Source of the DNA: Mycolicibacter virginiensis
GTDB taxonomy: Bacteria; Actinomycetota; Actinomycetes; Mycobacteriales; Mycobacteriaceae
DNA length: 64,000 nucleotides
NCBI RefSeq assembly: GCF_022374935.2
Contig: NZ_CP092430.2
Coordinates: forward strand, 3,038,001 to 3,102,000
Direction of reading: 5' to 3'
Shown one piece after another: positions 1 to 64,000 of this stretch. The position numbers were made by a program, and so were the translations under genes. The first letter of the stretch is position 1, and every line of letters starts with the position of its first letter. Under the pieces are notes generated by a model, which did not search any database, was not told the DNA's origin, and saw only the letters and a list, made by a program, of their open reading frames with translations.

Positions 1-842
1 GTGACCGTACGGTCCAACGCGCCGTTGGCCCAGTCCACCAGGGTGGCGATCGTCGGGGTGTCGCCGGTGTCGTGAACCTGCGGCTCGGCCAAGCCGTCGA
101 CCGGTTGCGGCTCGGGACGGGCTGTGGTCACCGCTTCGACGTTGGCGGCATAGCCGGACTCGAGGCAGCGCACGAAGGTGTCTTCACCGACCGCGCTCTC
201 GGCGAGGAATTCCTCGGAAGCCGATCCGCCCATGGCGCCCGACACCGCGGAGACGATCACATACCGCACACCGAGCCGGTCGAAGATCTTCTGATAGGCC
301 ACCCGGTGCGCGTCGTAGGCGGTGGCCAGACCGGCGTCGTCGACGTCGAAGGAATAGGAGTCCTTCATGACGAATTCGCGGCCGCGAAGGATGCCGGCCC
401 GCGGCCGCGCCTCATCGCGGTACTTGGTCTGGATCTGATACAGCACCACCGGGAAGTCCTTGTAGGAGTTGTACTCCCCCTTGACTGTCAGGGTGAACAG
501 TTCCTCGTGGGTGGGACCCAGCAGGTAGTCGTTGTCGCGGCGGTCCTTGAGCCGGAACAGGCTGTCGCCGTACTCGGTCCAGCGGTTGGTGGTCTCGTAG
601 GGTGCGCGCGGCAGCAGCGCCGGGAACAGGATCTCCTGGCCGCCGATGGCGTTCATCTCCTCGCGGACCACTCGCTCGATGTTGCGCAACACTCGCAGAC
701 CGAGCGGCAGCCAGCTGTACAGACCGGGTGCGATCGGCCGGATGTAGCCGGCCCGGATCAGCAGCTTGTGGCTGGGGACTTCGGCATCGGCGGGGTCGTC
801 GCGCAGGGTGCGAAGGAACAATTCGGACATCCGGGTGATCAC
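1..842 (-). CDS. proS: Prolyl-tRNA synthetase, N-terminal part (cut by window edge)
   Basis: About the first 280 residues of the cytoplasmic enzyme that charges tRNA-Pro; the 3' end is outside the window. The reading begins [17 protein letters not shown] after a V-I-T-R lead and contains the class II synthetase segment [16 protein letters not shown] and MKDSYSF, then runs into the bacterial ProS insertion domain. GTG at 842 is chosen over the in-frame ATG at 830 because Rv2845c, as I recall it, also begins Met-Ile-Thr-Arg-Met-Ser. Neither start has a strong ribosome-binding site. The gene lies downstream of, and in the same direction as, the exporter at 895-2388, with a 52-base gap. It is the left anchor of a block syntenic with M. 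tuberculosis. Confidence 0.95.
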
Positions 843-894
843 AGCCGGAGAGCCTATCTTCAGCCGAGAGGAGGCGCGGACTTGCCCGGCACCC

Positions 895-2388
895 CTACAG
901 CTCCCCCGCCTCCACGGCCTCGCGGGTGTGCTGGGCCCGGGCGATCTGGTCGGCCGAGAACCTGATGAACAGCGCCGCCGCACCCACCAACACGGCGATC
1001 GCGGCAACCCACAGCAGCGAATAGGTGTAGCCGTGGCCGAGCGCATCCAGCTCGCTGTCGGTCATGTTCTTCACCGGGCCGGTGGTGCCGCCCAGGTACA
1101 GCGTTCGGGAGGTCTGCACGGCCTGGACGATCACCAGCACCACCGGGCCGCCCAAGTTGTAGACCATCAAGGTGACCGCCGACACCGGGCCGATCTCGCG
1201 CGGGCCGACGTCGGCGACCGCGCACAGCGGCAGCACCACCGAGATCACGCCGATGCCGAAGCCACCGACCACGAACAGCATCACCAGATCGGGGATGTAC
1301 GGCACGCTGCGGTCCAGCGTCGACCCGAACAGCATGGCGGCCCAGACCAGGCTGCCGGCCCCGATGATGAGCCAGCGCGGCGCGATCAGCGCCGCGGCCC
1401 AGCTGGTCACCAGGTTGCCGACGCCCATGGCCACCGCAAACGGGATGAAGCAGACCCCGGCGCGCAGGGCCGAGTAGCCCAGCACGTCCTGAACCAGTAG
1501 CCCGATCATCACACTCACCGTGAGCATCACCCCGCCGGCCATGAAGTACGCCACGAAGGTGGCGACCCGGCTGGGGTTGTCGAACACCGCGGCCGGTACC
1601 AGCGGGTTGGCGGCGTTGCGTTCGACAAACAGGAAAGCCAGCAGGAACAGCGCCGCCGCGACCCCGGCGCCGATCACCCACGGGCTTGCCCAGCCGTGGG
1701 GCGGGCCCTGGGTGAACACCAGCACCGCAGCGGTGCACCCGCCGGTGGCCAGCAGCGCCCCGGTGAGGTCGAGGCGGAGCCGTTCGGTGTTGGTCTCGGT
1801 CAGCCGCGTCACGGCGATGGCCACGATGGCGATCCCGATGGGGATGTTGATCAGAAACGCCAGCCGCCACGAGATGACGGTGAGGGCGCCGCCGAGCACC
1901 AGGCCCATGACCGAGCCGATGCCCTGCATGGCGGCCGACACCGCCATCGCTTGGTTCCGGGCCCGGCCGGCCGCGTAGGTGGTCGCGATGAGCGCCAGGC
2001 CGGTCGGTGCGGCAACTGCGGCGCCAATGCCCTGGACCGCCCGGGCGGCGATCAAGGTGGCGGAGTCGGTGGCCACGCCGCAGACCAGCGAGGCGATCGT
2101 GAACAACCCGACCCCGGAGACGAACGCCCGCTTCTGTCCGATGGCGTCGCCCACCCGGCCGCCGAGGAGCAACAGGCCGCCGAAGGTCAGTACGTAGGCG
2201 GTGATGACCCAGCTCTTGGCGGCGTCGGACAGATCAAGGTCGGCCTGCATCCGCGGCAACGCCACTATGACGATGGTGCCGTCCAGCGTCGACATCAGTT
2301 GCATGCCGGTGATCGCCACTATGGCGATGCCGAGCACGTTGGACGACAACGACCGGCCGGCCGACTGGGATTCCCCCGGCGCGGCCAT
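895..2388 (-). CDS. EfpA-like MFS drug/lipid exporter (second, tandem copy)
   Basis: A 497-residue major facilitator protein of the DHA2 (14-helix) type, expected in the inner membrane. The antiporter-type motif [14 protein letters not shown] follows helix 2, and the region after helix 5 reads [12 protein letters not shown]. It is clearly related along its whole length to the neighbour at 2441-4015; both share [10 protein letters not shown] with a following PVK near the C-terminus. I therefore read it as a tandem duplicate of efpA. Its end, EAVEAGEL, resembles the M. tuberculosis EfpA C-terminus as I remember it, although the neighbour is the closer match overall. The two genes are 52 bases apart and probably cotranscribed. 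The substrate is not predictable from sequence. Confidence 0.9.
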
Positions 2389-2440
2389 AGCAGGTGAGCT
2401 TAGCTACCGACGCCCCCTTCAGCGTGGCGTCCGGGCGAAG

Positions 2441-4015
2441 TCACATGGCGCCGAAAGCGTCCTGCACATCTTGGGCGTGCGCGACCTGCTTGGCGGTGTA
2501 ACCGATCAGCAGGGAGATCCCGCCGACCAGAACCGCCACCGCGGCAATCCACAGCAGGCCGTAGGTGTAGGCGGAATCCAACGCGGCGATCTGCGCGGGG
2601 TTCATGGTCTTGACCGGCATGTTGGTGCCGCCGAGGTACAGCGTGCGCGAGGTGATGACGGCCTGGACGACCGCCAGCACGATCGGCCCGCCCAGGTTCT
2701 GCAGCATCAGTGCGATCGCCGAAGTCGGGCCGATCTGGTCGAAGCCCACGCCGGCGATCGCCGACAGGGTCAGCGGCACCACGATCACGCCGATCCCGAG
2801 CCCACCGAGCACGATCAACGTGACGAAGTTCGGGAAGTACGGAAGGTTCCGGTTGATCGTCGAGCCGTAGATCATCGCGCCCAGCAACACGACGCCACCG
2901 GCGATCACCAGCACCCGGGGCGGGAACCGCCGCACCAGTTGGGAGGACAGACCCAGTCCGACGCCCAGCCCGATCACGAACGGGATGAATCCCACGCCGG
3001 CACGCAGGGCCGAGTAGCCCATCAGATCCTGAACGTACAGACCGATGGTCACGGTCAAGGTGAACAGCACGCCGCCGGCGAGGAAGATCGCCGCGAAGGT
3101 CAGCAGCCGGTTGCGGTCCTTGAACAGGCTGAACGGCACCACCGGATTCTCGGCGGTGCGCTCCACCACGGCGAATGCCAGCATCGCCACGACGGCGACC
3201 ACCCCGGAACCGATGGTGATGACCGAGATCCAGCCCTTCTCCGGGCCAATCGTGAAGGCGAACACCGCCGCCGTGCAGCCCAGAGTCGCCAGCAGCGCGC
3301 CGGCGGCATCCAGCTTCATCCGCTCCCGGTGGGTCTCGGTCAGCGCGGTGCGGGCCAGGTAGATCATCAGCAGGCCGATTGGCACGTTGATCCCGAACGC
3401 CAGCCGCCAAGACACTTCAGTCAGCGCGCCGCCGACCACTAGGCCCATCACCGATCCGACGGCGGTCATGGCGCCGAATATCGCGGTGGCGGCATTGCGG
3501 GCCGGCCCCTTGGGGAAGGTGGTGGCAATCAGCGCCAGCGCCGTCGGTGAGGCGATGGCCGAACCGACACCCTGCAGGAGCCGCGCGATCACCAGTGTGG
3601 GGGCATCCCAGGCCACGGCACACAGGACAGACGCGATCGTGAACAGTCCGACCCCGCTGATGAAGGTGCGCTTGCGGCCGATGGTGTCGCCGAGTCGGCC
3701 GCCGAGCAGCATCAGGCCGCCGAAGGTCAGCACGTAGGCACTGATCACCCAGCCACGACCGGCGTCGGATAGCCCCAGGTCGTCCTGGATCTTAGGAAGC
3801 GCGACGATCGCGACAGTGCTGTCCATGGTGGCCAGCAGCTGCATGCCACCGATGGCGATCACCGCGTAGATAAAGCGACGAGAAGGCAGCCAGGACGACA
3901 CATACTTGCTGGTCCAACTCACGAGATCGGAGCCGGCACGTCCGCGGGGAACCGCCCCGGCATCACCTTCGGACCACTGCGCGCTCGCCCGCCCTGCATC
4001 ATCGAGTGCAGTCAT
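2441..4015 (-). CDS. efpA: EfpA, DHA2-family MFS exporter
   Basis: A 524-residue, 14-helix MFS transporter with a roughly 50-residue cytoplasmic N-terminal extension (MTALDDAGRASAQW...), as in mycobacterial EfpA (Rv2846c). Motif A reads GGRLGDTIGRKRTF; motif C-like GSVMGLVVGGALTEVSWR marks helix 5. EfpA is a conserved mycobacterial exporter linked to drug tolerance and lipid transport. Its position between cysG and proS matches M. tuberculosis, so this copy, rather than the one at 895-2388, is the orthologue. The start codon is 33 bases from the cysG stop. A TANNNT box (4024-4029) lies just upstream. Confidence 0.95.
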   Translation of the reverse strand: MTALDDAGRASAQWSEGDAGAVPRGRAGSDLVSWTSKYVSSWLPSRRFIYAVIAIGGMQLLATMDSTVAIVALPKIQDDLGLSDAGRGWVISAYVLTFGGLMLLGGRLGDTIGRKRTFISGVGLFTIASVLCAVAWDAPTLVIARLLQGVGSAIASPTALALIATTFPKGPARNAATAIFGAMTAVGSVMGLVVGGALTEVSWRLAFGINVPIGLLMIYLARTALTETHRERMKLDAAGALLATLGCTAAVFAFTIGPEKGWISVITIGSGVVAVVAMLAFAVVERTAENPVVPFSLFKDRNRLLTFAAIFLAGGVLFTLTVTIGLYVQDLMGYSALRAGVGFIPFVIGLGVGLGLSSQLVRRFPPRVLVIAGGVVLLGAMIYGSTINRNLPYFPNFVTLIVLGGLGIGVIVVPLTLSAIAGVGFDQIGPTSAIALMLQNLGGPIVLAVVQAVITSRTLYLGGTNMPVKTMNPAQIAALDSAYTYGLLWIAAVAVLVGGISLLIGYTAKQVAHAQDVQDAFGAM

Positions 4016-4046
4016 AACGGGCTACCCTACAGTAATATTAAGAGCT
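4016..4046 (-). promoter_or_regulatory. Candidate efpA promoter in the cysG-efpA gap
   Basis: This 33-base gap is AT-rich for the genome. On the minus strand it carries TAATATTA and TACTGT, followed by TAGGGT (4029-4024), which ends 8 nt before the efpA ATG. Any of these could be a -10 box giving a leaderless or near-leaderless transcript. No convincing -35 was found. efpA could also simply be read through from cysG. Confidence 0.3.
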
Positions 4047-4048
4047 GT

Positions 4049-5266
4049 TTAAACCCCGAAACCCGCGACGGCCCCGATAATCACGATCGCGGGAGGTCGA
4101 ATGCCCTCCGCGCGGATCTTCTCGGGCGCGTCGGCCAGGGTCGCTCGCAACGTGTGCTGGGCCGGTGTGGTGCCGTGCTGCACCACCAGAACCGGCGTAT
4201 CCGCAGGTCGCCCGCCTTTTTGTAGCACCGCGCTGAATTGCTCGATGCGTTCGACGGCCATCAGCAGCACGATGGTTCCGCGCATCGCGGCCAAGGCGTC
4301 CCAATTCACTAACGATTCGGGATCGTCGGGGGCAACATGCCCGCTGACCACCACAAACTCGTGGTTCACGGCCCGATGGGTGACCGGCACGCCAGCCAGG
4401 GCCGGGACCGCTATGGCACTGGTCACACCCGGCACAACCGTCACCGGAATCCCGGCGTCGGCACAGGCCAGCACCTCTTCATAGCCGCGGGCGAACACGA
4501 ATGGGTCGCCGCCCTTGAGGCGCACCACGAACTTGCCGGCCTTGGCACGTTCGATCATCAGCGCGTTGATCGCGTCCTGCGCCATTGCCCGCCCGTAGGG
4601 GATCTTGGCGGCGTCGATGACTTCGACGGTCGGGGGCAGTTCGGCGAGCAGCTCGGGCGGCGCGAGCCGGTCGGCCACCACGACGTCGGCGTGCGAGAGC
4701 ATGCGACGGCCGCGCACCGTGATCAGTTCTGGATCGCCCGGTCCGCCGCCCACCAGCGCCACACCGCCGCGCACCACGTCGGGGGTCGTCTCCACGTCCA
4801 CGGTGATGGTGCCGTTCTGCAGGGCCTCCCGAATCGCCGAGCGGATCGCCGCCGACCGGTTGTGCTCGCCGCCGGCCAGCACGCCCACCGACAATCCGGA
4901 GTAACCGAAGGTGGCCGGGGTGACCGCGGATCCCGCGACGGCCAGATCGGCGCGCACACAGAAGATCTGGCGACGGTCGGCCTCAGCCACGATGGCGGCG
5001 TTGACCTCCGGGTCGTTGGTCGCCGCGATCGCGTACCAGGCATCGGCCAGGTCCCCGTCGCGGTAGGTGCGCGAGACCAGCGTGATGCCGGGCTTACGCT
5101 CCCCCAGCGCTTCGACCGCAGGCGTGGCGCTCGGCGCGATCACCAGCACTTGCGCGCCGCTGTCCACCAACAGCGGAAGACGTCGCTGCGCGACGCTTCC
5201 CGCGCCCACGACAACAACTTTGCGGCCGGCCAGCCGTAAACCGGCCAGGTAGGGGTTCTCGGTCAC
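4049..5266 (-). CDS. cysG: Siroheme synthase: precorrin-2 dehydrogenase/ferrochelatase fused to uroporphyrinogen-III methyltransferase
   Basis: A 405-residue bifunctional protein, the length I recall for Rv2847c. Residues 1 to about 150 form the NAD-dependent precorrin-2 dehydrogenase/ferrochelatase domain (GRKVVVVGAGSVAQRRLPLL, then the DP-EVNAAI segment). From about residue 165 it is an SAM-dependent uroporphyrinogen-III C-methyltransferase: VALVGGGPGDPELITVRG at the start, RLKGGDPFVFARGYEE, and PGVTSAIAVPALAGVPVTHR. It makes siroheme for sulfite and nitrite reductases and precorrin-2 for the cobalamin route. The start is GTG at 5266. In M. tuberculosis the next genes upstream are cobB and cobO; here a repeat array and mqo take their place. 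Confidence 0.95.
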   Translation of the reverse strand: MTENPYLAGLRLAGRKVVVVGAGSVAQRRLPLLVDSGAQVLVIAPSATPAVEALGERKPGITLVSRTYRDGDLADAWYAIAATNDPEVNAAIVAEADRRQIFCVRADLAVAGSAVTPATFGYSGLSVGVLAGGEHNRSAAIRSAIREALQNGTITVDVETTPDVVRGGVALVGGGPGDPELITVRGRRMLSHADVVVADRLAPPELLAELPPTVEVIDAAKIPYGRAMAQDAINALMIERAKAGKFVVRLKGGDPFVFARGYEEVLACADAGIPVTVVPGVTSAIAVPALAGVPVTHRAVNHEFVVVSGHVAPDDPESLVNWDALAAMRGTIVLLMAVERIEQFSAVLQKGGRPADTPVLVVQHGTTPAQHTLRATLADAPEKIRAEGIRPPAIVIIGAVAGFGV

Positions 5267-5280
5267 CCGATAACTCTAGT

Positions 5281-5398
5281 GGCGACCGCGAGCGCGGCGA
5301 AGCCGGGCGCTGCGGGTCGCCACCACCAAACCCGCGGCGACCACGAGCGCGGCGAAGCCGGGCGCTGCGGGTCGCCACCATCAAACCCGCGGCGACCG
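5281..5398. repeat. REP-like palindrome array A1, 55-bp period, about 2.1 copies
   Basis: Units start at 5281, 5336 and 5391 (truncated), so the period is exactly 55 bases. Each holds a core of about 41 bases that begins GGCGACC and ends GGTCGCC, with an inner hairpin CGGCgaaGCCG, plus a linker. The same core, inverted, forms the array at 6891-7042, and a diverged single copy lies at 21152-21196. It fills the gap between the end of mqo and the start of cysG. Confidence 0.85.
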
Positions 5399-6868
5399 TC
5401 AGTTGAGCTGAAGCGTGCGGCTCCCCCACTCCCACACCTGCTCGAACAACGCAGGCTCTTCGGACAGTCGCGTACCCAGCGAGGGCACCATCTCTTTGAG
5501 CGTCGGCAGCCAGTCGGCGAACCTGCCGGCGAAACAGCGCGCCAGCACCTCCAGCATGGCCGGCACGGCGGTCGAGGCCCCGGGCGAGGCGCCGAGCAGT
5601 CCCGCGATGCTGCCGTCGCCGGCGCTGACGATCGTGGTGTTGAAATCGAGCTGTCCGTCGCGAATCACCTGCACCCGTTGGCCGGCCCGGATCTCGTGCC
5701 AGTCCGCGCGATCCGCACCCGGCAGGAACTCCCGCAGTGCCTCGACCCGGGTGCCGTGGGTTCTCCGCAGTTGGCCGAGCAGGTACCCGACCAGTTCACG
5801 CTCTCGGATCCCGGCGCCCAGCAGCGACCTGACGTTGTCGAAGCGGACCGATCGGGGCAGATCCGAGGCCCGACCGTGCTTGAGAAACTTTGGCGACCAC
5901 CCGGCGAACGGTCCGAACAGCAGCCATGACGCACCGTTGACCATCCGGGCATCCAGGTGCGGGGCGGTCGTCGACGGCGCGCCCGGCACCGGGGCGCCGT
6001 ACACCTTGGCGCGGTGTGCGGCGGTGAGCTCGGCGGCCCCGCAGCGCAGAAACACCCCGCCGATCGGGAAGCCACCGAAGCCTCGTGTTTCGGGAATCCC
6101 CGCGCGCTGCAGCAGTCCCAGGGTCGCTCCCCCGGCGCCGACGAAGACGAATTTAGCGTTGAGCCTTCGGGTTTCGCCGGTGCGACGGTTGGCCAGAACC
6201 AATGTCCAGCTGGCGTCGGACTCCCGGCGCAGCGAGCGCACCTCGTGGCCGAAGTGCACGGCGGTGCCGTGGCGCACCCCGTAGCCGATCAGCTGGCTCG
6301 TCAGCGCGCCGAAGTCCACGTCGGTGCCGTGCGGAGCCCAGTCCAGGGCCACCGGCACGTCGGGGTTCCTCCCGGTGGCCATCGCGGGAAGGCGCGCGGC
6401 GAACTCGCCGAAGTCGGTGATGAAGTCGGTGCCGGCGAACAACGGGTTGTCGGCTAGCGCATGATGGCGCCGCCGCAGGTAATCCACGGCTTCGGCGCCG
6501 TGTACGAAGCTGACGTGCGGGATCGGGTATACGAAGTCACGCGGATCCTCCAGCAGGCCGTTCTCGACGGCATAGGCCCAGAACTGCCGGGTCACCTGGA
6601 ACTGCTCGTTGACCCGCACCGCTTTGGCGGTGTCGATCGAGCCGTCGGGCCGCTGCGGTGTGTAGAACAGCTCGCACAGCCCAGCGTGGCCAGTGCCGGC
6701 GTTGTTCCACGGATCACTGCTTTCGCAGGCGGCGGAATCCAACCGTTCGATGACGGTGATCGCGGTTTCCGGTTCCAGCCGGCGCAGCATCGCCCCCAAG
6801 GTGGCGCTCATGATGCCCGCGCCGATCAGCACTACGTCGGTCATCTCGGTCTGAGCCGATGCGGGCAC
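5399..6868 (-). CDS. mqo: Malate:quinone oxidoreductase
   Basis: A membrane-peripheral FAD enzyme that oxidises malate to oxaloacetate and passes electrons to menaquinone, here about 489 residues. The N-terminal dinucleotide fold reads [19 protein letters not shown]. Family segments [46 protein letters not shown] and [17 protein letters not shown] follow in order. It matches Rv2852c in length and position. The frame stays open upstream to 6952, but that extension would translate the REP array. I therefore take GTG at 6868 ([11 protein letters not shown]), with ATG at 6844 as the alternative. No strong ribosome-binding site supports either. Confidence 0.93.
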
Positions 6869-6890
6869 GCCATCAGCGTATCCAGGTTGG

Positions 6891-7042
6891 CGGTGACCCG
6901 CTGCGCCCGGCTTCGCCGCGCTTGCGATCACCTCATCCAGAACGGCGGTCACCCGCTGCGCCCGGCTTCGCCGCGCTTGCGATCACCTCATCCAGAACGG
7001 CGGTGACCCGCTGCGCCCGGCTTCGCCGCGCTTGCGATCACC
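6891..7042. repeat. REP-like palindrome array A2, 55-bp period, three units
   Basis: Units start at 6891, 6946 and 7001. Each is a 42-base core (CGGTGACCCGCTGCGCCCGG at its left end, GCGATCACC at its right) plus the 13-base linker TCATCCAGAACGG. The core is the reverse complement of the core in array A1, so the two arrays flank mqo in opposite orientation. Outer arms GGTGA/TCACC and the inner CGGC-GAA-GCCG hairpin make each unit a potential double stem. The units are nearly identical, which suggests recent amplification. Confidence 0.88.
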
Positions 7043-7060
7043 GCGGCCCCGCGCACCGTT

Positions 7061-7075
7061 TAGGCTGACGCAATG
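7061..7075 (+). promoter_or_regulatory. Leaderless-type -10 box of mtr
   Basis: TAGGCT at 7061-7066 is separated by six bases from the mtr ATG at 7073, so transcription would begin at the start codon. No ribosome-binding site is visible. No clear -35 was seen, since that region is REP repeat. Confidence 0.4.
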
Positions 7076-8452
7076 GAGAGCTACGACCTGGCGATCATCG
7101 GAACCGGTTCGGGCAACAGCATTCTCGACGAGCGCTACGCCGACAAGCGGGTGGCGATCTGTGAAGAGGGCACTTTCGGCGGCACCTGCCTCAATGTGGG
7201 CTGCATCCCGACGAAGATGTTCGTCTACGCCGCCGAGGTCGCCAAGACGGTGGCCGAGGCGTCGCGCTACGGGATTGACGCCCGCATCGACGGTGTGCGC
7301 TGGGACGAGATCGTCTCACGGGTGTTCGGGCGGATCGACCCGATCGCCGCCGGCGGCGAGCAGTATCGCCGCAGCCTGCCGAACGTCGACGTCTACGGCG
7401 TGCACACCCGATTCGGCCCGGTCGGCTCCGACGGCCGCTACCTGCTGCTCACCGCGGGAGGTGAACAATTCAGCGCCGAGCAGGTAGTGATCGCCGCCGG
7501 GTCGCGCTCGGCGATCCCGCCCGCCATCGCCGACAGCGGGGCGCGCTACTACACCAGCGACGACATCATGCGCATCGCCGAGCTGCCCGAGCATCTGGTG
7601 ATCGTGGGCGGGGGCTTCATCGCCGCCGAGTTCGCCCACGTGTTCTCCGCCTTGGGTGTCCGGGTCACGGTGGTGATCCGGGGCTCGACCTTGCTGCGGC
7701 ACTGCGACGAGACCGTTGCAGAACGGTTCACCCGGATCGCCGCGGCCAAGTGGGAGCTGCGCACGCACTGCAACGTGGTCGCAGCTCGCAACGCTGGGAA
7801 CGGCGTCGTCGTGGAGCTCGACGACGGCTCGGTGCTGCAGGCCGACGCGATGCTGGTAGCCACCGGGCGGGTGCCCAACGGCGACCTGTTGGACGCCGAG
7901 CAGGCCGGTGTCACCATCGCCGGCGGGCGAGTAAGCGTCGACAAATACCAACGAACTTCGGCGCGCGGAGTTTTCGCGCTCGGCGATGTGTCTTCACCGT
8001 ATGAGCTCAAGCATGTCGCCAATCATGAAGCCAGGGTGGTGCAACACAATCTGCTGTGCGACTGGGACGACGTGGACTCGATGCGGATCACCGACCACCG
8101 CTACGTGCCGGCCGCGGTATTCACCGATCCGCAGATCGCTGCGGTCGGCTTGACCGAAACACAGGCGCTGGCAAAGGGTCTCGATATTTCGGTGAAGATC
8201 CAGGACTACGGTGACGTCGCCTACGGCTGGGCCATGGAAGACAGCACCGGATTTGCCAAGCTCATCGCCGAACGCGGTACCGGGCGGCTGCTGGGCGCGC
8301 ACATCATGGGCTACCAGGCGTCCTCGATCATCCAGCCGCTGATCCAGGCGATGAGTTTCGGTCTCACCGCGCAAGAGATGGCCCGCGGTCAATACTGGAT
8401 CCACCCGGCACTGCCCGAGGTCGTCGAGAACGCACTGCTTGGGCTGGAGTGA
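7073..8452 (+). CDS. mtr: Mycothione reductase
   Basis: A 459-residue NADPH-dependent flavoprotein disulfide reductase that regenerates mycothiol from mycothione in the cytoplasm. The FAD-binding start [14 protein letters not shown] is followed by the redox-active disulfide C39-x4-C44 in GGTCLNVGC. The NADPH fold is at [20 protein letters not shown], the second FAD contact at [14 protein letters not shown], and the C-terminal His-Glu pair is in [11 protein letters not shown]. Length and sequence match Rv2855. It is followed after 11 bases by an acyl-CoA dehydrogenase in the same direction. Confidence 0.97.
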
Positions 8453-8463
8453 AAGGACCGCAG

Positions 8464-10260
8464 ATGAAGTCCACCCTGCTGTCGCGACAAGACCTCGACT
8501 TCCTGCTGTTCGACTGGCTGCGCGTCGACGAACTGACCGGACGGGACCGGTTCTGCGAGCACTCTCGGGAGACTTTCTCCGACACGCTGGATCTGTGTGA
8601 ACAGCTGGCGAGCCGTTATTTCGCCCCACACAACAAGAAGAGCGACGCCCACGAGCCCACCTTCGACGGGACGAAAGTCACCATCATCGATGAGGTCAAG
8701 GAGGCACTGGCGGCCTGCGCAGATGCTGAGCTGATCGGCATGGCCATGGACTACAGCCTCGGTGGGGCGCAATTGCCGGCAACGGTGGCTCAGGCCGGCT
8801 TCGCCTGGTTATTCGCCGCCAACGTCAGCACCGCCGGCTACCCGATGCTGACCATGGCCAACGCAAACCTGCTCGCCAAGTTCGGCAGCGAAGAACAGAT
8901 CACCGCCTTCGTCAAACCCATGATCGCCGGCCGCTTCTTCGGGACGATGTGCCTCTCGGAGACGCAGGCGGGATCATCGCTGGCCGACATCACCACCCGG
9001 GCAAACCGGTGCGCCGACGGCACCTTCCGGTTGTTCGGGTCCAAAATGTGGATCTCCGGTGGCGAACACGAACTGACCGAGAACATCGTCCATCTGGTGC
9101 TGGCCAAGATCCCCGACGGTCCGGCCGGCACCAAGGGGATCTCGCTGTTCATCGTGCCGAAGTATCTGGTGAACCCCGACGGCACGTTGGGTGAACGCAA
9201 CGACGTCGTGCTGGCCGGTCTCAACCACAAGATGGGCTATCGCGGAATCACCAACACCGTGCTCAACTTCGGGGAGGGCGTCCACCAGCCCGGCGGCGAA
9301 CCGGGTGCGATCGGCTACCTGGTGGGCGACGAGCATCGCGGCTTGACCTACATGTTCCACATGATGAACGAAGCCCGCCTGGGTGTGGGGATGGGTGCGA
9401 TAGCGCTCGGCTACACCGGCTATCTGAAGTCACTGGAGTACGCCCGCAGCCGGCCGCAGGGCCGCCCGGCGACGGCGAAAGACCCTGCCGCACCGCAGGT
9501 TGCGATCATCGAGCACGCGGACGTCAAGCGGATGCTGCTGGCGCAGAAGTCCTATGTCGAGGGGGCGCTCGCGTTGGCGCTGTACTGCGCGCGCCTCGTC
9601 GACGTTCAGAACACCGCTGGATCAGACGACGAACGCGAGCACGCCACCGCCTTGCTCGACATCCTCACCCCGATCGCCAAAAGCTGGCCGTCGCAGTGGT
9701 GCCTGGCCGCCAACGATCTGGCGATCCAGGTGCACGGCGGCTACGGCTACACCCGCGAGTACGACGTGGAACAGCACTACCGGGATAACCGGCTCAACCC
9801 GATTCACGAGGGCACCCACGGCATCCAGAGTCTGGACCTGTTGGGCCGCAAGGTGGTGCAGCGCAACGGGGCGAGCCTGGCCGCACTACACGGCGCGATG
9901 AGCGAGTGCACCGGGGCCGCGCATCGAGCCGGCGGCGAACTGGCCGATATGGCAGCGCGACTCGACGCAGTGGTCCAGCGGTTGGTGGCGGTCACCGCGG
10001 GCATGTTCGCCGCCGGTGACATCGATGCCGCCCTGGCCAACAGTGCGATCTATCTGGAGGCCTTCGGCCATGTGGTGATCGCCTGGATCTGGCTGGAGCA
10101 GTTGTTGGCCGCCGGGGGTCGCGCTGGGGACTTCTTTGACGGCAAACGTCAGGCGGCCCGGTACTTCTTCCGCTACGAGCTGCCGAAGACCGGCCCGCAG
10201 CTCGACCTGTTGGAGAGCCTGGACCGTACGACCTTGGAGATGCGCCCGGAGTGGTTCTGA
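8464..10260 (+). CDS. Long-form acyl-CoA dehydrogenase (DmdC-type, with extra C-terminal domain)
   Basis: A 598-residue flavoprotein of the acyl-CoA dehydrogenase superfamily, about 200 residues longer than the classic enzymes because of an added C-terminal helical domain (from about residue 470). The FAD-contact segments TMCLSETQAGSS and KMWISGGEHELTENIVH are present. The base-containing segment NPIHEGTHGIQSLDLLGRKV has Glu in the position used by long FadE/DmdC enzymes. ATG at 8464 is chosen because AAAGGA lies just upstream; GTG at 8449 would overlap the mtr stop. The acyl substrate is unknown. The stop is 4 bases from the convergent tetR stop. Confidence 0.9.
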   Translation: MKSTLLSRQDLDFLLFDWLRVDELTGRDRFCEHSRETFSDTLDLCEQLASRYFAPHNKKSDAHEPTFDGTKVTIIDEVKEALAACADAELIGMAMDYSLGGAQLPATVAQAGFAWLFAANVSTAGYPMLTMANANLLAKFGSEEQITAFVKPMIAGRFFGTMCLSETQAGSSLADITTRANRCADGTFRLFGSKMWISGGEHELTENIVHLVLAKIPDGPAGTKGISLFIVPKYLVNPDGTLGERNDVVLAGLNHKMGYRGITNTVLNFGEGVHQPGGEPGAIGYLVGDEHRGLTYMFHMMNEARLGVGMGAIALGYTGYLKSLEYARSRPQGRPATAKDPAAPQVAIIEHADVKRMLLAQKSYVEGALALALYCARLVDVQNTAGSDDEREHATALLDILTPIAKSWPSQWCLAANDLAIQVHGGYGYTREYDVEQHYRDNRLNPIHEGTHGIQSLDLLGRKVVQRNGASLAALHGAMSECTGAAHRAGGELADMAARLDAVVQRLVAVTAGMFAAGDIDAALANSAIYLEAFGHVVIAWIWLEQLLAAGGRAGDFFDGKRQAARYFFRYELPKTGPQLDLLESLDRTTLEMRPEWF

Positions 10261-10264
10261 CGCC

Positions 10265-10888
10265 CTATCCGAGGGATCCCAGAATCTGATCGATGCCGAA
10301 TCTGAAGCGGGCCTCGTAGTCAGCCGAGAGGAAATCGTCCAGCACCGCATGCAGACTGGGGAATTCCGCCTCGTCGACGACATCCTGCAGACTGCCCGGC
10401 AGAGCATCGGGCGCCCGCTGCTCCTCCTGGACCAGGCCCAGAGTGAAGTAGAAGAGGTTCCAAGCGGTCCAAGCCGCCTGCTTGGACGCAGCCCCTCCGG
10501 TCAACAACACTTCGATCAGCCGGTCGCTGAAGGCCAAGGTCGACGGCAGCACCGGGAACGTTCCGGCGACGACAAGCGCACCATCACGGTGGCCCAGCAT
10601 CGCCTGACGCAACCCGACTAGCAACTGGGTCGCCCGCTGCCGCCAGTCACCGCGCAACGGGTCCACCTCAACCTCGGCGACAATGGCGTCCGCCATCAGC
10701 TCGAGTAGTCGCCCCTTGGCGCCGATGTGCCACATCACGGTGTTCATGCTGACGCTGAGTTCCGTTGCTATTGCGCGGGTAGAGAGCTTCGCGATCCCAT
10801 GACGATCGAGAACGTCGAACGCAGCACGCACGACGTCCTCCACACCAAGGCCGACCCGTGCTCGCCCAACAGCTTGATTCTTGGTCAC
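10265..10888 (-). CDS. TetR-family repressor
   Basis: About 207 residues. The N-terminal helix-turn-helix reads VVRAAFDVLDRHGIAKLSTR then AIATELSVSMNTVMWHIGAK, and the C-terminal domain is of the TetR_C ligand-binding kind. GTG at 10888 is preferred: a TATACT box (10900-10895) ends six bases before it, so the message would be leaderless. A TTG further upstream at 10903 would lie inside the promoter. The gene is divergent from the methyltransferase at 10947. The intervening promoter carries a perfect 17-base palindrome that also covers this start codon, which predicts autorepression and control of the neighbour. The inducer is unknown. Confidence 0.85.
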   Translation of the reverse strand: MTKNQAVGRARVGLGVEDVVRAAFDVLDRHGIAKLSTRAIATELSVSMNTVMWHIGAKGRLLELMADAIVAEVEVDPLRGDWRQRATQLLVGLRQAMLGHRDGALVVAGTFPVLPSTLAFSDRLIEVLLTGGAASKQAAWTAWNLFYFTLGLVQEEQRAPDALPGSLQDVVDEAEFPSLHAVLDDFLSADYEARFRFGIDQILGSLG

Positions 10889-10902
10889 TGACCAAGTATA
10901 CA
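10874..10902 (+). promoter_or_regulatory. Divergent promoter with 17-bp TetR operator filling the spacer
   Basis: On the plus strand TTGATT (10874-10879) and TATACA (10897-10902) are separated by exactly 17 bases. Those 17 bases (10880-10896) are the palindrome CTTGGTCA-C-TGACCAAG, 8+1+8 with no mismatch. On the minus strand TATACT (10900-10895) serves tetR. A further half-site TTGGTCA is at 10920-10926. A bound dimer would occlude both promoters. Confidence 0.75.
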
Positions 10903-10946
10903 AGTGAAGTCACCCCTTCTTGGTCAGCGATAGAGAGGAATGGCCC

Positions 10947-11675
10947 ATGCAGGCCGACCCGACCTTTGACTTGATGTACCGCGGCGAGCAGACGATCGCC
11001 GGGACGGTCCCGTGGGACATCGGCGGCCCGCAGCCTGCGGTGCAAGAACTCGTCGCCCATGGCGCCCTGCGCGGCGAAGTCCTGGATCCAGGAACCGGCC
11101 CCGGCCACCACGCGATCTACTTTGCCGCTCAGGGATATTCGGCCACCGGCATCGACGCGTCGCCAGCGGCAATCGAGCACGCCCGACACAACGCGCAGCG
11201 CGCCGGAGTGAACGTGGATTTTCAGGTCGCCGACGCGACACGCCTGGCCGACTTCGAGGACCGGTTCGGCACTGTCGTCGACAGCGCCTTTTATCACGTC
11301 TTCGCCCATGACGAGCGAATGCAGGCGCGCTACATCCAGGCATTGCATCTTGCTACCGCTCCCGGCGCGCGACTGTTCATGTTCGAACTCGGGCGCCACA
11401 ATCTCAACGGCTTGAAGTTCGACGGGCTACCGGCGAACAACTTCAGCCGACTGCTCGACACCAACGGCTGGCGCCTGGACTACTTGGGCACCTCCACATA
11501 CGTCGGCACCTTCGGCCCACGGGCGTTGGATTTTCTTTCGCAGATGGATTCCAACGACGGCGTCGCACCGCAGATGAAAACCCTGCCTGGCCAACTGGCG
11601 GTGTTGCAGCCGGAACTCGAGAACCACCGACTCCATCTGCCAATGTGGTCGGTGGCGGCAACGAGGCTGGACTGA
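10947..11675 (+). CDS. SAM-dependent class I methyltransferase, TetR-controlled
   Basis: A 242-residue Rossmann-fold methyltransferase. Motif I is VLDPGTGPGHHAIYFAAQG, with Pro-Gly-Thr in place of the usual Leu/Ile-Gly-Cys-Gly; acidic strand 2 reads GIDASPAAIEHARHNA, and FQVADATRL gives the adenine-contact Asp. The C-terminal part is unlike the ubiquinone/menaquinone methyltransferases, and the substrate cannot be named. ATG at 10947 follows GAGAGGA at a suitable distance. Being divergent from tetR and sharing its operator, it is probably induced by a ligand that it modifies or detoxifies (inference). Confidence 0.82.
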   Translation: MQADPTFDLMYRGEQTIAGTVPWDIGGPQPAVQELVAHGALRGEVLDPGTGPGHHAIYFAAQGYSATGIDASPAAIEHARHNAQRAGVNVDFQVADATRLADFEDRFGTVVDSAFYHVFAHDERMQARYIQALHLATAPGARLFMFELGRHNLNGLKFDGLPANNFSRLLDTNGWRLDYLGTSTYVGTFGPRALDFLSQMDSNDGVAPQMKTLPGQLAVLQPELENHRLHLPMWSVAATRLD

Positions 11676-11759
11676 ACAGGCGCCGAAAGTCACCATATTC
11701 ACTTGCTTCACAGCAGTTTTGGCTGTCGATACTCTCTGCGAGCTGTCGGACCCCGGAGC

Positions 11760-11774
11760 TACTATTAGCACATG
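11760..11774 (+). promoter_or_regulatory. Leaderless-type -10 box of the HNH gene
   Basis: TACTAT at 11760-11765 is followed by six bases and the ATG at 11772, the spacing expected for a transcript starting at the start codon. No Shine-Dalgarno sequence is present. Confidence 0.4.
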
Positions 11775-13148
11775 CGTTCGAACAATCGCGATGAGGTCGT
11801 CGAAGTCTTCGACACACTTTCCGCCGATCTGGACCGGGCGCTGGAACTGGACTTCGACGCACTGACGCCGCGGGAATGCCTGGCCCTGCTGCGGCGCTGC
11901 GAACGGCTGCGACGGCGGCTACCCGCAGTAGAACACCCCCTGGTCAATCGGCTAGCCGCCACCGACCCCGCCGAACTCGGCGGCAAACCGCGCTGGGTTC
12001 TGGCGGACGAGCTGCACATCGCCCGCGGCGAAGCCGCCCGTCGCATCAGCGATGCCGCGGAGCTGGGGCCGCGCCACACGTTGACCGGTGAACCGTTGGA
12101 ACCGGTATTGCCGGAAGTGGCGGCAGCGCAGCGGGAGGGGCGAGTCGGAGCCGCCCACATCGGCGTGATTCGCTCGTTCTTCCACTACTTGCCCGACAGC
12201 ATTGATGCGGGCACCCTGACCCAGGCCGAGCACCAGCTGGCCGAGTTGGCCGGGCAGTGCCGCCCCGACGAACTGGCCAAACTGGCCCAACGCCTCGCCG
12301 ACTACCTGCACCCCGACGGCAACTACAGCGACGACCAGCGCGCCAAACACCGTGGTGTGGTGCTGGGACCCCAAGGCCGCGACGGTATGACCCCCATCAA
12401 AGGATTCCTCGATCCCCAAGCCCGCGCCACGTGGGACGCGGTGCTCGCCCGCTGGGCCGCCCCCGGCATGTGCAACCCGGCCGATGCCACCCCATGCTCC
12501 AGTGGCACGCCCTCACAGGCGGCAATCGACGCCGACACCCGCAGTGCCGCACAACGCAACCACGACGCCCTCACCGCCATGGGCCGCGCCCTGCTCGCCT
12601 CCGGAAAATTAGGCCAGCACAACGGGTTACCGGCCACCATCATCGTCTCAACCACCCTGACCGACCTGGAAGCCGGCACCGGCAAAGCCCACACCGGCGG
12701 CGGCACCTGGCTCCCCATGCGCGACGTCATCGCCATGGCCAGCCACGCCCACCACTACCTGCGGATCTACGACGGCGCCAAAGAACTGGCCCTGTTTCAC
12801 ACCAAACGGCTCGCCTCGCCGGGGCAGCGAATCGTGCTCTACGCCAAGGAACGCGGGTGCAGCCACCCCAACTGCCCGGTCGCCGGCTATTACTGCGAGG
12901 TCCACCATGACGACGACTACGCGACAACCAAGCGCACCGACGTCACCGACCTGACCCTGCGCTGCGGTCCCCACCATGAACTCATGACCTCAGGCGGCTG
13001 GAAAACGCGCAAACGCCACGACGGCACCACCCAAACCCTGCCGCCGCCACACCTAGACCACGGTCAACCTCGGGTCAACCATTACCATCACCCCGAAAAA
13101 CTGCTGGGCGACAACGGTTCTGACGATGAGGATGACGACGGACCCTAG
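11772..13148 (+). CDS. DUF222/HNH-endonuclease protein (13E12 repeat family)
   Basis: 458 residues. The N-terminal DUF222 region (about 1-330) has the family's [20 protein letters not shown] start and the RTLTGEPL-like segment. The C-terminal HNH domain contains [20 protein letters not shown] and a later [10 protein letters not shown], giving the Cys/His metal site and the catalytic His. These genes are multicopy in mycobacteria, where they are known as the 13E12 family; their role is unproven. The gene seems intact and stands alone, with no flanking inverted repeats and no transposase. It converges with the SDR gene, with a small hairpin between them. Confidence 0.88.
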
Positions 13149-13163
13149 CTGGCCGCCGGCCAG
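13149..13163. terminator. Small palindrome between convergent genes
   Basis: CTGGCC-GCC-GGCCAG, a perfect six-pair stem with a 3-base loop, sits between the HNH stop (13148) and the SDR stop (13169). It could end transcription from both sides. It has no U-tract. Confidence 0.35.
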
Positions 13164-13168
13164 ACCGC

Positions 13169-13945
13169 CTACAGCGGCGTGACGTACGCCGAGCTGATCC
13201 CGCCGTCCACCAAGAATGTCGAGCCGGTGATGAACGAAGCGTCATCGCTGGCCAGGAACGCGACCGCGGCCGCGATCTCCTCCGGCTCGGCGAACCGGCC
13301 CACCGGCACGTGCACCAGCCGGCGCGCGGCGCGCTCCGGGTCGGCGGCGAACAGCTCTTGCAACAGCGGGGTGTTCACCGGGCCGGGGCACAGCGCGTTG
13401 ACCCGGATGCCCTGCCGGGCGTACTGCACCCCGAGCTCACGTGACATGGCTAGCACGCCGCCCTTGGAAGCGGTGTAGGAGATCTGCGAGGTGGCCGAGC
13501 CCATCACCGCGACAAACGATGCGGTGTTGATGATCGATCCCCGCCCGGCGGGCGCCATGTGTCGCAGCGCCGCCCGGCAGCACAGGTACACCGACTTGAG
13601 GTTGACGTCCTGAACCCGTTGCCAGGCCGGCAGTTCGGTGGTTTCGATCAGGTCATCGTCGGGTGGCGAGATACCGGCGTTGTTGAAGGCGATGTCCACC
13701 GAGCCGAACGTCTGGGCCGCGGTGTCGAACAGCGCATCGACCTGATCCTGATCGGAGACGTCGACCTGAACGAACAGGCCGTCGAGCTCGTCGGCGACCG
13801 CGGTACCCGCAGCCTGGTCGAGGTCACCGACCACGATCTGGGCGCCCTCGGCACGCATCCGCCGCGCGGATGCCAAGCCGATTCCGCCACCGGCGCCGGT
13901 CACCACGGCCACCCGTCCGGCCAGGCGTTGGGTCAGGTCGGTCAC
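13169..13945 (-). CDS. Short-chain dehydrogenase/reductase (Rv2857c-like)
   Basis: A 258-residue classical SDR. The NAD(P) motif is VVTGAGGGIGLASARRM; NNAG is present, and the active site is Ser...Tyr-x3-Lys in SQISYTASKGG. The end, FLVDGGISSAYVTPL, matches my recollection of Rv2857c. The GTG start at 13945 overlaps the aldehyde dehydrogenase stop (GTGA), which implies translational coupling. A longer upstream reading would run through the aldehyde dehydrogenase gene and is rejected. As the last gene after glnA4-like, puuD-like and aldC, it may oxidise or reduce an alcohol/aldehyde intermediate of amine breakdown (inference). Confidence 0.9.
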   Translation of the reverse strand: MTDLTQRLAGRVAVVTGAGGGIGLASARRMRAEGAQIVVGDLDQAAGTAVADELDGLFVQVDVSDQDQVDALFDTAAQTFGSVDIAFNNAGISPPDDDLIETTELPAWQRVQDVNLKSVYLCCRAALRHMAPAGRGSIINTASFVAVMGSATSQISYTASKGGVLAMSRELGVQYARQGIRVNALCPGPVNTPLLQELFAADPERAARRLVHVPVGRFAEPEEIAAAVAFLASDDASFITGSTFLVDGGISSAYVTPL

Positions 13946-15306
13946 TGCGTCTCCTTCACTGCGATGAATACGTTCTTGGTCTCGGTGAACGCCAGCGGGG
14001 CATCCGCGCCCAACTCCCGGCCCAACCCCGACTGCTTGAAGCCCCCGAAGGGAGTGGTGAAGCGCACCGAGGAGTGCGAATTCACCGACAGGTTCCCGGC
14101 TTCCACCGCCCGCGAGACGCGCAGCGCCCGGGACAGGTCGTTGGTCCAGATCGAGCCCGACAACCCGTAGACGGTGTTGTTGGCCATGGTGATGGCGTCG
14201 GCCTCGTCGTCGAACGGCAGCACCGTCACCACCGGGCCGAAGATCTCCTCGGTGACGCACCGGTCGGTGGCCGCCGGAGTCAGGACCGTGGGCGGGAACC
14301 AGAAACCGGGGCCGGTGGGCGCCTGACCGCGGAAGGCGACCGGCGCGTCGTCGGGCACGTAGGAGGCCACCTTCTCCCAGTGCGGGCGCGACACCAGCGG
14401 GCCCATCTCGGTGTCGCGGGATGTCGGGTCGCCGACGACGACCCCAGCCACCGCGGGCTCCAGCAACTCCATGAAGCGGTCGTAGACGCTGCGCTGCACC
14501 AGGATCCGGCTACGTGCGCAGCAGTCCTGCCCGGCGTTGTCGAACACGCCGTAAGGCGCCGTCGCCGCCGCCTGCTCCAAGTCGCAGTCGGCGAAGACGA
14601 TGTTGGCGCTCTTGCCGCCGAGTTCCAACGTGACCCGTTTGACCCCGGCCGCCCCGGCCTGCAGTACCCGGGTACCGGTGGTGGTGGAACCGGTGAACAC
14701 GATCTTGGCGACGTCCGGGTGGGTGACCAGGCGCTCCCCCACCTCCGCGCCACGGCCGGGCAGCACCTGCAGCAGATCGGGGTCCAGCCCCGACTCCGCG
14801 GCCAGTTCGGCCAAGCGCAGCGTGGTCAGCGGCGTCCATTCGGCAGGCTTGATCAACACCGCATTCCCAGCGGCCAGCGCCGGCGCGAAACCCCACGCGG
14901 CGATCGGCATCGGGAAATTCCACGGGGTGATGATGCCGACCACGCCGAGCGGCTCGTGGAAGGTGACGTCGAGCCCGCCGGCAACCGGTATCTGCTTGCC
15001 GGACAACCGTTCCGGGCTGGCCGCATAGAACTGCAGCACGTCACGGACATGCCCGGCTTCCCATTCGGCAGCGGACACCGGATGACCGGAGTTGGTGACC
15101 TCGAGCGCGGCCAGCTCGTCGATGTGGGTGCCGACGATCGCGGCGAAGTCCCGCAGTGCGGCAGCCCGCTCGGCCGGGGCGCGTTTGGCCCACCGCTTCT
15201 GGGCAGCCTGCGCCCGGCGCACCGCGTCGTCGACGGCGGCTGCTTCGACATGGTCGACGGTAGCGAAGACCGCCCCGGTGGCCGGGTTGATCAGTTCGGT
15301 ACTGAT
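13942..15306 (-). CDS. aldC: Aldehyde dehydrogenase (Rv2858c/AldC-like), probable ATC start
   Basis: A 454-residue NAD(P)-dependent aldehyde dehydrogenase. TPWNFPMPIAAW, the FTGSTTTGTRV cofactor loop, Glu in LELGGKSANIVF and the catalytic Cys in NAGQDCCARSRILVQ are all present. Homology extends upstream of the first usual start codon (GTG 15222) through STELINPATGAVFATVDHVE, which corresponds to the beginning of Rv2858c. The only position that fits is ATC at 15306, seven bases after a good AAGGAG. No ATG, GTG or TTG exists in frame between 15306 and the upstream puuD stop. It would oxidise the gamma-glutamyl-aminoaldehyde in a Puu-like pathway (inference). Confidence 0.88.
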   Translation of the reverse strand: MSTELINPATGAVFATVDHVEAAAVDDAVRRAQAAQKRWAKRAPAERAAALRDFAAIVGTHIDELAALEVTNSGHPVSAAEWEAGHVRDVLQFYAASPERLSGKQIPVAGGLDVTFHEPLGVVGIITPWNFPMPIAAWGFAPALAAGNAVLIKPAEWTPLTTLRLAELAAESGLDPDLLQVLPGRGAEVGERLVTHPDVAKIVFTGSTTTGTRVLQAGAAGVKRVTLELGGKSANIVFADCDLEQAAATAPYGVFDNAGQDCCARSRILVQRSVYDRFMELLEPAVAGVVVGDPTSRDTEMGPLVSRPHWEKVASYVPDDAPVAFRGQAPTGPGFWFPPTVLTPAATDRCVTEEIFGPVVTVLPFDDEADAITMANNTVYGLSGSIWTNDLSRALRVSRAVEAGNLSVNSHSSVRFTTPFGGFKQSGLGRELGADAPLAFTETKNVFIAVKETQ

Positions 15307-15359
15307 GTCTCGGCTCCTTGCTCGTTCGTTCCTCGCTCGCCGTCGCCTTCGTGACTCAT
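15291..15359 (-). other. 22-codon coupling ORF between puuD and aldC
   Basis: An ATG overlapping the puuD stop (ATGA at 15359-15356) opens a 22-codon frame (MSHEGDGERGTNEQG...) whose TGA at 15293-15291 lies just inside aldC, 13 bases past its inferred ATC start. It may be chance. Ribosomes ending here would nonetheless be well placed to reinitiate at aldC. The DNA also holds a GAGCGAGGAACGAACGAGC motif of a kind often seen between mycobacterial genes. Confidence 0.25.
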
Positions 15360-16387
15360 TCGCTCACCCGTGCCGCCGCGTACTTGCCCGCTTCGGCAAC
15401 GATCGCGGCGAACAGCCGCAGATCGTCCGGAGATTCCTCGGGATGCCACTGAACCGCGAGCACGAAGTCCTCCCCGGGAAGCTCGATCGCCTCGATGACC
15501 CCGTCGTCATCGCGCGCACTGACCACAAGTTTCGCACCCACCTCAGCGATCGCCTGATGGTGGTAACACTGCGCCTGGCAGCTCTCGCCGAGAAGCTCGG
15601 CCGCCCGGGTGCCGGCCACGGTGTGCACCGGCATCGGGGTGAAAACACCGTTGCCCGCCCGGTGGCCGCTGTTACCGATGACGTCGGGCAGGTGCTGGTG
15701 CAGCGTTCCACCGAGCGCCACGTTGAGCACTTGGGCGCCACGACAGATCCCCAGCACCGGCATGCCGCGCCGCATCGCCTCGGCCAACAGGGCGAATTCC
15801 CATGCGTCCCGGGTGGTGTCGGGCCGATCGGTCTCGTCGTGCGGCGTCTGGCCGTAGCCAGACGGGTCGAGGTCGCGCCCGCCGGTGATCACCAGCGCGT
15901 TGACACCGTTGAGCACGCACGCGGCGATGTCGGGCGTCACCGGCTGCGGCGGCAGCAGTACCGCGATCCCGCCGGCGGCGGTGATGCCCTGGATGTATTG
16001 GGCGGGCAGTAGGCCCGCGCGCGCATCCCACACTCCGAACTTCGCTCGGTCCAGATAGGTCGTCAGTCCGACCACCGGCCGGCTGAGTTCATGCGCCGGT
16101 TCCAGCTTCGCCTCTCCTGCGTCGAGCCTCGCTGAACCGCCGGGTCCATGCGGCGGTCCCAGCTTCGCCTCTCCTGCGTCGAGCCTCGCTGAACCGCCGG
16201 GTTCATGCGGCGGTCCCAGCTTCGCCTCTCCTCCGTCGAACCTCGCTGAACCGCCGGGTCCATGCGGCGGTCCCAGCTTCGCCTCTCCTGCGTCGAGCCT
16301 CGCTGAACCGCCGGGTCCATGCGGCGGTCCCAGCTTCGCCTCTCCTGCGTCGAGCCTCGCTGAACCGCCGGGCTCAGAAGCGTTCAA
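15356..16387 (-). CDS. PuuD-type gamma-glutamyl-amine hydrolase (class I glutamine amidotransferase) with N-terminal 19-residue repeats
   Basis: 343 residues. Residues 102-343 are a class I glutamine amidotransferase-like hydrolase: nucleophile Cys215 in LGICRGAQVLNVALGGTLHQ, and His315 and Glu317 in VQWHPEES. In E. coli PuuD this fold releases glutamate from gamma-glutamyl-GABA. Residues 7-101 are five copies of a 19-residue Gly/Pro-rich repeat (GGSARLDAGEAKLGPPHGP), encoded by a 57-bp minisatellite. The only plausible start is TTG at 16387, inside the end of the glnA4-like gene (14-base overlap), because the repeats hold no ATG, GTG or TTG in frame. Orthologue of Rv2859c by position; I recall that protein also having an N-terminal repeat tract, of different sequence. 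Confidence 0.88.
   Translation of the reverse strand: MNASEPGGSARLDAGEAKLGPPHGPGGSARLDAGEAKLGPPHGPGGSARFDGGEAKLGPPHEPGGSARLDAGEAKLGPPHGPGGSARLDAGEAKLEPAHELSRPVVGLTTYLDRAKFGVWDARAGLLPAQYIQGITAAGGIAVLLPPQPVTPDIAACVLNGVNALVITGGRDLDPSGYGQTPHDETDRPDTTRDAWEFALLAEAMRRGMPVLGICRGAQVLNVALGGTLHQHLPDVIGNSGHRAGNGVFTPMPVHTVAGTRAAELLGESCQAQCYHHQAIAEVGAKLVVSARDDDGVIEAIELPGEDFVLAVQWHPEESPDDLRLFAAIVAEAGKYAAARVSE
16102..16386. repeat. 57-bp coding minisatellite (VNTR), five copies
   Basis: CCAGCTTCGCCTCTCC recurs at 16102, 16159, 16216, 16273 and 16330, exactly 57 bases apart. Since 57 is 19 codons, copy-number changes keep puuD in frame. Copies differ by a few bases (for example CTCCG for CTGCG in the third). 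Each unit is itself partly palindromic (GGTTCAGC against GCTGGGACC). A diverged single copy lies at 46836-46878. Confidence 0.92.
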
Positions 16388-17738
16388 AACCCCGAACCCT
16401 CTCCCAGTCGGTCACCGCGGTGTTGAATGCGTCCAGTTCGACTCGGGCGCTGTGCAGATAATGCTCGACGACCTCATCACCGAATGCCTTGCGCGCAACC
16501 GCCGATTCGGCGAACAGCTCCATGGCTCCGCCCAGCGTCGTGGGCAGCCGCGGCAGCCCGGCCCGGTAGGCGTCACCGTCGACCGGCTCGGGCAGCGAAA
16601 TATCGTTGTCGATGCCGTGCAGCCCCGCCGCGATCAGCGCCGCCACCGCCAGATACGGGTTCACATCGCCGCCGGGCACCCGGCACTCCACCCGCATCGA
16701 GTCGCCGCTACCGAGAACTCGCAGCGCACAGGTGCGATTGTCCAGGCCCCAGGCAATCGCGGTGGGCGCGAAGCTGCCCCCGACGAATCGCTTGTAGGAG
16801 TTGATGTTCGGCGCGTAGCACAGGGTCAGCTCGGGCAGCGTGGTCAGCACTCCGGCCAGGAAGGCGCGGAACAACGCCGACATGCCGTGCGGGGCGGCTG
16901 GATCTGCGAACACCGCAGCGCCCTCGGTGCTGCGCAGCGACAAGTGGACGTGGCAGCTGTTGCCTTCGCGTTGGTCGAACTTCGCCATGAACGTCAGGCT
17001 CTTGCCGTGCTGGTCGGCGATCTCCTTGGCGCCACTCTTGTAGACGCTGTGGTTGTCGCAGGTCCTCAGCGCCTCCTCGTAGCGGAAGGTGATCTCCTGC
17101 TGACCGGTGTTGCACTCCCCTTTGACACCCTCGCAGCGCAGGCCCGCGCCAGTCATCCCCCGTCGGATGTCGCGCAGCAGCGGCTCCAGCCGGGTGCCCG
17201 CGACCAGACCGTAGTCGGCGTTGTAGTCCGTTCCCGGCGTCAGGCCGCGATATCCGCCGGCCCACGCCTGCCGGTAGCTGTCCTCGAAGACCAGGAATTC
17301 CAATTCCGTTGCGGCGTAGGCAACCAGCCCGCGCTCGGTCAGTCGGGCGATTTGGGCGGCCAGAATCTGGCGGGGTGCCACCGCGACCGGGCCGCCGTCC
17401 GGCCAGTGTGCGTCGGCCAGCACGTGGGCGGTGCCGGGAAGCCACGGAATGCGCCGCAGCGTCGTGAAGTCCGGTTTGAGCACCAGGTCGCCATAGCCAG
17501 TCCCCCAGTCGGCAATCGAGTAGCCGGGGACGGTGTTCATCTCCACGTCGACGGCCAGCAGGTAGCTGCAGGCCTCCACGCCGTGTCCGGCGACCTCGGC
17601 AAGAAAGTGCTCAGCGGCCACCCGCTTACCGACCAGCCGGCCCTGCATGTCGGCGAATGCCACCACGACGGTGTCGATCTCGCCGGAGGCGACCAGTAAT
17701 TGCAGCTCAGTCTGGGAGAGCATCGCGGGCCGGGTCAT
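16374..17738 (-). CDS. glnA4: Glutamine-synthetase-like gamma-glutamyl-amine ligase (GlnA4-like, Rv2860c)
   Basis: 454 residues with the glutamine synthetase fold: N-terminal beta-grasp to about residue 110, then the catalytic domain with ELEFLVFED, the NTGQQEITFRYEEALRTCDN metal-site region, the FMAKFDQREGNSCHVHLSL ATP/glutamate segment and VECRVPGGDVNPYLA. It lacks the adenylylation-site loop of GlnA1. GlnA3/GlnA4-type enzymes ligate glutamate to amines (polyamines in PuuA, ethanolamine in Streptomyces GlnA4). The adjacent PuuD-type hydrolase and aldehyde dehydrogenase support such a role over nitrogen assimilation. AAGGAG lies 5 bases before ATG 17738, and an inverted repeat is at 17766-17788. 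Confidence 0.9.
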   Translation of the reverse strand: MTRPAMLSQTELQLLVASGEIDTVVVAFADMQGRLVGKRVAAEHFLAEVAGHGVEACSYLLAVDVEMNTVPGYSIADWGTGYGDLVLKPDFTTLRRIPWLPGTAHVLADAHWPDGGPVAVAPRQILAAQIARLTERGLVAYAATELEFLVFEDSYRQAWAGGYRGLTPGTDYNADYGLVAGTRLEPLLRDIRRGMTGAGLRCEGVKGECNTGQQEITFRYEEALRTCDNHSVYKSGAKEIADQHGKSLTFMAKFDQREGNSCHVHLSLRSTEGAAVFADPAAPHGMSALFRAFLAGVLTTLPELTLCYAPNINSYKRFVGGSFAPTAIAWGLDNRTCALRVLGSGDSMRVECRVPGGDVNPYLAVAALIAAGLHGIDNDISLPEPVDGDAYRAGLPRLPTTLGGAMELFAESAVARKAFGDEVVEHYLHSARVELDAFNTAVTDWERVRGFERF

Positions 17739-17765
17739 TGTGCTCCTTCGCCGACGACGGTCTTC

Positions 17766-17788
17766 CCTGACATTTGAGTGCTGTCAGG
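17766..17788. promoter_or_regulatory. Palindromic operator candidate upstream of glnA4
   Basis: CCTGACA-N9-TGTCAGG, a perfect 7-base inverted repeat, lies 27 bases before the glnA4 start and 14 bases after the end of the upstream acyl-AMP ligase. The position is right for a repressor of the amine operon. No regulator gene is adjacent. Confidence 0.45.
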
Positions 17789-17802
17789 CTACCCGCCCGC
17801 GG

Positions 17803-19545
17803 TCAGTCGACGGGCTCCAGCCGACGAAATTGGGCCGTGCGATAGCAGTCGGCGCAGGTGGAGCGACGGATCTTCCCGCTGGTGGTGATCGGCAGCGACC
17901 CGGGAGCCACCAGCACGAGGTCAGCGACCCGGACCCCGTGGGATCGGGAAACCGATGCCGCCACATCCTTTTTCAGGGCCGCAATCCGCGCCAATTGTTC
18001 TTCCACGGTGTTGCCGCGGTTCTTGAGCTCGGCGATGACCACCAGCTGCTCACCGCCCTCACCACTGACCGGCACCGCTGCGACGCGGCCGCCGGTGAGC
18101 TCCTGCACGGTGGCCTCGATGTCGTCGGGATAGTGATTTCGGCCGTCGACGATCAACAGGTCTTTGATGCGACCGACCACCAGCATCTCGCCCTCGTAGA
18201 TGACGCCGAGGTCCCCGGTGCGCAACCACGGCCCCACCGGTGTCCCGGCGGACGGGGATTCGAGGTGCCCGCCGAAGGTGCGCTCGGTGGCCTCCGCGTT
18301 GTGCCAGTAGCCGCTGGCGACGTTGGGCCCGTGCACCCAGATCTCACCGACGCACCCGTCTGGGCTCTCGGTGTGGGTCTCGGGGTCGACGATCCGCACC
18401 GTGCACGCCCGCGGGGCACCGATACTAACCAGCTCCGCCCCGCCCGGACCTGCCTGTGCGGTGCCGCCGACCAGGTTCTCGTAGTCCAGCCGAATCATCA
18501 CCGGGCGGTTCGCGCGCGGCGCCGAGGCGACGTAGACCATTGCCTCTGCCAGGCCGTATGACGGTGACAACGCGTTAGCGGGCAGGCCGAAGCGGGCGAA
18601 GCGGTCGGTGAAGCGGCGAATCGTCGCGGCATGGATGCGCTCGCTGCCGCTCAAGATGGTGTGCACTCTGCTCAAGTCGAGGCCGGCCATGTCCTCGTCG
18701 GTCGTCCGGCGCGCCGCCAGCTCGAACGCGAAGTTCGGTCCGGCGGTGAACGTGCAGGAATTGATGGCCAGCTGCTGGATCCATCGTGATGGCTTCTGCA
18801 GGAACGCGATCGGGCTCATCACCACCGAATGGCGACCCAGCAAGACGGCTCCCATCACGCCCAACAGCAGGCCCATGTCGTGGTAGAAGGGCAGCCAGGA
18901 CACCAGCGTGGTGTCCGGCGGCGGCGCTCCCCCATCCTCGCCGAAGTAGTCCGCTTTCACCTGCTCCATGTTGGCGAAAACATTGCGGTGCGAGACCACG
19001 ACGCCCCTCGGCGAGCCGGTCGAACCGGAGGTGTATTGCAGCAACGCCGTTTTCGTCGGCAGCGCCCCGGTTCCTTGCCAGGACACGGAGGCGTCGAGAT
19101 CGATCAGATCCACCTCGATGATCTCCGGTGCACTACCCCCGACCGCGGCGACGCACCCGTGGATGTCGCCGGCGACTGCCGATGTGGTGAGCACCGCGGC
19201 CGGTGCGCAGTCCTTCAGCGCCGCGGTGACTCGTTCGTCGTGGCTGCCGAAGGCCGGCACCGGCAACGGCACCACGATGCAACCGGCCTCCATCGCACCG
19301 AAGAACCCGGCGATGTACTCCAGGCCTTGCGGCGCGAGCAGCGCAACGCGGTCGCCCGGCGCCGCGACCGCGGCCACCTCCGCGGCGACGGCCTCGGTGC
19401 GCCCCAGAATTTGCGCCCACGTCAGGGTATCGGCGTACCCGGCCGGATCCACCTCGTAGTCGATGTAGGTGAACGCCGGCCGATCAGGCCACTGCTCGGC
19501 TCGTTCACGCAGCAACGCCGGTATTGATTGCCCCCATGACCGCAT
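17803..19545 (-). CDS. Fatty acyl-AMP ligase (FAAL-type FadD)
   Basis: A 580-residue member of the adenylate-forming family. The P-loop-like motif is LLQYTSGSTGSPRGVVVSH, and further marks are SWLPFYHDMGLL, the FTAGPNFAFELAARR segment typical of FAALs and of FadD32/FadD26-type proteins, SPSYGLAEAMVYVAS, and the C-terminal GRNHYPDDIEATVQ with the catalytic Lys in TTSGKIRRS. FAALs activate fatty acids as acyl-adenylates, usually for transfer to a polyketide synthase or carrier protein. No PKS, NRPS or carrier gene is nearby, so the acceptor is unknown. A GGGGGG ribosome-binding site precedes ATG 19545. The only gene just upstream is a short hydrolase-like ORF. Confidence 0.88.
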   Translation of the reverse strand: MRSWGQSIPALLRERAEQWPDRPAFTYIDYEVDPAGYADTLTWAQILGRTEAVAAEVAAVAAPGDRVALLAPQGLEYIAGFFGAMEAGCIVVPLPVPAFGSHDERVTAALKDCAPAAVLTTSAVAGDIHGCVAAVGGSAPEIIEVDLIDLDASVSWQGTGALPTKTALLQYTSGSTGSPRGVVVSHRNVFANMEQVKADYFGEDGGAPPPDTTLVSWLPFYHDMGLLLGVMGAVLLGRHSVVMSPIAFLQKPSRWIQQLAINSCTFTAGPNFAFELAARRTTDEDMAGLDLSRVHTILSGSERIHAATIRRFTDRFARFGLPANALSPSYGLAEAMVYVASAPRANRPVMIRLDYENLVGGTAQAGPGGAELVSIGAPRACTVRIVDPETHTESPDGCVGEIWVHGPNVASGYWHNAEATERTFGGHLESPSAGTPVGPWLRTGDLGVIYEGEMLVVGRIKDLLIVDGRNHYPDDIEATVQELTGGRVAAVPVSGEGGEQLVVIAELKNRGNTVEEQLARIAALKKDVAASVSRSHGVRVADLVLVAPGSLPITTSGKIRRSTCADCYRTAQFRRLEPVD

Positions 19546-19554
19546 TCTGTATCC

Positions 19555-19638
19555 CCCCAGATACGTATTTCATTATTTTCGGCCGACGCGCCCTCGATCG
19601 CCGGCTACGCCGGAACCTACTCTCCCCAGCTACGTATT
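19555..19638. repeat. Two direct TACGTA-containing repeats upstream of the acyl-AMP ligase
   Basis: CCCCAG(A/C)TACGTATT occurs at 19555-19569 and 19624-19638, 69 bases apart, in an AT-richer gap. The first copy ends about 10 bases before the ligase start and overlaps its ribosome-binding site; the second overlaps the stop of the upstream gene. They could be regulator sites (each centred on palindromic TACGTA) or a small duplication. Confidence 0.45.
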
Positions 19639-20209
19639 ACCAGGTACTGGCGCGCAACACGATCTCCATGGCGAACTGTGCGGTGAACTCACTCGCACTG
19701 CGCCGCCCGGGCAGCATCACCAACCGGTGTTCGCCGTAGACGAACCGTTGGCTGGCGTTGGCAACCGACGCCGTCGCTCGGGAACTGACCAGCACGGTGG
19801 TGTTGATCTCCACCGGAGGGCAGCGCTCGTCGCGGATCGCGCCGCTCAGATCCGGCGCGCGCGGATGTCCCCGGTCGAGCGCGACCAGCCCGGTGAAGCG
19901 GTCTGGGCGCGTCGCGGCAAGCTCCCAGGCGTTGTCGGCACCGGTCCGATCACCCACCAGCACGCCACACTGCACGCCTAGCGAATCGAGGATGCCGATC
20001 ACCGACTTAGGTGTCAGACGCGCGTCTGCGCCGATCACGATGGTGCGCAGCGAGGCGGTATGCAGTCGCTGGCAGACCGCGTCGTACGCGGTGAGGGGAT
20101 GCTGGGCCGCGGCGAGCACGACCACGACAGGCCCGTTTTGCGGGCCTGCTACATCGACCGGAATCGGGAACCCGTCGATGGTCATCATCGTGCCCGGCAT
20201 CTGCGCCAC
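19637..20209 (-). CDS. Degenerate alpha/beta-hydrolase-fold protein
   Basis: A 190-residue, shortened alpha/beta-hydrolase. The nucleophile-elbow position reads VLVGDRTGADNAWELAATRP where active enzymes have G-H-S-x-G, so no Ser is present. The His region reads VMLPGRRSAS where P-G-G-H-x is usual. Strand VVVVLAAAQHPLTAYDAV and GLVALDRGHPRAPD place it in the family. It probably lacks hydrolase activity and could be a binding protein. The GTG start at 20209 has GGGG seven bases upstream. I do not recognise an M. tuberculosis orthologue. Confidence 0.65.
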   Translation of the reverse strand: MAQMPGTMMTIDGFPIPVDVAGPQNGPVVVVLAAAQHPLTAYDAVCQRLHTASLRTIVIGADARLTPKSVIGILDSLGVQCGVLVGDRTGADNAWELAATRPDRFTGLVALDRGHPRAPDLSGAIRDERCPPVEINTTVLVSSRATASVANASQRFVYGEHRLVMLPGRRSASEFTAQFAMEIVLRASTW

Positions 20210-20281
20210 GCTACAGCCCCTGCGACGGCACGGGGCGATTTTGGCGGCCCCCTTAGCGGCTCAACAGATAACGGCCGAAAG

Positions 20282-21139
20282 TCACGGCAGCGTCAATATC
20301 TCGGCGCCATCGTCCGTTACGACCAGGGTGTGTTCGAACTGGGCGCTCCACTGCCCGTCGCTGGTGACCACCGTCCAGTCGTCGTCCCAGATGTCGTAGT
20401 CCAGGCTGCCGAGGTTGATCATCGGTTCGATGGTGAAAGTCATCCCCGGCTCGATGATGGTGTCGACCTCTGGCTGGTCGTAGTGCAGGATCACCAGCCC
20501 GTTGTGGAAGGTCGGGCCGATGCCGTGACCGGTGAAGTCACGGACCACGTTGTAGCCGAACCGGTTCGCGTAGGACTCGATGACCCGGCCGATCACCGAC
20601 AGCGCGCGGCCAGGTTTGACTGCCTTGATAGCGCGCATGGTGGCCTCGTAGGTGCGCTCGACCAGCAGCCGATGTTCCTGCGAGACGTCCCCAGCCAGGA
20701 ATGTGGCGTTGGTGTCGCCGTGTACGCCGTCGATGTACGCGGTGACGTCGATGTTGACGATGTCGCCGTCGGCGATCACCGTCGAGTCCGGGATGCCGTG
20801 ACAGATGACTTCGTTGAGCGACGTGCAGCACGACTTGGGAAAGCCCTTGTAGCCCAACGTCGAAGGATAGGCGCCGTGGTCGACCATGAACTCGTGAGCG
20901 ATGCGATCCAGCTCATCGGTGGTCACGCCGGGCGCGACGGCCTTACCCGCCTCGGCAAGTGCGCCCGCCGCAATCCGGCTCGCCACCCGCATCTTCTCGA
21001 TCACCTCGGGCGTCTGCACCCACGGCTCGGAGCCCTCGGCAGCCGTGGCGCGGCCGACGTATTCCGGACGCGGGATCAAGCGGGGCACCGGCAGCGTCGG
21101 AGACAGCACGCCGGGAGAAAGCGGGGCACGAACTGGCAT
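20282..21139 (-). CDS. mapB: Methionine aminopeptidase, type Ic
   Basis: 285 residues, the length of Rv2861c MapB. It removes N-terminal Met from nascent proteins. An N-terminal extension of about 40 residues ([20 protein letters not shown]) is the SH3-binding-like linker typical of actinobacterial type Ic enzymes. The metal-binding residues lie in [20 protein letters not shown] (two Asp), FTGHGIG (His), [10 protein letters not shown] (Glu) and the final QFEHTLVVT (Glu). CHGIPDS holds the substrate-binding His. Confidence 0.96.
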
Positions 21140-21151
21140 TACGCCAGCCTA

Positions 21152-21196
21152 GCGGTGATCGCAAGGCCGGCGGAGCCGGGCGAAGCGGGTCACCGC
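21152..21196. repeat. Solitary REP-like palindrome of family A
   Basis: GCGGTGATCGCAAG...GCGGGTCACCGC, a single diverged copy of the core that forms the arrays around mqo. It lies in the 77-base gap between DUF1707 and mapB. Terminal arms GCGGTGA/TCACCGC pair perfectly. Confidence 0.7.
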
Positions 21197-21216
21197 CATC
21201 GACACCGCGGAGCTGG

Positions 21217-21801
21217 TCAGCGCCGCCAGCGGAGCTTGCGCCGAGGTCCCCTGATGTCCACCGAGCCGCACACCACGCGGCCGGTCAGCACCAGGTGCGG
21301 AGCTCCTTCGGCGGGCGGGTCGGTGCGGCGATCGCGGGCGCTGCCGCCGTAGACCTCGACATCGTCGATCGAGGCGCTGGCACCGTCAGGCAGGCGGATG
21401 TCGACCGAGCCGAATCGCATGTCGAGCTCAATCACGACGACCGGCCCAGCGAACCGGGCCTTGGTGAGGTCGAGGTCAACCGAGCCCAGGCGCCGCACCA
21501 ACGCCAGTCTGGTCGGCACGATCCATTCCCCGTGGCGTTTGAGCGACCCGGCCCAGCCACGCAGCTCAACCCGGTCGGCTGCCGAGGTGACGATGGCGCG
21601 CGGGCCGGGCAGGTCACCGATCAGGGTGTCGAGGTCCGAGCGCATGCGTGCCTGCGACACCTGCGCCGCGCGCTCCTCGAACTCCCCGATGTCGATCAGT
21701 CCGAGGGAGACGGCGTTGTGCAGGCGGCGCAGTGTGCCGTTGCGGTCCGCATCCGAGATACGCAAGGCCAGGTCGGCCATGTCGTCGCTGAGACCCGTCA
21801 T
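21217..21801 (-). CDS. DUF1707 protein with LiaF-like C-terminal domain
   Basis: 194 residues. Residues 10-65 are a DUF1707 domain (LRISDADRNGTLRRLHNAVS, LGLIDIGEFEERAAQVSQAR, DLDTLIGDLPGP). The rest is a beta-rich domain (GSVDLDLTKARFAGPVVVIE, MRFGSVDIRLPDGAS, VVCGSVDIRGP) like the cell-wall-stress LiaF C-terminus. No membrane segment is visible, so it is probably cytoplasmic or peripheral. By size and place it corresponds to Rv2862c. Function unknown; DUF1707 proteins are often linked to envelope-stress sensing. Confidence 0.8.
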   Translation of the reverse strand: MTGLSDDMADLALRISDADRNGTLRRLHNAVSLGLIDIGEFEERAAQVSQARMRSDLDTLIGDLPGPRAIVTSAADRVELRGWAGSLKRHGEWIVPTRLALVRRLGSVDLDLTKARFAGPVVVIELDMRFGSVDIRLPDGASASIDDVEVYGGSARDRRTDPPAEGAPHLVLTGRVVCGSVDIRGPRRKLRWRR

Positions 21802-21820
21802 GGGTTCTCAATTTACGCCG

Positions 21821-23641
21821 CTACAGCAGGAAGTTGTCCGGCAGCGAGTCGAACATCACCTTGGTCATCCGGACCGCGTACTGCGAGCTGCCACCGCCGA
21901 CGATCAGCGACGCGAAAGCCATGTCACCCCGGTATCCGGCAAACCAGGAGTGCGAGCCCCCTGCGAATTCAGCCTCCCCGGTCTTGCCGTAGACCGGGCC
22001 GCAGCCGGCGATGTCGCGTGCGGTGCCGTCGGTCACCACCAACCGCATCATCTCGCGCAGGCCGTCGAGCATCTCCGCGCTCACCGGGGCCGCCACCGGA
22101 CCGTTGACCGCCGTCGGCCGGCCTTCGATCAAGCGGGGTACCGGTGTGCGTCCCGCGGCGACCGTCGCCGCAGCCAACGCGACGCCGAAGGGGCTGGCCA
22201 GTACCTTGCCCTGACCGAAGCCGTCCTCGGTGCGTTCGGCCAGGTCGACTGTCGGCGGAACGGAGCCGGTGACCGTGGTGATCCCGTCAACCAGGTAGTC
22301 CACCCCGATCCCGTAGCGACTGGCCGCCTGCGACAGCGCCCGCGGCGGCATCCGGCTGGCCAGCTCTGCGAAGGTGGTGTTGCACGAATTGGCGAAGGCC
22401 CGCGACATCGAAACCAGGCCCAGGTCGAATCCGCCGTAGTTGGGGATGGTGCGCTGGCCGATGTCGAGTTCACCGGGACAACCCACCATCGAGTTCGGCG
22501 TCGCCATGTCGCGTTCGATGGCCGCGCCCGCGGTGACCATCTTGAACGTCGATCCGGGGGGATACAGACCGCTGGTCGCGACCAGGCCGTCTGCATCGGC
22601 AGCTGCATTCTGCGCAACGGCGAGCAGTTCGCCGGTCGACGGCTTGATCACCACCAGCATCGCCTTGTCGCCGCGGGTGTTGACGGCGTTCTGGGCGGCG
22701 CGCTGGACCGCTCGGTCCAAGCTGATGGTCAACGAGGGTGCCGGTGCTGGTTCGACCTCGTGCAGGACCGCGACGTCGACGCCGTTCTGGTTCTCGCTGA
22801 CGACACGCCAGCCCGCGGCACCTTCGAGTTGGGTCCCGACCGCCTTTTTGACTTCGCTGATGAGCATCGGCGCGAAGTGGTCGTCAGTGGGCAGCAGGTC
22901 GGGGCGCGGGGTGACCACGACTCCCGGAAGGGAGCCGATAGCGGGTTCGACACGGTCGTGATCGGACTTGCGCAAGGTGATCAGGTCGAGCGGAGACCTC
23001 GAGGAACTGGCCTGTTCGGCCAGCCGCTGCGGATCGCCCAGTGCCTCGTCGAAGGGCCGCAAGGTGTCGACCACGGCCCGCGCGGTACGCATCAGGTTCC
23101 GTCCGGCCCGGGTGGCGTCCAACATGTAGTGGTAGACGTAGCCCGGCACCAACACATCGGTGCCGCCCACCTCGTTCACCGCGGCGCGGCGCGGCGGGTC
23201 GGCCCGTAGCGCGAAGGTCTGGTGCTCGCCCAGTTTGGGGTGCAGGCCGGTGGCCGTCCAGCGCACCGTCCAGTGGCCTTCGTTTCGGACCATCTTGAGC
23301 TGGCCGTCGTAGGCCCAGGTCCGGTTCTTCGGCAGCTTCCAGGTATAGCGGTAGGCCACGGTGCCGGTGTCGTCGTTATAGCGGGCGCTGAGCAGCTGGG
23401 CGTCCAGGTGTTCGGCCTGTAGGCCCGCCCAGGCGGCGTTGAGTGCGCTGCGCGCCGCAGACGGGTCGTCGCTGAGCTCGGCGGCCGTTGCGGTGTCGCC
23501 GGTGGCCAGGGCCGCGAAGAACCGCTCGGCGACGGGCCCTGGACCGTCCGGGCGGGGCGTGCAGGCCGCCATGCCGGCTGCGGTCAGCAACACGGTGACC
23601 AGGCCCGTGACGCGTGTGACGAATGAGCTTGCAGTTGTCAT
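21821..23641 (-). CDS. Penicillin-binding lipoprotein (class B transpeptidase, Rv2864c-like)
   Basis: 606 residues. An N-terminal signal peptide ends in a lipobox (AAGMAAC, Cys27), so it is an exported lipoprotein. Residues 30-150 are an NTF2-like (MecA_N) domain, followed by a dimerisation region and the transpeptidase domain with S364-T-F-K367, S419-C-N421 and K553-T-G555, all three catalytic motifs intact. It cross-links peptidoglycan outside the membrane; in M. tuberculosis the orthologue is a beta-lactam target candidate. ATG at 23641 is chosen because it directly precedes the signal peptide; a reading from 23713 would add 24 unrelated residues. Confidence 0.93.
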   Translation of the reverse strand: MTTASSFVTRVTGLVTVLLTAAGMAACTPRPDGPGPVAERFFAALATGDTATAAELSDDPSAARSALNAAWAGLQAEHLDAQLLSARYNDDTGTVAYRYTWKLPKNRTWAYDGQLKMVRNEGHWTVRWTATGLHPKLGEHQTFALRADPPRRAAVNEVGGTDVLVPGYVYHYMLDATRAGRNLMRTARAVVDTLRPFDEALGDPQRLAEQASSSRSPLDLITLRKSDHDRVEPAIGSLPGVVVTPRPDLLPTDDHFAPMLISEVKKAVGTQLEGAAGWRVVSENQNGVDVAVLHEVEPAPAPSLTISLDRAVQRAAQNAVNTRGDKAMLVVIKPSTGELLAVAQNAAADADGLVATSGLYPPGSTFKMVTAGAAIERDMATPNSMVGCPGELDIGQRTIPNYGGFDLGLVSMSRAFANSCNTTFAELASRMPPRALSQAASRYGIGVDYLVDGITTVTGSVPPTVDLAERTEDGFGQGKVLASPFGVALAAATVAAGRTPVPRLIEGRPTAVNGPVAAPVSAEMLDGLREMMRLVVTDGTARDIAGCGPVYGKTGEAEFAGGSHSWFAGYRGDMAFASLIVGGGSSQYAVRMTKVMFDSLPDNFLL

Positions 23642-23702
23642 TGGGGCTGATGTTACGAAATAGAAACGGTCGCCAGGCGGAGGCGCACCGAGACAGGGGG
23701 CA

Positions 23703-23744
23703 CTCCCCCGCAAGCGGGGGGACCCCCACCCGCTTGCGGGGGAG
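23703..23744 (-). terminator. Perfect 16-bp hairpin downstream of the GNAT gene
   Basis: CTCCCCCGCAAGCGGG and its exact reverse complement are separated by a 10-base loop (GGGACCCCCA). It lies 75 bases past the stop of the minus-strand GNAT gene and upstream of the penicillin-binding lipoprotein. It has no U-tract, as is common in mycobacteria. Such GC hairpins are also dispersed repeats, so either role is possible. Confidence 0.55.
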
Positions 23745-23818
23745 GGTTGGCGTGTTCGCTACTCGAACTTTTCCGCGCCAACCGCAGTTTCGGCGAAGAG
23801 CACGAAGAGATTCGGAGA

Positions 23819-24670
23819 TCAGTCGAGCAACACGGTCGCGAAGGTGCCGACCTGGGTGAAACCCACCCGCTCATAGGTGGACCGCGCCACCTCGTTGAAG
23901 TCGTTGACGTAAAGGCTGGCGATGCGCCCGGTGCCGACGATGACCCCGGCCAGCATCGCGGTGCCGCCGGCGCCCAGCCCGCGGCCGCGTCGGTCCGGGT
24001 GCACCCAGACGCCCTGGATCTGCCCCACTGCCGGCGACTGGGAACCCACCTCGGCCTTGAACACGACCTCACCCCGCTCGAAGCGTGCCCAGGCCCGGCC
24101 CGACGCGATCAGGTTCGCCACCCGACGGCGATAGGCGCGGCCGCCGTCACCGGCCCGAGGATCGACACCGACCTCACCGATGAACATGTCGACGGCGGCC
24201 ACCAGATACGCATCGAGTTCGTCGGGACGCACCTGGCGCACTTCGGCATCCATCGGGCAGGCGGGCATGGCGTGCAGCGCCATCAGTGGTTGACTCTCCC
24301 GCACGTCACGAGCCGGGCCCCAGGAATCGGCGAGACGCTGCCACATCGGCAACACCAATTCGGCCCGGCCCACCAACGACGAACAGCGCCGGATCGCACC
24401 GACCGCCTTGTCGGCGAACGCGGTGAGGTCGGCCGGGGCACCGCGCAACGGGATCAGGTTCGCGCCTGCGTAACACAGGGATTCGTCCACGCCGCCGCGC
24501 GTCCACAATTCCCCGCCGATCGACCGGGGGTCGACACCGTGATCGGCAACCCGCGCGGCGACCATGCAGGAACCGATCGGATCCTCTTCGAGCACCCGCC
24601 AGACCGCGGCGGCGTCACGCGCTACGGACACCCGTCGCTGGTCGAGACGGAACTCGGGCGGAGCCGACAT
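23819..24670 (-). CDS. GNAT-family N-acetyltransferase (Rv2867c-like)
   Basis: 283 residues. The C-terminal half is a GNAT domain with the acetyl-CoA loop VWVHPDRRGRGLGAGGTAML and the late-strand motif YVNDFNEVARSTYERVGF. The N-terminal half (SVARDAAAVWRVLEEDPIGS, MVAARVADHGVDPRSIGGEL) is a DUF4081-type domain. ATG at 24670 has AAAGAG six bases upstream. The orthologue sits beside ispG in M. tuberculosis as here. The acceptor substrate is unknown. Confidence 0.88.
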   Translation of the reverse strand: MSAPPEFRLDQRRVSVARDAAAVWRVLEEDPIGSCMVAARVADHGVDPRSIGGELWTRGGVDESLCYAGANLIPLRGAPADLTAFADKAVGAIRRCSSLVGRAELVLPMWQRLADSWGPARDVRESQPLMALHAMPACPMDAEVRQVRPDELDAYLVAAVDMFIGEVGVDPRAGDGGRAYRRRVANLIASGRAWARFERGEVVFKAEVGSQSPAVGQIQGVWVHPDRRGRGLGAGGTAMLAGVIVGTGRIASLYVNDFNEVARSTYERVGFTQVGTFATVLLD

Positions 24671-24725
24671 AGTGACTCTTTCTGGCGAACTCAACTGCCG
24701 CGCGCCTATGGCGATCCGGCTGGGA

Positions 24726-25877
24726 TCAGCTTACGGCGACGGTGGGCGAACCGCCGGGAGATCCATCCTCCATCTCGGCGGCCAGGCGCATGGCCTCCTC
24801 GATCAGGGTCTCCACGATCTGCGCCTCGGGAACGGTCTTGATCACCTCGCCCTTGACGAAGATCTGGCCCTTGCCGTTGCCGGACGCCACACCCAGATCC
24901 GCTTCGCGCGCCTCACCGGGGCCGTTGACCACGCAACCCATCACCGCGACCCGCAGTGGGACGTCGATCCCCTCCAGCCCGGCGGTGACCTCGTTGGCCA
25001 ACCGGTAGACGTCCACCTGAGCCCGCCCACACGACGGGCACGACACGATCTCCAGACCGCGGGGCCGCAGGTTCAACGACTCCAGAATCTGGTTGCCGAC
25101 CTTGACTTCTTCCACCGGCGGCGCCGACAGCGACACCCGGATGGTGTCACCGATGCCGCGCGACAACAGCGCGCCGAACGCCACGGCGGATTTGATGGTG
25201 CCCTGGAAAGCCGGGCCGGCCTCGGTGACGCCCAGGTGCAGCGGGTAGTCGCAGCGCTCGGCCAGCAGCTCGTAGGCGGCCACCATCACCACCGGGTCGT
25301 TGTGCTTGACGCTGATCTTGATGTCGCCGAAGCCGTGTTCCTCGAACAGCGACGCTTCCCACAGCGCGGACTCCACCAAGGCTTCGGGGGTGGCTTTGCC
25401 GTACTTGGCCAAGAACCGCTGATCCAACGAACCGGCGTTGACGCCGATGCGGATCGGGATGCCGGCGGCACCGGCGGCCTTGGCCACCTCGCCGACCCGA
25501 CCGTCGAACTCCTTGATGTTGCCCGGGTTCACCCGGACCGCGGCACAGCCGGCGTCGATCGCGGCGAAGATGTACTTGGGCTGGAAGTGGATGTCGGCAA
25601 TCACCGGGATCTGACTGTGCTGGGCGATCTCGGCCAGCGCGTCGGCGTCCTCTTGGCGGGGGCAGGCCACCCGCACGATGTCGCAACCCGAGGCGGTCAA
25701 CTCCGCGATCTGTTGCAAGGTCGCGTTGACGTCGTGGGTCTTGGTGGTGCACATCGACTGCACCGCGATCGGATGGTCGCTACCCACCCCGACCCCGCCG
25801 ACCTTCAGTTGGCGGGTCTTACGACGTGGCGCCAGTGTGGGCGGAGGGGCTGCCGGCATGCCTAGGCCGACGCTCAT
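24726..25877 (-). CDS. ispG: 4-hydroxy-3-methylbut-2-en-1-yl diphosphate synthase (flavodoxin)
   Basis: A 383-residue [4Fe-4S] enzyme of the non-mevalonate isoprenoid pathway that converts MEcPP to HMBPP. The TIM-barrel start is [20 protein letters not shown]. The iron-sulfur Cys residues lie in [14 protein letters not shown] and [14 protein letters not shown]. It is read just after rip1 (13-base gap), in the dxr-rip1-ispG order of mycobacteria (gcpE, Rv2868c), so two pathway enzymes flank the protease. Confidence 0.97.
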
Positions 25878-25890
25878 GAGGGGGCTCCTA

Positions 25891-27108
25891 TCAAAACAGC
25901 CTGATCGGATTGACCAAGTCGGCGGTCACGGTGAGCAGCATGTAACCGACCACCACCACCAAGACTACGTAAGTGGCCGGCATCAGCTTGAGATAGTTCA
26001 CCGGTGCTGCCGCGACCTTCCCGCGGGCCGACCTGAGCATGTTGCGAAGCTTTTCGAACAGCGCGATCGCGATGTGTCCGCCGTCGAACGGCAGCAACGG
26101 CACCAAGTTCAGCACACCCAAGATGAAGTTCAGCTGCGCGAGGAAGAACCAGAACGCCACCCACAGTCCATGATCGACGGTGTCGCCGCCGATGATCGAG
26201 GCGCCCACCACACTGATCGGGGTTTCGGGGTCACGCTGCCCGTGCGGATTGCCGATGGCGTGCACCAGTGCGCCGACCTTGGAGGGGATGTTGGCCAGCG
26301 ACTTGCCCAGCAGGACCGAGAGGTCCCCGCTGAAGCCGAAGGTGGCCGGAACCGCGGTGACCGGGTTGTACTGGGTCGGTCCGAATTGGGCCGCGGCCAC
26401 GCCGATCGCGCCGACGGTGCTGGGGACGGCCTCGCGGTCGGGGCCGTCGGCGATCCAGCGCTGGGTGGGAGCTACGTCGACGTACTTGGTGAGGGTGGCG
26501 CCGTCGCGCTCGACGACGATCGGCGTGGTGCCGTGCTGTTTGCGCACGGCCGTGGCCATCTCCTCGAAGGTCGATACCGGCGTGTCACCGACCTTGACCA
26601 CCACGTCACCGGACTCGATGCCGGCCAGCGCCGCCGGGCCGGGGCCCGAGCAGGTGCCCAGTTCACCCTTGACGACTTCGGGTGCCACACAGGCGGTTTC
26701 GCCGATGACAGCGGTGGTGGGGGCGTGCAGGTTGGGCAGGCCCCAGATCACCGCGATGGCGTAGACCAGCACTAGGCCGATGATGAAGTTCATGGCGGGG
26801 CCGGCGGCCAGCACTGCCACCCGCTTCCAGGTCTTCTGCTTGTACATGGCGCGGTCGACCTCGTCGGGCGCCAGCTCCTCCACGGCGGTCATGCCGGCGA
26901 TGTCGCAGAAGCCGCCGGCCGGGATCGCCTTGAGGCCGTATTCGGTCTCGCCGCGGCGCGTCGACCACAGCGTGGTTCCGAAGCCGACGAAGTAGCGGCG
27001 CACCTTCATGCCGGTGGCGCGCGCCACCCACATGTGGCCGCATTCATGCAGCGCCACCGAAACCAGGATGGCCAGCGCGAACAGCGCGATGCCGACCGCG
27101 AACATCAT
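25891..27108 (-). CDS. rip1: Site-2 intramembrane zinc metalloprotease Rip1
   Basis: A 405-residue integral membrane protease of the S2P/RseP family. Catalytic H21-E-C-G-H25 lies in the first transmembrane helix; a PDZ domain (about 130-225: [20 protein letters not shown]) faces out; the third zinc ligand is in [19 protein letters not shown]. Rip1 cleaves anti-sigma factors and controls envelope and mycolate responses in mycobacteria (Rv2869c). The start overlaps the dxr stop (ATGA), implying coupling. Confidence 0.96.
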
Positions 27109-28280
27109 CGGGTGATTCCGACCTTTCTCGTAGCTATCGCCTCGACGGCGCGAGCCGCTCGTTCCTTGGCCCAGCGCTGCGCATCGAGTACCTCATCCAC
27201 GGTAGCGGGTTGCGCGGCCCACTGGTCGGCGGCGCCCAGCACCTCGGCGATGGTGGCCACGATCGCCGGGAAACTGATCCGGCCCGCCAGGAAGGCCTCT
27301 GCTGCCTCCTCGTTAGCGGCGTTGTAGACCGCGGTCATGCAGCCACCGGTCTGCCCGGCGTGGCGGGCCAGCTGCACCGCCGGGAACACGGTGTCGTCGA
27401 GCGGTTCAAACTCCCAGGTGGAGGCGGTGGAGAAGTCACAGGCCGCCGCCGCACCGGGGACCCGCGCCGGCCAGCCCAGGGCCAGCGCGATCGGTAGGCG
27501 CATGTCCGGCGGGCTGGCTTGGGCGATGGTCGATCCGTCGGTGAAGGTGACCATGGAATGCACGATCGATTGCGGGTGTACGACGACGTCGATGCGGTCG
27601 TAGGGAACGCCGAACAGCAGGTGGGTTTCGATGAGCTCGAGTCCCTTGTTCACCAGCGAGGCCGAGTTCAGGGTGTTCATCGGCCCCATCGACCAGGTCG
27701 GATGCGCCCCAGCCTGCTCGGGTGTGACGTGCTCCAGCTCGGCGGCGCTCCAGCCTCGGAACGGTCCGCCCGAAGCGGTGAGCACCAGCCTGGCGACCTC
27801 GTCGGAGGTGCCGCCCCGAAGGCACTGGGCCAGCGCGGAGTGCTCGGAGTCCACCGGCACGATCTGACCCGGTTCGGCGGCCGCCAGGACCAGCGGACCG
27901 CCGGCGATCAGCGATTCCTTGTTGGCCAGGGCCAGCCGTGCACCGGTCTCCAGCGCGGCGAGGGTAGGCCGTAGTCCGAGCGCGCCGACCAGGGCGTTGA
28001 GCACCACGTCGGCCTCGGTGTCATACACCAGCCGAGTCACGGCGTCGGGGCCGCGATAGGCGGCCTCGAGCGCCTCGCCGACCTGCGTGTCGGCGACGGC
28101 GATATTGGCGACCCCGGTCTCGGCGCGCTGGTCGGCCAGCAGCTGCGGGTTACCGCCTCCGGCGGCCAGCCCGACGATCTCGAAACGGTCCGGGTTCGCC
28201 GCTACGACCTGCAACGCCTGGGTTCCGATCGAGCCGGTGGAGCCCAACAGCAGAACTTTGATCCGGCGGCCCGTGCTCAC
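27105..28280 (-). CDS. dxr: 1-deoxy-D-xylulose 5-phosphate reductoisomerase
   Basis: About 391 residues. It commits DXP to isoprenoid synthesis, producing MEP with NADPH. The cofactor motif is [17 protein letters not shown], the metal site is in [17 protein letters not shown], and the flexible catalytic region is [23 protein letters not shown] at 28280 is chosen: it lies 4 bases after the VOC gene stop and matches the start of the core fold. ATG at 28301 is in frame but overlaps the VOC gene. Confidence 0.95.
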
Positions 28281-28284
28281 CCAC

Positions 28285-28680
28285 CTATTGTGCTCCCGCA
28301 TAGTTGCCGAAGCTCCACAGGTTGCCTTCCGGGTCGCGGACGGCGAACTCACGGGCGCCGTAGTCGGTGTCGGTCAGCGGTCGGATCACCTCGGCCCGGC
28401 GCTCTAGGACCCGCTGGTATAGGCCGTCGGGGTCGGTGGTGACGACGAAACCACCGGCGGTGCCGGGTTCACGGCACCAGTCATTACCGGGCTTGTGGCT
28501 GCCGAGCATGATGCCGCCGACGCCCTCTGGCCAGCGCAGTTCGGCATGGGCGATGGTGTCGCCGTCATCGCCGTGGCGGGCAGTGACGACGAAGCCGAAG
28601 GTGTCGACGTAGTAGTCGATGAGTTTGTGCGCGTCATGCGCTTGCAGGGTCAACCAGACGGTCGGATTCTGATGCGTCAT
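28285..28680 (-). CDS. VOC-superfamily (glyoxalase/bleomycin-resistance-like) protein
   Basis: 131 residues forming paired beta-alpha-beta-beta-beta modules: [36 protein letters not shown] and the terminal [20 protein letters not shown]. The second module carries Glu-Phe and the usual DPEGN turn. VOC proteins include dioxygenases, isomerases and drug-binding proteins; nothing fixes this one's activity. Its start lies inside the end of the AraC gene (47-base overlap in another frame), so the two are cotranscribed and probably coupled. Confidence 0.8.
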
Positions 28681-29554
28681 GGCTCCACTCTGACCGCGGG
28701 GCGTGTCCGCCGTCTTGAATGTTTTGGAACTCCTCGGCCAGCCATGCCGCCGGCGAGACCCCGGCGTAGCGTACGAATTCGCGAGTCAGATGAGCCTGAT
28801 CGGCGTATCCGGCAGCAACCGCCACACCTGCCAGGTCGACCTGCTGATGCCGGCGAGCATCATCGGCCATCCGGGCGGTCGCGTACTCGAAACGCATCAG
28901 CATGGCCACGGCTTTCGGAGGGTGGCCGACCTCGCGATGAAACAGCGTGGTCAGATGCCGCTGGCTCACCCCAATCTGCTCGGCAATGCCTGCGATTGGC
29001 GCCCTCCCCCGGCTGCGTCCCAGCAGCTGCCAGGCGTAGGCCACCTCGGGTCGCACAGTGGTGTCGTGTCGGCGGCGGCCCTCGACGAGATAGTTCGCCA
29101 GCAACGCAAACGCGGCCGGCCAGGACCGGGTTTCGGCGATCCGCTCATGCAGCAGCGCCGAGCCGCGGCCCAGGACGGGCATCGCGTTGAAGTCGGAAAC
29201 GCTCAACTCGGCTGCGGGCACGCCGAAGACCGCGCGTGAGGCCAGCGGGTGTAGGGCCACCTGCACGCCCGCTTGACCGCGACGCTGGCGCACGTGACTC
29301 GCCTGCACGTGCAGTCCGCCGAGGATGACCGGATTCGGCGCGGCCGTCGGTAGCGCCTCGGCTGTTTCGGCGGCTTCCACTCCCTCGTCGAGGCTGACGA
29401 TGAACGTCAACGTCGACGACGGCATCCCGCGGTGCACGGTGTCCGGCACATCGAGTGCGCGGTAACCCACCATCGACGTCACGCCGGGCGCGGTGCGGGG
29501 CGGGGCCACGGCGAAATCCCAGAGCTGTGGCGCTTGATCGGCATCAGCGGCCAT
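28634..29554 (-). CDS. AraC-family transcriptional regulator
   Basis: About 306 residues. The C-terminal double helix-turn-helix is clear: IAGIAEQIGVSQRHLTTLFH, REVGHPPKAVAMLMRFEYA, LAGVAVAAGYADQAHLTREF and YAGVSPAAWL. The N-terminal part is a DUF6597-like sensor domain. ATG at 29554 is chosen; a reading from 29740 would run through the tandem repeats and operator of the divergent gene. It overlaps the VOC gene, which it may regulate together with the divergent oxygenase operon (inference). Confidence 0.85.
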   Translation of the reverse strand: MAADADQAPQLWDFAVAPPRTAPGVTSMVGYRALDVPDTVHRGMPSSTLTFIVSLDEGVEAAETAEALPTAAPNPVILGGLHVQASHVRQRRGQAGVQVALHPLASRAVFGVPAAELSVSDFNAMPVLGRGSALLHERIAETRSWPAAFALLANYLVEGRRRHDTTVRPEVAYAWQLLGRSRGRAPIAGIAEQIGVSQRHLTTLFHREVGHPPKAVAMLMRFEYATARMADDARRHQQVDLAGVAVAAGYADQAHLTREFVRYAGVSPAAWLAEEFQNIQDGGHAPRSEWSHDASESDRLVDPASA

Positions 29555-29583
29555 GCGCCCACGGTATCCCCGAAATCTGACCC

Positions 29584-29628
29584 TTGACCGCCCATCACCG
29601 CCGATGCAGAATCCTACACAGTGTAGGA
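29584..29628 (+). promoter_or_regulatory. Promoter with 17-bp palindromic operator for the MpaB-type oxygenase operon
   Basis: TTGACC (29584-29589), a 17-base spacer and CAGAAT (29607-29612) predict a start near 29619. Covering that point is the perfect palindrome TCCTACAC-A-GTGTAGGA (29612-29628, 8+1+8). The third gene of the operon encodes a TetR protein, the natural candidate to bind it. Confidence 0.6.
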
Positions 29629-29631
29629 ATT

Positions 29632-29710
29632 CGAGCGAGCCAGGAAATCGAGAACGAGCCAGGAAATCGAGAACGAGCCAGAAAATCGAGAACGAGCCAG
29701 AAAATTGGCG
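29632..29710 (+). repeat. 19-bp tandem repeat, four copies, in the 5' leader
   Basis: CAGGAAATCGAGAACGAGC recurs at 29641, 29660, 29679 and 29698, 19 bases apart, with G-to-A changes in the last two copies. It lies between the operator and the oxygenase ribosome-binding site, so it would be transcribed as an untranslated leader. Copy number could affect expression. Confidence 0.85.
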
Positions 29711-29723
29711 AAAGGCAGACGAA

Positions 29724-30809
29724 ATGAGCACTCTGCGCACGTGGCTGTCCCTGCCCGACGCCGAGCCGGCCGAGGATTACGGATTCTTCGGCCCCGACTC
29801 GGCGACCTGGAAGGTCTGGAGCTACCCGACATCACTATCGATCGGATTCCAGCGCGCCGTTGTCATCGAAGAACTCGACCCCGCGCTGGTCGCCTCCGTC
29901 GATGCCACCCAGGCGATCTATGACCGGCCGCGGACCCGCTACGACCGCACCCTGCGCTACTTCGCGATGGTGGCCTTCGGCGAGAGCCGCACCACTGCAG
30001 AAGCAGCCGACATGCTGGTCCGGATCCACTCCAAAGCCATCGGCGTCGACCCGGTCACCGGCGCGCACTATGACGCCAACGACCCGGCCTCTCAGATGTG
30101 GATCCACCTCACCGCCTGGCACTCGATCCTGTACGCCTACGAGAAGTACGGACCCGGACCGCTTTCGTCGGACGAAGAGGCGTCCTACTGGGCCGACTGC
30201 GCCAAAGCAGCCGAACTGCAGACCCTCGACCCGGCCGATGTACCGCGCACCCGGGAAGGCGTCGCGGCCTACTTCGACCAGATGCGCCCGCAGCTGATCA
30301 ACTCCGCCATCGCCCGGCGCGCGATGGCGCACCTGCTGCACGCCGAGGTGATCCTGCCGCAGTCGCTGCCGAAGCTGCTGTGGCCGGGCGCGCTGGTCGT
30401 TACCGCGTTCCTGCGCCGCGGCACCCTGGCGACCATGCCCCGCTGGATGCGCAAGCTCGGCGGCTTGAAAGCCACCGACACCTCTCGGGTGCTCGACGCA
30501 CTGATCGTGCCGCCGCTGAGCGCCGCGTTCACGCTGCTGAGCCTGAGTCCCCGCGTGCAGTTGATGCTGCTGCGGCTGATCTCACCGATGACGCTTCCGA
30601 TCGGCACCCGGGTGCTGCGTGCGATCCGGCCGGTGAACCCGGTCACCACGACTCCGCGGGAAGCCCAGAAACGCTACGGCTACGCCGTACCGGCGCAGGC
30701 CCATCTGGAATTCCGAGCCAAGCAGTCGCATCGGGTCTTCGGCGAAGGCCTGGCGCCCAGCGACGAGGGGCTCATCGAGTCCCAGCCGATCCTGGGGAGC
30801 ATCCGATGA
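29724..30809 (+). CDS. DUF2236 / MpaB-family oxygenase-like protein
   Basis: 361 residues, of the family that includes fungal MpaB and rubber oxygenases (latex clearing proteins). These bind haem b or act on long hydrophobic chains. Family marks are YDRTLRYFAMVAFGESRT, MWIHLTAWHSILYAYEKYG (the conserved W-x-H region), and LINSAIARRAMAHLLHAEV. No signal peptide is seen; a hydrophobic stretch near residue 225 could touch the membrane. ATG at 29724 follows AAAGG. It is the first gene of an operon with a small membrane protein and TetR. The substrate is unknown. Confidence 0.82.
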   Translation: MSTLRTWLSLPDAEPAEDYGFFGPDSATWKVWSYPTSLSIGFQRAVVIEELDPALVASVDATQAIYDRPRTRYDRTLRYFAMVAFGESRTTAEAADMLVRIHSKAIGVDPVTGAHYDANDPASQMWIHLTAWHSILYAYEKYGPGPLSSDEEASYWADCAKAAELQTLDPADVPRTREGVAAYFDQMRPQLINSAIARRAMAHLLHAEVILPQSLPKLLWPGALVVTAFLRRGTLATMPRWMRKLGGLKATDTSRVLDALIVPPLSAAFTLLSLSPRVQLMLLRLISPMTLPIGTRVLRAIRPVNPVTTTPREAQKRYGYAVPAQAHLEFRAKQSHRVFGEGLAPSDEGLIESQPILGSIR

Positions 30810-31042
30810 ACCTTGGGAGCGTGGCGCGCCTGCTGGACCGTCAGCTCAGCATCCGCCAGCTGTTCTACCTCGCAGTAATGGGCTCGGTGCTGCTCAGCGC
30901 CTACCTGGTGATCGGCGTGTACTGGGCCGGCAGCCACTACCAGCACCTGCATGAGGTGCGCGGACTCGACAAGGTGTTCTCGGTTCTCGGGGAGATCGTG
31001 GCCTGGCCGGTGCTGATCTTCGCCGACATCCAATTACGCTGA
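30806..31042 (+). CDS. Small membrane protein
   Basis: 78 residues. Its ATG overlaps the stop of the oxygenase gene (ATGA). One strong transmembrane segment is FYLAVMGSVLLSAYLVIGVY, and a weaker hydrophobic C-terminal stretch is EIVAWPVLIFADIQL. I do not recognise it. Tight coupling suggests that it anchors or assists the oxygenase. Confidence 0.7.
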   Translation: MNLGSVARLLDRQLSIRQLFYLAVMGSVLLSAYLVIGVYWAGSHYQHLHEVRGLDKVFSVLGEIVAWPVLIFADIQLR

Positions 31043-31046
31043 GCCG

Positions 31047-31661
31047 GTGCCGGAACCAGCCGCGAACCGGTCCCGCGCCGAGCATCTCGGGCCCGAACGA
31101 CGTCGGCCGCAGGTGCTCGACGCCGCCCTGCAGATCGCTGCCGAGCACGGAGTCGCCGGGGTAACCATGAAGGCGATCGCCGAGCGGATCGGTGTCACCC
31201 GTCCGGTGGTGTACGCCTGCTACGACGGCCGGGGCGAGGTGCTGGCCGCGCTGCTCGACCGCGAGACCGAGCTGATGCTGACCAGCCTGCTCGGAGCTCT
31301 GCCACCGCAGCGAGCCAGCAGCGTCGAAGACCGGTTCATCGCCGGGTTCCGCGCGTTCCTGTCCGCCGTGCGTGAACGGCCGGCATCATGGCGGATCATC
31401 TTCAGCGCCGACCAGGATCCGGTCCTGGCGGCTGCCGTAGTCTCGGGCCGGGCCCGGCTCACCGAGCGGGTCGCCACCGTGATGCAGCCACTGGTGGAAC
31501 ACCGAGCCCCGACCACCCACACCCTGGCCGCGCTCACCGAAGTGTTCCTGGCGATCTGCGAAGCCGCGGCACGGATGCTGCTCGACGGCGACCAGCAATG
31601 GACGCCCGAGAGCCTGGCCGCGATCGTCGGCCCGGCCGCCTACCGGACGTTCGAGATCTAG
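31047..31661 (+). CDS. TetR-family regulator (third gene of the oxygenase operon)
   Basis: 204 residues. The helix-turn-helix is VLDAALQIAAEHGVAGVTMK then AIAERIGVTRPVVYACYDGR. The C-terminal domain is all-helical. The GTG start at 31047 is 4 bases after the previous stop. It probably represses its own operon through the palindrome at 29612-29628. Confidence 0.87.
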   Translation: MPEPAANRSRAEHLGPERRRPQVLDAALQIAAEHGVAGVTMKAIAERIGVTRPVVYACYDGRGEVLAALLDRETELMLTSLLGALPPQRASSVEDRFIAGFRAFLSAVRERPASWRIIFSADQDPVLAAAVVSGRARLTERVATVMQPLVEHRAPTTHTLAALTEVFLAICEAAARMLLDGDQQWTPESLAAIVGPAAYRTFEI

Positions 31662-31758
31662 GCGCCCGAAGCGCGACCCAACGGGTCGCCGCCCTGCGGT
31701 GCACTGACCGGCCGTATGCCAGAATGATGCGAACCTGCTGCGAACCTAAGGAGTCGAA

Positions 31759-32013
31759 GTGGCCAGTACCGAGGTGGAGCGCCACACCGGGGTTGACCCT
31801 GTCGAGGTGCCGTCTGCGGCGTGGGGTTGGAGCGCCATCAACTACCGCACCTGGCACATCGTCGGCTTCGGCATCGTCGGTTTCCTGCTGCTCATGCTGC
31901 GCGGCAACCACATCGGCCACGTCGAGGACTACTTCCTGCTCGGATTCGCGGCGCTGACGCTGTTCGTGGTGGTGCGCGACATCGTTCTCCGCAACCGCGG
32001 CCGGCTGCGCTAG
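31759..32013 (+). CDS. DUF2631 transmembrane protein (Rv2876-like)
   Basis: 84 residues. The soluble N-terminus (ASTEVERHTGVDPVEVPSAA) is followed by two hydrophobic helices (WHIVGFGIVGFLLLMLRGN and DYFLLGFAALTLFVVVRDIV) and a basic tail. This is the actinobacterial DUF2631 family; position and sequence match Rv2876. GTG at 31759 has a perfect AAGGAG six bases upstream. Function unknown. Confidence 0.87.
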   Translation: MASTEVERHTGVDPVEVPSAAWGWSAINYRTWHIVGFGIVGFLLLMLRGNHIGHVEDYFLLGFAALTLFVVVRDIVLRNRGRLR

Positions 32014-32033
32014 CCGAGCCCCGTACTGAGCGC

Positions 32034-32090
32034 CGAAACCGACGTTTCGCAGGCGAAGTTCGAGACGAAGCCTGCAAAACGTCGGTTTCG
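32034..32090. terminator. 21-bp-stem hairpin between convergent genes
   Basis: Arms 32034-32054 and 32070-32090 (CGAAACCGACGTTT...GCAGGC and its complement) pair over 21 positions with one mismatch around a 15-base loop. It lies between DUF2631 (plus) and rlmN (minus), so it can terminate both. Confidence 0.75.
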
Positions 32091-32110
32091 ATGAAGTAAG
32101 GGACGTAGGA

Positions 32111-33205
32111 CTAGTCGCGTTCAGCCGCCAACTGGCCGCACGCCGCAGCGATTTCGCGGCCGCGGGTGTCGCGGACCGTGCATTCCACGCCTTGGGCCCG
32201 GACGCGCCGGACGAATTCCCGCTCCACCGGCTTGGGGCTGGCGTCCCATTCGCTTCCCGGCGTGGGATTGAGCGGAATCAGGTTGACGTGCACCAGCGGC
32301 CCCAGCGCCTTGTGCAGCTTTTTGCCCAAAAGATCTGCCCGCCAGGGCTGATCGTTGACGTCGCGGATCAATGCGTATTCCACTGAGACCCGCCGGCCGG
32401 TGACGTCGGCGTAGTAGCGGGCGGCGTCGAGGGCTTCGGAGACCTTCCACCGGTTGTTGACCGGAACGAGCGTGTCGCGCAGTTCGTCATCGGGGGTGTG
32501 CAGCGACAGCGCGAGTGTCACCCCGAGGCGCTCGTCGGCGAGCTTGCGGATCGCCGGGGCCAGTCCCACCGTGGACACCGTCACCGATCGCGCCGAGATA
32601 CCGAAGCCGTTGGGCGCCGGCTCGATGATGCGCCGTACCGCGGCCACCACCCGGGCGTAGTTGGCCAGCGGCTCCCCCATCCCCATGAACACGATGTTGG
32701 AGAGCCTGCCGTGGTCCCGGTCGCGGAGTTCGACCGACGCCGCCCGCACCTGCTCGAGAATCTCGGCGGTGGACAGATTGCGGGTGAGACCGGCCTGCCC
32801 GGTCGCACAGAACGGGCACGCCATGCCGCAGCCGGCCTGCGAGGAGATGCACACGGTGTTGCGGCGCGGATAGCGCATCAGCACCGATTCGAACTTGGTG
32901 TTGTCGTGGGCGCGCCACAGCGTCTTGCGGGTCTCACCGGCATCGCATTCGATCTCGCTGGACGCGGTCAGCAGCGTGGGGAACAGCGCATCGGCCACCG
33001 AGGAGCGCACCGCGGCGGGCAGGTCGGTCATCTGCTGCGGATCGGCGATCAGCCGGCCGTAGTACTGGTTCGCCAGCTGTTTGGCGCGAAATGCCGGCAA
33101 CCCCAGCTCGGCGACCGCGGCCACCACGCCTTCGGCGTCGAGGTCGGCCAGATGCCGCGGCGGCAGTGCCCGCCGCGGTGCGGTGAACACCAGCTGTTGC
33201 GTCAT
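32111..33205 (-). CDS. rlmN: 23S rRNA A2503 / tRNA A37 C2-methyltransferase
   Basis: A 364-residue radical-SAM methyltransferase. The iron-sulfur cluster Cys126-x3-Cys130-x2-Cys133 is in [27 protein letters not shown] is the SAM contact; the C-terminal resolving Cys is in [10 protein letters not shown]. It methylates A2503 in the ribosomal peptidyl-transferase centre and A37 in some tRNAs. Same length as I recall for Rv2880c. It ends the pyrH-frr-cdsA-rlmN run. Confidence 0.96.
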
Positions 33206-33229
33206 GATCCGTTCCAGTATGCCGGTGAC

Positions 33230-34096
33230 TCAGGGCAGGACGGTCAGCACGATCCAGGTCACCACGGCCGAGGGCAGCAGCGCGTCGAGCCGGTCCATGA
33301 GCCCGCCGTGTCCGGGCAGCAGCCGTCCCATGTCTTTGATGCCCAGATCGCGTTTGACCTGCGATTCGATTAGGTCGCCGAAGACTCCGGTGAACACCAG
33401 CAGCAGCCCCAGCGGCAGCCCCACCCACCACGGCCGGTCGAGGAACACCGTCACCGCGAACACGGCCGCGCCAACGCCGAGCACCAGTGATCCGCCGAGA
33501 CCCTCCCAGGACTTCTTCGGGCTGATCGCCGGCGCCATCGGGTGCTTACCGAACAGCACACCGACGGCGTAGCCGCCGATGTCGGAGAAGACCACCGGGA
33601 ACAACAGGCACAACACCCGACCGGGGCCGTCATCGCGGAAGACCAGCAGCGCCGCGAAGCTCATGCATAGCGGCACCCACACCGCGATCAGGATCGTCGC
33701 CGACATGTCTCGCAGATAGTTGACCGGGGCGTGGTCCAGCCCCCGGCCCACCAGCCGCCAGATCATGACGATCACCACAGTCGCCCCGAAGGCACCCAGC
33801 ACTCCGCGGGCGCCGAACGGCAGCGACAGCCACAGCATCGCCTGGCCGCCGAGTGCCAGCGGGATGAACGGCACGTCGTAGCCGACTTCACGCAGCCGCC
33901 GGGTGATCTCATGGGTGGCAACCGGAGCGGCCACCGCCAGGATCAGCACCCAGAAGCGCGGGGCGAACAACAGCGTGTAGACCAGCGTCCCGCCCAGCAC
34001 TGCGCCCACGGCGATAGCCGCGGGAAGGTTGCGTCCAGCTCGCGATTGTTTCGGTTGTGAATCCGCGGCGTCTACGCCGGTGTCTTGGTCTGCCAC
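33230..34096 (-). CDS. cdsA: Phosphatidate cytidylyltransferase
   Basis: A 288-residue polytopic membrane enzyme that makes CDP-diacylglycerol from phosphatidate and CTP, feeding PI, PE and cardiolipin synthesis. About eight hydrophobic helices are seen. The family signature is complete: ESQVKRDLGIKDMGRLLPGH followed by GGLMDRLD. The start is GTG at 34096, 22 bases after the frr stop. Confidence 0.95.
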   Translation of the reverse strand: MADQDTGVDAADSQPKQSRAGRNLPAAIAVGAVLGGTLVYTLLFAPRFWVLILAVAAPVATHEITRRLREVGYDVPFIPLALGGQAMLWLSLPFGARGVLGAFGATVVIVMIWRLVGRGLDHAPVNYLRDMSATILIAVWVPLCMSFAALLVFRDDGPGRVLCLLFPVVFSDIGGYAVGVLFGKHPMAPAISPKKSWEGLGGSLVLGVGAAVFAVTVFLDRPWWVGLPLGLLLVFTGVFGDLIESQVKRDLGIKDMGRLLPGHGGLMDRLDALLPSAVVTWIVLTVLP

Positions 34097-34118
34097 GGTT
34101 GTGCCTGCTGAACGGCCG

Positions 34119-34676
34119 TTAGACCTCCAGCAGCTCGCCTTCTTTGTGCTTGACCAGTTCGTCGATCTGGGTCACGTATTGCTGGGTGGACTTGTCCAGG
34201 TCCTTCTCCGCCCGACCGACCTCGTCCTCGCCGGCGTCGCCGTCTTTGCGGATACGGTGCAGTTCTTCCATCGCCTTGCGGCGGATGTTGCGCACCGAGA
34301 CCTTGGCGTCCTCCCCCTTGGCCTTGGCCTGCTTGACCAGCTCTTTGCGTCGTTCCTCGGTGAGCTGCGGCACCGACACCCGAATCAGCGAACCGTCGTT
34401 GCTGGGGTTCAAGCCGAGGTCGGAGTTGCGGATCGCGGTCTCGATGGGCCCCAACTGCGATGCCTCGTAGGGCTTGATCACGACAAGTCGCGCCTCGGGC
34501 ACATTGATGCTGCACAGCTGGGTGATCGGGGTGATCGACCCGTAGTAGTCGATGACGATCCGGGAGAACATGCCCGGGTTGGCCCGGCCGGTGCGGATGG
34601 TCGAAAGGTCGTCACGGGCCACCGACACGGCCTTCTCCATTTTCTCTTCGGCATCGAAGAGAGCCTCGTCGATCAT
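34119..34676 (-). CDS. frr: Ribosome recycling factor
   Basis: 185 residues, the usual length. With EF-G it splits the post-termination ribosome. The three-helix-bundle/beta-sandwich pattern is intact: [59 protein letters not shown] and [14 protein letters not shown]. It follows pyrH by 70 bases, the standard bacterial order. Confidence 0.97.
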
Positions 34677-34746
34677 GTGCCCCGCTCCTCGTTATCGCTT
34701 TCGCTGTAGCGCCGTTGCCGCCGGTGGTCACCCGCACCGCGCCCAT

Positions 34747-35496
34747 TCAGCTGGTGACTAGTGTCCCGATCTTCTCACCCGCGACCGCCCGCGCGATATT
34801 TCCATCGGTCAACAGGTTGAACACCAGGATCGGCATGCCATTGTCCATGCACAGACTGAACGCGGTGGCATCGGCCACCTTCAGGCCCCGCTCGATGACC
34901 TCGCGATGGGTGATCGAGGTGAGCAGTTCGGCGTCCGGGTCGACGCGAGGGTCCGCGGTGAAGATGCCGTCGACCGCCTTGGCCATCAGCACCACCTGGG
35001 CGCCGATCTCCAGCGCGCGCTGAGCCGCCGTGGTGTCGGTGGAGAAATACGGCAGTCCCATGCCGGCGCCGAAGATCACTACCCGGCCCTTCTCCAGATG
35101 CCGCTGCGCCCGCAGCGGGATGTAGGGCTCAGCGACCTGCCCCATGGTGATGGCGGTCTGCACCCGGGTGTCGATACCTTCTTTTTCCAGGAAGTCCTGC
35201 AGCGCAAGGCTGTTCATCACGGTACCGAGCATGCCCATGTAGTCCGAGCGCATCCGTTCCATGCCGCGCTGCTGCAACTGGGCGCCACGGAAGAAGTTGC
35301 CGCCGCCGATCACCACGGCCACCTGCACGCCGTCGCGGACCACTTCGGCGATTTGGCGGGCCACCTGGGCGACCACATCGGGATCGAGCCCTACCTGCCC
35401 GCCGCCGAACATCTCCCCCCCGAGCTTGAGCAATACCCGGGAAAAAGGGGGGCGGCCGGCCGGCCGGTCTCCGTCGGTACTCGTCGGCTCCGTCAT
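34747..35496 (-). CDS. pyrH: UMP kinase
   Basis: 249 residues. A hexameric amino-acid-kinase-fold enzyme that phosphorylates [16 protein letters not shown] is the phosphate loop; [19 protein letters not shown] and [20 protein letters not shown] are family signatures. ATG at 35496 has GGAGGAG five bases upstream. The mycobacterial N-terminal extension ([13 protein letters not shown]) is shorter than in Rv2883c. A candidate promoter is at 35556-35585. Confidence 0.96.
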
Positions 35497-35555
35497 CAGG
35501 CTCCTCCGGGCTGCGCGCATATGACAGCGCCATCGCGGCAATCGTCCGCGACGGC

Positions 35556-35585
35556 ATTGTCATCCTGCCCTACCGGAACGGTCAA
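35556..35585 (-). promoter_or_regulatory. Candidate pyrH operon promoter
   Basis: On the minus strand TTGACC (35585-35580), 18 bases, GACAAT (35561-35556). It lies 60 bases before the pyrH start in the divergent gap with arsR. Confidence 0.4.
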
Positions 35586-35628
35586 ACAGAGCCCGGGGTG
35601 GCGACGCCGCCCTCAACCGTCTCAACAT

Positions 35629-35676
35629 ATGAAGATATTTTCAATTGATGCTTTCACTGCTATGGTCTGCGCTGTG
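35629..35676 (+). promoter_or_regulatory. arsR promoter and possible ArsR operator
   Basis: TATGGT (35661-35666) ends 7 bases before GTG 35674, with a weak TTTTCA at -35 spacing (35638-35643). The AT-rich segment ATGAAGATATTTTCAA (35629-35644) contains a TGAA...TTCA inverted repeat of ArsR/SmtB-operator type. Confidence 0.4.
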
Positions 35677-36003
35677 CCGAACTCGCTCCATCAGGTGAAA
35701 GCCGAGTTCTTCAAGACCCTCGGGCACCCCGCCCGGATCCGGATCCTGGAGCTGCTCTCCGAACGCGACCACACCGTCGGCGAGTTGCTCCCCGAGATCG
35801 GCCTCGAGGCATCGAACCTGTCCCAACAACTGGGTGTCTTGCGTCGTGCGGGCGTGGTGACAGCGGCCAAGGACGGCAATGCGGTGGTCTACTCGATCGC
35901 CTCGCCGGTGATCGCCGAACTGCTCGCCGTGGCGCGCAAGGCGCTGGCCGGATTGCTCAACGAACAAGTGGCCATCCTCGATGACCTGCGAGCCGGGCAA
36001 TGA
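35674..36003 (+). CDS. ArsR-family regulator (Rv0081-like)
   Basis: About 109 residues forming a winged helix: KAEFFKTLGHPARIRILELL, HTVGELLPEIGLEASNLSQQ, LGVLRRAGVVTAAKDGNAVV. No metal-binding Cys pair is present in the recognition or C-terminal helices, as in Rv0081, so it is unlikely to be a classic metal sensor. In M. tuberculosis Rv0081 is a hypoxia-response regulator that precedes the same hyc-like genes. GTG at 35674 is preferred as a leaderless start; ATG at 35662 overlaps the -10 box. The stop overlaps the next start (ATGA). Confidence 0.88.
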   Translation: MPNSLHQVKAEFFKTLGHPARIRILELLSERDHTVGELLPEIGLEASNLSQQLGVLRRAGVVTAAKDGNAVVYSIASPVIAELLAVARKALAGLLNEQVAILDDLRAGQ

Positions 36004-36479
36004 GCTGGCTCACCAGAATCCGTGCCCTGGGCCGTGTCACCGAGCCTGCCGGCGCCCGTCCACCGACCGCCACCGAACCGCCGGGAGGCGTGACGGGCTC
36101 GCTGCAGATCCGCCACGTCGACGCCGGATCGTGCAATGGCTGCGAGATCGAGATCGCCGGGGCTTTCAGCCCGGTGTACGACGCCGAGCGATTCGGCGCC
36201 CGGCTCGTCGCCTCCCCGCGTCACGCCGACGCCCTGCTGGTCACCGGCGTGGTCACCCGCAACATGGCCGAGCCGCTGCGCAACACCCTGGAGGCCACCC
36301 CGCAGCCTCGCAAAGTCATCGCGTGCGGGGACTGTGCCCTCAACCGCGGGGTGTTCGCGCAGTCGTACGCAACGGTGGGGGCCGTCGGCGAGGTGGTTCC
36401 GGTCGATGTCGAGATCCCCGGCTGCCCACCGACCCCCGAGCAGATCCTCGACGCGCTGCGGTCGGTGACCGGCCGGTGA
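36000..36479 (+). CDS. NuoB/HycG-like iron-sulfur subunit (Rv0082-like)
   Basis: 159 residues. Homologue of the small [4Fe-4S] subunit of complex I and group 4 hydrogenases. The cluster ligands are visible: C45-x2-C48 in DAGSCNGCEIEI, C109 (with C112) in VIACGDCALNRG and C142 in IPGCPPTPEQIL. It should hold the cluster next to the large subunit's former active site. Overlaps on both sides (ATGA with arsR, GTGA with the next gene) show one operon. Confidence 0.88.
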   Translation: MSWLTRIRALGRVTEPAGARPPTATEPPGGVTGSLQIRHVDAGSCNGCEIEIAGAFSPVYDAERFGARLVASPRHADALLVTGVVTRNMAEPLRNTLEATPQPRKVIACGDCALNRGVFAQSYATVGAVGEVVPVDVEIPGCPPTPEQILDALRSVTGR

Positions 36480-38431
36480 GCACGCTGACGGTTTCGACCC
36501 CCGACACATCGCACCACCAAGCGCTTCCAGCGGCCCTCAGCGGTATCGCCACGACCGGTATCGGTGCCGCCGGAGTCGGCATCGGCCTGGCCGGCGTGTT
36601 CGGCACCGTGCCCGCGATTCGCATCGACTGGCTGGTGCCGCTGCTGGGTGTACAGCTGCGCATCGATCCGCTCGGCGGGTTCTTCATGGCGCTGACCGGT
36701 GCGGTGGCCGTGGCCGCTGGCCTGTACTGGATCGGCTATGCACGCCACGAGCGCTACGGTGCGGTCCCACTGCTGACGCTGCCGCTGTTCGTCGCCACGT
36801 TGCTGACGGTTCCGGCGGCAGGCTCGGTAACGACGTTCCTGCTTGCATGGGAACTGATGGCGCTGGCGTCGCTGGTGTTGGTGCTCACCGATCAACAGCG
36901 CAGCGAGGTGCGTTCGGCCGCATTGATCTACGCGGTGATGACCCAGTTGGGCTTCGTTTCGCTGCTGTTGGGCATGGTGGTGCTGGCAGCCCACGTCGGC
37001 GACGACTTCGCCGCCATGGGCGTGCTGCCCGACCGCGTGCGCGACATGGTGTTCGTGTTGACCCTGATCGGCTTCGGTTCCAAAGCCGGACTCATGCCCC
37101 TGCACGCGTGGCTGCCCAGGGCGCACCCGGAAGCCCCCAGCCCGGTCTCGGCGTTGCTCAGCGCCGCCATGGTCAACCTCGGCATCTACGGGATCATCCG
37201 TGTTGACATGCAGCTGCTCGGTCCCGGCCCACGGTGGTGGGGTCTGACGCTGCTGATCGCCGGAGGCGCATCGGCGCTCTACGGAGTGTTACAGGCGTCG
37301 GTGGCGACCGACCTCAAACGGCTGCTTGCGTATTCGACGACGGAGAACATCGGGCTGATCACCCTGGCCCTGGGTGCGGCGACGTTGTTGTCGGGCGCGG
37401 GATCGCGCGATGCCGCGGCCGTTGCAGGGGTCGCGGCGCTGCTGCATCTGCTCGCCCACAGTGCGTTCAAGAGCCTCGGATTCCTGGCCGCCGGATCGGT
37501 ACTGGCCGCCACCGGCTTGCGCGACCTGGATCGACTCGGCGGGCTGGCCCGCCGAATGCCCGGTACCACAGCGTTGTTCGGCGTGGCCGCGCTCGGCGCC
37601 GCCGGCCTGCCGTTGGGGGCGGGTTTCATCAGCGAATGGCTGTTGATCCAGTCGCTGATGCATGCCCGAGCCGACCATGACGTCACGATCACCCTGGTGA
37701 CACCACTGGCCGTGGGTGCGATCGCACTGACCGCCGGCCTGGGGGTGGCCGCCATGGTCAAGGCGTTCGGTATCGGGTTCCTGGCCCGCCCACGCTCGGA
37801 TGCCGCAGCGGCGGCCCGGGAAGCGCCCACCACCATGCTCACCGGGATGACCCTGGCCGCACTCGCCTGCCTGGTGCTGGCCGTCGCACCGGCCGCCGTC
37901 GGCCCGCTGTTGCACCGGGTGCTCGACATCCTGCCCGTGTCGGGGGCAGCCCCGCAGATCGGAACCTACCTGCGCATTCCCGGGCTAGACGCGTCCATGT
38001 CCCCCGGCCTGCTGACCGCCGTTCTGGCCGTCGCGGTCGTGGTGGTGCTGATCGGTTCCCGCTGGCGGGCACGTGTGCGCCCCAGCACTGCCACGGTGCC
38101 GCTGTGGGCCTGCGGCGCAGACGATCTGAGCCCGCGCATGCAATACACCGCGACGTCGTTCGCCCAACCGCTACAGCAGGTCTTCGACGATGTGTTACAC
38201 GCCGACACCGCAGTCGAAGTGACCCGCCAAGCTCCGTCGAGCTACTACGTGGACCGGATCGCCTACCGGGCGCGGGTGGCCGACGTCGTCGAAGACCGCT
38301 GGTATGCCCCGCTGCTGCGGGGTGTCGCCGGCGCCGCGCAGCTGGTGCGCCGCGCCCACACCGGCAGCGTGCACCTCTACCTGGCCTACGGTGCGGTGGG
38401 AGTGCTGATCGCCATGTTGGTGGCGCGATGA
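36476..38431 (+). CDS. HyfB/NuoL-like membrane antiporter subunit (Rv0083-like)
   Basis: 651 residues, about 16 transmembrane helices, of the proton-translocating NuoL/M/N-MrpA/D family. The channel Glu lies in WELMALASLVLV; the conserved Lys/His helix is FGSKAGLMPLHAWLPRAHPE; a second Lys is in ATDLKRLLAYSTTENIG. These ion-path residues are kept, so transport should work. The GTG start at 36476 overlaps the previous stop. A longer open frame from 35981 is rejected because it overlaps two real genes. Confidence 0.9.
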   Translation: MSTLTVSTPDTSHHQALPAALSGIATTGIGAAGVGIGLAGVFGTVPAIRIDWLVPLLGVQLRIDPLGGFFMALTGAVAVAAGLYWIGYARHERYGAVPLLTLPLFVATLLTVPAAGSVTTFLLAWELMALASLVLVLTDQQRSEVRSAALIYAVMTQLGFVSLLLGMVVLAAHVGDDFAAMGVLPDRVRDMVFVLTLIGFGSKAGLMPLHAWLPRAHPEAPSPVSALLSAAMVNLGIYGIIRVDMQLLGPGPRWWGLTLLIAGGASALYGVLQASVATDLKRLLAYSTTENIGLITLALGAATLLSGAGSRDAAAVAGVAALLHLLAHSAFKSLGFLAAGSVLAATGLRDLDRLGGLARRMPGTTALFGVAALGAAGLPLGAGFISEWLLIQSLMHARADHDVTITLVTPLAVGAIALTAGLGVAAMVKAFGIGFLARPRSDAAAAAREAPTTMLTGMTLAALACLVLAVAPAAVGPLLHRVLDILPVSGAAPQIGTYLRIPGLDASMSPGLLTAVLAVAVVVVLIGSRWRARVRPSTATVPLWACGADDLSPRMQYTATSFAQPLQQVFDDVLHADTAVEVTRQAPSSYYVDRIAYRARVADVVEDRWYAPLLRGVAGAAQLVRRAHTGSVHLYLAYGAVGVLIAMLVAR

Positions 38432-39390
38432 CCGCACTGACATACCTGGCGGGTTTCGTGCAGGTCGCCGGCGTCATCGCAGGCGCCCCATTGGTCATCG
38501 GCCTGATGCGCCAGGTCCGAGCCCGCGCCGAGGGCCGCACCGGGGCCGGAATCTGGCAACCGTGGCGTGACATCCGCAAACTGCTGGGCAAGCAGAACCT
38601 CAAACCGCTCGGCACCACCTGGGTGTTCGCCGCGGCGCCGGCCGCGTTGGCCGCCACCACGCTGGTCATCGTCGCCACCGCGCCCCTGGTGGCGACCGGC
38701 TCGCCGCTGGACCCGGTCGCCGACCTGATTACCGTTGTGGGCCTGCTGTTCCTGGGCACAGTGGCCCTGACCTTGGCCGGCATCGACACCGCAACGGCCT
38801 TCGGCGGCATGGGCGCCAGCCGTGAGATCACCATCGCGGCGCTGGTGGAACCGACCATCCTGGTGGCGGTGTTCGCCCTGTCGATTCCCGCGAACTCGGC
38901 AAATCTGGGCGCCATCGTCGGCAACACCAACGCGCATCCGGGCCAAGTGATCTCGCTGGCGAGCGCGCTGGCGTTCGTCGCGCTGGTCATCGTGATCGTC
39001 GCCGAGACCGGCCGGCTGCCGGTGGACAACCCGTCCACCCACCTGGAGCTGACCATGGTGCACGAGGCCATGGTGCTCGAATATGCCGGCCCCAAGCTGG
39101 CCATGGTCGAATGGGCCAGCGGCATGCGGCTGACGGTGTTGCTGGCGCTGCTGGCAAACCTGTTCTTTCCGTGGGGCATCGCGGGCGCGGACCCCAGCGC
39201 GCTCGAGGTGATCGTCGGCGCCGGCGCGATCGCGCTCAAAGTGGCGGTGTTGGCCGCAATCATGGCCACCGTGGAGGTCTTCCTCGCCAAGCTGCGGCTG
39301 TTTCGGGTGCCAGAACTACTCGCTGGGTCCTTCGTGCTGGCGCTGCTGGCCGTGACGGCGGCGAACTTCTTCACGGGAGCGGCGGGATGA
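38428..39390 (+). CDS. hycD: HycD/HyfC (NuoH-like) membrane subunit
   Basis: 320 residues, about eight helices, corresponding to Rv0084. NuoH-type subunits connect the peripheral iron-sulfur arm to the ion pumps. Marks are [20 protein letters not shown] near the N-terminus and the charged loop [20 protein letters not shown] followed by MVHEAM. Starts with ATGA overlap on the previous gene. Confidence 0.93.
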
Positions 39391-40043
39391 CCTACGTCAA
39401 CATGCTGGACCTGGCTGCCGGCGGTGTCCTGCTGGCCGCGGTACTGGCGGTATGGCACCGCGACCTGTCGGTGGTGGTGCGTCGGTTGCTCGTCGCCCAA
39501 GGCGTGGCGCTGGCCGCCATCCCGGTGATTCGCGGTGTACACGAGCATGATCGAGCCCTGCTGTTGGTCGGCCTCGGCGTGCTGGCGGTCCGCGCGGTAT
39601 TGCTGCCGTGGCTGCTACAGCGGGCGCTGGGCGCCGAACGCCAAGAACGCCGTGAGTCCGCTCCCCTGGTCAGCACGACCGCCTCCCTGCTGATGGTCAC
39701 CGCACTGGTGGTCGCGGCGTTCACCATCGCCCAACCGGTGGTCGCGCTGGCTCCCAGTACCTCGACCAACGCCGCCCCGGCGGCCATCGCAACGGTGCTG
39801 ATCGCGCTGTTCATCATGGCGACCCGCCGCCACGCCATCTCACAGACGGTCGGCTTGCTGATGCTGGACAACGGAATCGCTGCGACCGCGTTCCTGCTGA
39901 CCGCCGGCGTCCCGCTGATCGTCGAACTCGGCGCTTCCCTGGATGTGCTGTTCGTGCTGATCGTGCTCGGAGTGCTGACCGGACAGCTGCGCAACGCCTT
40001 CGGCGGGGTGGACCTGGACCTGTTGCGGGAGCTCCGCGACTGA
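39387..40043 (+). CDS. hycP: HycP/HyfE-like membrane subunit
   Basis: 218 residues with about seven helices, in the HyfE/NuoK-related family (Rv0085). Its second half ([20 protein letters not shown]) carries the conserved Glu/Asp-bearing segment of this family, here with Asp. Overlaps neighbours by ATGA (start) and TGATG (end). Confidence 0.88.
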
Positions 40044-41509
40044 TGACACTTCTGATTGCGCTTCCACTGCTGGCACCGGTGTTGGCAGCACTGTGCTCGG
40101 CGATGCTCGGCTGGCGCCGGTTCGGTTCCGCCGTCACGGTGATGTCTGCGCTGACCATCTTGGGATGCGGTGTCGCCTTGGCCGTACGGATCGGCGACGG
40201 GACCCAACTGGCGCTGAATGGCCTGTTGCGGGCCGATGCACTGTCGGTGACGATGCTGATTGTCATCGGTGTCGTCGGCAGCCTGGCCACCTGGGCGAGC
40301 ATCGGCTACGTCGACGCCGAGTTGGCTTGTGGACACACCGATGAACGCGGCGCACGGTTGTACGGCATCCTGACTCCGGCGTTCTTGGCAGCGATGGCTC
40401 TTGCGGTGTCGGCCAACAACATCGGCGTGGTGTGGATCGCGGTGGAAGCCACCACGGTAGTCACCGCGTTTCTGGTCGGGCACCGCCGCAGCCGGGCCGC
40501 CCTGGAGGCCACCTGGAAATACGTCATGGTGTGTTCGGTGGGCATCACAATCGCGTTCCTGGGCACCGTGTTACTGCATTTCGCCGCGCTGCATGCCGGA
40601 GCGGGCGCTGAGGACGCGCTGGACCTCGACGTGCTGGCCGCCCATGCCAGTGGGCTCGACCCGGCGGTGACCCGTTTGGCGGGCGCGCTGCTGTTGATCG
40701 GCTACGGAGCCAAGATGGGCTTGGCACCGTTTCACACCTGGCTCGCCGATGCGCACAGTCAAGCCCCGGCTCCTGTTTCGGCGTTGATGAGCGGGGTGCT
40801 GCTGTCCGTCGCGTTCTCGGTGCTGATCCGGATCAAGCCGATCATCGATGCCGCGGTGGGTCCGGCGTTTCTGCGGACGGCACTGCTGGCCGCCGGTTTG
40901 GTGACACTGCTGATCGCTGCGCTGCTGCTCACCATCACGACCGATCTCAAACGGATGCTGGCCTATTCATCGATGGAGACGATGGGCCTGATCGCCGTCG
41001 CCGCGGCGGCGGGCACCCAGCTGGCGATCACCGCGCTGCTGCTGCACGTCCTTGCTCACGGTGTCGGCAAGACGGTGCTGTTCCTCGCCGGCGGGCAGTT
41101 GCAGGCCGCCCACGGCACCACCGCGATCGGCGAGATCTCTGCGGTGTTCGGGAGGTCACGGTTGGTCGGTGGCGCGTTCGCCGCCGGGATGGTGGTCCTG
41201 CTCGGTTTGCCGCCGTTTGCCATGTTCGCCAGCGAGGTGGCGATCGCGATCTCGCTGGCCGACGCGCGTCTGGCGTGGGCCCTCGGTCTGGCACTGGTGG
41301 CGCTGGTGGTGGCGTTCGCCGCCCTGCTGCGCAATTCCGGCCGGCTGCTGCTGGGCACCCCGGACGCCGGTACCCCGCCGATCCGGGTACCGGTAACGGT
41401 TGCGGGCGCGCTGGTGATCGGGGTGCTGCTCTCGTTCGCCCTAGGAGTGACCGCCGGCCCGCTGACCGACTTGTTCGAGGCCGCCGCAAGCCAACTCGGA
41501 GTCCGCTGA
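40043..41509 (+). CDS. hycQ: HycQ/HyfF-like antiporter subunit
   Basis: 488 residues (length as I recall for Rv0086), about 14 helices, a second NuoL/M/N-type pump subunit. VWIAVEATTVVTAFLVG holds the channel Glu; GAKMGLAPFHTWLADAHSQA the Lys/His helix; TTDLKRMLAYSSMETMGLIA the second Lys. Start and stop overlap both neighbours by one base (TGATG). Confidence 0.92.
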   Translation: MTLLIALPLLAPVLAALCSAMLGWRRFGSAVTVMSALTILGCGVALAVRIGDGTQLALNGLLRADALSVTMLIVIGVVGSLATWASIGYVDAELACGHTDERGARLYGILTPAFLAAMALAVSANNIGVVWIAVEATTVVTAFLVGHRRSRAALEATWKYVMVCSVGITIAFLGTVLLHFAALHAGAGAEDALDLDVLAAHASGLDPAVTRLAGALLLIGYGAKMGLAPFHTWLADAHSQAPAPVSALMSGVLLSVAFSVLIRIKPIIDAAVGPAFLRTALLAAGLVTLLIAALLLTITTDLKRMLAYSSMETMGLIAVAAAAGTQLAITALLLHVLAHGVGKTVLFLAGGQLQAAHGTTAIGEISAVFGRSRLVGGAFAAGMVVLLGLPPFAMFASEVAIAISLADARLAWALGLALVALVVAFAALLRNSGRLLLGTPDAGTPPIRVPVTVAGALVIGVLLSFALGVTAGPLTDLFEAAASQLGVR

Positions 41510-42987
41510 TGGAGCCGATCACCAGCACCCAGCCGGTCACCGGCGATGAGTTGATCGATGCGGCCACGGCTCTGCTGGCCGACGGGTTCCGGCTGGCACT
41601 GATGGCCGCTCACGATGACGGCGACACCCTGCGGGTGGTGTACCTGTTCCTCGCCGGCCGCCCGGATCGCCGCAGGGAGCTGACCCTGACGGTTCCGGCG
41701 GACGCCCCGGCGATCCCCTCGCTGGCCCGGCTGTCTTTTCAGGCCGGCCGATTCGAGCGCGAGATGCTCGATCTGTACGGCATCACCCCGGTCGATCATC
41801 CGCAGCCGCGCCGCCTGGTACGGCACGCGCATTGGCCAGAGGATTGGCATCCGATGCGCAACGATGCCGGGCCGCCCGGCGACTTCGTTGCGGCGGACCA
41901 CTTTCCCTTCCTGACCGTGGACGGCGCCGGGGTCTACGAGATCCCCGTCGGCCCGGTACACGCCGGTCTGATCGAGCCGGGTCATTTCCGGTTCTCGGTG
42001 GTCGGCGAATCGGTGTTGCGACTCAAGGCGCGACTGTGGTTCGTCCACCGCGGGGTCGAGCGACTCTTTCAAGGCCGGCCCGCCCTCGCGGCGGTGGACC
42101 TGGCCGAACGGGTCAGCGGCGACACGTCTGCCGGTCACGCGCTCGCACACAGCCTGGCCGTCGAGGACGCTCTCGGTGTCCAGCTGCCCGATCCGGTGCA
42201 CCGGCTGCGCGCACTGCTCGTCGAGCTCGAGCGCCTCTACAACCATGCCGCCGATCTGGGTGCCCTGGCCAACGATGTGGGATTCGGCTTGGCCAACGCA
42301 CACGCCCAGCGCGTCCGCGAACTGGCGCTGCGCATCAACGCGGAAGTGACCGGACACCGACTGTTGCGCGGGGCGATCAGCCCCGGAGGTGTCGTGCTGC
42401 AAGCACTTCCGGACCCGGACCGGCTACAAGAGCTGGCTGATGACACCGCCGAGATCGCCGAGCTGACGTTGGGCAACTCGGTGATCTATGACCGGTTCGC
42501 CGGCACCTCGATATTGCACCGCGACGACGCCGTCGCCATGGGTGCGCTGGGCTACGTGGCTCGGGCCAGCGGGATTGTCACCGACGCCCGCCTCGACCAC
42601 CCGACCACCGAGCTACCGGTGACCGAGGTAACGGCGAGCACCGGGGATGTACTGGCCCGCTACACCGTTCGCCGCGACGAGTTCGCGGCCTCGGTGACCC
42701 TGTGCCGCAACCTGATCGACAGTCACGACGGCCCGCTCGATTTCCGGGCGCCCATTCCGGCGGCGACGGGCCCGCGTAGCGGGATCGGCATCGTCGAGGG
42801 CTGGCGCGGCAGCATCGTGCACCGGGTGGAGATCGGAGCCGACGCCATCATCGGCCGCGCCAAGATCGTGGATCCGTCCTGGTTCAACTGGCCGGCGCTG
42901 CCGGTATCGATGACCGACACCATTGTCCCGGACTTCCCGCTGACGAATAAGAGCTTCAATCTGTCCTACGCGGGAAACGATCTATAG
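41509..42987 (+). CDS. hycE: HycE-like large subunit lacking all NiFe cysteines
   Basis: 492 residues (as Rv0087). The first ~135 residues are the NuoC-like domain (SFQAGRFEREMLDLYGITP); the rest is the NuoD/[NiFe]-large-subunit domain (GPVHAGLIEPGHFRFSVVGE, ELERLYNHAADLGALANDVG). Hydrogenases bind nickel with two C-x2-C motifs. Here the first, normally R-V-C-G-I-C, reads R-V-S203-G-D-T206, and the C-terminal D-P-C-x2-C region reads N-L-S486-Y-A-G489-N-D-L. All four Cys are gone, so no NiFe centre can form. The protein is more like a quinone-site NuoD. Last gene of the operon. Confidence 0.93.
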   Translation: MEPITSTQPVTGDELIDAATALLADGFRLALMAAHDDGDTLRVVYLFLAGRPDRRRELTLTVPADAPAIPSLARLSFQAGRFEREMLDLYGITPVDHPQPRRLVRHAHWPEDWHPMRNDAGPPGDFVAADHFPFLTVDGAGVYEIPVGPVHAGLIEPGHFRFSVVGESVLRLKARLWFVHRGVERLFQGRPALAAVDLAERVSGDTSAGHALAHSLAVEDALGVQLPDPVHRLRALLVELERLYNHAADLGALANDVGFGLANAHAQRVRELALRINAEVTGHRLLRGAISPGGVVLQALPDPDRLQELADDTAEIAELTLGNSVIYDRFAGTSILHRDDAVAMGALGYVARASGIVTDARLDHPTTELPVTEVTASTGDVLARYTVRRDEFAASVTLCRNLIDSHDGPLDFRAPIPAATGPRSGIGIVEGWRGSIVHRVEIGADAIIGRAKIVDPSWFNWPALPVSMTDTIVPDFPLTNKSFNLSYAGNDL

Positions 42988-43009
42988 CGTCTCAGCGCAG
43001 AGACCCTGT

Positions 43010-43028
43010 ATGTCAGGATATTTGACAT
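43010..43028. promoter_or_regulatory. MarR operator candidate over the marR start codon
   Basis: ATGTCA-N7-TGACAT, a perfect 6-base inverted repeat with an AT-rich centre (GGATATT). Its right arm includes the marR ATG (43027), which suggests tight autorepression. Confidence 0.55.
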
Positions 43029-43446
43029 GGATGACGTGGACGTTGCTCCGCTGGGCTACCTGCTGTACCGGGTCAGCTCGGCGCTGCGCCCCCAGGTGAC
43101 CGCGGTACTCGGGCCGCTGGGGCTGGCGTTGCCCGAATTCGTCTGCATGCGGGCGCTGTCGTTGCGTCCCGGGCTGTCCAGCGCCGAACTGGCCCGGCAC
43201 ACCGGCGTCACCCCGCAAGCCATGAACACCGTGCTGCACCGGTTGGAGAACCGCGGCGCGGTCAGCCGCCCGGAGTCGGTGCCGTCCGGGCGCGCGCTGC
43301 CGGCGAACTTGACCGAGGCCGGCCGGGATCTACTGAAGCAGGCCGAAGATGCCGTACGCGTCGCCGACGGTCGGGTGCTGGCTGCGCTGAGCGCGGCCGA
43401 GCAGCACCGGCTGCGGCAGATGTTGGAGCGAATCGGCGTCGAGTGA
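43027..43446 (+). CDS. MarR-family regulator (Rv2887-like)
   Basis: 139 residues, matching Rv2887 in length and position. Winged helix: LPEFVCMRALSLRPGLSSAE, LARHTGVTPQAMNTVLHRLE, NRGAVSRPESVPSGRALPAN. In M. tuberculosis Rv2887 represses a small-molecule methyltransferase and its loss gives drug tolerance. The stop directly abuts the convergent amiC stop with no base between them. Confidence 0.92.
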   Translation: MDDVDVAPLGYLLYRVSSALRPQVTAVLGPLGLALPEFVCMRALSLRPGLSSAELARHTGVTPQAMNTVLHRLENRGAVSRPESVPSGRALPANLTEAGRDLLKQAEDAVRVADGRVLAALSAAEQHRLRQMLERIGVE

Positions 43447-44874
43447 CTACGCCCCGCTCGCGATCGTGCGCCAGGGTTTGGCGGCCTCCAGTTCGTAGGC
43501 CAATTCCAGCAGCCGGGCGTCCTGCCCGATGGGGGCACTGAACATCATGCCCACCGGCAATCCGGCCGTAGATTCGGCCAACGGCAGCGAGATCGCCGGT
43601 TCACCGGTGGCATTCTGCAACGGCGTGAATGCCACCCAGTCCATCAGCCGGTCGATGATCTGCTCATAGCTGGCCGTGGGGTCCAGGTGTCCCACCCGCG
43701 GCGTCTCGTGTGCCAGCGTCGGAGTGAGCACGACGTCATAGTCGCCGTACAACCGTGAGGTGTGCCGCCGCCGCACGGACGCCAGGCGGGCGACAGCCAG
43801 CGGTAGCCGGTAGAGGTGGCGGGTGGCATGGCGATCCAACCCGAGTGTCAGGTTGTCCAGCCGGGTGCGATCGAAGGTGGGGCCGAACATGCGTCGTCCA
43901 CCCCTGACCAATGCCGTCGCCAAAAACGCCCAGTAGAGCAGGAAGTCATCGGCGAAGTGCGCCGGCACCGGTGGCCGGTCGAGATACTCGACGCGGTGCC
44001 CCAGCTCCTCGAGCAACGCCGCCGTCTTCAACGTCAGTTCGCGGATCTCTGCCGACGTCTCGCGCGCGATCGACTGGGTGATCACCGCCACCCGCAGGCG
44101 CTGAGCACCCGGTGCCCGGATGTCACCGATCGGCGGCAGTTTGGTGTTGCGCGAGATCCGTTCGGCCTCCGCGTAAAAGGCGGCGGTGTCGCGCACCGAG
44201 CGGGTCACCACCCCGTTGAAGACGATCCGCACCGGCATGGCACGCAAGTCCTTGTCCAACGGCAGTCGGCCGCGCGACGGCTTGAGCCCGACCAGTCCGT
44301 TGCAGGCCGCGGGAATGCGAATGGACCCGCCGCCGTCGTTGGCGTGCGCGATCGGGACCACCCCGGCAGCGACGAAAGCCGCCGAGCCCGACGACGACGC
44401 CGCCGCGGTGTAGTCGGTGTTCCACGGGTTGCGTACCGCGCCGATCCGCGGATGCTCGGCCGAAGCGCTGAAGCCGAACTCGCTCAATTGGGTCTTGCCC
44501 AGCGGAATCAGCCCGGTGCTGCGATAGAGCTTGGCGAAGGCCCCGTCGGCCGCGGCCGGGTGGGGTTGCCAGGCATCGGTGCCCTGCATGGTCGGCATCC
44601 CGGCGACGTCGACGTTGTCTTTGATAAATGTCGGAACGCCTTGGAAGAAGCCCGAATGTCCGGTGCCGACGCTGCTCTGGCGGGCGTTCGCCCGCGCGCG
44701 GTCGAACGCCCGGTAGGCCAGCGCGTTCAGCTGCGGATTGACCGCTTCGGTGCGGGCGATCGCGGCATCGACCAACTCGGCGGGCGACACTTCGCCCGAT
44801 CGCAGGCGTTCAACCAGGCCGACCGTGTCCGAGTGACCGAGCGCGTCGTCGCCAAAGGCGTGCACAAGTTGCAT
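43447..44874 (-). CDS. amiC: Amidase signature-family enzyme
   Basis: About 475 residues, orthologue of Rv2888c. The Ser-Ser-Lys triad is present: Lys in VPTFIKDNVDVAG, and the Gly/Ser-rich stretch TAAASSSGSAAFVAAGVVPI followed by HANDGGGSIRIPAACNGLVG with the nucleophilic Ser. It hydrolyses aliphatic or aromatic amides; the natural substrate is not known. ATG at 44874 (MQLVHAFGDDALG) is used because it aligns with the orthologue; upstream sequence is not conserved. Confidence 0.92.
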   Translation of the reverse strand: MQLVHAFGDDALGHSDTVGLVERLRSGEVSPAELVDAAIARTEAVNPQLNALAYRAFDRARANARQSSVGTGHSGFFQGVPTFIKDNVDVAGMPTMQGTDAWQPHPAAADGAFAKLYRSTGLIPLGKTQLSEFGFSASAEHPRIGAVRNPWNTDYTAAASSSGSAAFVAAGVVPIAHANDGGGSIRIPAACNGLVGLKPSRGRLPLDKDLRAMPVRIVFNGVVTRSVRDTAAFYAEAERISRNTKLPPIGDIRAPGAQRLRVAVITQSIARETSAEIRELTLKTAALLEELGHRVEYLDRPPVPAHFADDFLLYWAFLATALVRGGRRMFGPTFDRTRLDNLTLGLDRHATRHLYRLPLAVARLASVRRRHTSRLYGDYDVVLTPTLAHETPRVGHLDPTASYEQIIDRLMDWVAFTPLQNATGEPAISLPLAESTAGLPVGMMFSAPIGQDARLLELAYELEAAKPWRTIASGA

Positions 44875-44920
44875 GCCGGTGACCTTATCCGACGGACCAC
44901 GTGAGTCCGTGACGCCCAAA

Positions 44921-44968
44921 CGAAAATCACCGCCAGGCCCGAGTCACGGGCACTGGCGGTGATTTTCG
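44921..44968 (-). terminator. Strong rho-independent-type hairpin after tsf
   Basis: CGAAAATCACCGCCAG (44921-44936) and its exact complement (44953-44968). The loop pairs further (GCCCG/CGGGC), giving about 21 pairs with one bulged base. On the minus strand it is 12 bases past the tsf stop and is followed by TTTCGTTT. A good terminator of rpsB-tsf. Confidence 0.8.
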
Positions 44969-44979
44969 TACGAAGGGGG

Positions 44980-45795
44980 CTAGGACTGTCCGACCTCGAA
45001 CCGCGCGAAACGGGTCACGGTCACGCCGGCCTCCTCGAGCAGCGCCTTGACGCTCTTCTTCGAGTCGGAAACCGACGACTGCTCCAGCAGCACCACGTCC
45101 TTGAAGAAGCCGGTGACCCGGCCTTCGACGATCTTGGGCAGGGCAGCCTCGGGCTTGCCCTCCTCCTTGGCCGTCTCTTCGGCGATGCGACGCTCGTTGG
45201 CCACCAGGTCGGCGGGAACGTCGTCGCGGCTCAGGTACTTGGCCTTGAGCGCGGCGATCTGCAGTGCCACCGCGTGGGCCGCGTTGGTGTCCGAACCGGT
45301 GTACTCGACCAGCACACCCACCGCCGGCGGCAGGTCGGAGGCCCGCTTGTGCAGGTAGGTCTCCACGGTGCCGTCGAAGTAGGCGACCCGGCGCAGTTCG
45401 AGCTTCTCGCCGATCTTGGCCGACAGCGCCTCGATGGCCTCACCGACGGTGCGGTCACCGACCTTGGCGCTCTTGAGCTCCTCGACATCGGAGGTCTTGG
45501 CCGCCGCGGCGGCGGTGACGACCTCTTCTGCGAGGGCCTTGAACTCGTCGTTCTTGGCGACGAAGTCGGTCTCGGAGTTCAGCTCGATGAGGGCGCCGCC
45601 CTTGGCAGCGACCAGACCTTCGGCGGTGGCACGCTCGGCGCGCTTGCCGACGTCCTTGGCGCCCTTGATGCGCAGCACCTCGACGGCCTTGTCGAAGTCG
45701 CCGTCACTCTCGGCCAGCGCGTTCTTGCAGTCCATCATGCCTGAGCCGGTGAGCTCCCGAAGCCGCTTAACGTCGGCAGCGGTGTAGTTCGCCAC
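44980..45795 (-). CDS. tsf: Elongation factor Ts
   Basis: 271 residues, the mycobacterial length. Nucleotide exchange factor for EF-Tu. The N-terminal UBA-like start is [20 protein letters not shown]; the core holds [20 protein letters not shown] and [14 protein letters not shown]. It follows rpsB by 15 bases, the universal order. Confidence 0.98.
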
Positions 45796-45810
45796 TGTGG
45801 TGTGCCTTTC

Positions 45811-46647
45811 CTACGATGCGTCGGTGGTGGTTTCGGTGCCGGCAGCTGCGGCGTCGGCGTCAGGCGCCGCGGTGGTGGCGCCCGCCAGCAGCTCCTGCTC
45901 CCATTCGGCCAGCGGCTCAACCGCTTCGGCCGCAGCCTTGCCCTCGCCGTTGCCCTGACCTGCGCGGGCCTGCAGCCCCTCGGCCACCGCGGAGGCGATG
46001 ACCTTGGTCAGCAGCGCTGCCGAGCGGATCGCGTCGTCATTGCCCGGGATCGGGTAGTCGACCAGGTCGGGGTCGCAGTTGGTGTCCAGGATCGCGATGA
46101 CCGGGATACCCAGCTTGCGCGCCTCGCCAACGGCGATGTGCTCCTTGTTGGTGTCGACGACCCAGACAGCCGACGGCACCTTGGCCATGTCGCGGATACC
46201 GCCGAGGCTGCGCTCCAGCTTGTTCTTCTCGCGGGTCAGCATCAAGATTTCCTTCTTGGTGCGTCCCTCGAAGCCGCCGGTCTGCTCCATGGCCTCGAGT
46301 TCCTTGAGGCGCTGCAGACGCTTGTGCACGGTGGAGAAGTTGGTGAGCATGCCGCCCAGCCAGCGCTGGTTGACGTACGGCATCCCGACCCGGGTGGCCT
46401 CAGCCGCGACCGACTCCTGCGCCTGCTTCTTGGTGCCGACGAACATGATGGACCCGCCGTGCGCGACGGTCTCCTTCACGAACTCGTACGCCTTGTCGAT
46501 GAACGTCAGCGTCTGCTGCAAGTCGATGATGTAGATGCCGTTGCGGTCGGTGAAGATGAACCGCTTCATCTTGGGATTCCAACGACGGGTCTGATGCCCG
46601 AAGTGGGCGCCGCTGTCCAGCAGCTGTTTCATGGTTACGACAGCCAT
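45811..46647 (-). CDS. rpsB: 30S ribosomal protein S2
   Basis: 278 residues. [20 protein letters not shown] and [18 protein letters not shown] open the domain; [20 protein letters not shown] and [20 protein letters not shown] follow. An Ala/Thr-rich C-terminal tail is typical of mycobacteria. ATG at 46647 is chosen because MAVVTMKQ matches the orthologue. A nearer ATG (46656, out of frame) lies between it and the AAAAAAGGA ribosome-binding site. Confidence 0.97.
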
Positions 46648-46938
46648 GAGTCCATGATTCCTTTTTTGTCGGTTGTCGCCCGGCGTCGGGTGAGGCCGGG
46701 CCCTGGTGCCTGCTGAAATGCCGGACCCCTGTTGGGGACCACCCGACATCCGGTTGTGGCGCAGACACGCGAAGTCAGCCCGCATAAGCGAACTGCGCAA
46801 ATGAGTTTACACGGTTCGAGCGGGTGGTTTAGCAAGCCTCGAGGAACGAGAGGCGAAGCTGGAACCACCCCATGAACCAGGTGCTTTGTCCACAGCGGTG
46901 ACTGGCCCGTTTCGGGGCCGCCGAGGTGAACTGGCCAG
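46648..46938. other. rpsB leader and divergent gap (291 bases)
   Basis: The longest stretch without a gene. On the minus strand TAAACT (46809-46804) could be the -10 of a long rpsB leader of about 150 bases. A GC stem with outer arms CCGGA/TCCGG lies near 46720-46752. The solitary 57-bp-type repeat is at 46836-46878. No small ORF with a convincing start was found. Confidence 0.35.
46836..46878. repeat. Single diverged copy of the 57-bp puuD repeat
   Basis: GCCTCGAGGAACGAGAGGCG and AAGCTGGAACCACCCCATG align with the puuD minisatellite unit with several substitutions. Including flanks (GGTGGTT at 46824 and AACCACC at 46863) it forms a nested inverted repeat. It shows that the minisatellite unit also exists as a dispersed extragenic element. 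Confidence 0.6.
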
Positions 46939-47469
46939 ATGCGATGCGCGGCGTTGTTACTGGTCGGAGGCCTTCTGCTGGCCGCGCCGGCGCATGGCGA
47001 CACGGTTCGGCTGGAGTGGCCGCTGCGGCCGCGCCCGGCGGTGGTGCGGCCCTTCGACGCCCCGCGCCCGGATTGGCAGCGCGGCCACCGCGGTGTGGAC
47101 CTGGCCGGGGAACCGGGCCAGCCGGTGTATGCCGCCGGTGCGGGCACGGTGGTGTTCGCTGGACGTTCGGGTGGGCAGCCGGTGGTGTCACTGGCCCACC
47201 CCGGCGGTTTGCGCACCAGCTACCAGCCGGTGTCGGCGGCAGTCCGCATCGGTCAGCTGGTGGCCGCGGGATCGGTGATCGGCACCTTGGAGCCCGGCCA
47301 TCCGGGCTGCGCGGCTTGCCTGCACTGGGGCGCGATGTGGGGCCCGGCGTCGCGAGCCGACTACCTCGATCCGTTGGGGTTGCTTGCCTCGACGCCGATC
47401 CGACTCAAGCCGGTAGCTGGCGTGAGCGCCGCTACGGCGGGGGCAGTCGACGCAGGAAGTCCAGCATAG
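46939..47469 (+). CDS. Secreted M23-family peptidase (Rv2891-like)
   Basis: 176 residues. A signal peptide (RCAALLLVGGLLLAAPAHG) is followed by a compact LytM/M23 domain: RGHRGVDLAGEPGQPVYAAG gives His and Asp ligands, and CLHWGAM gives the H-x-G motif with the third ligand. Such enzymes cut peptide cross-links in peptidoglycan or act as regulators. Shorter than I recall for Rv2891 (249). Its 3' end overlaps the convergent hydrolase by 38 bases. Confidence 0.85.
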   Translation: MRCAALLLVGGLLLAAPAHGDTVRLEWPLRPRPAVVRPFDAPRPDWQRGHRGVDLAGEPGQPVYAAGAGTVVFAGRSGGQPVVSLAHPGGLRTSYQPVSAAVRIGQLVAAGSVIGTLEPGHPGCAACLHWGAMWGPASRADYLDPLGLLASTPIRLKPVAGVSAATAGAVDAGSPA

Positions 47470-48307
47470 CGGCGGTCACGACATCAGGCTGATCTCGTTG
47501 GACCCAATGTCCGGCACCGGCAACGACTTTCAGCTCCGCGTGCGGGATCAGCGCGGCGGCCGCTCGTGCGCGGGCGATAGGCACGCCGGCGTCCCGGTCA
47601 CCGTGGATGATCAGCGTCGGGCACGGCAACGATGCCAGCTGCGCCGTGTAGTCGGTTTTCAGCCGGTTCCAGAGCATCTCGTCGTGCTGCCATTGTTCGA
47701 AGGCGGCGAACCCGGGGTGCCGTGCGGCGGAGATGATTTCTGCGATCAGCTCGGGGTTTCGTTGGGCTGGATCACGGATCAGCGATTTGAGGCTCCACGT
47801 CAGTGCGGCGCGGTTCGTGGCCATCCAGCGGGTGGCGAGATCCAGCGCGCCGGTGCGCTGCATCGCCCACGCCAGCAGGTGTCGGCCGCCGGCCAGCCGC
47901 GGCATCAGCCCGTAGCTGTCCAACAGCATTGCCCCGGTGACCCGTTCGGGCCGGTCCAGCACGTGCCCGATAGTCAGTGCCCCGCCCAGCGACAACCCAC
48001 CGATGGCGTAGTGATCCAGTCCGAGCTCGTCGATGAGCTCCCCCACGTAGGCAACCAGCCGCTGCTGGGTCACCCGCCAGGTGGGCAGCGGGCTCTTGCC
48101 GCAACCCGGGTGATCGGGAGCGATGACACGGAAGCCGCCGGCAGCCAGGCGCGGTCCGACCTCTCCCCAAGACAACTCGGCGCTGTCCGTGCCTCCCCCG
48201 TGCAGCAGCACCACGGTCCCGGCCGCCCAGGAGGCGGGATTATCGGGACCAAAGTCAAGATAGGAGATCGTTCCCGACGGCAGTTCGAGTGTTGACCGCA
48301 CCGTCAC
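47432..48307 (-). CDS. Alpha/beta hydrolase
   Basis: 291 residues. Oxyanion segment [16 protein letters not shown], nucleophile Ser in [15 protein letters not shown], Asp in [15 protein letters not shown] and His in [14 protein letters not shown]: a complete triad. The GTG start at 48307 overlaps the xerC stop (GTGA). Substrate unknown; the fold covers esterases, haloalkane-dehalogenase-like and C-C hydrolases. Confidence 0.85.
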
Positions 48308-49203
48308 GCCCGCGGGTGGGCCTGATCGTGCACGGCACGCAACCGGGCGACGGTGACATGGGTGTAGAGCTGTGTGGTGGCCAGGCTGGAGTGACCGAGT
48401 AGTTCCTGCACGATCCGCAGGTCTGCCCCGCCCTCCAACAGATGCGTGGCCGCGGTGTGGCGCAGCCCGTGCGGCCCCATATCCGGTGCTCCCCCGACCG
48501 CGGCGACGGTCTGATGCACCACGGTGCGGGCCTGCCGCGGGTCCAGGCGCCCGCCGCGGGCGCCGAGCAGCAGTGCCGGGCCGGACTCCAGCGTCGCCAG
48601 CGACGGGCGCCCCCGGCTGAGCCACGCCTGCAGCGCGTCGGCAGCGGGCTCCCCGAACGGCACCGTGCGTTGCTTGTTGCCCTTGCCCACCACCCGCAGC
48701 ACCCGTCGTGAACTGTCGACGTCGTCGATGTCGAGTCCGCACAGTTCGCTGACGCGCACGGCGGTGGCGTAAAGCAACTCGGCGATCAGTCTGTCCCGCA
48801 ACGCCAGCGGATCGTTCTGCTGCGCCCCGGATTTGGCAGCAACCATCGCGTCGTGCGCCTGGTCTCGGCGCAGCACCGCCGGCAGCGTCCGGCGCGCCTT
48901 CGGCAGTTGCAGGCGGGCACCGGGATCCGATGCCAGCAGCCCACGCCGCGCCGCCCAAGCGGTAAAGGTCTTGACCGTCGATGTGCGGCGTGCCAGGGTG
49001 CTGCGCGCGGCGCCGGCGCCGGCCTGCGCGGCCAGCCAGCTGCGCAACAACGGAAGACTCAGCTCTCCGATACCGGTGTGCCCCTGATCGGCAAGGAATC
49101 CGAACAGCGAGCGCAGATCACCGAGGTAGGCGCGCCGGGTGTGGTCGGAACGGCCCCGCTCCAAAGCGAGGTACTCGTCGAACTCGTCGAGAATCGCGTC
49201 CAC
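48304..49203 (-). CDS. xerC: Tyrosine recombinase XerC
   Basis: 299 residues, orthologue of Rv2894c. With XerD it resolves chromosome dimers at dif. An N-terminal SAM-like domain ([20 protein letters not shown]) precedes the catalytic domain with Arg in [14 protein letters not shown], Lys in [13 protein letters not shown], His-x2-Arg in [20 protein letters not shown] and Tyr in [16 protein letters not shown] at 49203 aligns with the orthologue's Met; the frame is open to 49275. Confidence 0.95.
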
Positions 49204-49237
49204 GTCGACCACGGTCTCAGACGGCGGCCGGGGGCGC

Positions 49238-50398
49238 TCAGGTGACGCGCCGCAGCGTTTCCGGGGTGAGATCAAGCCGTGACGGATAGCCGTCCACGGC
49301 CATGATCAGATCGGCTTCGGCCAGCAGCGAGCGCAGCACGTGCACGATCCCGGCGGTTCCGCCTAAAGCCAGGCCGTAGGCATACGGCCGGCCGATACCC
49401 ACCGCTGTGGCGCCCAGCGCAAGAGCCTTGATGATGTCGGCCCCGGTGCGAATGCCCGAGTCGAAGAGCACCGGCATCCCGTCGGCGGCCGCCACCACGC
49501 CGGGCAGGCAGTCCAGGGCCGGCAGTCCGCCGTTGGCCTGGCGACCGCCGTGCGTGGAGCAGTAGATGCCGTCGACCCCGCCGTCTCGGGCGCGCCGCAC
49601 GTCGTCGGGGTGACAGATGCCCTTGACGATCAACGGCAGGTCGGTCAATGACCGCAGCCACGGCAGATCATCCCAGGTCAGCGGATTGCCGAAGGTCTGG
49701 ATCCAGGACAGGATCGCGGCTTGCGGATTCTCCTCTGGCGGCTGGGCCAGGCCCGCCCTGAACACCGGGTCCGACCAGTAGTTGGACAAGCAGTGCCCAC
49801 GCAGCTGCGGGAAGTTCGACGTGGACAGGTCCCGGGGACGCCAGCCCGGAACCCAGGTGTCGAGGGTGACGACGATCGCCTTGTAACCGGCCGCCTCCGC
49901 GCGATGCACCAGGCTGGCGGCCAGCTCCCGATCTTTAGGCGTATACAGCTGGAAAAACCCTGGCGTGTCACCGAATTCGGCAGCGACGTCCTCGAGCGGG
50001 TCGGCGGTGAGGGTGGACACCATCATCGGAACGCCGGTGGCCGCCGCAGCCCGGGCGCTGGCCAAGTCGCCGTGACCGTCCTGGGCGCAGATGCCGATGA
50101 CACCGATCGGCGCCATGAAGACCGGCGAGGGCAACCGCAATCCGAACATCTCGATCGACAAGTCGCGCTCGGCGGCACCGACGAACATCCTCGGTATGAG
50201 CCCCCACCCGTCGAAGGCGGTGACGTTGGCCCGTTGGGTGCGCTCGTCGCCGGCACCGCCGGCCACGTACGACCACACCGAGGGGGAAAGCGCCGCAGCG
50301 GCTTTGGCCTCCAGCTCGGTGTAGGTCATCGGAAGCGCGGGTACCACACCGGCCAAGCCCTGCAGGTAGATCTCGAACTGGTAGTCCCCGAATGCCAT
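49238..50398 (-). CDS. Lactate 2-monooxygenase / FMN-dependent alpha-hydroxy acid oxidising enzyme
   Basis: 386 residues. A FMN TIM-barrel enzyme close to M. smegmatis lactate 2-monooxygenase: [20 protein letters not shown] at the start, [56 protein letters not shown], the catalytic His in [20 protein letters not shown] and [19 protein letters not shown]. The M. smegmatis enzyme converts lactate to acetate, CO2 and water with O2. It starts 4 bases after the viuB stop. I do not recall a gene here in M. tuberculosis, so it appears inserted between xerC and viuB. Confidence 0.88.
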
Positions 50399-50402
50399 GG
50401 CT

Positions 50403-51260
50403 TTAGCCCGTCTGTTCTTCGGCTGATTCTTTAGCGGCGAGTTCCTTCTTCCACTGCCGGAAAGTCTCTTCGGTGCGCCCGCGCCGCCAGTACCCCGAGA
50501 TCGACGCCCACTTGGCGTCGACGCCGCGCTCCTTGCGGACATAGGGCCGCAGATTGTGCATGACGGCCTGGGCCTCGCCGTGGATGAACACCTGAACCTG
50601 GCCTGGCAGCCACGCAGCGGTGGTGACCGCCTCGATCAGCGGCGCGTTGTCCCCGGCCCGCTCCTGCCCCACCAGGTCCGCACGCCCCCCTCGGTGCAGC
50701 CAGCTCAGCTCGATTCCGTCTGGCGCCTTCAGCGCGATCTCGTCTTCGGGCCCGGCGACTTCGATGAATGCCCTGCCCACTGCGTCGTCCGGTAGTGCCT
50801 CGAGCGCGGCAGCGATCGCCGGTAACGCGCTCTCGTCACCGGCCAGCAGGTGCCAGTCGGCGTCGGGGTCCGGCGCGTAAGCACCGGCGGGCCCCATCAA
50901 GTAGACCGGATCTCCGGGTTCAGCGCCGGCCGCCCAGGGGCCGACAACGCCGTGGTCACCGTGCACGGAGACGTCGATGGCGATCTCCCGGGCGAGCGGA
51001 TCGGCGCGGCGCACAGTCAGGGTGCGGACCACCGGACGCTGCTCGTCGGGTAGATCCGCGAAGCTGTCCAGCGTCAGCGGCTGCGGGAGCGCCGCGACAT
51101 CGACGTCATAGCGCACAAAGATCACCTTGACGTACGAATCGGTGAAATCGATGGGCTTGAACGTGTCGAAACCCTTGCCGCCCAACACCACTCGAATCAT
51201 GTGCGCCGAAGCCTGCTCGGTCCGGACAACTTCGAAGGTGTGAACCGGTCGTCCCGCCAC
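50403..51260 (-). CDS. viuB: Siderophore-interacting FAD protein (ferric-siderophore reductase)
   Basis: 285 residues, orthologue of Rv2895c. An FAD-binding barrel ([40 protein letters not shown] with the R-x-L-T-V motif) and a C-terminal NAD(P)H domain ([39 protein letters not shown]). It releases iron from siderophores such as mycobactin by reduction. Its flavin link to the FMN enzyme next door is probably coincidental. Confidence 0.93.
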
Positions 51261-51300
51261 GCTGTCTCCCCTCTTCGCCCTGCCCAGCCGACTATACGAG

Positions 51301-52440
51301 CTACCGATTCGGGCGAGCTATCCCCCAGCATCCGTCGCGTCGCGCCGCCAGGCCGGCGACCTCCAGCATCGCCAGCGGCCCGAACACCCGTGCCGGCGCC
51401 AGCCCGGAGGCCACCGCGATCTGATCGACGGTGACCGTGCCACGCCTGGGCAGCGCTTCGTAGACCTGACGTTCGGCGGCGCTGAGCCCGTCCAGCGGTG
51501 TGGCCGGCCGCGGCGGATCGTCTGCCAGTTCCCCGACCCGACCCACCAGTTCGATCACTTCCTCGACTCGGGTCACCAACTCGGCGCCGCCGCGCAGCAG
51601 CACGTGACAGCCGGCCGAGGACGCGCTCGTGACCGGACCGGGGACCGCCGCCACCGGCCGGCCCAGCAACCGGGCCCATGCGGCGGTGTTGGCCGCTCCG
51701 CTGCGCAGTCCCGCCTCCACCACCACCGTGACCCCTGCCAGCGCCGCCACCAACCGGTTGCGGGTCAGGAACCGATAGCGGGCCGGGCGTACCCCCGGCG
51801 GATACTCGGTGACCAGCAGGCCGCTGGCGCCGATGCGATGCAGCAGCGCGGAATGGCCTGCCGGGTAGGCGTTGTCGATGCCCCCGGCCAGTACCGCCAC
51901 GGTGGTGCCGTCTGCGGCCAGTGCCGCACGGTGCGCCGCGCCGTCGATTCCGTAGGCGCCGCCGGAGACCACCGCCACGTCGCGTTCGGCCAGTCCGGCG
52001 GCCAGATCCGCCGCGACCAGCTCGCCGTAGGCGGTTGCTGCGCGGGTTCCGACGATCGCGGTGGCCCGCTCGGCGATCTCGTCGAGGCGCGCCGGCCCCA
52101 CCGCCCAGAGCACGAGCGGCGGCCGGCAATCTGGTTTGTCTACGGCGTCGGCGCCCCCGAAGCCGGCGAAGGCCAACACCGGCCACTCGTCGTCGTCGGG
52201 CGTGAGCAGGCGGCCTCCGCGGCGGTCGAGGATCTCCAGATCATCAGCAGCGACATCGATCTCGCGTCGAGCCTCGGTGTGGCGAGCCAGCTCGGGACCG
52301 ACTGCACCACACCGAATCCGTTCCGCCGCCTCTACCGGGCCGACCCGATCGACCAGTGCCGCCAGCTCCGGGCGCGGAGGCTCGGCAACCCGGGACAGGT
52401 AGGCCCAGGCCCGCTTCGCGGTGGTGGCTGTGGTGCTCAT
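51301..52440 (-). CDS. dprA: DNA processing protein DprA
   Basis: 379 residues, orthologue of Rv2896c. The Rossmann-like DprA core has AIVGTRAATAYGELVAADLA, VSGGAYGIDGAAHRAALAAD, VAVLAGGIDNAYPAGHSALL and VVEAGLRSGAANTAAWARLL. A C-terminal winged-helix domain reads RGTVTVDQIAVASGLAPARV. DprA loads RecA on single-stranded DNA in transformation. ATG at 52440 overlaps the comM stop (ATGA). Confidence 0.95.
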   Translation of the reverse strand: MSTTATTAKRAWAYLSRVAEPPRPELAALVDRVGPVEAAERIRCGAVGPELARHTEARREIDVAADDLEILDRRGGRLLTPDDDEWPVLAFAGFGGADAVDKPDCRPPLVLWAVGPARLDEIAERATAIVGTRAATAYGELVAADLAAGLAERDVAVVSGGAYGIDGAAHRAALAADGTTVAVLAGGIDNAYPAGHSALLHRIGASGLLVTEYPPGVRPARYRFLTRNRLVAALAGVTVVVEAGLRSGAANTAAWARLLGRPVAAVPGPVTSASSAGCHVLLRGGAELVTRVEEVIELVGRVGELADDPPRPATPLDGLSAAERQVYEALPRRGTVTVDQIAVASGLAPARVFGPLAMLEVAGLAARRDGCWGIARPNR

Positions 52441-53948
52441 CGGGCCGCACCGGCTTGGCGGAAGCTCAAGGCAGCGGAGACCTCGTCTAGTCCCGGTGAC
52501 GTCCGCCCGGCCAGATCGCTGAGGGTCCACGCGACCCGCAGAGTCCGGTTTGCGCCCCGGATCGAGAGCAGACCGCGGTCCAGCGCAGTGCGCAGCGGAC
52601 CCATCGCCACGGTACTGAGCCGGAACTTGCGGCGCAGCAACGCCCCGCTGACCTCGGCATTGGTGTGGAACCCGTGCGGTTCCCACCGGTGTGCTGCGGC
52701 GGCGCGGGCCTGCGCGACCCGGCTGCGCACCGCGGCAGTCGACTCCCCGTCCACCGCCGAGAACGCACCCGCGCGCACCGGATGCATCTCCACTCGCAAG
52801 TCCACCCTGTCCAGCAGCGGACCGGACAGCCGGCCCAGGTAACGCCGCTTCTCCAATGATTTACAGGTGCAGTCCCGGGGATCGGCCGGGGCGCACGGAC
52901 ACGGGTTGGCCGCCATGACCAGCTGGAAGCGGGCCGGGTAGCAGGCCACCCCGTCGCGTCGGGCCAGCCGGATCTCCCCATCTTCCAGCGGTGTACGCAG
53001 CGCCTCCAGCGCGCTGACCCGGATCTCGGCGCACTCGTCGAGGAACAGCACGCCTCGGTGAGCGCGGCTCACCGCGCCGGGCCGCGCCATCCCGGAGCCG
53101 CCGCCGACCAGCGCCGCGACACTCGAGCTGTGATGCGGCGCGATGAAGGGCGGCTGGGTGATCAGCGGCGCGCTGCCCGACAGCAGACCCGCGACCGAGT
53201 GGATGGCGGTGACCTCCAGCGATTCGCTTTCGGTGAGCGGCGGCAACAGCCCGGGAAGGCGTTGGGCCAGCATGGTTTTACCGATTCCCGGCGGGCCGGT
53301 CAGCATCAGATGATGGGAGCCGGCCGCCGCCACCTCGACGGCGAACCGCGCCTGTGCCTGACCGACCACCTCGGCCAGGTCCGCGACCGGCTCGGTCGCC
53401 GGGGCCACGGTCGTGATCCGGCCCTGCAGCCGTGCGGCCCCCTCCAACCAGCCGTGCAACTGGCCCAGCGTCGCCACCCCGTACACGTCGATGCCGTCCA
53501 CCAGGCTGGCTTCGGCAAGGTTGTCCACGGGAACTACCGCGGCAGCCCAGCCGTCGTTCTTGGCGGCCAACACCGCGGGCAGTACCCCGTGGACCGGCCG
53601 CACCCGCCCGTCGAGTGCAAGTTCGCCGAGCAGCACCGTCTTCTCCAGCCGGGACCACGGCGCTTTGCGGTCAGCGGAGAGCACCGCAGCGGCCAGCGCG
53701 ATGTCATAGACCGAGCCCATCTTCGGCAGCGTCGCCGGCGACAGCGCCAGGGTCAGCCGGGCCGCGGGCCAACGCTGCCCACTGTTGGTGATCGCCGCGC
53801 GTACGCGATCCCGCGACTCCTGGAGTGCGGCGTCGGGCAGCCCGACCAGGTGTACCCCGGGAAGCCCCGAGGTGATGTCAGCCTCGATCTCCACGATCAA
53901 GCCGTCGAGGCCGCGTACCGCCACCGAGAACGCCCGCCCCAGCGACAT
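52437..53948 (-). CDS. comM: ComM/YifB-family Mg-chelatase-like AAA+ ATPase
   Basis: 503 residues, orthologue of Rv2897c. An N-terminal Lon-like domain (SGLPGVHLVGLPDAALQESR) precedes the AAA+ module: Walker A LTGPPGIGKTMLAQRLPGLL, Walker B GVLFLDECAEI, sensor FQLVMAANPCPCA, then Cys residues in CPCAPADPRDCTCKS of the family's zinc-like insert. ComM helicases extend heteroduplex DNA in natural transformation. Directly abuts yraN (TGAATG). Confidence 0.95.
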   Translation of the reverse strand: MSLGRAFSVAVRGLDGLIVEIEADITSGLPGVHLVGLPDAALQESRDRVRAAITNSGQRWPAARLTLALSPATLPKMGSVYDIALAAAVLSADRKAPWSRLEKTVLLGELALDGRVRPVHGVLPAVLAAKNDGWAAAVVPVDNLAEASLVDGIDVYGVATLGQLHGWLEGAARLQGRITTVAPATEPVADLAEVVGQAQARFAVEVAAAGSHHLMLTGPPGIGKTMLAQRLPGLLPPLTESESLEVTAIHSVAGLLSGSAPLITQPPFIAPHHSSSVAALVGGGSGMARPGAVSRAHRGVLFLDECAEIRVSALEALRTPLEDGEIRLARRDGVACYPARFQLVMAANPCPCAPADPRDCTCKSLEKRRYLGRLSGPLLDRVDLRVEMHPVRAGAFSAVDGESTAAVRSRVAQARAAAAHRWEPHGFHTNAEVSGALLRRKFRLSTVAMGPLRTALDRGLLSIRGANRTLRVAWTLSDLAGRTSPGLDEVSAALSFRQAGAAR

Positions 53949-54317
53949 TCAGCTCACCCCCTGTAGGTGCGTGATCTCCGGGGTTCGGCTACGGCCGATC
54001 CGCACCCTGATCACGTCGAGACGTACCTGGTCCCAGTGCGCCTGCTGGCCCACAAGCCAGGTAGCGGCCAGCCGGCGCAACCTGCGCACCTTCTCGGGTG
54101 GCACCGCGTACGCCAGCCCCCCGAAACCCTCACCGCTGCGGGTCTTCACCTCGACGAACACCACCGTGCGCGCCGCCAGGTCCGCGGCAATCACATCCAG
54201 TTCGCCGTAACGGCAGCGCCAGTTGCGGGCCAGAATGGCCCATCCCTGTCCGATCAGATGATCGACGGCCAGTTGTTCTCCGAGCGCTCCCAGCTCGGTA
54301 CGAGACATGGTTGTCAT
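53949..54317 (-). CDS. YraN/UPF0102-family predicted nuclease
   Basis: 122 residues, orthologue of Rv2898c. Endonuclease-like fold with G-E (LGALGEQLAVDHLIGQGWA), E-L-D (RYGELDVIAADL) and the V-x-V-K-x-R motif (VVFVEVKTRSGEGFGG). It forms the yraN-comM-dprA set common in bacteria. ATG at 54317 chosen; the ATG at 54308 is also possible. The last gene syntenic with the M. tuberculosis block. Confidence 0.92.
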   Translation of the reverse strand: MTTMSRTELGALGEQLAVDHLIGQGWAILARNWRCRYGELDVIAADLAARTVVFVEVKTRSGEGFGGLAYAVPPEKVRRLRRLAATWLVGQQAHWDQVRLDVIRVRIGRSRTPEITHLQGVS

Positions 54318-54439
54318 ACCGGTCAGCGTCGGTCGACACACCGACATCGTCGAGCCGAGAAGTTCCGAAACCTGCTGCCGGGCAGCCAGTTATCCCCAGT
54401 CCAGCATTCATCCACAGCTGCAGATGGCAGCGGTCCGGC

Positions 54440-56161
54440 TCACTCGCCGCGACGGGGCACCCGTCGGTGCTGCCCCACGTGGGCTTCGGCGTGCAAACGT
54501 TCGGTCATGTGGGGATAGTGCAGTTCGAAGGCTGGACGGTTCGAGCGGATGCGGGGCAGTTCGGTGAAGTTGTGCCGTGGCGGTGGGCAGCTGGTGGCCC
54601 ATTCCAATGAGTTGCCGTGGCCCCACGGGTCGTCAACGGTGACCGGCTCGCCGTAGCGGTAGCTTCGGAAAACGTTCCAGATGAACGGGAGCATGGAGAC
54701 GCCCAAGACGAATGCGCCGACCGTCGCCACGATGTTCAGCGGCTGGAAGCCGTCGGTGGCCAGGTAGTCGGCGTAGCGCCGCGGCATCCCGGCCGCCCCG
54801 AGCCAATGCTGCACCAAAAATGTGGTGTGAAAGCCGATCAGCGTCAGCCAGAAGTGGAGCTTGCCCAACCGCTCGTCGAGCAGTCGGCCGGTCATCTTCG
54901 GAAACCACAGATAGATACCCGCGAAGGTGGCGAACACGATGGTGCCGAACAACACGTAGTGGAAGTGGGCGACCACGAAGTACGTGTCGTGGACGTGGAA
55001 ATCCAGTGAGGGGCTGGCCAGCATGACACCGGTCAGGCCGCCGAGCAGGAAGGTCACCAGAAAGCCGATCGAGAACAGCATCGGCGTCTCAAAGGTCAGC
55101 TGCCCTCTCCACATCGTGCCGATCCAATTGACGTACTTGATGCCGGTCGGCACCGCGATCAGAAACGACATCAACGAGAAGAAGGGCAGCAGCACTGCCC
55201 CGGTCGCGAACATGTGGTGCGCCCAGACCGAGGCGGACAGAAAGACGATGGCCCACGACGCGTAGATCAACGTGGTGTAGCCGAACAGTGGTTTGCGACT
55301 GAAGATGGGAAGTACTTCGCCGATGATGCCCCAGAACGGTAGCGCCACGATGTAGACCTCGGGGTGCCCGAAGAACCAGAACAGGTGTTGCCACAGGATC
55401 GGCCCACCGTTGGCCGGGTCATAGACGTGGGCGCCCAGGTGGCGCTCGGCGGCCAGGCCGAACAAGGCGGCGGTCAGGACCGGGAAGGCCAAGAAGATCA
55501 ATACGCTGGTTGCCACGATGTTCCAGGTGAAATTCGACATTCGGAACATCGTCATGCCGGGTGCGCGCAGGCAGACCACCGTGGTGACCATGTTGACTGC
55601 GGCCAAGATGGTTCCGAGCCCCGACACGATGAGACCTACGATCCACAGGTCAGCGCCGGGGCCCGGTGAATGGACGCTGTCGCTGAGTGGTGTGTAGCCC
55701 GTCCAGCCGAATTCCGCTGCGCCGCCGGGGGTGATGAATCCCGACAGGACCAGAAGACCACCGAACAGGAACAGCCAGTACGAGAGTGCGTTGAGGCGCG
55801 GGAAGGCGACGTCGGGGGCACCGATCTGCAGCGGCAATACCAGGTTGGCGAAACCGAAGGCGATCGGCGTGGCATACAGCAGCAGCATGATCGTGCCGTG
55901 GATGGTGAACAGCTGGTTGTACTGCTCATTGGACAGAAACTGCAGGCCCGGTGCAGCCAGTTCGGCGCGCATCAGCAACGCCATCAGTCCCGCGGTCAGG
56001 AAGAAGCCGAAGGCCGTCACCACGTACATCTGGCCGATCACCTTGTGGTCGGTGGTGGCCAGCAGCTCGACAATCGCCTCGCCGCGGGGCCTACGGCGCG
56101 GCGGAAATGGTCGGGGTGCGACAACCTCGGTGGGGGCCGCGCCGACCTCGCCGATGACCAT
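54440..56161 (-). CDS. ctaD: Cytochrome c oxidase subunit I (aa3-type), probable second ctaD
   Basis: 573 residues, 12 helices, the catalytic subunit of the terminal oxidase. All ligands are visible: haem a His in [14 protein letters not shown] and [12 protein letters not shown], CuB His in [17 protein letters not shown] (with the His-Tyr crosslink) and [10 protein letters not shown]. The K- and D-channel segments look intact. The N-terminus ([20 protein letters not shown]) differs from that of Rv3043c, and no ctaC, ctaE or serB is nearby, so this is probably a paralogue or a moved copy. ATG at 56161. Confidence 0.9.
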
Positions 56162-56290
56162 TGCTCTCCCGTCACCACGCACGACAGCGATCAGCTGTGT
56201 GGCCGGGATACCCGTCGGCGGCGAGCCGAAAACCCGGGACCTATGACCGGCGCCGGCAGAACAACGCCTTCCGGGGCGAGGATCCGCTGT

Positions 56291-56956
56291 TTAGCCGGCG
56301 TGCGCACCCGGTGCGCGAACGATCAACGGCACCCCGGGGAAATAGGCCGCCATCTCGGCGCGGGCACGGCGCAACGCGGCGGTGCCATAGCCCTTCTTGC
56401 GGTGTTCGGGATGAATCCAGATCCGCACGTTGACCTCGCCGTGGTTGAGGTCGCCGAAGACCATCCCGACCTTCTGCCCGCCGTCGATCGCGACGAACAG
56501 CGCAGCATCCTCGTCTTCGACGCGTGCCAGCGCCGAGCGGATCTCGTCACCGATGTCGCCGGCCGGTCGCCCGGTCCCGTCGGCGCTGGCGCCGACATCC
56601 GTGGTCCGGTCCGCCAAAATGTCGCGGTCCTGCTCACCGGAGAACACCCGCAGCGCCAAGGTCTCACCGGAACTGGCCGGCCGGTCACCGAGGGTGAACG
56701 TCAGCTCGTTGTTCAGGTCGTTGAGCTCGTCGGCGATCTTGTCTCGCGACTCTTTGGTGAGCTGATCCAGCGACATTCCGATCACCGCTTCGCAGCCCAG
56801 CGGCGAGACGCCCAGCAGATCCGCGATCGCCTGCACGGCCGACGCGCGGTCGTTGGAATCGACGATCACGTCGAGCACCTCGTGGCGGCGTTCCATGGCC
56901 TTGAGCAGGGCATTTGTGATTTCACGGCGGGAGACGGCACGGTCGACAGCGGTCAT
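56291..56956 (-). CDS. Fusion of a GyrA-like coiled coil with a GNAT acetyltransferase
   Basis: 221 residues. Residues 12-85 (LLKAMERRHEVLDVIVDSND, ASAVQAIADLLGVSPLGCEA, VIGMSLDQLTKESRDKIADE) resemble the coiled coil and globular tip of DNA gyrase subunit A between the breakage-reunion and C-terminal domains. Residues 135-221 are a GNAT fold with the acetyl-CoA loop IWIHPEHRKKGYGTAALRRA. I cannot name the substrate. The gyrase-like part may mediate dimerisation or gyrase contact. It follows fadD with a 56-base gap. Confidence 0.75.
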   Translation of the reverse strand: MTAVDRAVSRREITNALLKAMERRHEVLDVIVDSNDRASAVQAIADLLGVSPLGCEAVIGMSLDQLTKESRDKIADELNDLNNELTFTLGDRPASSGETLALRVFSGEQDRDILADRTTDVGASADGTGRPAGDIGDEIRSALARVEDEDAALFVAIDGGQKVGMVFGDLNHGEVNVRIWIHPEHRKKGYGTAALRRARAEMAAYFPGVPLIVRAPGAHAG

Positions 56957-57012
56957 AGGTGTCAGCCTAGACCGAAGTGAGCGCCGACGCGGGGGTGTTC
57001 ATTTGCGGCGCG

Positions 57013-58524
57013 TCAGCCCACGAATTGTTGCCGCAGGATCCGCTTGAGAATCTTGCCGGTCGGGTTGCGTGGAATGGCGTCGGCGAAGATCACCTTCTTC
57101 GGCACCTTGTAGCGCGCGAGCTTGGTTCCGCACTCGGCGATGATGTGTTGTTCGCTGAGTTCGCTGTTATCGGCGACGACGATGGCGCAGGCAATCTCCC
57201 CCCACTTCTCGTCGGGCAGGCCGATGACGGCCACCTCGCTGACGCCGGGGATGCCGATCACCACGTTCTCGATCTCCGCCGGGTAGATGTTCTCGCCGCC
57301 GGAGATGATCATGTCCTTGAGGCGATCCTTGATGTACAGGTAGCCCTCCTCGTCGATCTCGCCGATGTCACCGGTTCGGAACCAGCCGTCGTCGAAGGCG
57401 CCGCGGGTGGCACCCGGGAGGTTCCAGTACTCCTTGAGCAGGAAATCGGCCTTAATCACGACTTCGCCTTCGCCGCGCTGGCTGATCACGCCATCGTCTA
57501 GACGTACCCGGACGTCGGCGAACATGCAGGCGCGTCCGGCGGAACCCACCTTGCGCAACGCGTCGTCGCCAAGCAGCAGGGTGCCGCCGCCGCACGATTC
57601 GGTGAGCGCATAACCCTGCACGACCTGCATGTTCTTGGCGGCATACAGCTTGATCAGCGGCTCGGGCATGGGCGCGCCGCCGGTGATGAAGAAGCGGAAG
57701 TCGGGAGCGTCGAGCTCGTCGAACCCGGGAACTTGACGCATGAAGTTCAGGATCGCCGGGACCGCTCCCCCGATGGTCACCCGCTCCTGCACGATCAGCG
57801 TCCACACCGTCGTCGGATCGAACTGTGGCATCGAGATCAGGGTGATCCCGCGCATGGCGCAGAAGATGACCGTCGTCAGCGCCGCCACGTGGAACATTGG
57901 CAGCGGAAGCAGCACCCGGTCACCGGCGCGCACATCGACGGTGAGCGACCACGACGTTGCCGCCGAATGCACGGAATCATGCGTGTGGACAACGCCTTTC
58001 GGACTCCCCGTGGTTCCCGAGGTGTACATGATGAACAGGTTGTCCTGGTCGCCGCACTCGATGTCGGGTTCCTTCGCATCCACGGCTGCGAGGCGTTCTT
58101 CCAGCGAGCCGGCACCGCCCGTCACCGGCAGCCAGTCGGTGACGGTGCAGGGATGGGTGGTGCCCGCCCGCACCGCATCGGCTACTGCCGCGAACTCGGC
58201 ACCGTAGATCAGCGCCTTGCTGCCGCTGTTGGATGCGATGAACTCCAGTTCCGGTGCGGCGAGGCGGGTGTTGAGCGGTACGACGACGATTCCGATCTTG
58301 GCCGCGCCGTAGAACAGGCCGCAGAACTCGACGCTGTTGGGCATCAGCAGCGCCACCCGGTCGCCCTTGCTGAGCCCCAGCGAGATAAGCACGGCGGCAC
58401 AGCGATTGGCCAACTCATTGAGCTGCGTGTAGTTCAGCCGCACCGCTGACGACGGCTCGACGTAGGCCTCTAGGCCGGGGCTGACGACGGCACGTTGTGC
58501 GAGCATGGCGCCGATGTTCTTCAT
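57013..58524 (-). CDS. fadD13: FadD13-like fatty acyl-CoA synthetase
   Basis: 503 residues, the length of FadD13 (Rv3089), and very similar to it from the first residues (MKNIGAMLAQRAVVSPGLEA). Adenylation motifs: FIMYTSGTTGSPKGVVHTHD, GYALTESCGGG, WFRTGDIGEIDEEGYLYIKD and the catalytic Lys in NPTGKILKRILR. It activates long fatty acids with ATP and CoA at the membrane. The start overlaps the upstream WS/DGAT stop (ATGA), so it is the last gene of the six-gene lipid operon. Confidence 0.9.
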   Translation of the reverse strand: MKNIGAMLAQRAVVSPGLEAYVEPSSAVRLNYTQLNELANRCAAVLISLGLSKGDRVALLMPNSVEFCGLFYGAAKIGIVVVPLNTRLAAPELEFIASNSGSKALIYGAEFAAVADAVRAGTTHPCTVTDWLPVTGGAGSLEERLAAVDAKEPDIECGDQDNLFIMYTSGTTGSPKGVVHTHDSVHSAATSWSLTVDVRAGDRVLLPLPMFHVAALTTVIFCAMRGITLISMPQFDPTTVWTLIVQERVTIGGAVPAILNFMRQVPGFDELDAPDFRFFITGGAPMPEPLIKLYAAKNMQVVQGYALTESCGGGTLLLGDDALRKVGSAGRACMFADVRVRLDDGVISQRGEGEVVIKADFLLKEYWNLPGATRGAFDDGWFRTGDIGEIDEEGYLYIKDRLKDMIISGGENIYPAEIENVVIGIPGVSEVAVIGLPDEKWGEIACAIVVADNSELSEQHIIAECGTKLARYKVPKKVIFADAIPRNPTGKILKRILRQQFVG

Positions 58525-59909
58525 GGAGTCCTCCGTGTCGTGGCCTGCAGTCGCTGGAATGACTGGTCCATCAGCCGGGCCAGTCGCAAGGGTTCGTCTA
58601 CGGCCTCCGGGGCGGCGCCGATGGCGATGCGGACGGTGTCGTTGACGCTGGCGAAGGTGACGTTGAGTCCGGCGCCGGGCGGCAGGATCGGCAGGCCCAG
58701 GAACGCGACCAGTGGCGCACCGGCCAGGTAGAGCTGCTCGGCGGGGCCCTTCATGTTCGAGATCACCACGTTGGCGCTGGGCGCGTTTCCCAACCCGGGC
58801 AGGGAGTCTGACACCGCCATGCTGCCGGCCAGCAGCAGCGCGTAGACCTGACGCGAGCTCGTCTGCATGCGACGTCCCTTGTCCTTGGCCTTCTTCGTGG
58901 CGCCGTTGATCTGGCGCAGCCGCTCACCGATGTCCGCTCCGGGCGCGCCCATCGAGATCAGTTCGGCGCTCACCTGATTGCCTCCCGCCCCGCCCGATTC
59001 ATCGCGCAGCGACATGGGCATGAAGGCAACCAGCGGTCGGTCGGTGGGCGCCCCGCGCTCGCCGAGATAGGTGTGCAGGGCATCGTCGATGACCGTCATG
59101 ACAACGTCGTTGATGGAGGTGTTGGTTGCCGCGGCCACCGCCTTGACGTCGGCGAGCGGCAGCCCGGTGTCGGCGTAGGAACGCGCAGCCGATTTAGCGG
59201 TGTTGTTGAACAACGTTCGTTGCGCGGTGAACGGCACCGACGCCATGCGCGGTTTCAGGTGCAGTGCCTGCACGCCGAATTCGACGATGTCGGCTCCGAT
59301 GCCGATCATGTCTGCGGGCAGCTTGGTCAGTCCCCGCAGCTGCCCCTGCAGCCGCTGGGTCTGGGAAACCCTAGGACGCCGGCGACGCACCTCGGCACCG
59401 CCCTCGGGCGCCATCCACGGGGCCGCCAGTCGCTCGTCATCGGGCGAGTCGCTCATGAAGTTGCGCATCACTCGCAGCCCGCCTTCGCCGTCGATGAGGG
59501 CGTGGTGCACCTTGATCATGACAGCGAGACAGTCGTTTTCGAGGCCGTCGATTATGTAGCACTCCCACAGCGGCCGGCTGCGGTCGAGCAGCCCGCTGTT
59601 GAGCGTGGAAACCAGCTCATAGAACTGCGTCATAGTGCCGGGCGCCGGCAGGTCGACCTGGCGGACGTGGTCGGCCATGTCCGGCTCGACGGTCTGCCAC
59701 GCCGCAATACCGGTGCCGGCCCAGGCGAGTTTGTGGGTGAAGGGCTTGACCGCCCGGCTACGCCGATAAGCGTCGAACAGCCGGGCCCCGAAGGTCGACT
59801 CCTGCCCCTGCGGTTTCTTGAAGATCGTCATGGCGGCCATGTGAAGTGGCCGATTTGGGTTCTCCAACAACAGAAAGGTCAGGTCGGTCGGGCTAATCAT
59901 TCCGCTCAT
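58521..59909 (-). CDS. WS/DGAT-family O-acyltransferase (triacylglycerol/wax ester synthase)
   Basis: 462 residues. The catalytic motif H-H-x3-D-G is in MIKVHHALIDGEGGLRVM. The N-terminal S-P-T-D start is ISPTDLTFLLLENPNRPLHM, and the C-terminal domain has the SNMKGP segment. It esterifies diacylglycerol or fatty alcohols with acyl-CoA. Start overlaps the second WS/DGAT stop and its stop overlaps the fadD start. Together with FadD it resembles the tgs4/fadD13 end of the mymA operon. Confidence 0.9.
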   Translation of the reverse strand: MSGMISPTDLTFLLLENPNRPLHMAAMTIFKKPQGQESTFGARLFDAYRRSRAVKPFTHKLAWAGTGIAAWQTVEPDMADHVRQVDLPAPGTMTQFYELVSTLNSGLLDRSRPLWECYIIDGLENDCLAVMIKVHHALIDGEGGLRVMRNFMSDSPDDERLAAPWMAPEGGAEVRRRRPRVSQTQRLQGQLRGLTKLPADMIGIGADIVEFGVQALHLKPRMASVPFTAQRTLFNNTAKSAARSYADTGLPLADVKAVAAATNTSINDVVMTVIDDALHTYLGERGAPTDRPLVAFMPMSLRDESGGAGGNQVSAELISMGAPGADIGERLRQINGATKKAKDKGRRMQTSSRQVYALLLAGSMAVSDSLPGLGNAPSANVVISNMKGPAEQLYLAGAPLVAFLGLPILPPGAGLNVTFASVNDTVRIAIGAAPEAVDEPLRLARLMDQSFQRLQATTRRTP

Positions 59910-61318
59910 TGGGCAATCTCATTCGTTTCAGTAGCAGCAAGCAGGGCGTTGAGCTCATCGACGAAGTGGCCGAAGAGTTCCCAGCCGTCGCCGAGGACTT
60001 CCCGGTCCGCCAGCATGCAGATGTTGGCCCGCCCGCAGTAACTCCACATCGTGACGTTGAGGCCGGTACCATCGGCGAGTTGCCCGGTGGAGAACCAATT
60101 GTCGAGCTTCCAGTTGTCCAGGTAGAGCGCGTCTTTGGGCCCGGGGACGTTGGACAGCACCAGGTTGCCGAAAAGGCCGAAGCTGCCTCCCCGGCGGTGG
60201 ATCGCCTTGCGGATGAGCGTGATGCCCCAGGGTGGGACGACTTGTAACAACGCGCTGATGTCGGCCCCAGCCTCCTTGACCGCCTTGATGTGCTCTTTCA
60301 TCTCGAGATTGGACTCGCGGCTGGCCGCAAGTCGCTGCAGCGGATCGGCGATATCACTGCGGATCCAGCAGAAGTCCTGGGTGGCGAAGTTGCCCCGGCC
60401 CTCCATCCCGGTGGGCCGCTCACCGGCGAATGGGGTGGCGCCGATCAGGGGATGCTCATCGGGGTCGTAGTCCGCGCCGATGAGGAGACGACGAACCGCA
60501 CCGGCCACGCAGCTGCTGAAGACGTCGTTGATGGTGACATCCAGGGCCTTGCTGACGGTGACGAAACTGTCCAATGGGAGGCTGTCGCAGACGAAGGTCC
60601 GCCCGGCGCTGAGATTGACGTTCAGCGGTGTCTGCCTCATCATTCCGGCCGCCGGCGGTGGCGGCGCTCCGGTCGATTTGCGCTTGCGTTCCAACATGAC
60701 CCGCTGCCACAGCCCGGCGGCCACCTTCGGCAGGTTGGCGATGGCGACTTCGGGAAAATCGCGGACCGCCCAACCGAGGCGGCGCAGCCACGACGGCAGC
60801 GGCGGTGGGTCGTAGGGCGGCGGCTCATCGGATTTGACACCCGGCTGCGGCTGGTAGAAGCGCTGCATCAGCCAGGACGCACCGACGCCGTCGACGTAGG
60901 CGTGGTGCACCAGCATCACGCAGGCGACCTTGCCGTCGGCGAGTCCTTCGACGACCCACATCATCCACAGCGGTCTGCTGCGGTCGAGTTGATAGGCGTA
61001 GATGTCGGCCATGAACTCGCACAGGCTCTTGTGGTCGGCCGGTGGTGGGCAGGCAACACGGCGAATGTGGTACTTCAGCTGGAAGTCTGGATCCTCAACC
61101 CAGTAGGGATGGTTGAGGCCCAGTGGCGAGTCGAGGTACTTCCACCGCAAGATCGGCATCAGGTGCAACCGGCGCGCCGCCTCGGTGCAGAACTTGTCGA
61201 AGGACCAGCCTTCGGGGTCGGTGGACGGGTCGATAATCGCCACCTTGAACGTATGCATATACGCCTTGGGTGTCTCCATGCCGAGCATGAATGCGTCGAC
61301 CCCGTTGAGCCTCTCCAT
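59906..61318 (-). CDS. WS/DGAT-family O-acyltransferase, second copy
   Basis: 470 residues. Active-site motif in VMLVHHAYVDGVGASWL; N-terminus MERLNGVDAFMLGMETPKAY; LVLSNVPGPKDALYL near the end. It is only distantly related to its neighbour and closer, from memory, to Rv3087. Overlaps lipase (TAATG) and the next gene (ATGA). The two acyltransferases may have different acceptors or form a heteromer. Confidence 0.9.
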   Translation of the reverse strand: MERLNGVDAFMLGMETPKAYMHTFKVAIIDPSTDPEGWSFDKFCTEAARRLHLMPILRWKYLDSPLGLNHPYWVEDPDFQLKYHIRRVACPPPADHKSLCEFMADIYAYQLDRSRPLWMMWVVEGLADGKVACVMLVHHAYVDGVGASWLMQRFYQPQPGVKSDEPPPYDPPPLPSWLRRLGWAVRDFPEVAIANLPKVAAGLWQRVMLERKRKSTGAPPPPAAGMMRQTPLNVNLSAGRTFVCDSLPLDSFVTVSKALDVTINDVFSSCVAGAVRRLLIGADYDPDEHPLIGATPFAGERPTGMEGRGNFATQDFCWIRSDIADPLQRLAASRESNLEMKEHIKAVKEAGADISALLQVVPPWGITLIRKAIHRRGGSFGLFGNLVLSNVPGPKDALYLDNWKLDNWFSTGQLADGTGLNVTMWSYCGRANICMLADREVLGDGWELFGHFVDELNALLAATETNEIAQ

Positions 61319-62538
61319 TATCGCCTCCGCGCCGTCTGGTCGCCGTGCTTTCCGGTTCCGGATCGCTTGCGACCCAACCGATACGACCGATGAGCCTCAT
61401 CGAGGAAGATCCCGATCGCCGTCACGGCCGCCGGGGTGCGGGCACCGTCGGTCACGTCGAACCCGTGGTGAGCACCGGGCAGCTCCAGATACCCGACGGG
61501 CGCTTGCGACGTCGCACGCAGCCTGTCCGCGAAGGCGGCCGCCTGAGCGACCGGGATGATGGTGTCGGCGGTGCCATGCACCATCAGGAACGGCGGCGCA
61601 TGCGGCCCGGTCCGCGCGATCGGCGAGGCCGCCCGGAACAGCTCGCGGTGCCGGTCGTGGCGCTTGCGTACTACGACCCGCTCAATGAAGTCCATGAACC
61701 GGCGCCGCTCCGCAGTCGACCGGTCTTCCCAGTCGTAGCGCCCATAGATGCCCACCACCGCATCCACCGACGTATCGGCGTGGGCCGGAAGATCCGCTTC
61801 CAGGCTGCGGTCGCCGGCGGTCAGACCGACCAGGGCGGCCAGGTGGCCGCCGGCCGAGGCGCCCGCAATGGCCACGAAATCGCTGTCGCCGCCGAAGGTG
61901 TCGGCGTTGGCCCGCGCCCAGGCAACCGCGGTCTTGACATCGCTGAGGTGGCGCGGCCAGCGATTACGCGGCGACACGCGGTAATTGATCGACAGGCACA
62001 CCCAGCCTCGCTCGGCGAGGTGACTCAGCAGCGCATCGCCCTGCAGCGCGCGGCGGCCGTGCACCCAACCGCCGCCCGGCACGAAGATCAGCACCGGCGC
62101 CGACGTGGCGAGCGGGCCGGGCCGGCGCCAGAAGTCGAGCACCTGTTCCGGAGAGTCCCCGTAGCGCACCGATTCCCGCCACAGGTACCGACGCCGGTTC
62201 CGGCGGTAGCTCAACACCGGTGGCAGCCGGCCGGGCCGCGGCCAGTCGATGTCGAGCCGCGCGGCCGGCACGATGTCGCGCAGGGCATCCGCGCACACCT
62301 GCGCCGTGGTCGGGCTGGGCTGCTCGTCATGCGTACTTTGGCGTGGCACGAACATTCCTTTGATCGCCGCGGAGGCGATACCGGGAGCGCGTCCCCCGAC
62401 CCACAGGCCCGCTGCGACCAGGGTGCCGAACGGCGTGAGGCGCTTGCCGAGGACGGGCACGGCGGCCAGTGACTCGCTCAGTGCCATGAGGTAGTCGACC
62501 GGCCCGGTCCGCGGCTCGACATCCACGTCTGGTTCCAT
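61318..62538 (-). CDS. Carboxylesterase (LipO/LipM/LipQ-like, BD-FAE type)
   Basis: 406 residues. A hydrophobic N-terminal region of about 90 residues (LTPFGTLVAAGLWVGGRAPG) may anchor it to the membrane. The hydrolase domain has the oxyanion motif FVPGGGWVHGRRA, the nucleophile in AIAGASAGGHLAAL, Asp in MVHGTADTIIPVAQ and His in LPGAHHGFD. It probably hydrolyses acyl esters. Linked to the two WS/DGAT genes it could recycle or remodel storage or cell-wall lipids. Confidence 0.87.
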   Translation of the reverse strand: MEPDVDVEPRTGPVDYLMALSESLAAVPVLGKRLTPFGTLVAAGLWVGGRAPGIASAAIKGMFVPRQSTHDEQPSPTTAQVCADALRDIVPAARLDIDWPRPGRLPPVLSYRRNRRRYLWRESVRYGDSPEQVLDFWRRPGPLATSAPVLIFVPGGGWVHGRRALQGDALLSHLAERGWVCLSINYRVSPRNRWPRHLSDVKTAVAWARANADTFGGDSDFVAIAGASAGGHLAALVGLTAGDRSLEADLPAHADTSVDAVVGIYGRYDWEDRSTAERRRFMDFIERVVVRKRHDRHRELFRAASPIARTGPHAPPFLMVHGTADTIIPVAQAAAFADRLRATSQAPVGYLELPGAHHGFDVTDGARTPAAVTAIGIFLDEAHRSYRLGRKRSGTGKHGDQTARRR

Positions 62539-62563
62539 CTTGCGCCTCCTGTGTTCGTCCGCG

Positions 62564-63718
62564 TCAGCGCAGGAGGTGTCGGCTCATGACGACGCGCTGG
62601 ATCTGGTTGGTGCCCTCATAGATCTGGGTGATCTTGGCGTCACGCATCATCCGCTCCACCGGGAAGTCCGTGGTGTAGCCCGCCCCACCGAACAACTGCA
62701 CCGCATCGGTAGTGACCTCCATGGCCACATCCGAGGCAAAACACTTACTGGCCGCCGAGATGAAACCCAACCCGGTCTCACCACGCTCGGCCCGCGCCGC
62801 CGCCGAATACACCATCAACCGGGCCGCCTCGAGCTTCATCGCCATATCGGCCAACATGAACTGCACACCCTGAAACGTGCTGATGTTCTTACCGAACTGC
62901 TTACGATCCTTGGTGTACTCGATCGCCGCATCCAACGCACCCTGGGCAATACCGACCGCCTGCGCACCAATCGTCGGACGCGTGTGATCCAACGTCCGCA
63001 ACGCCGTCTTGAACCCCGTCCCGGGCTCACCGATGATCCGATCCCCCGGAATACGGCAGTTCTCGAAATACAACTCCGTTGTCGGCGAACCCTTGATACC
63101 GAGCTTGTGCTCCTTGGGCCCGATCGAAAAACCCTCATCGTCGATGTGGACCATGAACGCCGAAATGCCGTTGGCATCCAGATCCGGATCGGTCACCGCC
63201 ATCACCGTGTACCAACTCGACTTACCACCATTGGTGATCCAGCACTTGGAGCCATTGAGGATCCAGTCATCCCCATCAGCCTTGGCCCGAGTCCGCATCG
63301 CCGCAGCGTCACTGCCGGCCTCACGCTCACTCAACGCATACGAAGCCATCACCTCACCGGCAGCCAGCCCCGGCAGCACCTGTTGTTTGAGCTCCTCCGA
63401 ACCCGACAAGATCAAACCCATCGTGCCCAGCTTGTTCACCGCCGGAATCAACGACGACGACGCACACACCCGCGCGACCTCTTCGATCACAATGCACGCC
63501 GCCACCGAATCAGCACCCTGACCGCCGTACTCCTCCGGGACATGCACCGCGTTAAAACCCGACGCGTTCAACGCCGCCAACGCCTCTTCGGGGAACCGAG
63601 CCTGCTCATCAACATCCTTGGCGTACGGAGCGATCTCCTTCTCCGCCAACGCCCGAATCGCCGCCCGCAACTCATCATGCTCCTCGGGCAACTTGAACAG
63701 ATCAAACGAGGGATTCAT
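62564..63718 (-). CDS. Acyl-CoA dehydrogenase (FadE25-like)
   Basis: 384 residues, full-length. SYALSEREAGSDAAAMRTRA and CWITNGGKSSWYTVMA bind FAD and substrate; the catalytic Glu is in KITQIYEGTNQIQRVVMSRH. It is nearly the same as my recollection of FadE25 (Rv3274c), which lies elsewhere in M. tuberculosis, so this may be a second copy or a rearranged locus. The start overlaps the SDR stop (ATGA). Confidence 0.92.
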   Translation of the reverse strand: MNPSFDLFKLPEEHDELRAAIRALAEKEIAPYAKDVDEQARFPEEALAALNASGFNAVHVPEEYGGQGADSVAACIVIEEVARVCASSSLIPAVNKLGTMGLILSGSEELKQQVLPGLAAGEVMASYALSEREAGSDAAAMRTRAKADGDDWILNGSKCWITNGGKSSWYTVMAVTDPDLDANGISAFMVHIDDEGFSIGPKEHKLGIKGSPTTELYFENCRIPGDRIIGEPGTGFKTALRTLDHTRPTIGAQAVGIAQGALDAAIEYTKDRKQFGKNISTFQGVQFMLADMAMKLEAARLMVYSAAARAERGETGLGFISAASKCFASDVAMEVTTDAVQLFGGAGYTTDFPVERMMRDAKITQIYEGTNQIQRVVMSRHLLR

Positions 63719-64000
63719 CGGGTGCTACCTGCCTTCGCCCACGGGAAGAAGCGGCCTGCCGCGGCTGCGGTGAGCCGTTGATATCCCGGTCCGATGACCC
63801 GCACGAGTACGTCGAGGGCGTGCGCCTCCCACCCGATCAATACCCGGGCACGGCCGGCGCGGACACCGTCGAGAATGGTTCGTGCAGCCATCTCCGGGGA
63901 ATGCAGCAGGAGGTAGCGGTCATAGAACTCGGCCAGCGTCTGGGCGTCTTCGCCGTCGCAGACGGTCGCGTTGCGGGCGACCCCGGTCTTGATGCCGCCC
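63715..64000 (-). CDS. Short-chain dehydrogenase, C-terminal part (cut by window edge)
   Basis: The last 94 residues of an SDR: GGIKTGVARNATVCDGEDAQ follows the usual P-G position, then HSPEMAARTILDGVRAGRAR and VLIGWEAHALDVLVRV. This C-terminal pattern is that of membrane-linked SDRs (SadH or acyl-CoA reductase-like) found in mycobacterial lipid operons. The active site lies outside the window. First visible gene of the operon. Confidence 0.8.
   Translation of the reverse strand, partial: GGIKTGVARNATVCDGEDAQTLAEFYDRYLLLHSPEMAARTILDGVRAGRARVLIGWEAHALDVLVRVIGPGYQRLTAAAAGRFFPWAKAGSTR

What the first reader, a model, noticed from the sequence alone, without database searches (positions are those of the whole stretch)
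36000..42987. A complete hydrogenase-4-like membrane complex without a hydrogenase active site
Six overlapping genes encode a small FeS subunit, two antiporter-type pumps, NuoH-like and HyfE-like subunits, and a NuoC-NuoD-type large subunit. In the large subunit both nickel motifs are gone: R-V-C-G-I-C is R-V-S203-G-D-T206, and the C-terminal Cys pair is S486/G489. The small subunit keeps its cluster cysteines and the pumps keep their Lys/Glu path. No maturation genes (hyp), formate dehydrogenase or ferredoxin-type subunit are nearby. The block therefore looks like an energy-converting-hydrogenase-related (Ehr-type) ion pump whose electron donor and acceptor are unknown, although the family is still labelled hydrogenase or formate hydrogenlyase.
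Basis: partly seen in the sequence, partly recalled or inferred. Interest (0 to 1): 0.75.

Follow-up and report, generated by a model that had tools for sequence, protein, structure and literature searches.

The report
Hydrogenase-like pump without nickel site
A mycobacterial operon usually labelled "formate hydrogenlyase" encodes a membrane proton-pump-like complex that cannot make or use hydrogen the known way; it is a known kind (Ehr), but its emptied active site is strictly conserved, it carries its own switch, and in some relatives it sits next to a dedicated carbon-metabolism enzyme.

Summary
Window 36000-42987 (+) encodes six overlapping genes: small FeS subunit, HyfB-, HycD/NuoH-, HyfE- and HyfF-like subunits, and a NuoC-D/HycE-like large subunit. 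All four nickel cysteines of the large subunit are gone (S203, T206, S486, G489); its only Cys is C399, so none is displaced. Searches of the genome found no other PF00374 large subunit, no HypD and no TIGR01701 formate dehydrogenase, so "formate hydrogenlyase" fails on both halves. In print the tuberculosis-complex homologue is already called an EHR complex and not a hydrogenase (PMC6728331), so the core claim is not new. What I add: the emptied site is a conserved signature (SGD[TS] ... SYAGNDL at the C-terminus, no maturation tail) in 79 actinobacterial loci; in 30 carrier genomes 22 of 23 operator sites lie at this operon; formate dehydrogenase is not enriched in carriers; in a minority of loci from several genera the cassette is followed by a second ArsR gene, a malic-enzyme-derived protein and an extra PEP carboxykinase. 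Most likely a redox-linked ion pump; donor and acceptor are unproven.

The parts
35630..35649 (+). Putative ArsR operator TGAAGATATTTTCAATTGAT
   Evidence: Pattern TGAWRAN4TTCA in 39 of 67 upstream regions (window included), shuffles mean 0.025, max 2; the longer pattern in 30 whole carrier genomes, chosen by me, gives 23 sites, 22 of them 5.87-6.0 kb upstream of the large-subunit gene. Binding not shown
35662..36003 (+). ArsR-family regulator gene (Rv0081-like; name recalled), no Cys pair for metal
   Evidence: HTH_5 and NF033788 for the translation from 35674; an ArsR gene lies upstream of the small subunit on the same strand in 66 of 72 loci
36000..36479 (+). Small FeS subunit (HycG/MbhJ/NuoB-like), CxxC...C...C
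   Evidence: MbhJ 6cfw_J E 2.7e-36 and HycG 7z0s_G E 8.3e-35; C45, C48, C112, C142 conserved
36476..38431 (+). Antiporter-like subunit, HyfB/HycC-like
   Evidence: NF005086 hydrogenase 4 subunit B E 4.3e-165, below its cut-off; E126, K203, K281, K332 conserved
38428..39390 (+). NuoH/HycD-like subunit
   Evidence: NADHdh E 6.7e-38; seven Glu (E35, E141, E193, E207, E213, E218, E228) among the residues at least 97% conserved in 76 loci
39387..40043 (+). HyfE-like membrane subunit
   Evidence: NF008556 E 4.6e-15, below its cut-off; no Pfam hit
40043..41509 (+). Antiporter-like subunit, HyfF-like
   Evidence: NF005044 E 2.9e-97, below its cut-off; E135, K224, K303, K343 conserved
41509..42987 (+). 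Large subunit, NuoC-NuoD/HycE-like, 492 aa, one Cys
   Evidence: HycE 7z0s_E E 6.1e-52
42109..42126 (+). Codons 201-206 RVSGDT at the place of RVCGIC
   Evidence: S203 77 of 79 (Ala in L085, L086), G204 and D205 79 of 79, T206 T in 72 and S in 7
42964..42984 (+). Codons 486-492 SYAGNDL at the place of CYSCTDR; protein ends here, no maturation tail
   Evidence: S486 78 of 79, A488 77 of 79, Y487, G489, N490, D491, L492 79 of 79; tail length 0 in 79 of 79

Best explanation
An Ehr-type (energy-converting-hydrogenase-related) membrane complex, switched by its own ArsR regulator. Electrons pass through one N2-like [4Fe-4S] cluster of the small subunit, delivered by a soluble low-potential partner (most likely a ferredoxin: inferred, not shown), to or from a small molecule other than H2 in the emptied nickel pocket lined by S203, D205, T206, S486, N490 and D491. 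Turnover there moves the HycD/NuoH-like subunit and drives the two antiporter-like subunits (inferred from complex I and group 4 hydrogenases). Shown by sequence: subunit make-up, loss of all Ni ligands with a conserved replacement, intact pump residues, no HypD and no TIGR01701 in this genome, a linked ArsR gene and a conserved operator-like site. Not shown: redox activity, pumping, donor, acceptor, direction, ArsR binding.
For: Subunits and order S-B-D-E-F-L in 72 of 79 named loci; 6 of the 7 exceptions begin at the edge of the held DNA. Ni ligands replaced by a near-invariant signature with no tail in 79 loci. Single Cys. Pump residues. The only PF00374 match in the genome is this gene; no HypD; no TIGR01701. 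Among 158 mycobacterial genomes HypD is no commoner in carriers (37 of 50) than in non-carriers (79 of 108), and 13 carriers lack it. ArsR upstream in 66 of 72 loci; operator-like site.
Against: None of the listings I saw named biochemistry for this class. The complex lacks the FeS input subunits that group 4 hydrogenases and complex I use, so electron entry is a guess; a CxxCxxCxxxC motif was seen in 2 of 79 loci, 4-6 kb away, and not in the window. Two of the three Nqo4 quinone-site residues are absent. The operator pattern is missing in 28 of 67 upstream regions and in 8 of 30 carrier genomes.
Confidence: 0.7

Rival explanations
1. It is a working formate hydrogenlyase or hydrogenase, as annotated.
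For: Homology to HycE, HycG and Hyf subunits and hypoxia-linked expression of the tuberculosis homologue (PMC2799521, passage).
Against: All four ligands absent, one Cys in the protein, no HypD, no TIGR01701, no other PF00374 large subunit. Carriers have TIGR01701 less often (15 of 50) than non-carriers (72 of 108, not corrected for phylogeny).
Confidence: 0.02
2. A ferredoxin- or protein-driven quinone reductase that works like complex I with the nickel pocket as quinone site.
For: Large subunit matches NuoD families and Nqo4; D256, the counterpart of Nqo4 D139, is 79 of 79.
Against: Counterparts of Nqo4 H38 and Y87 are I155 (78 of 79, one Val) and G204 (79 of 79); the hydrogenase-type Glu E156 is kept in 73 of 79. 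Small subunit has CxxC, not the tandem CC of the genome's own NuoB.
Confidence: 0.3
3. A non-redox ion transporter or antiporter in which the hydrogenase-like arm is a vestigial or regulatory cap.
For: No electron-input subunit seen; antiporter residues intact.
Against: The four cluster cysteines of the small subunit stay at least 97% conserved in 72 loci and the former nickel site is near-invariant in 79, which a vestige would not need.
Confidence: 0.1
4. A decaying relic after loss of nickel chemistry.
For: Single carriers look broken: G031 has an in-frame stop in the large-subunit gene; L077 (M. genavense) holds only the last two genes although 8.5 kb upstream are held; G036 and G361 have the gene split between contigs, which may be assembly.
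Against: 157 of 492 positions conserved in at least 77 of 79 loci across Actinomycetota; operon order kept in 72 of 79.
Confidence: 0.03

Closest known systems
Ehr (energy-converting hydrogenase-related) complexes, including the M. tuberculosis Rv0081-Rv0087 (hyc) locus
   Same: Group 4 hydrogenase and complex I architecture, Mrp-like antiporter subunits, no Ni-binding residues (definition read in passages of PMC6349859, PMC10284858, PMC6728331)
   Different: The Ehr loci of PMC6349859 are proposed to pair with a formate dehydrogenase; none is linked here and carriers are not enriched for TIGR01701. This class has its own signature SGD[TS]...SYAGNDL and a linked ArsR gene. I did not fetch the M. 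tuberculosis sequence itself
E. coli hydrogenase-4 / formate hydrogenlyase (HycE, HycG; 7z0s)
   Same: Large and small subunit homology and Hyf-like membrane subunits
   Different: No Ni ligands, no C-terminal tail, no ferredoxin-like subunit found, no TIGR01701, no HypD
Pyrococcus membrane-bound hydrogenase (6cfw) and its relatives Mbx/MBS
   Same: MbhJ is the best solved match of the small subunit, MbhL the second of the large
   Different: Mbh keeps the Ni ligands; MBS reduces sulfane sulfur (recalled); no NuoI-like subunit found here
Respiratory complex I (own genome's Nuo)
   Same: NuoB-, NuoC-D-, NuoH- and NuoL/M-like parts
   Different: No NADH module, CxxC in place of tandem CC in the small subunit, two of three quinone-site residues absent
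   Same: Nearest Cys-bearing group in the tree; same NKSF.L.YA..D C-terminus and no tail
   Different: Keeps RACxAC and CY[AS]CxDR

Membership tests
[NiFe] hydrogenase, group 4 / formate hydrogenlyase | Two CxxC pairs that bind Ni-Fe | tested here: not met
   RVSGDT and SYAG; single Cys; no CxxC in 79 of 79 relatives
[NiFe] hydrogenase, group 4 / formate hydrogenlyase | Hyp maturation genes in the genome | tested here: not met
   No HypD (PF01924) in G000; 4 of 14 control genomes ring, E. coli among them. Other Hyp genes not searched
[NiFe] hydrogenase, group 4 / formate hydrogenlyase | C-terminal maturation tail cut off by a peptidase | tested here: not met
   0 of 79 have a residue after L492; four FHL-type relatives have 33-36. 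Some true hydrogenases lack it too (recalled)
[NiFe] hydrogenase, group 4 / formate hydrogenlyase | Formate dehydrogenase partner and ferredoxin-like subunits | tested here: not met
   No TIGR01701 match in G000 at E <= 1e-100 (other formate dehydrogenase families not searched); CxxCxxCxxxC motif nowhere in the window and in 2 of 79 loci, distant
Ehr complex | Relative of group 4 large subunit that lacks the Ni/Fe-coordinating residues | tested here: met
Ehr complex | Mrp antiporter-like membrane subunits with intact ion path | tested here: met
Ehr complex | Couples a cytoplasmic redox reaction to ion translocation | not testable with these tools
   Needs biochemistry; suspected, not shown, for the family (PMC6349859 passage)
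Complex I (Nuo/Fpo type) | Quinone-site His and Tyr of NuoD | tested here: not met
   Nqo4 H38 to I155, Y87 to G204 in the alignment; roles recalled
Complex I (Nuo/Fpo type) | Electron-input module and NuoI | tested here: not met
   None in the operon or among eight flanking genes; no ferredoxin motif in the window
Membrane-bound sulfane reductase (MBS/Mbx) | Sulfane sulfur reduction at the small-subunit cluster | not tested
   Recalled; no sequence comparison with MBS was made

The most novel reading that the evidence does not exclude
This Ehr class is the membrane pump of a CO2-linked PEP/oxaloacetate/malate module. In a minority of loci from several genera the cassette is followed on the same strand by a second ArsR gene, a malic-enzyme-derived protein with no Pfam match, and an extra, distinct GTP-PEP carboxykinase. 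The pump would either use reductant and proton-motive force to feed this node in hypoxia or dispose of reductant through it; the emptied nickel pocket would then handle a carbon acid, CO2/bicarbonate or a carrier tied to that node rather than H2. The window itself lacks the PEPCK part.
Probability: 0.2. Interest if true: 0.75.

Novelty: new member of a known kind. Interest (0 to 1): 0.5.

Why it matters
Close homologues of this large subunit are named hydrogenase, formate hydrogenase or NADH-quinone oxidoreductase in the sources, and such labels steer hypotheses about hypoxia and H2; the sequence says it cannot be a [NiFe] hydrogenase. No reaction is known for Ehr complexes in the passages read (PMC6728331, PMC10284858). 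A strictly conserved emptied site, a linked regulator and an extra PEPCK in some genera give concrete, testable leads to the reaction.

Tried and rejected
Formate dehydrogenase as hidden partner: not supported (15 of 50 carriers against 72 of 108 non-carriers have TIGR01701 at E <= 1e-100; Fisher p 2.8e-5 in the opposite direction; relatedness not corrected).

A partner in the ArsR regulon: the strict operator pattern found almost nothing else (22 of 23 sites at the operon in 30 genomes, which I chose from the 50 carriers; 8 of 30 had no exact site). The 23rd site (G452) lies beside pyrH with an ArsR-like start and then a run of N. Looser sites were not searched.

A DosR box in the window (consensus recalled): 0 matches with up to 3 mismatches. 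The cassette's operator before the second ArsR gene: none in 13 loci looked at; a different TTGC...GCAA repeat is seen there by eye in several (not counted or tested).

Displaced cysteines: none. Decay: rejected by conservation. Whole-class monophyly of the SGD class: weak (61/19); only the core without L114 and L115 is firm (100/97), and the number of Ni-site losses cannot be fixed.

PEPCK linkage is not universal: 9 of 68 named loci with at least 4.5 kb downstream. In the class sample (28 of 384 genomes with the cassette) I looked at the flanks of 24 of the 28 (21; window, G022 and G029; G388, G410, G446 and G657 not; G755, G479 and G615 have under 2.3 kb downstream): only G748 (broken, reversed) and G553 (upstream, reversed) showed a PEPCK. 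Outside that sample, G054 (L024) has a reversed weaker match. Linked PEPCKs are not one clade (4 changes): L108 and L168 fall elsewhere, and one unlinked G748 copy falls inside the main linked clade.

Gene calls were noisy and were replaced by tblastn. Searches failed through my coordinate errors and were rerun with right coordinates. The query was only a 333-residue part of the L128 large subunit. One search was a useless paper search (electronic health records). Rows left out before counts: truncated L112 from the tree, into which 15 of the 79 named loci went, picked by hand for spread; the PEPCK tree used 13 linked and 13 other copies, also picked by hand.

Full report
WHAT IS THERE. Pfam and NCBIfam give Oxidored_q6 (small subunit), two Proton_antipo_M proteins, NADHdh, a HyfE-like protein, and a Complex1_30kDa + Complex1_49kDa protein with a weak NiFeSe_Hases match. 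The nearest solved structures by sequence are MbhJ 6cfw and HycG 7z0s for the small subunit and HycE 7z0s for the large (E 6.1e-52). An ArsR-family gene (35662-36003) overlaps the small-subunit gene, so the operon has seven genes. It lies between a pyrH-like gene on the other strand and a MarR-family gene. Names of the closest homologues place the window in or near Mycolicibacter.

THE EMPTIED SITE. In the large subunit RVCGIC is RVSGDT (201-206) and the C-terminal pair is S486/G489; the only Cys is C399. None of the 79 has a residue after L492 or a CxxC anywhere, while four FHL-type relatives carry DPCYSCTDR and 33-36 further residues. So the protein ends about where a processed hydrogenase ends and has no tail for a maturation peptidase to cut. 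The pocket looks like a selected site, not decay. The hydrogenase-type Glu E156 is kept in 73 of 79 (6 have Gly); H159, H180, E184, D256, W432 and R433 in 79 of 79. The counterparts of Nqo4 H38, Y87 and D139 are I155, G204 and D256 (alignment; their role in quinone binding is recalled), so a complex I-type quinone site is not simply preserved.

NO HYDROGENASE MACHINERY FOUND. The genome has one match to PF00374, this gene, no HypD and no TIGR01701 formate dehydrogenase at E <= 1e-100; other Hyp and formate dehydrogenase families were not searched. Among 158 mycobacterial genomes at least 95% complete, 50 carry the large subunit at E <= 1e-100. HypD is in 37 of 50 carriers and 79 of 108 others; TIGR01701 in 15 of 50 and 72 of 108; nine carriers, this one included, have neither (relatedness not corrected). 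A ferredoxin-type motif CxxCxxCxxxC is in no frame of the window and in an open frame of 2 of 79 loci, 4-6 kb away.

INTACT PUMP AND CLUSTER. Aligned with the genome's own NuoL and NuoM, the two antiporter subunits keep the Glu and the three Lys of NuoL (E126, K203, K281, K332; E135, K224, K303, K343), at least 97% conserved over 73 and 76 loci; the small subunit keeps C45, C48, C112 and C142 over 72 loci. Its CxxC differs from the tandem CC of the own NuoB.

A CASSETTE WITH ITS OWN SWITCH. Order S-B-D-E-F-L holds in 72 of 79 named loci. Of the other seven, six (L058, L067, L078, L088, L089, L093) begin at the edge of the held DNA, and one, L077 (M. genavense), holds only the last two genes. 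An ArsR gene lies just upstream on the same strand in 66 of the 72. A dyad TGAWRAN4TTCA precedes it in 39 of 67 upstream regions, the window's included (shuffles: mean 0.025, max 2); these are all Mycobacteriaceae or Gordonia; the 28 without it are 5 mycobacteria and 23 from other groups. In 30 whole carrier genomes, chosen by me from the 50, the longer form gives 23 sites in 22 genomes, 22 of them 5.87-6.0 kb before the large-subunit gene; the reversed pattern gives one site in the 30. [quoted passage not shown] 47 of 66 ArsR proteins here have no Cys at all. PMC3087520 (passages) argued in 2009 that the hyc locus was transferred several times among Actinobacteria. The differing flanks I see fit that.

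EVOLUTION. In a tree of 44 large subunits with the trait columns removed, the window's class lies next to tail-less four-Cys proteins, five of them from named Thermoleophilia-type bacteria (class membership partly recalled), with other emptied-site classes (SGTD, SGTS, EGxA) and FHL-type proteins outside. Core support is 100/97; support with L114 and L115 is only 61/19; long branches meet at the outgroup; direction and number of nickel-site losses stay open.

A NEW LEAD: PEPCK. In 9 of 68 named loci with at least 4.5 kb downstream, a GTP-PEP carboxykinase (PF00821, 570 bits for the one scanned) follows on the same strand within 5 kb; a ~250-300 residue protein lies there in 7 of the 68, and a second ArsR gene within 2 kb in 11. 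The nine are from Mycobacterium/Mycolicibacterium (three), an Actinomycetota MAG, Nocardia, Kibdelosporangium, Kutzneria, Lentzea and Acidimicrobiaceae. Five of the ~250-300 residue proteins scanned had no Pfam match, but a profile of seven finds malic enzymes (2a9f, E 1.2e-12, profile positions 16-161). At E <= 1e-20 the family occurs in 3 of 158 mycobacterial genomes, all three carriers, with all five copies within 15 kb of the large-subunit gene, one of them with an in-frame stop, and all three have cassette - ArsR - malic-enzyme-like - PEPCK. Of 13 genomes examined for PEPCK (chosen by me), the four Mycobacterium genomes with the module (G423, G430, G466, G032) have two copies, as has G553; G748 has two whole and one broken copy; the other seven have one. 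In a tree 11 of 13 linked PEPCKs, with one unlinked copy from G748, form a clade (98/97) apart from the ten mycobacterial-family housekeeping copies (100/99); L108 and L168 do not join it. In the evenly drawn class sample the link is rare: 2 of 24 carriers looked at, both reversed, one broken. PMC3087520 also notes pckA pieces on both sides of the Nocardioides hyc locus. One paper search with PEPCK and hydrogenase terms listed four papers, none of which describes this link in its title or abstract start. I read it as a functional lead, not proof: the window's own operon lacks it.

WHAT IS KNOWN. [quoted passage not shown] PMC6349859 and PMC10284858 (passages) define Ehr by the missing Ni-Fe ligands; the first proposes formate dehydrogenase as partner in Margulisbacteria. 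PMC2799521 (passage) treats it as a putative hydrogenase. Paper searches for the locus or for Ehr were (20 of 108 shown); no title or abstract start listed names a biochemical assay of the complex, and full texts were not read for it. He 2011 is not held.

VERDICT. A new member of a known kind. The observation and the Ehr reading stand. What I add is the conserved signature, the missing tail, the genome-level absence of the partners searched for, the linked operator and the PEPCK/malic-enzyme lead.

Noticed in passing
L119, L121, L123, L126, L128 (genomes G242, G273, G168, G157, G136): Tail-less group 4-like large subunits with all four cysteines (RACxAC ... CY[AS]CxDR); 3 of the 5 genomes (G242, G273, G136) have no HypD match, so their cysteines may not hold a Ni-Fe centre.
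   Followed up: partly
L012:4912-12451 (genome G022): A close relative of the window's genome carries a second, distant Ehr-like cluster (large subunit 31% identical, RVEGIA ... LCYAGVAM).
   Followed up: partly
L154 (G452:C1:3342155): The 23rd operator site lies beside a pyrH gene with an ArsR-like start followed by a run of N, while the Ehr operon of that genome sits about 115 kb away: a relic, second copy or assembly matter at the kind of site the window's cassette occupies.
   Followed up: partly
L117, L118, L120, L127, L130: Other emptied-site classes with different residues at the same places (such as SGTD/SQGGCDG, SGTS/SNAESDR, AATT/SVSEADR, EGVA/SPAGVVV): the nickel site has been replaced in several ways.
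   Followed up: partly
L039, L051, L060, L072, L083, L160, L163 between the large-subunit gene and the second ArsR gene: A repeat of the form TTGCTAA...GCAA seen by eye before the second ArsR gene, different from the cassette's own operator.
   Followed up: no
L021 (genome G031); L077: Broken-looking carriers: an in-frame stop in the large-subunit gene of G031, and only the last two genes of the cassette at L077 (M. genavense).
   Followed up: no
L058 (Mycobacterium palustre): Besides the cassette, matches to its large subunit and to the HyfF- and HyfE-like subunits on the other strand some 6-8 kb away: a possible second copy.
   Followed up: no
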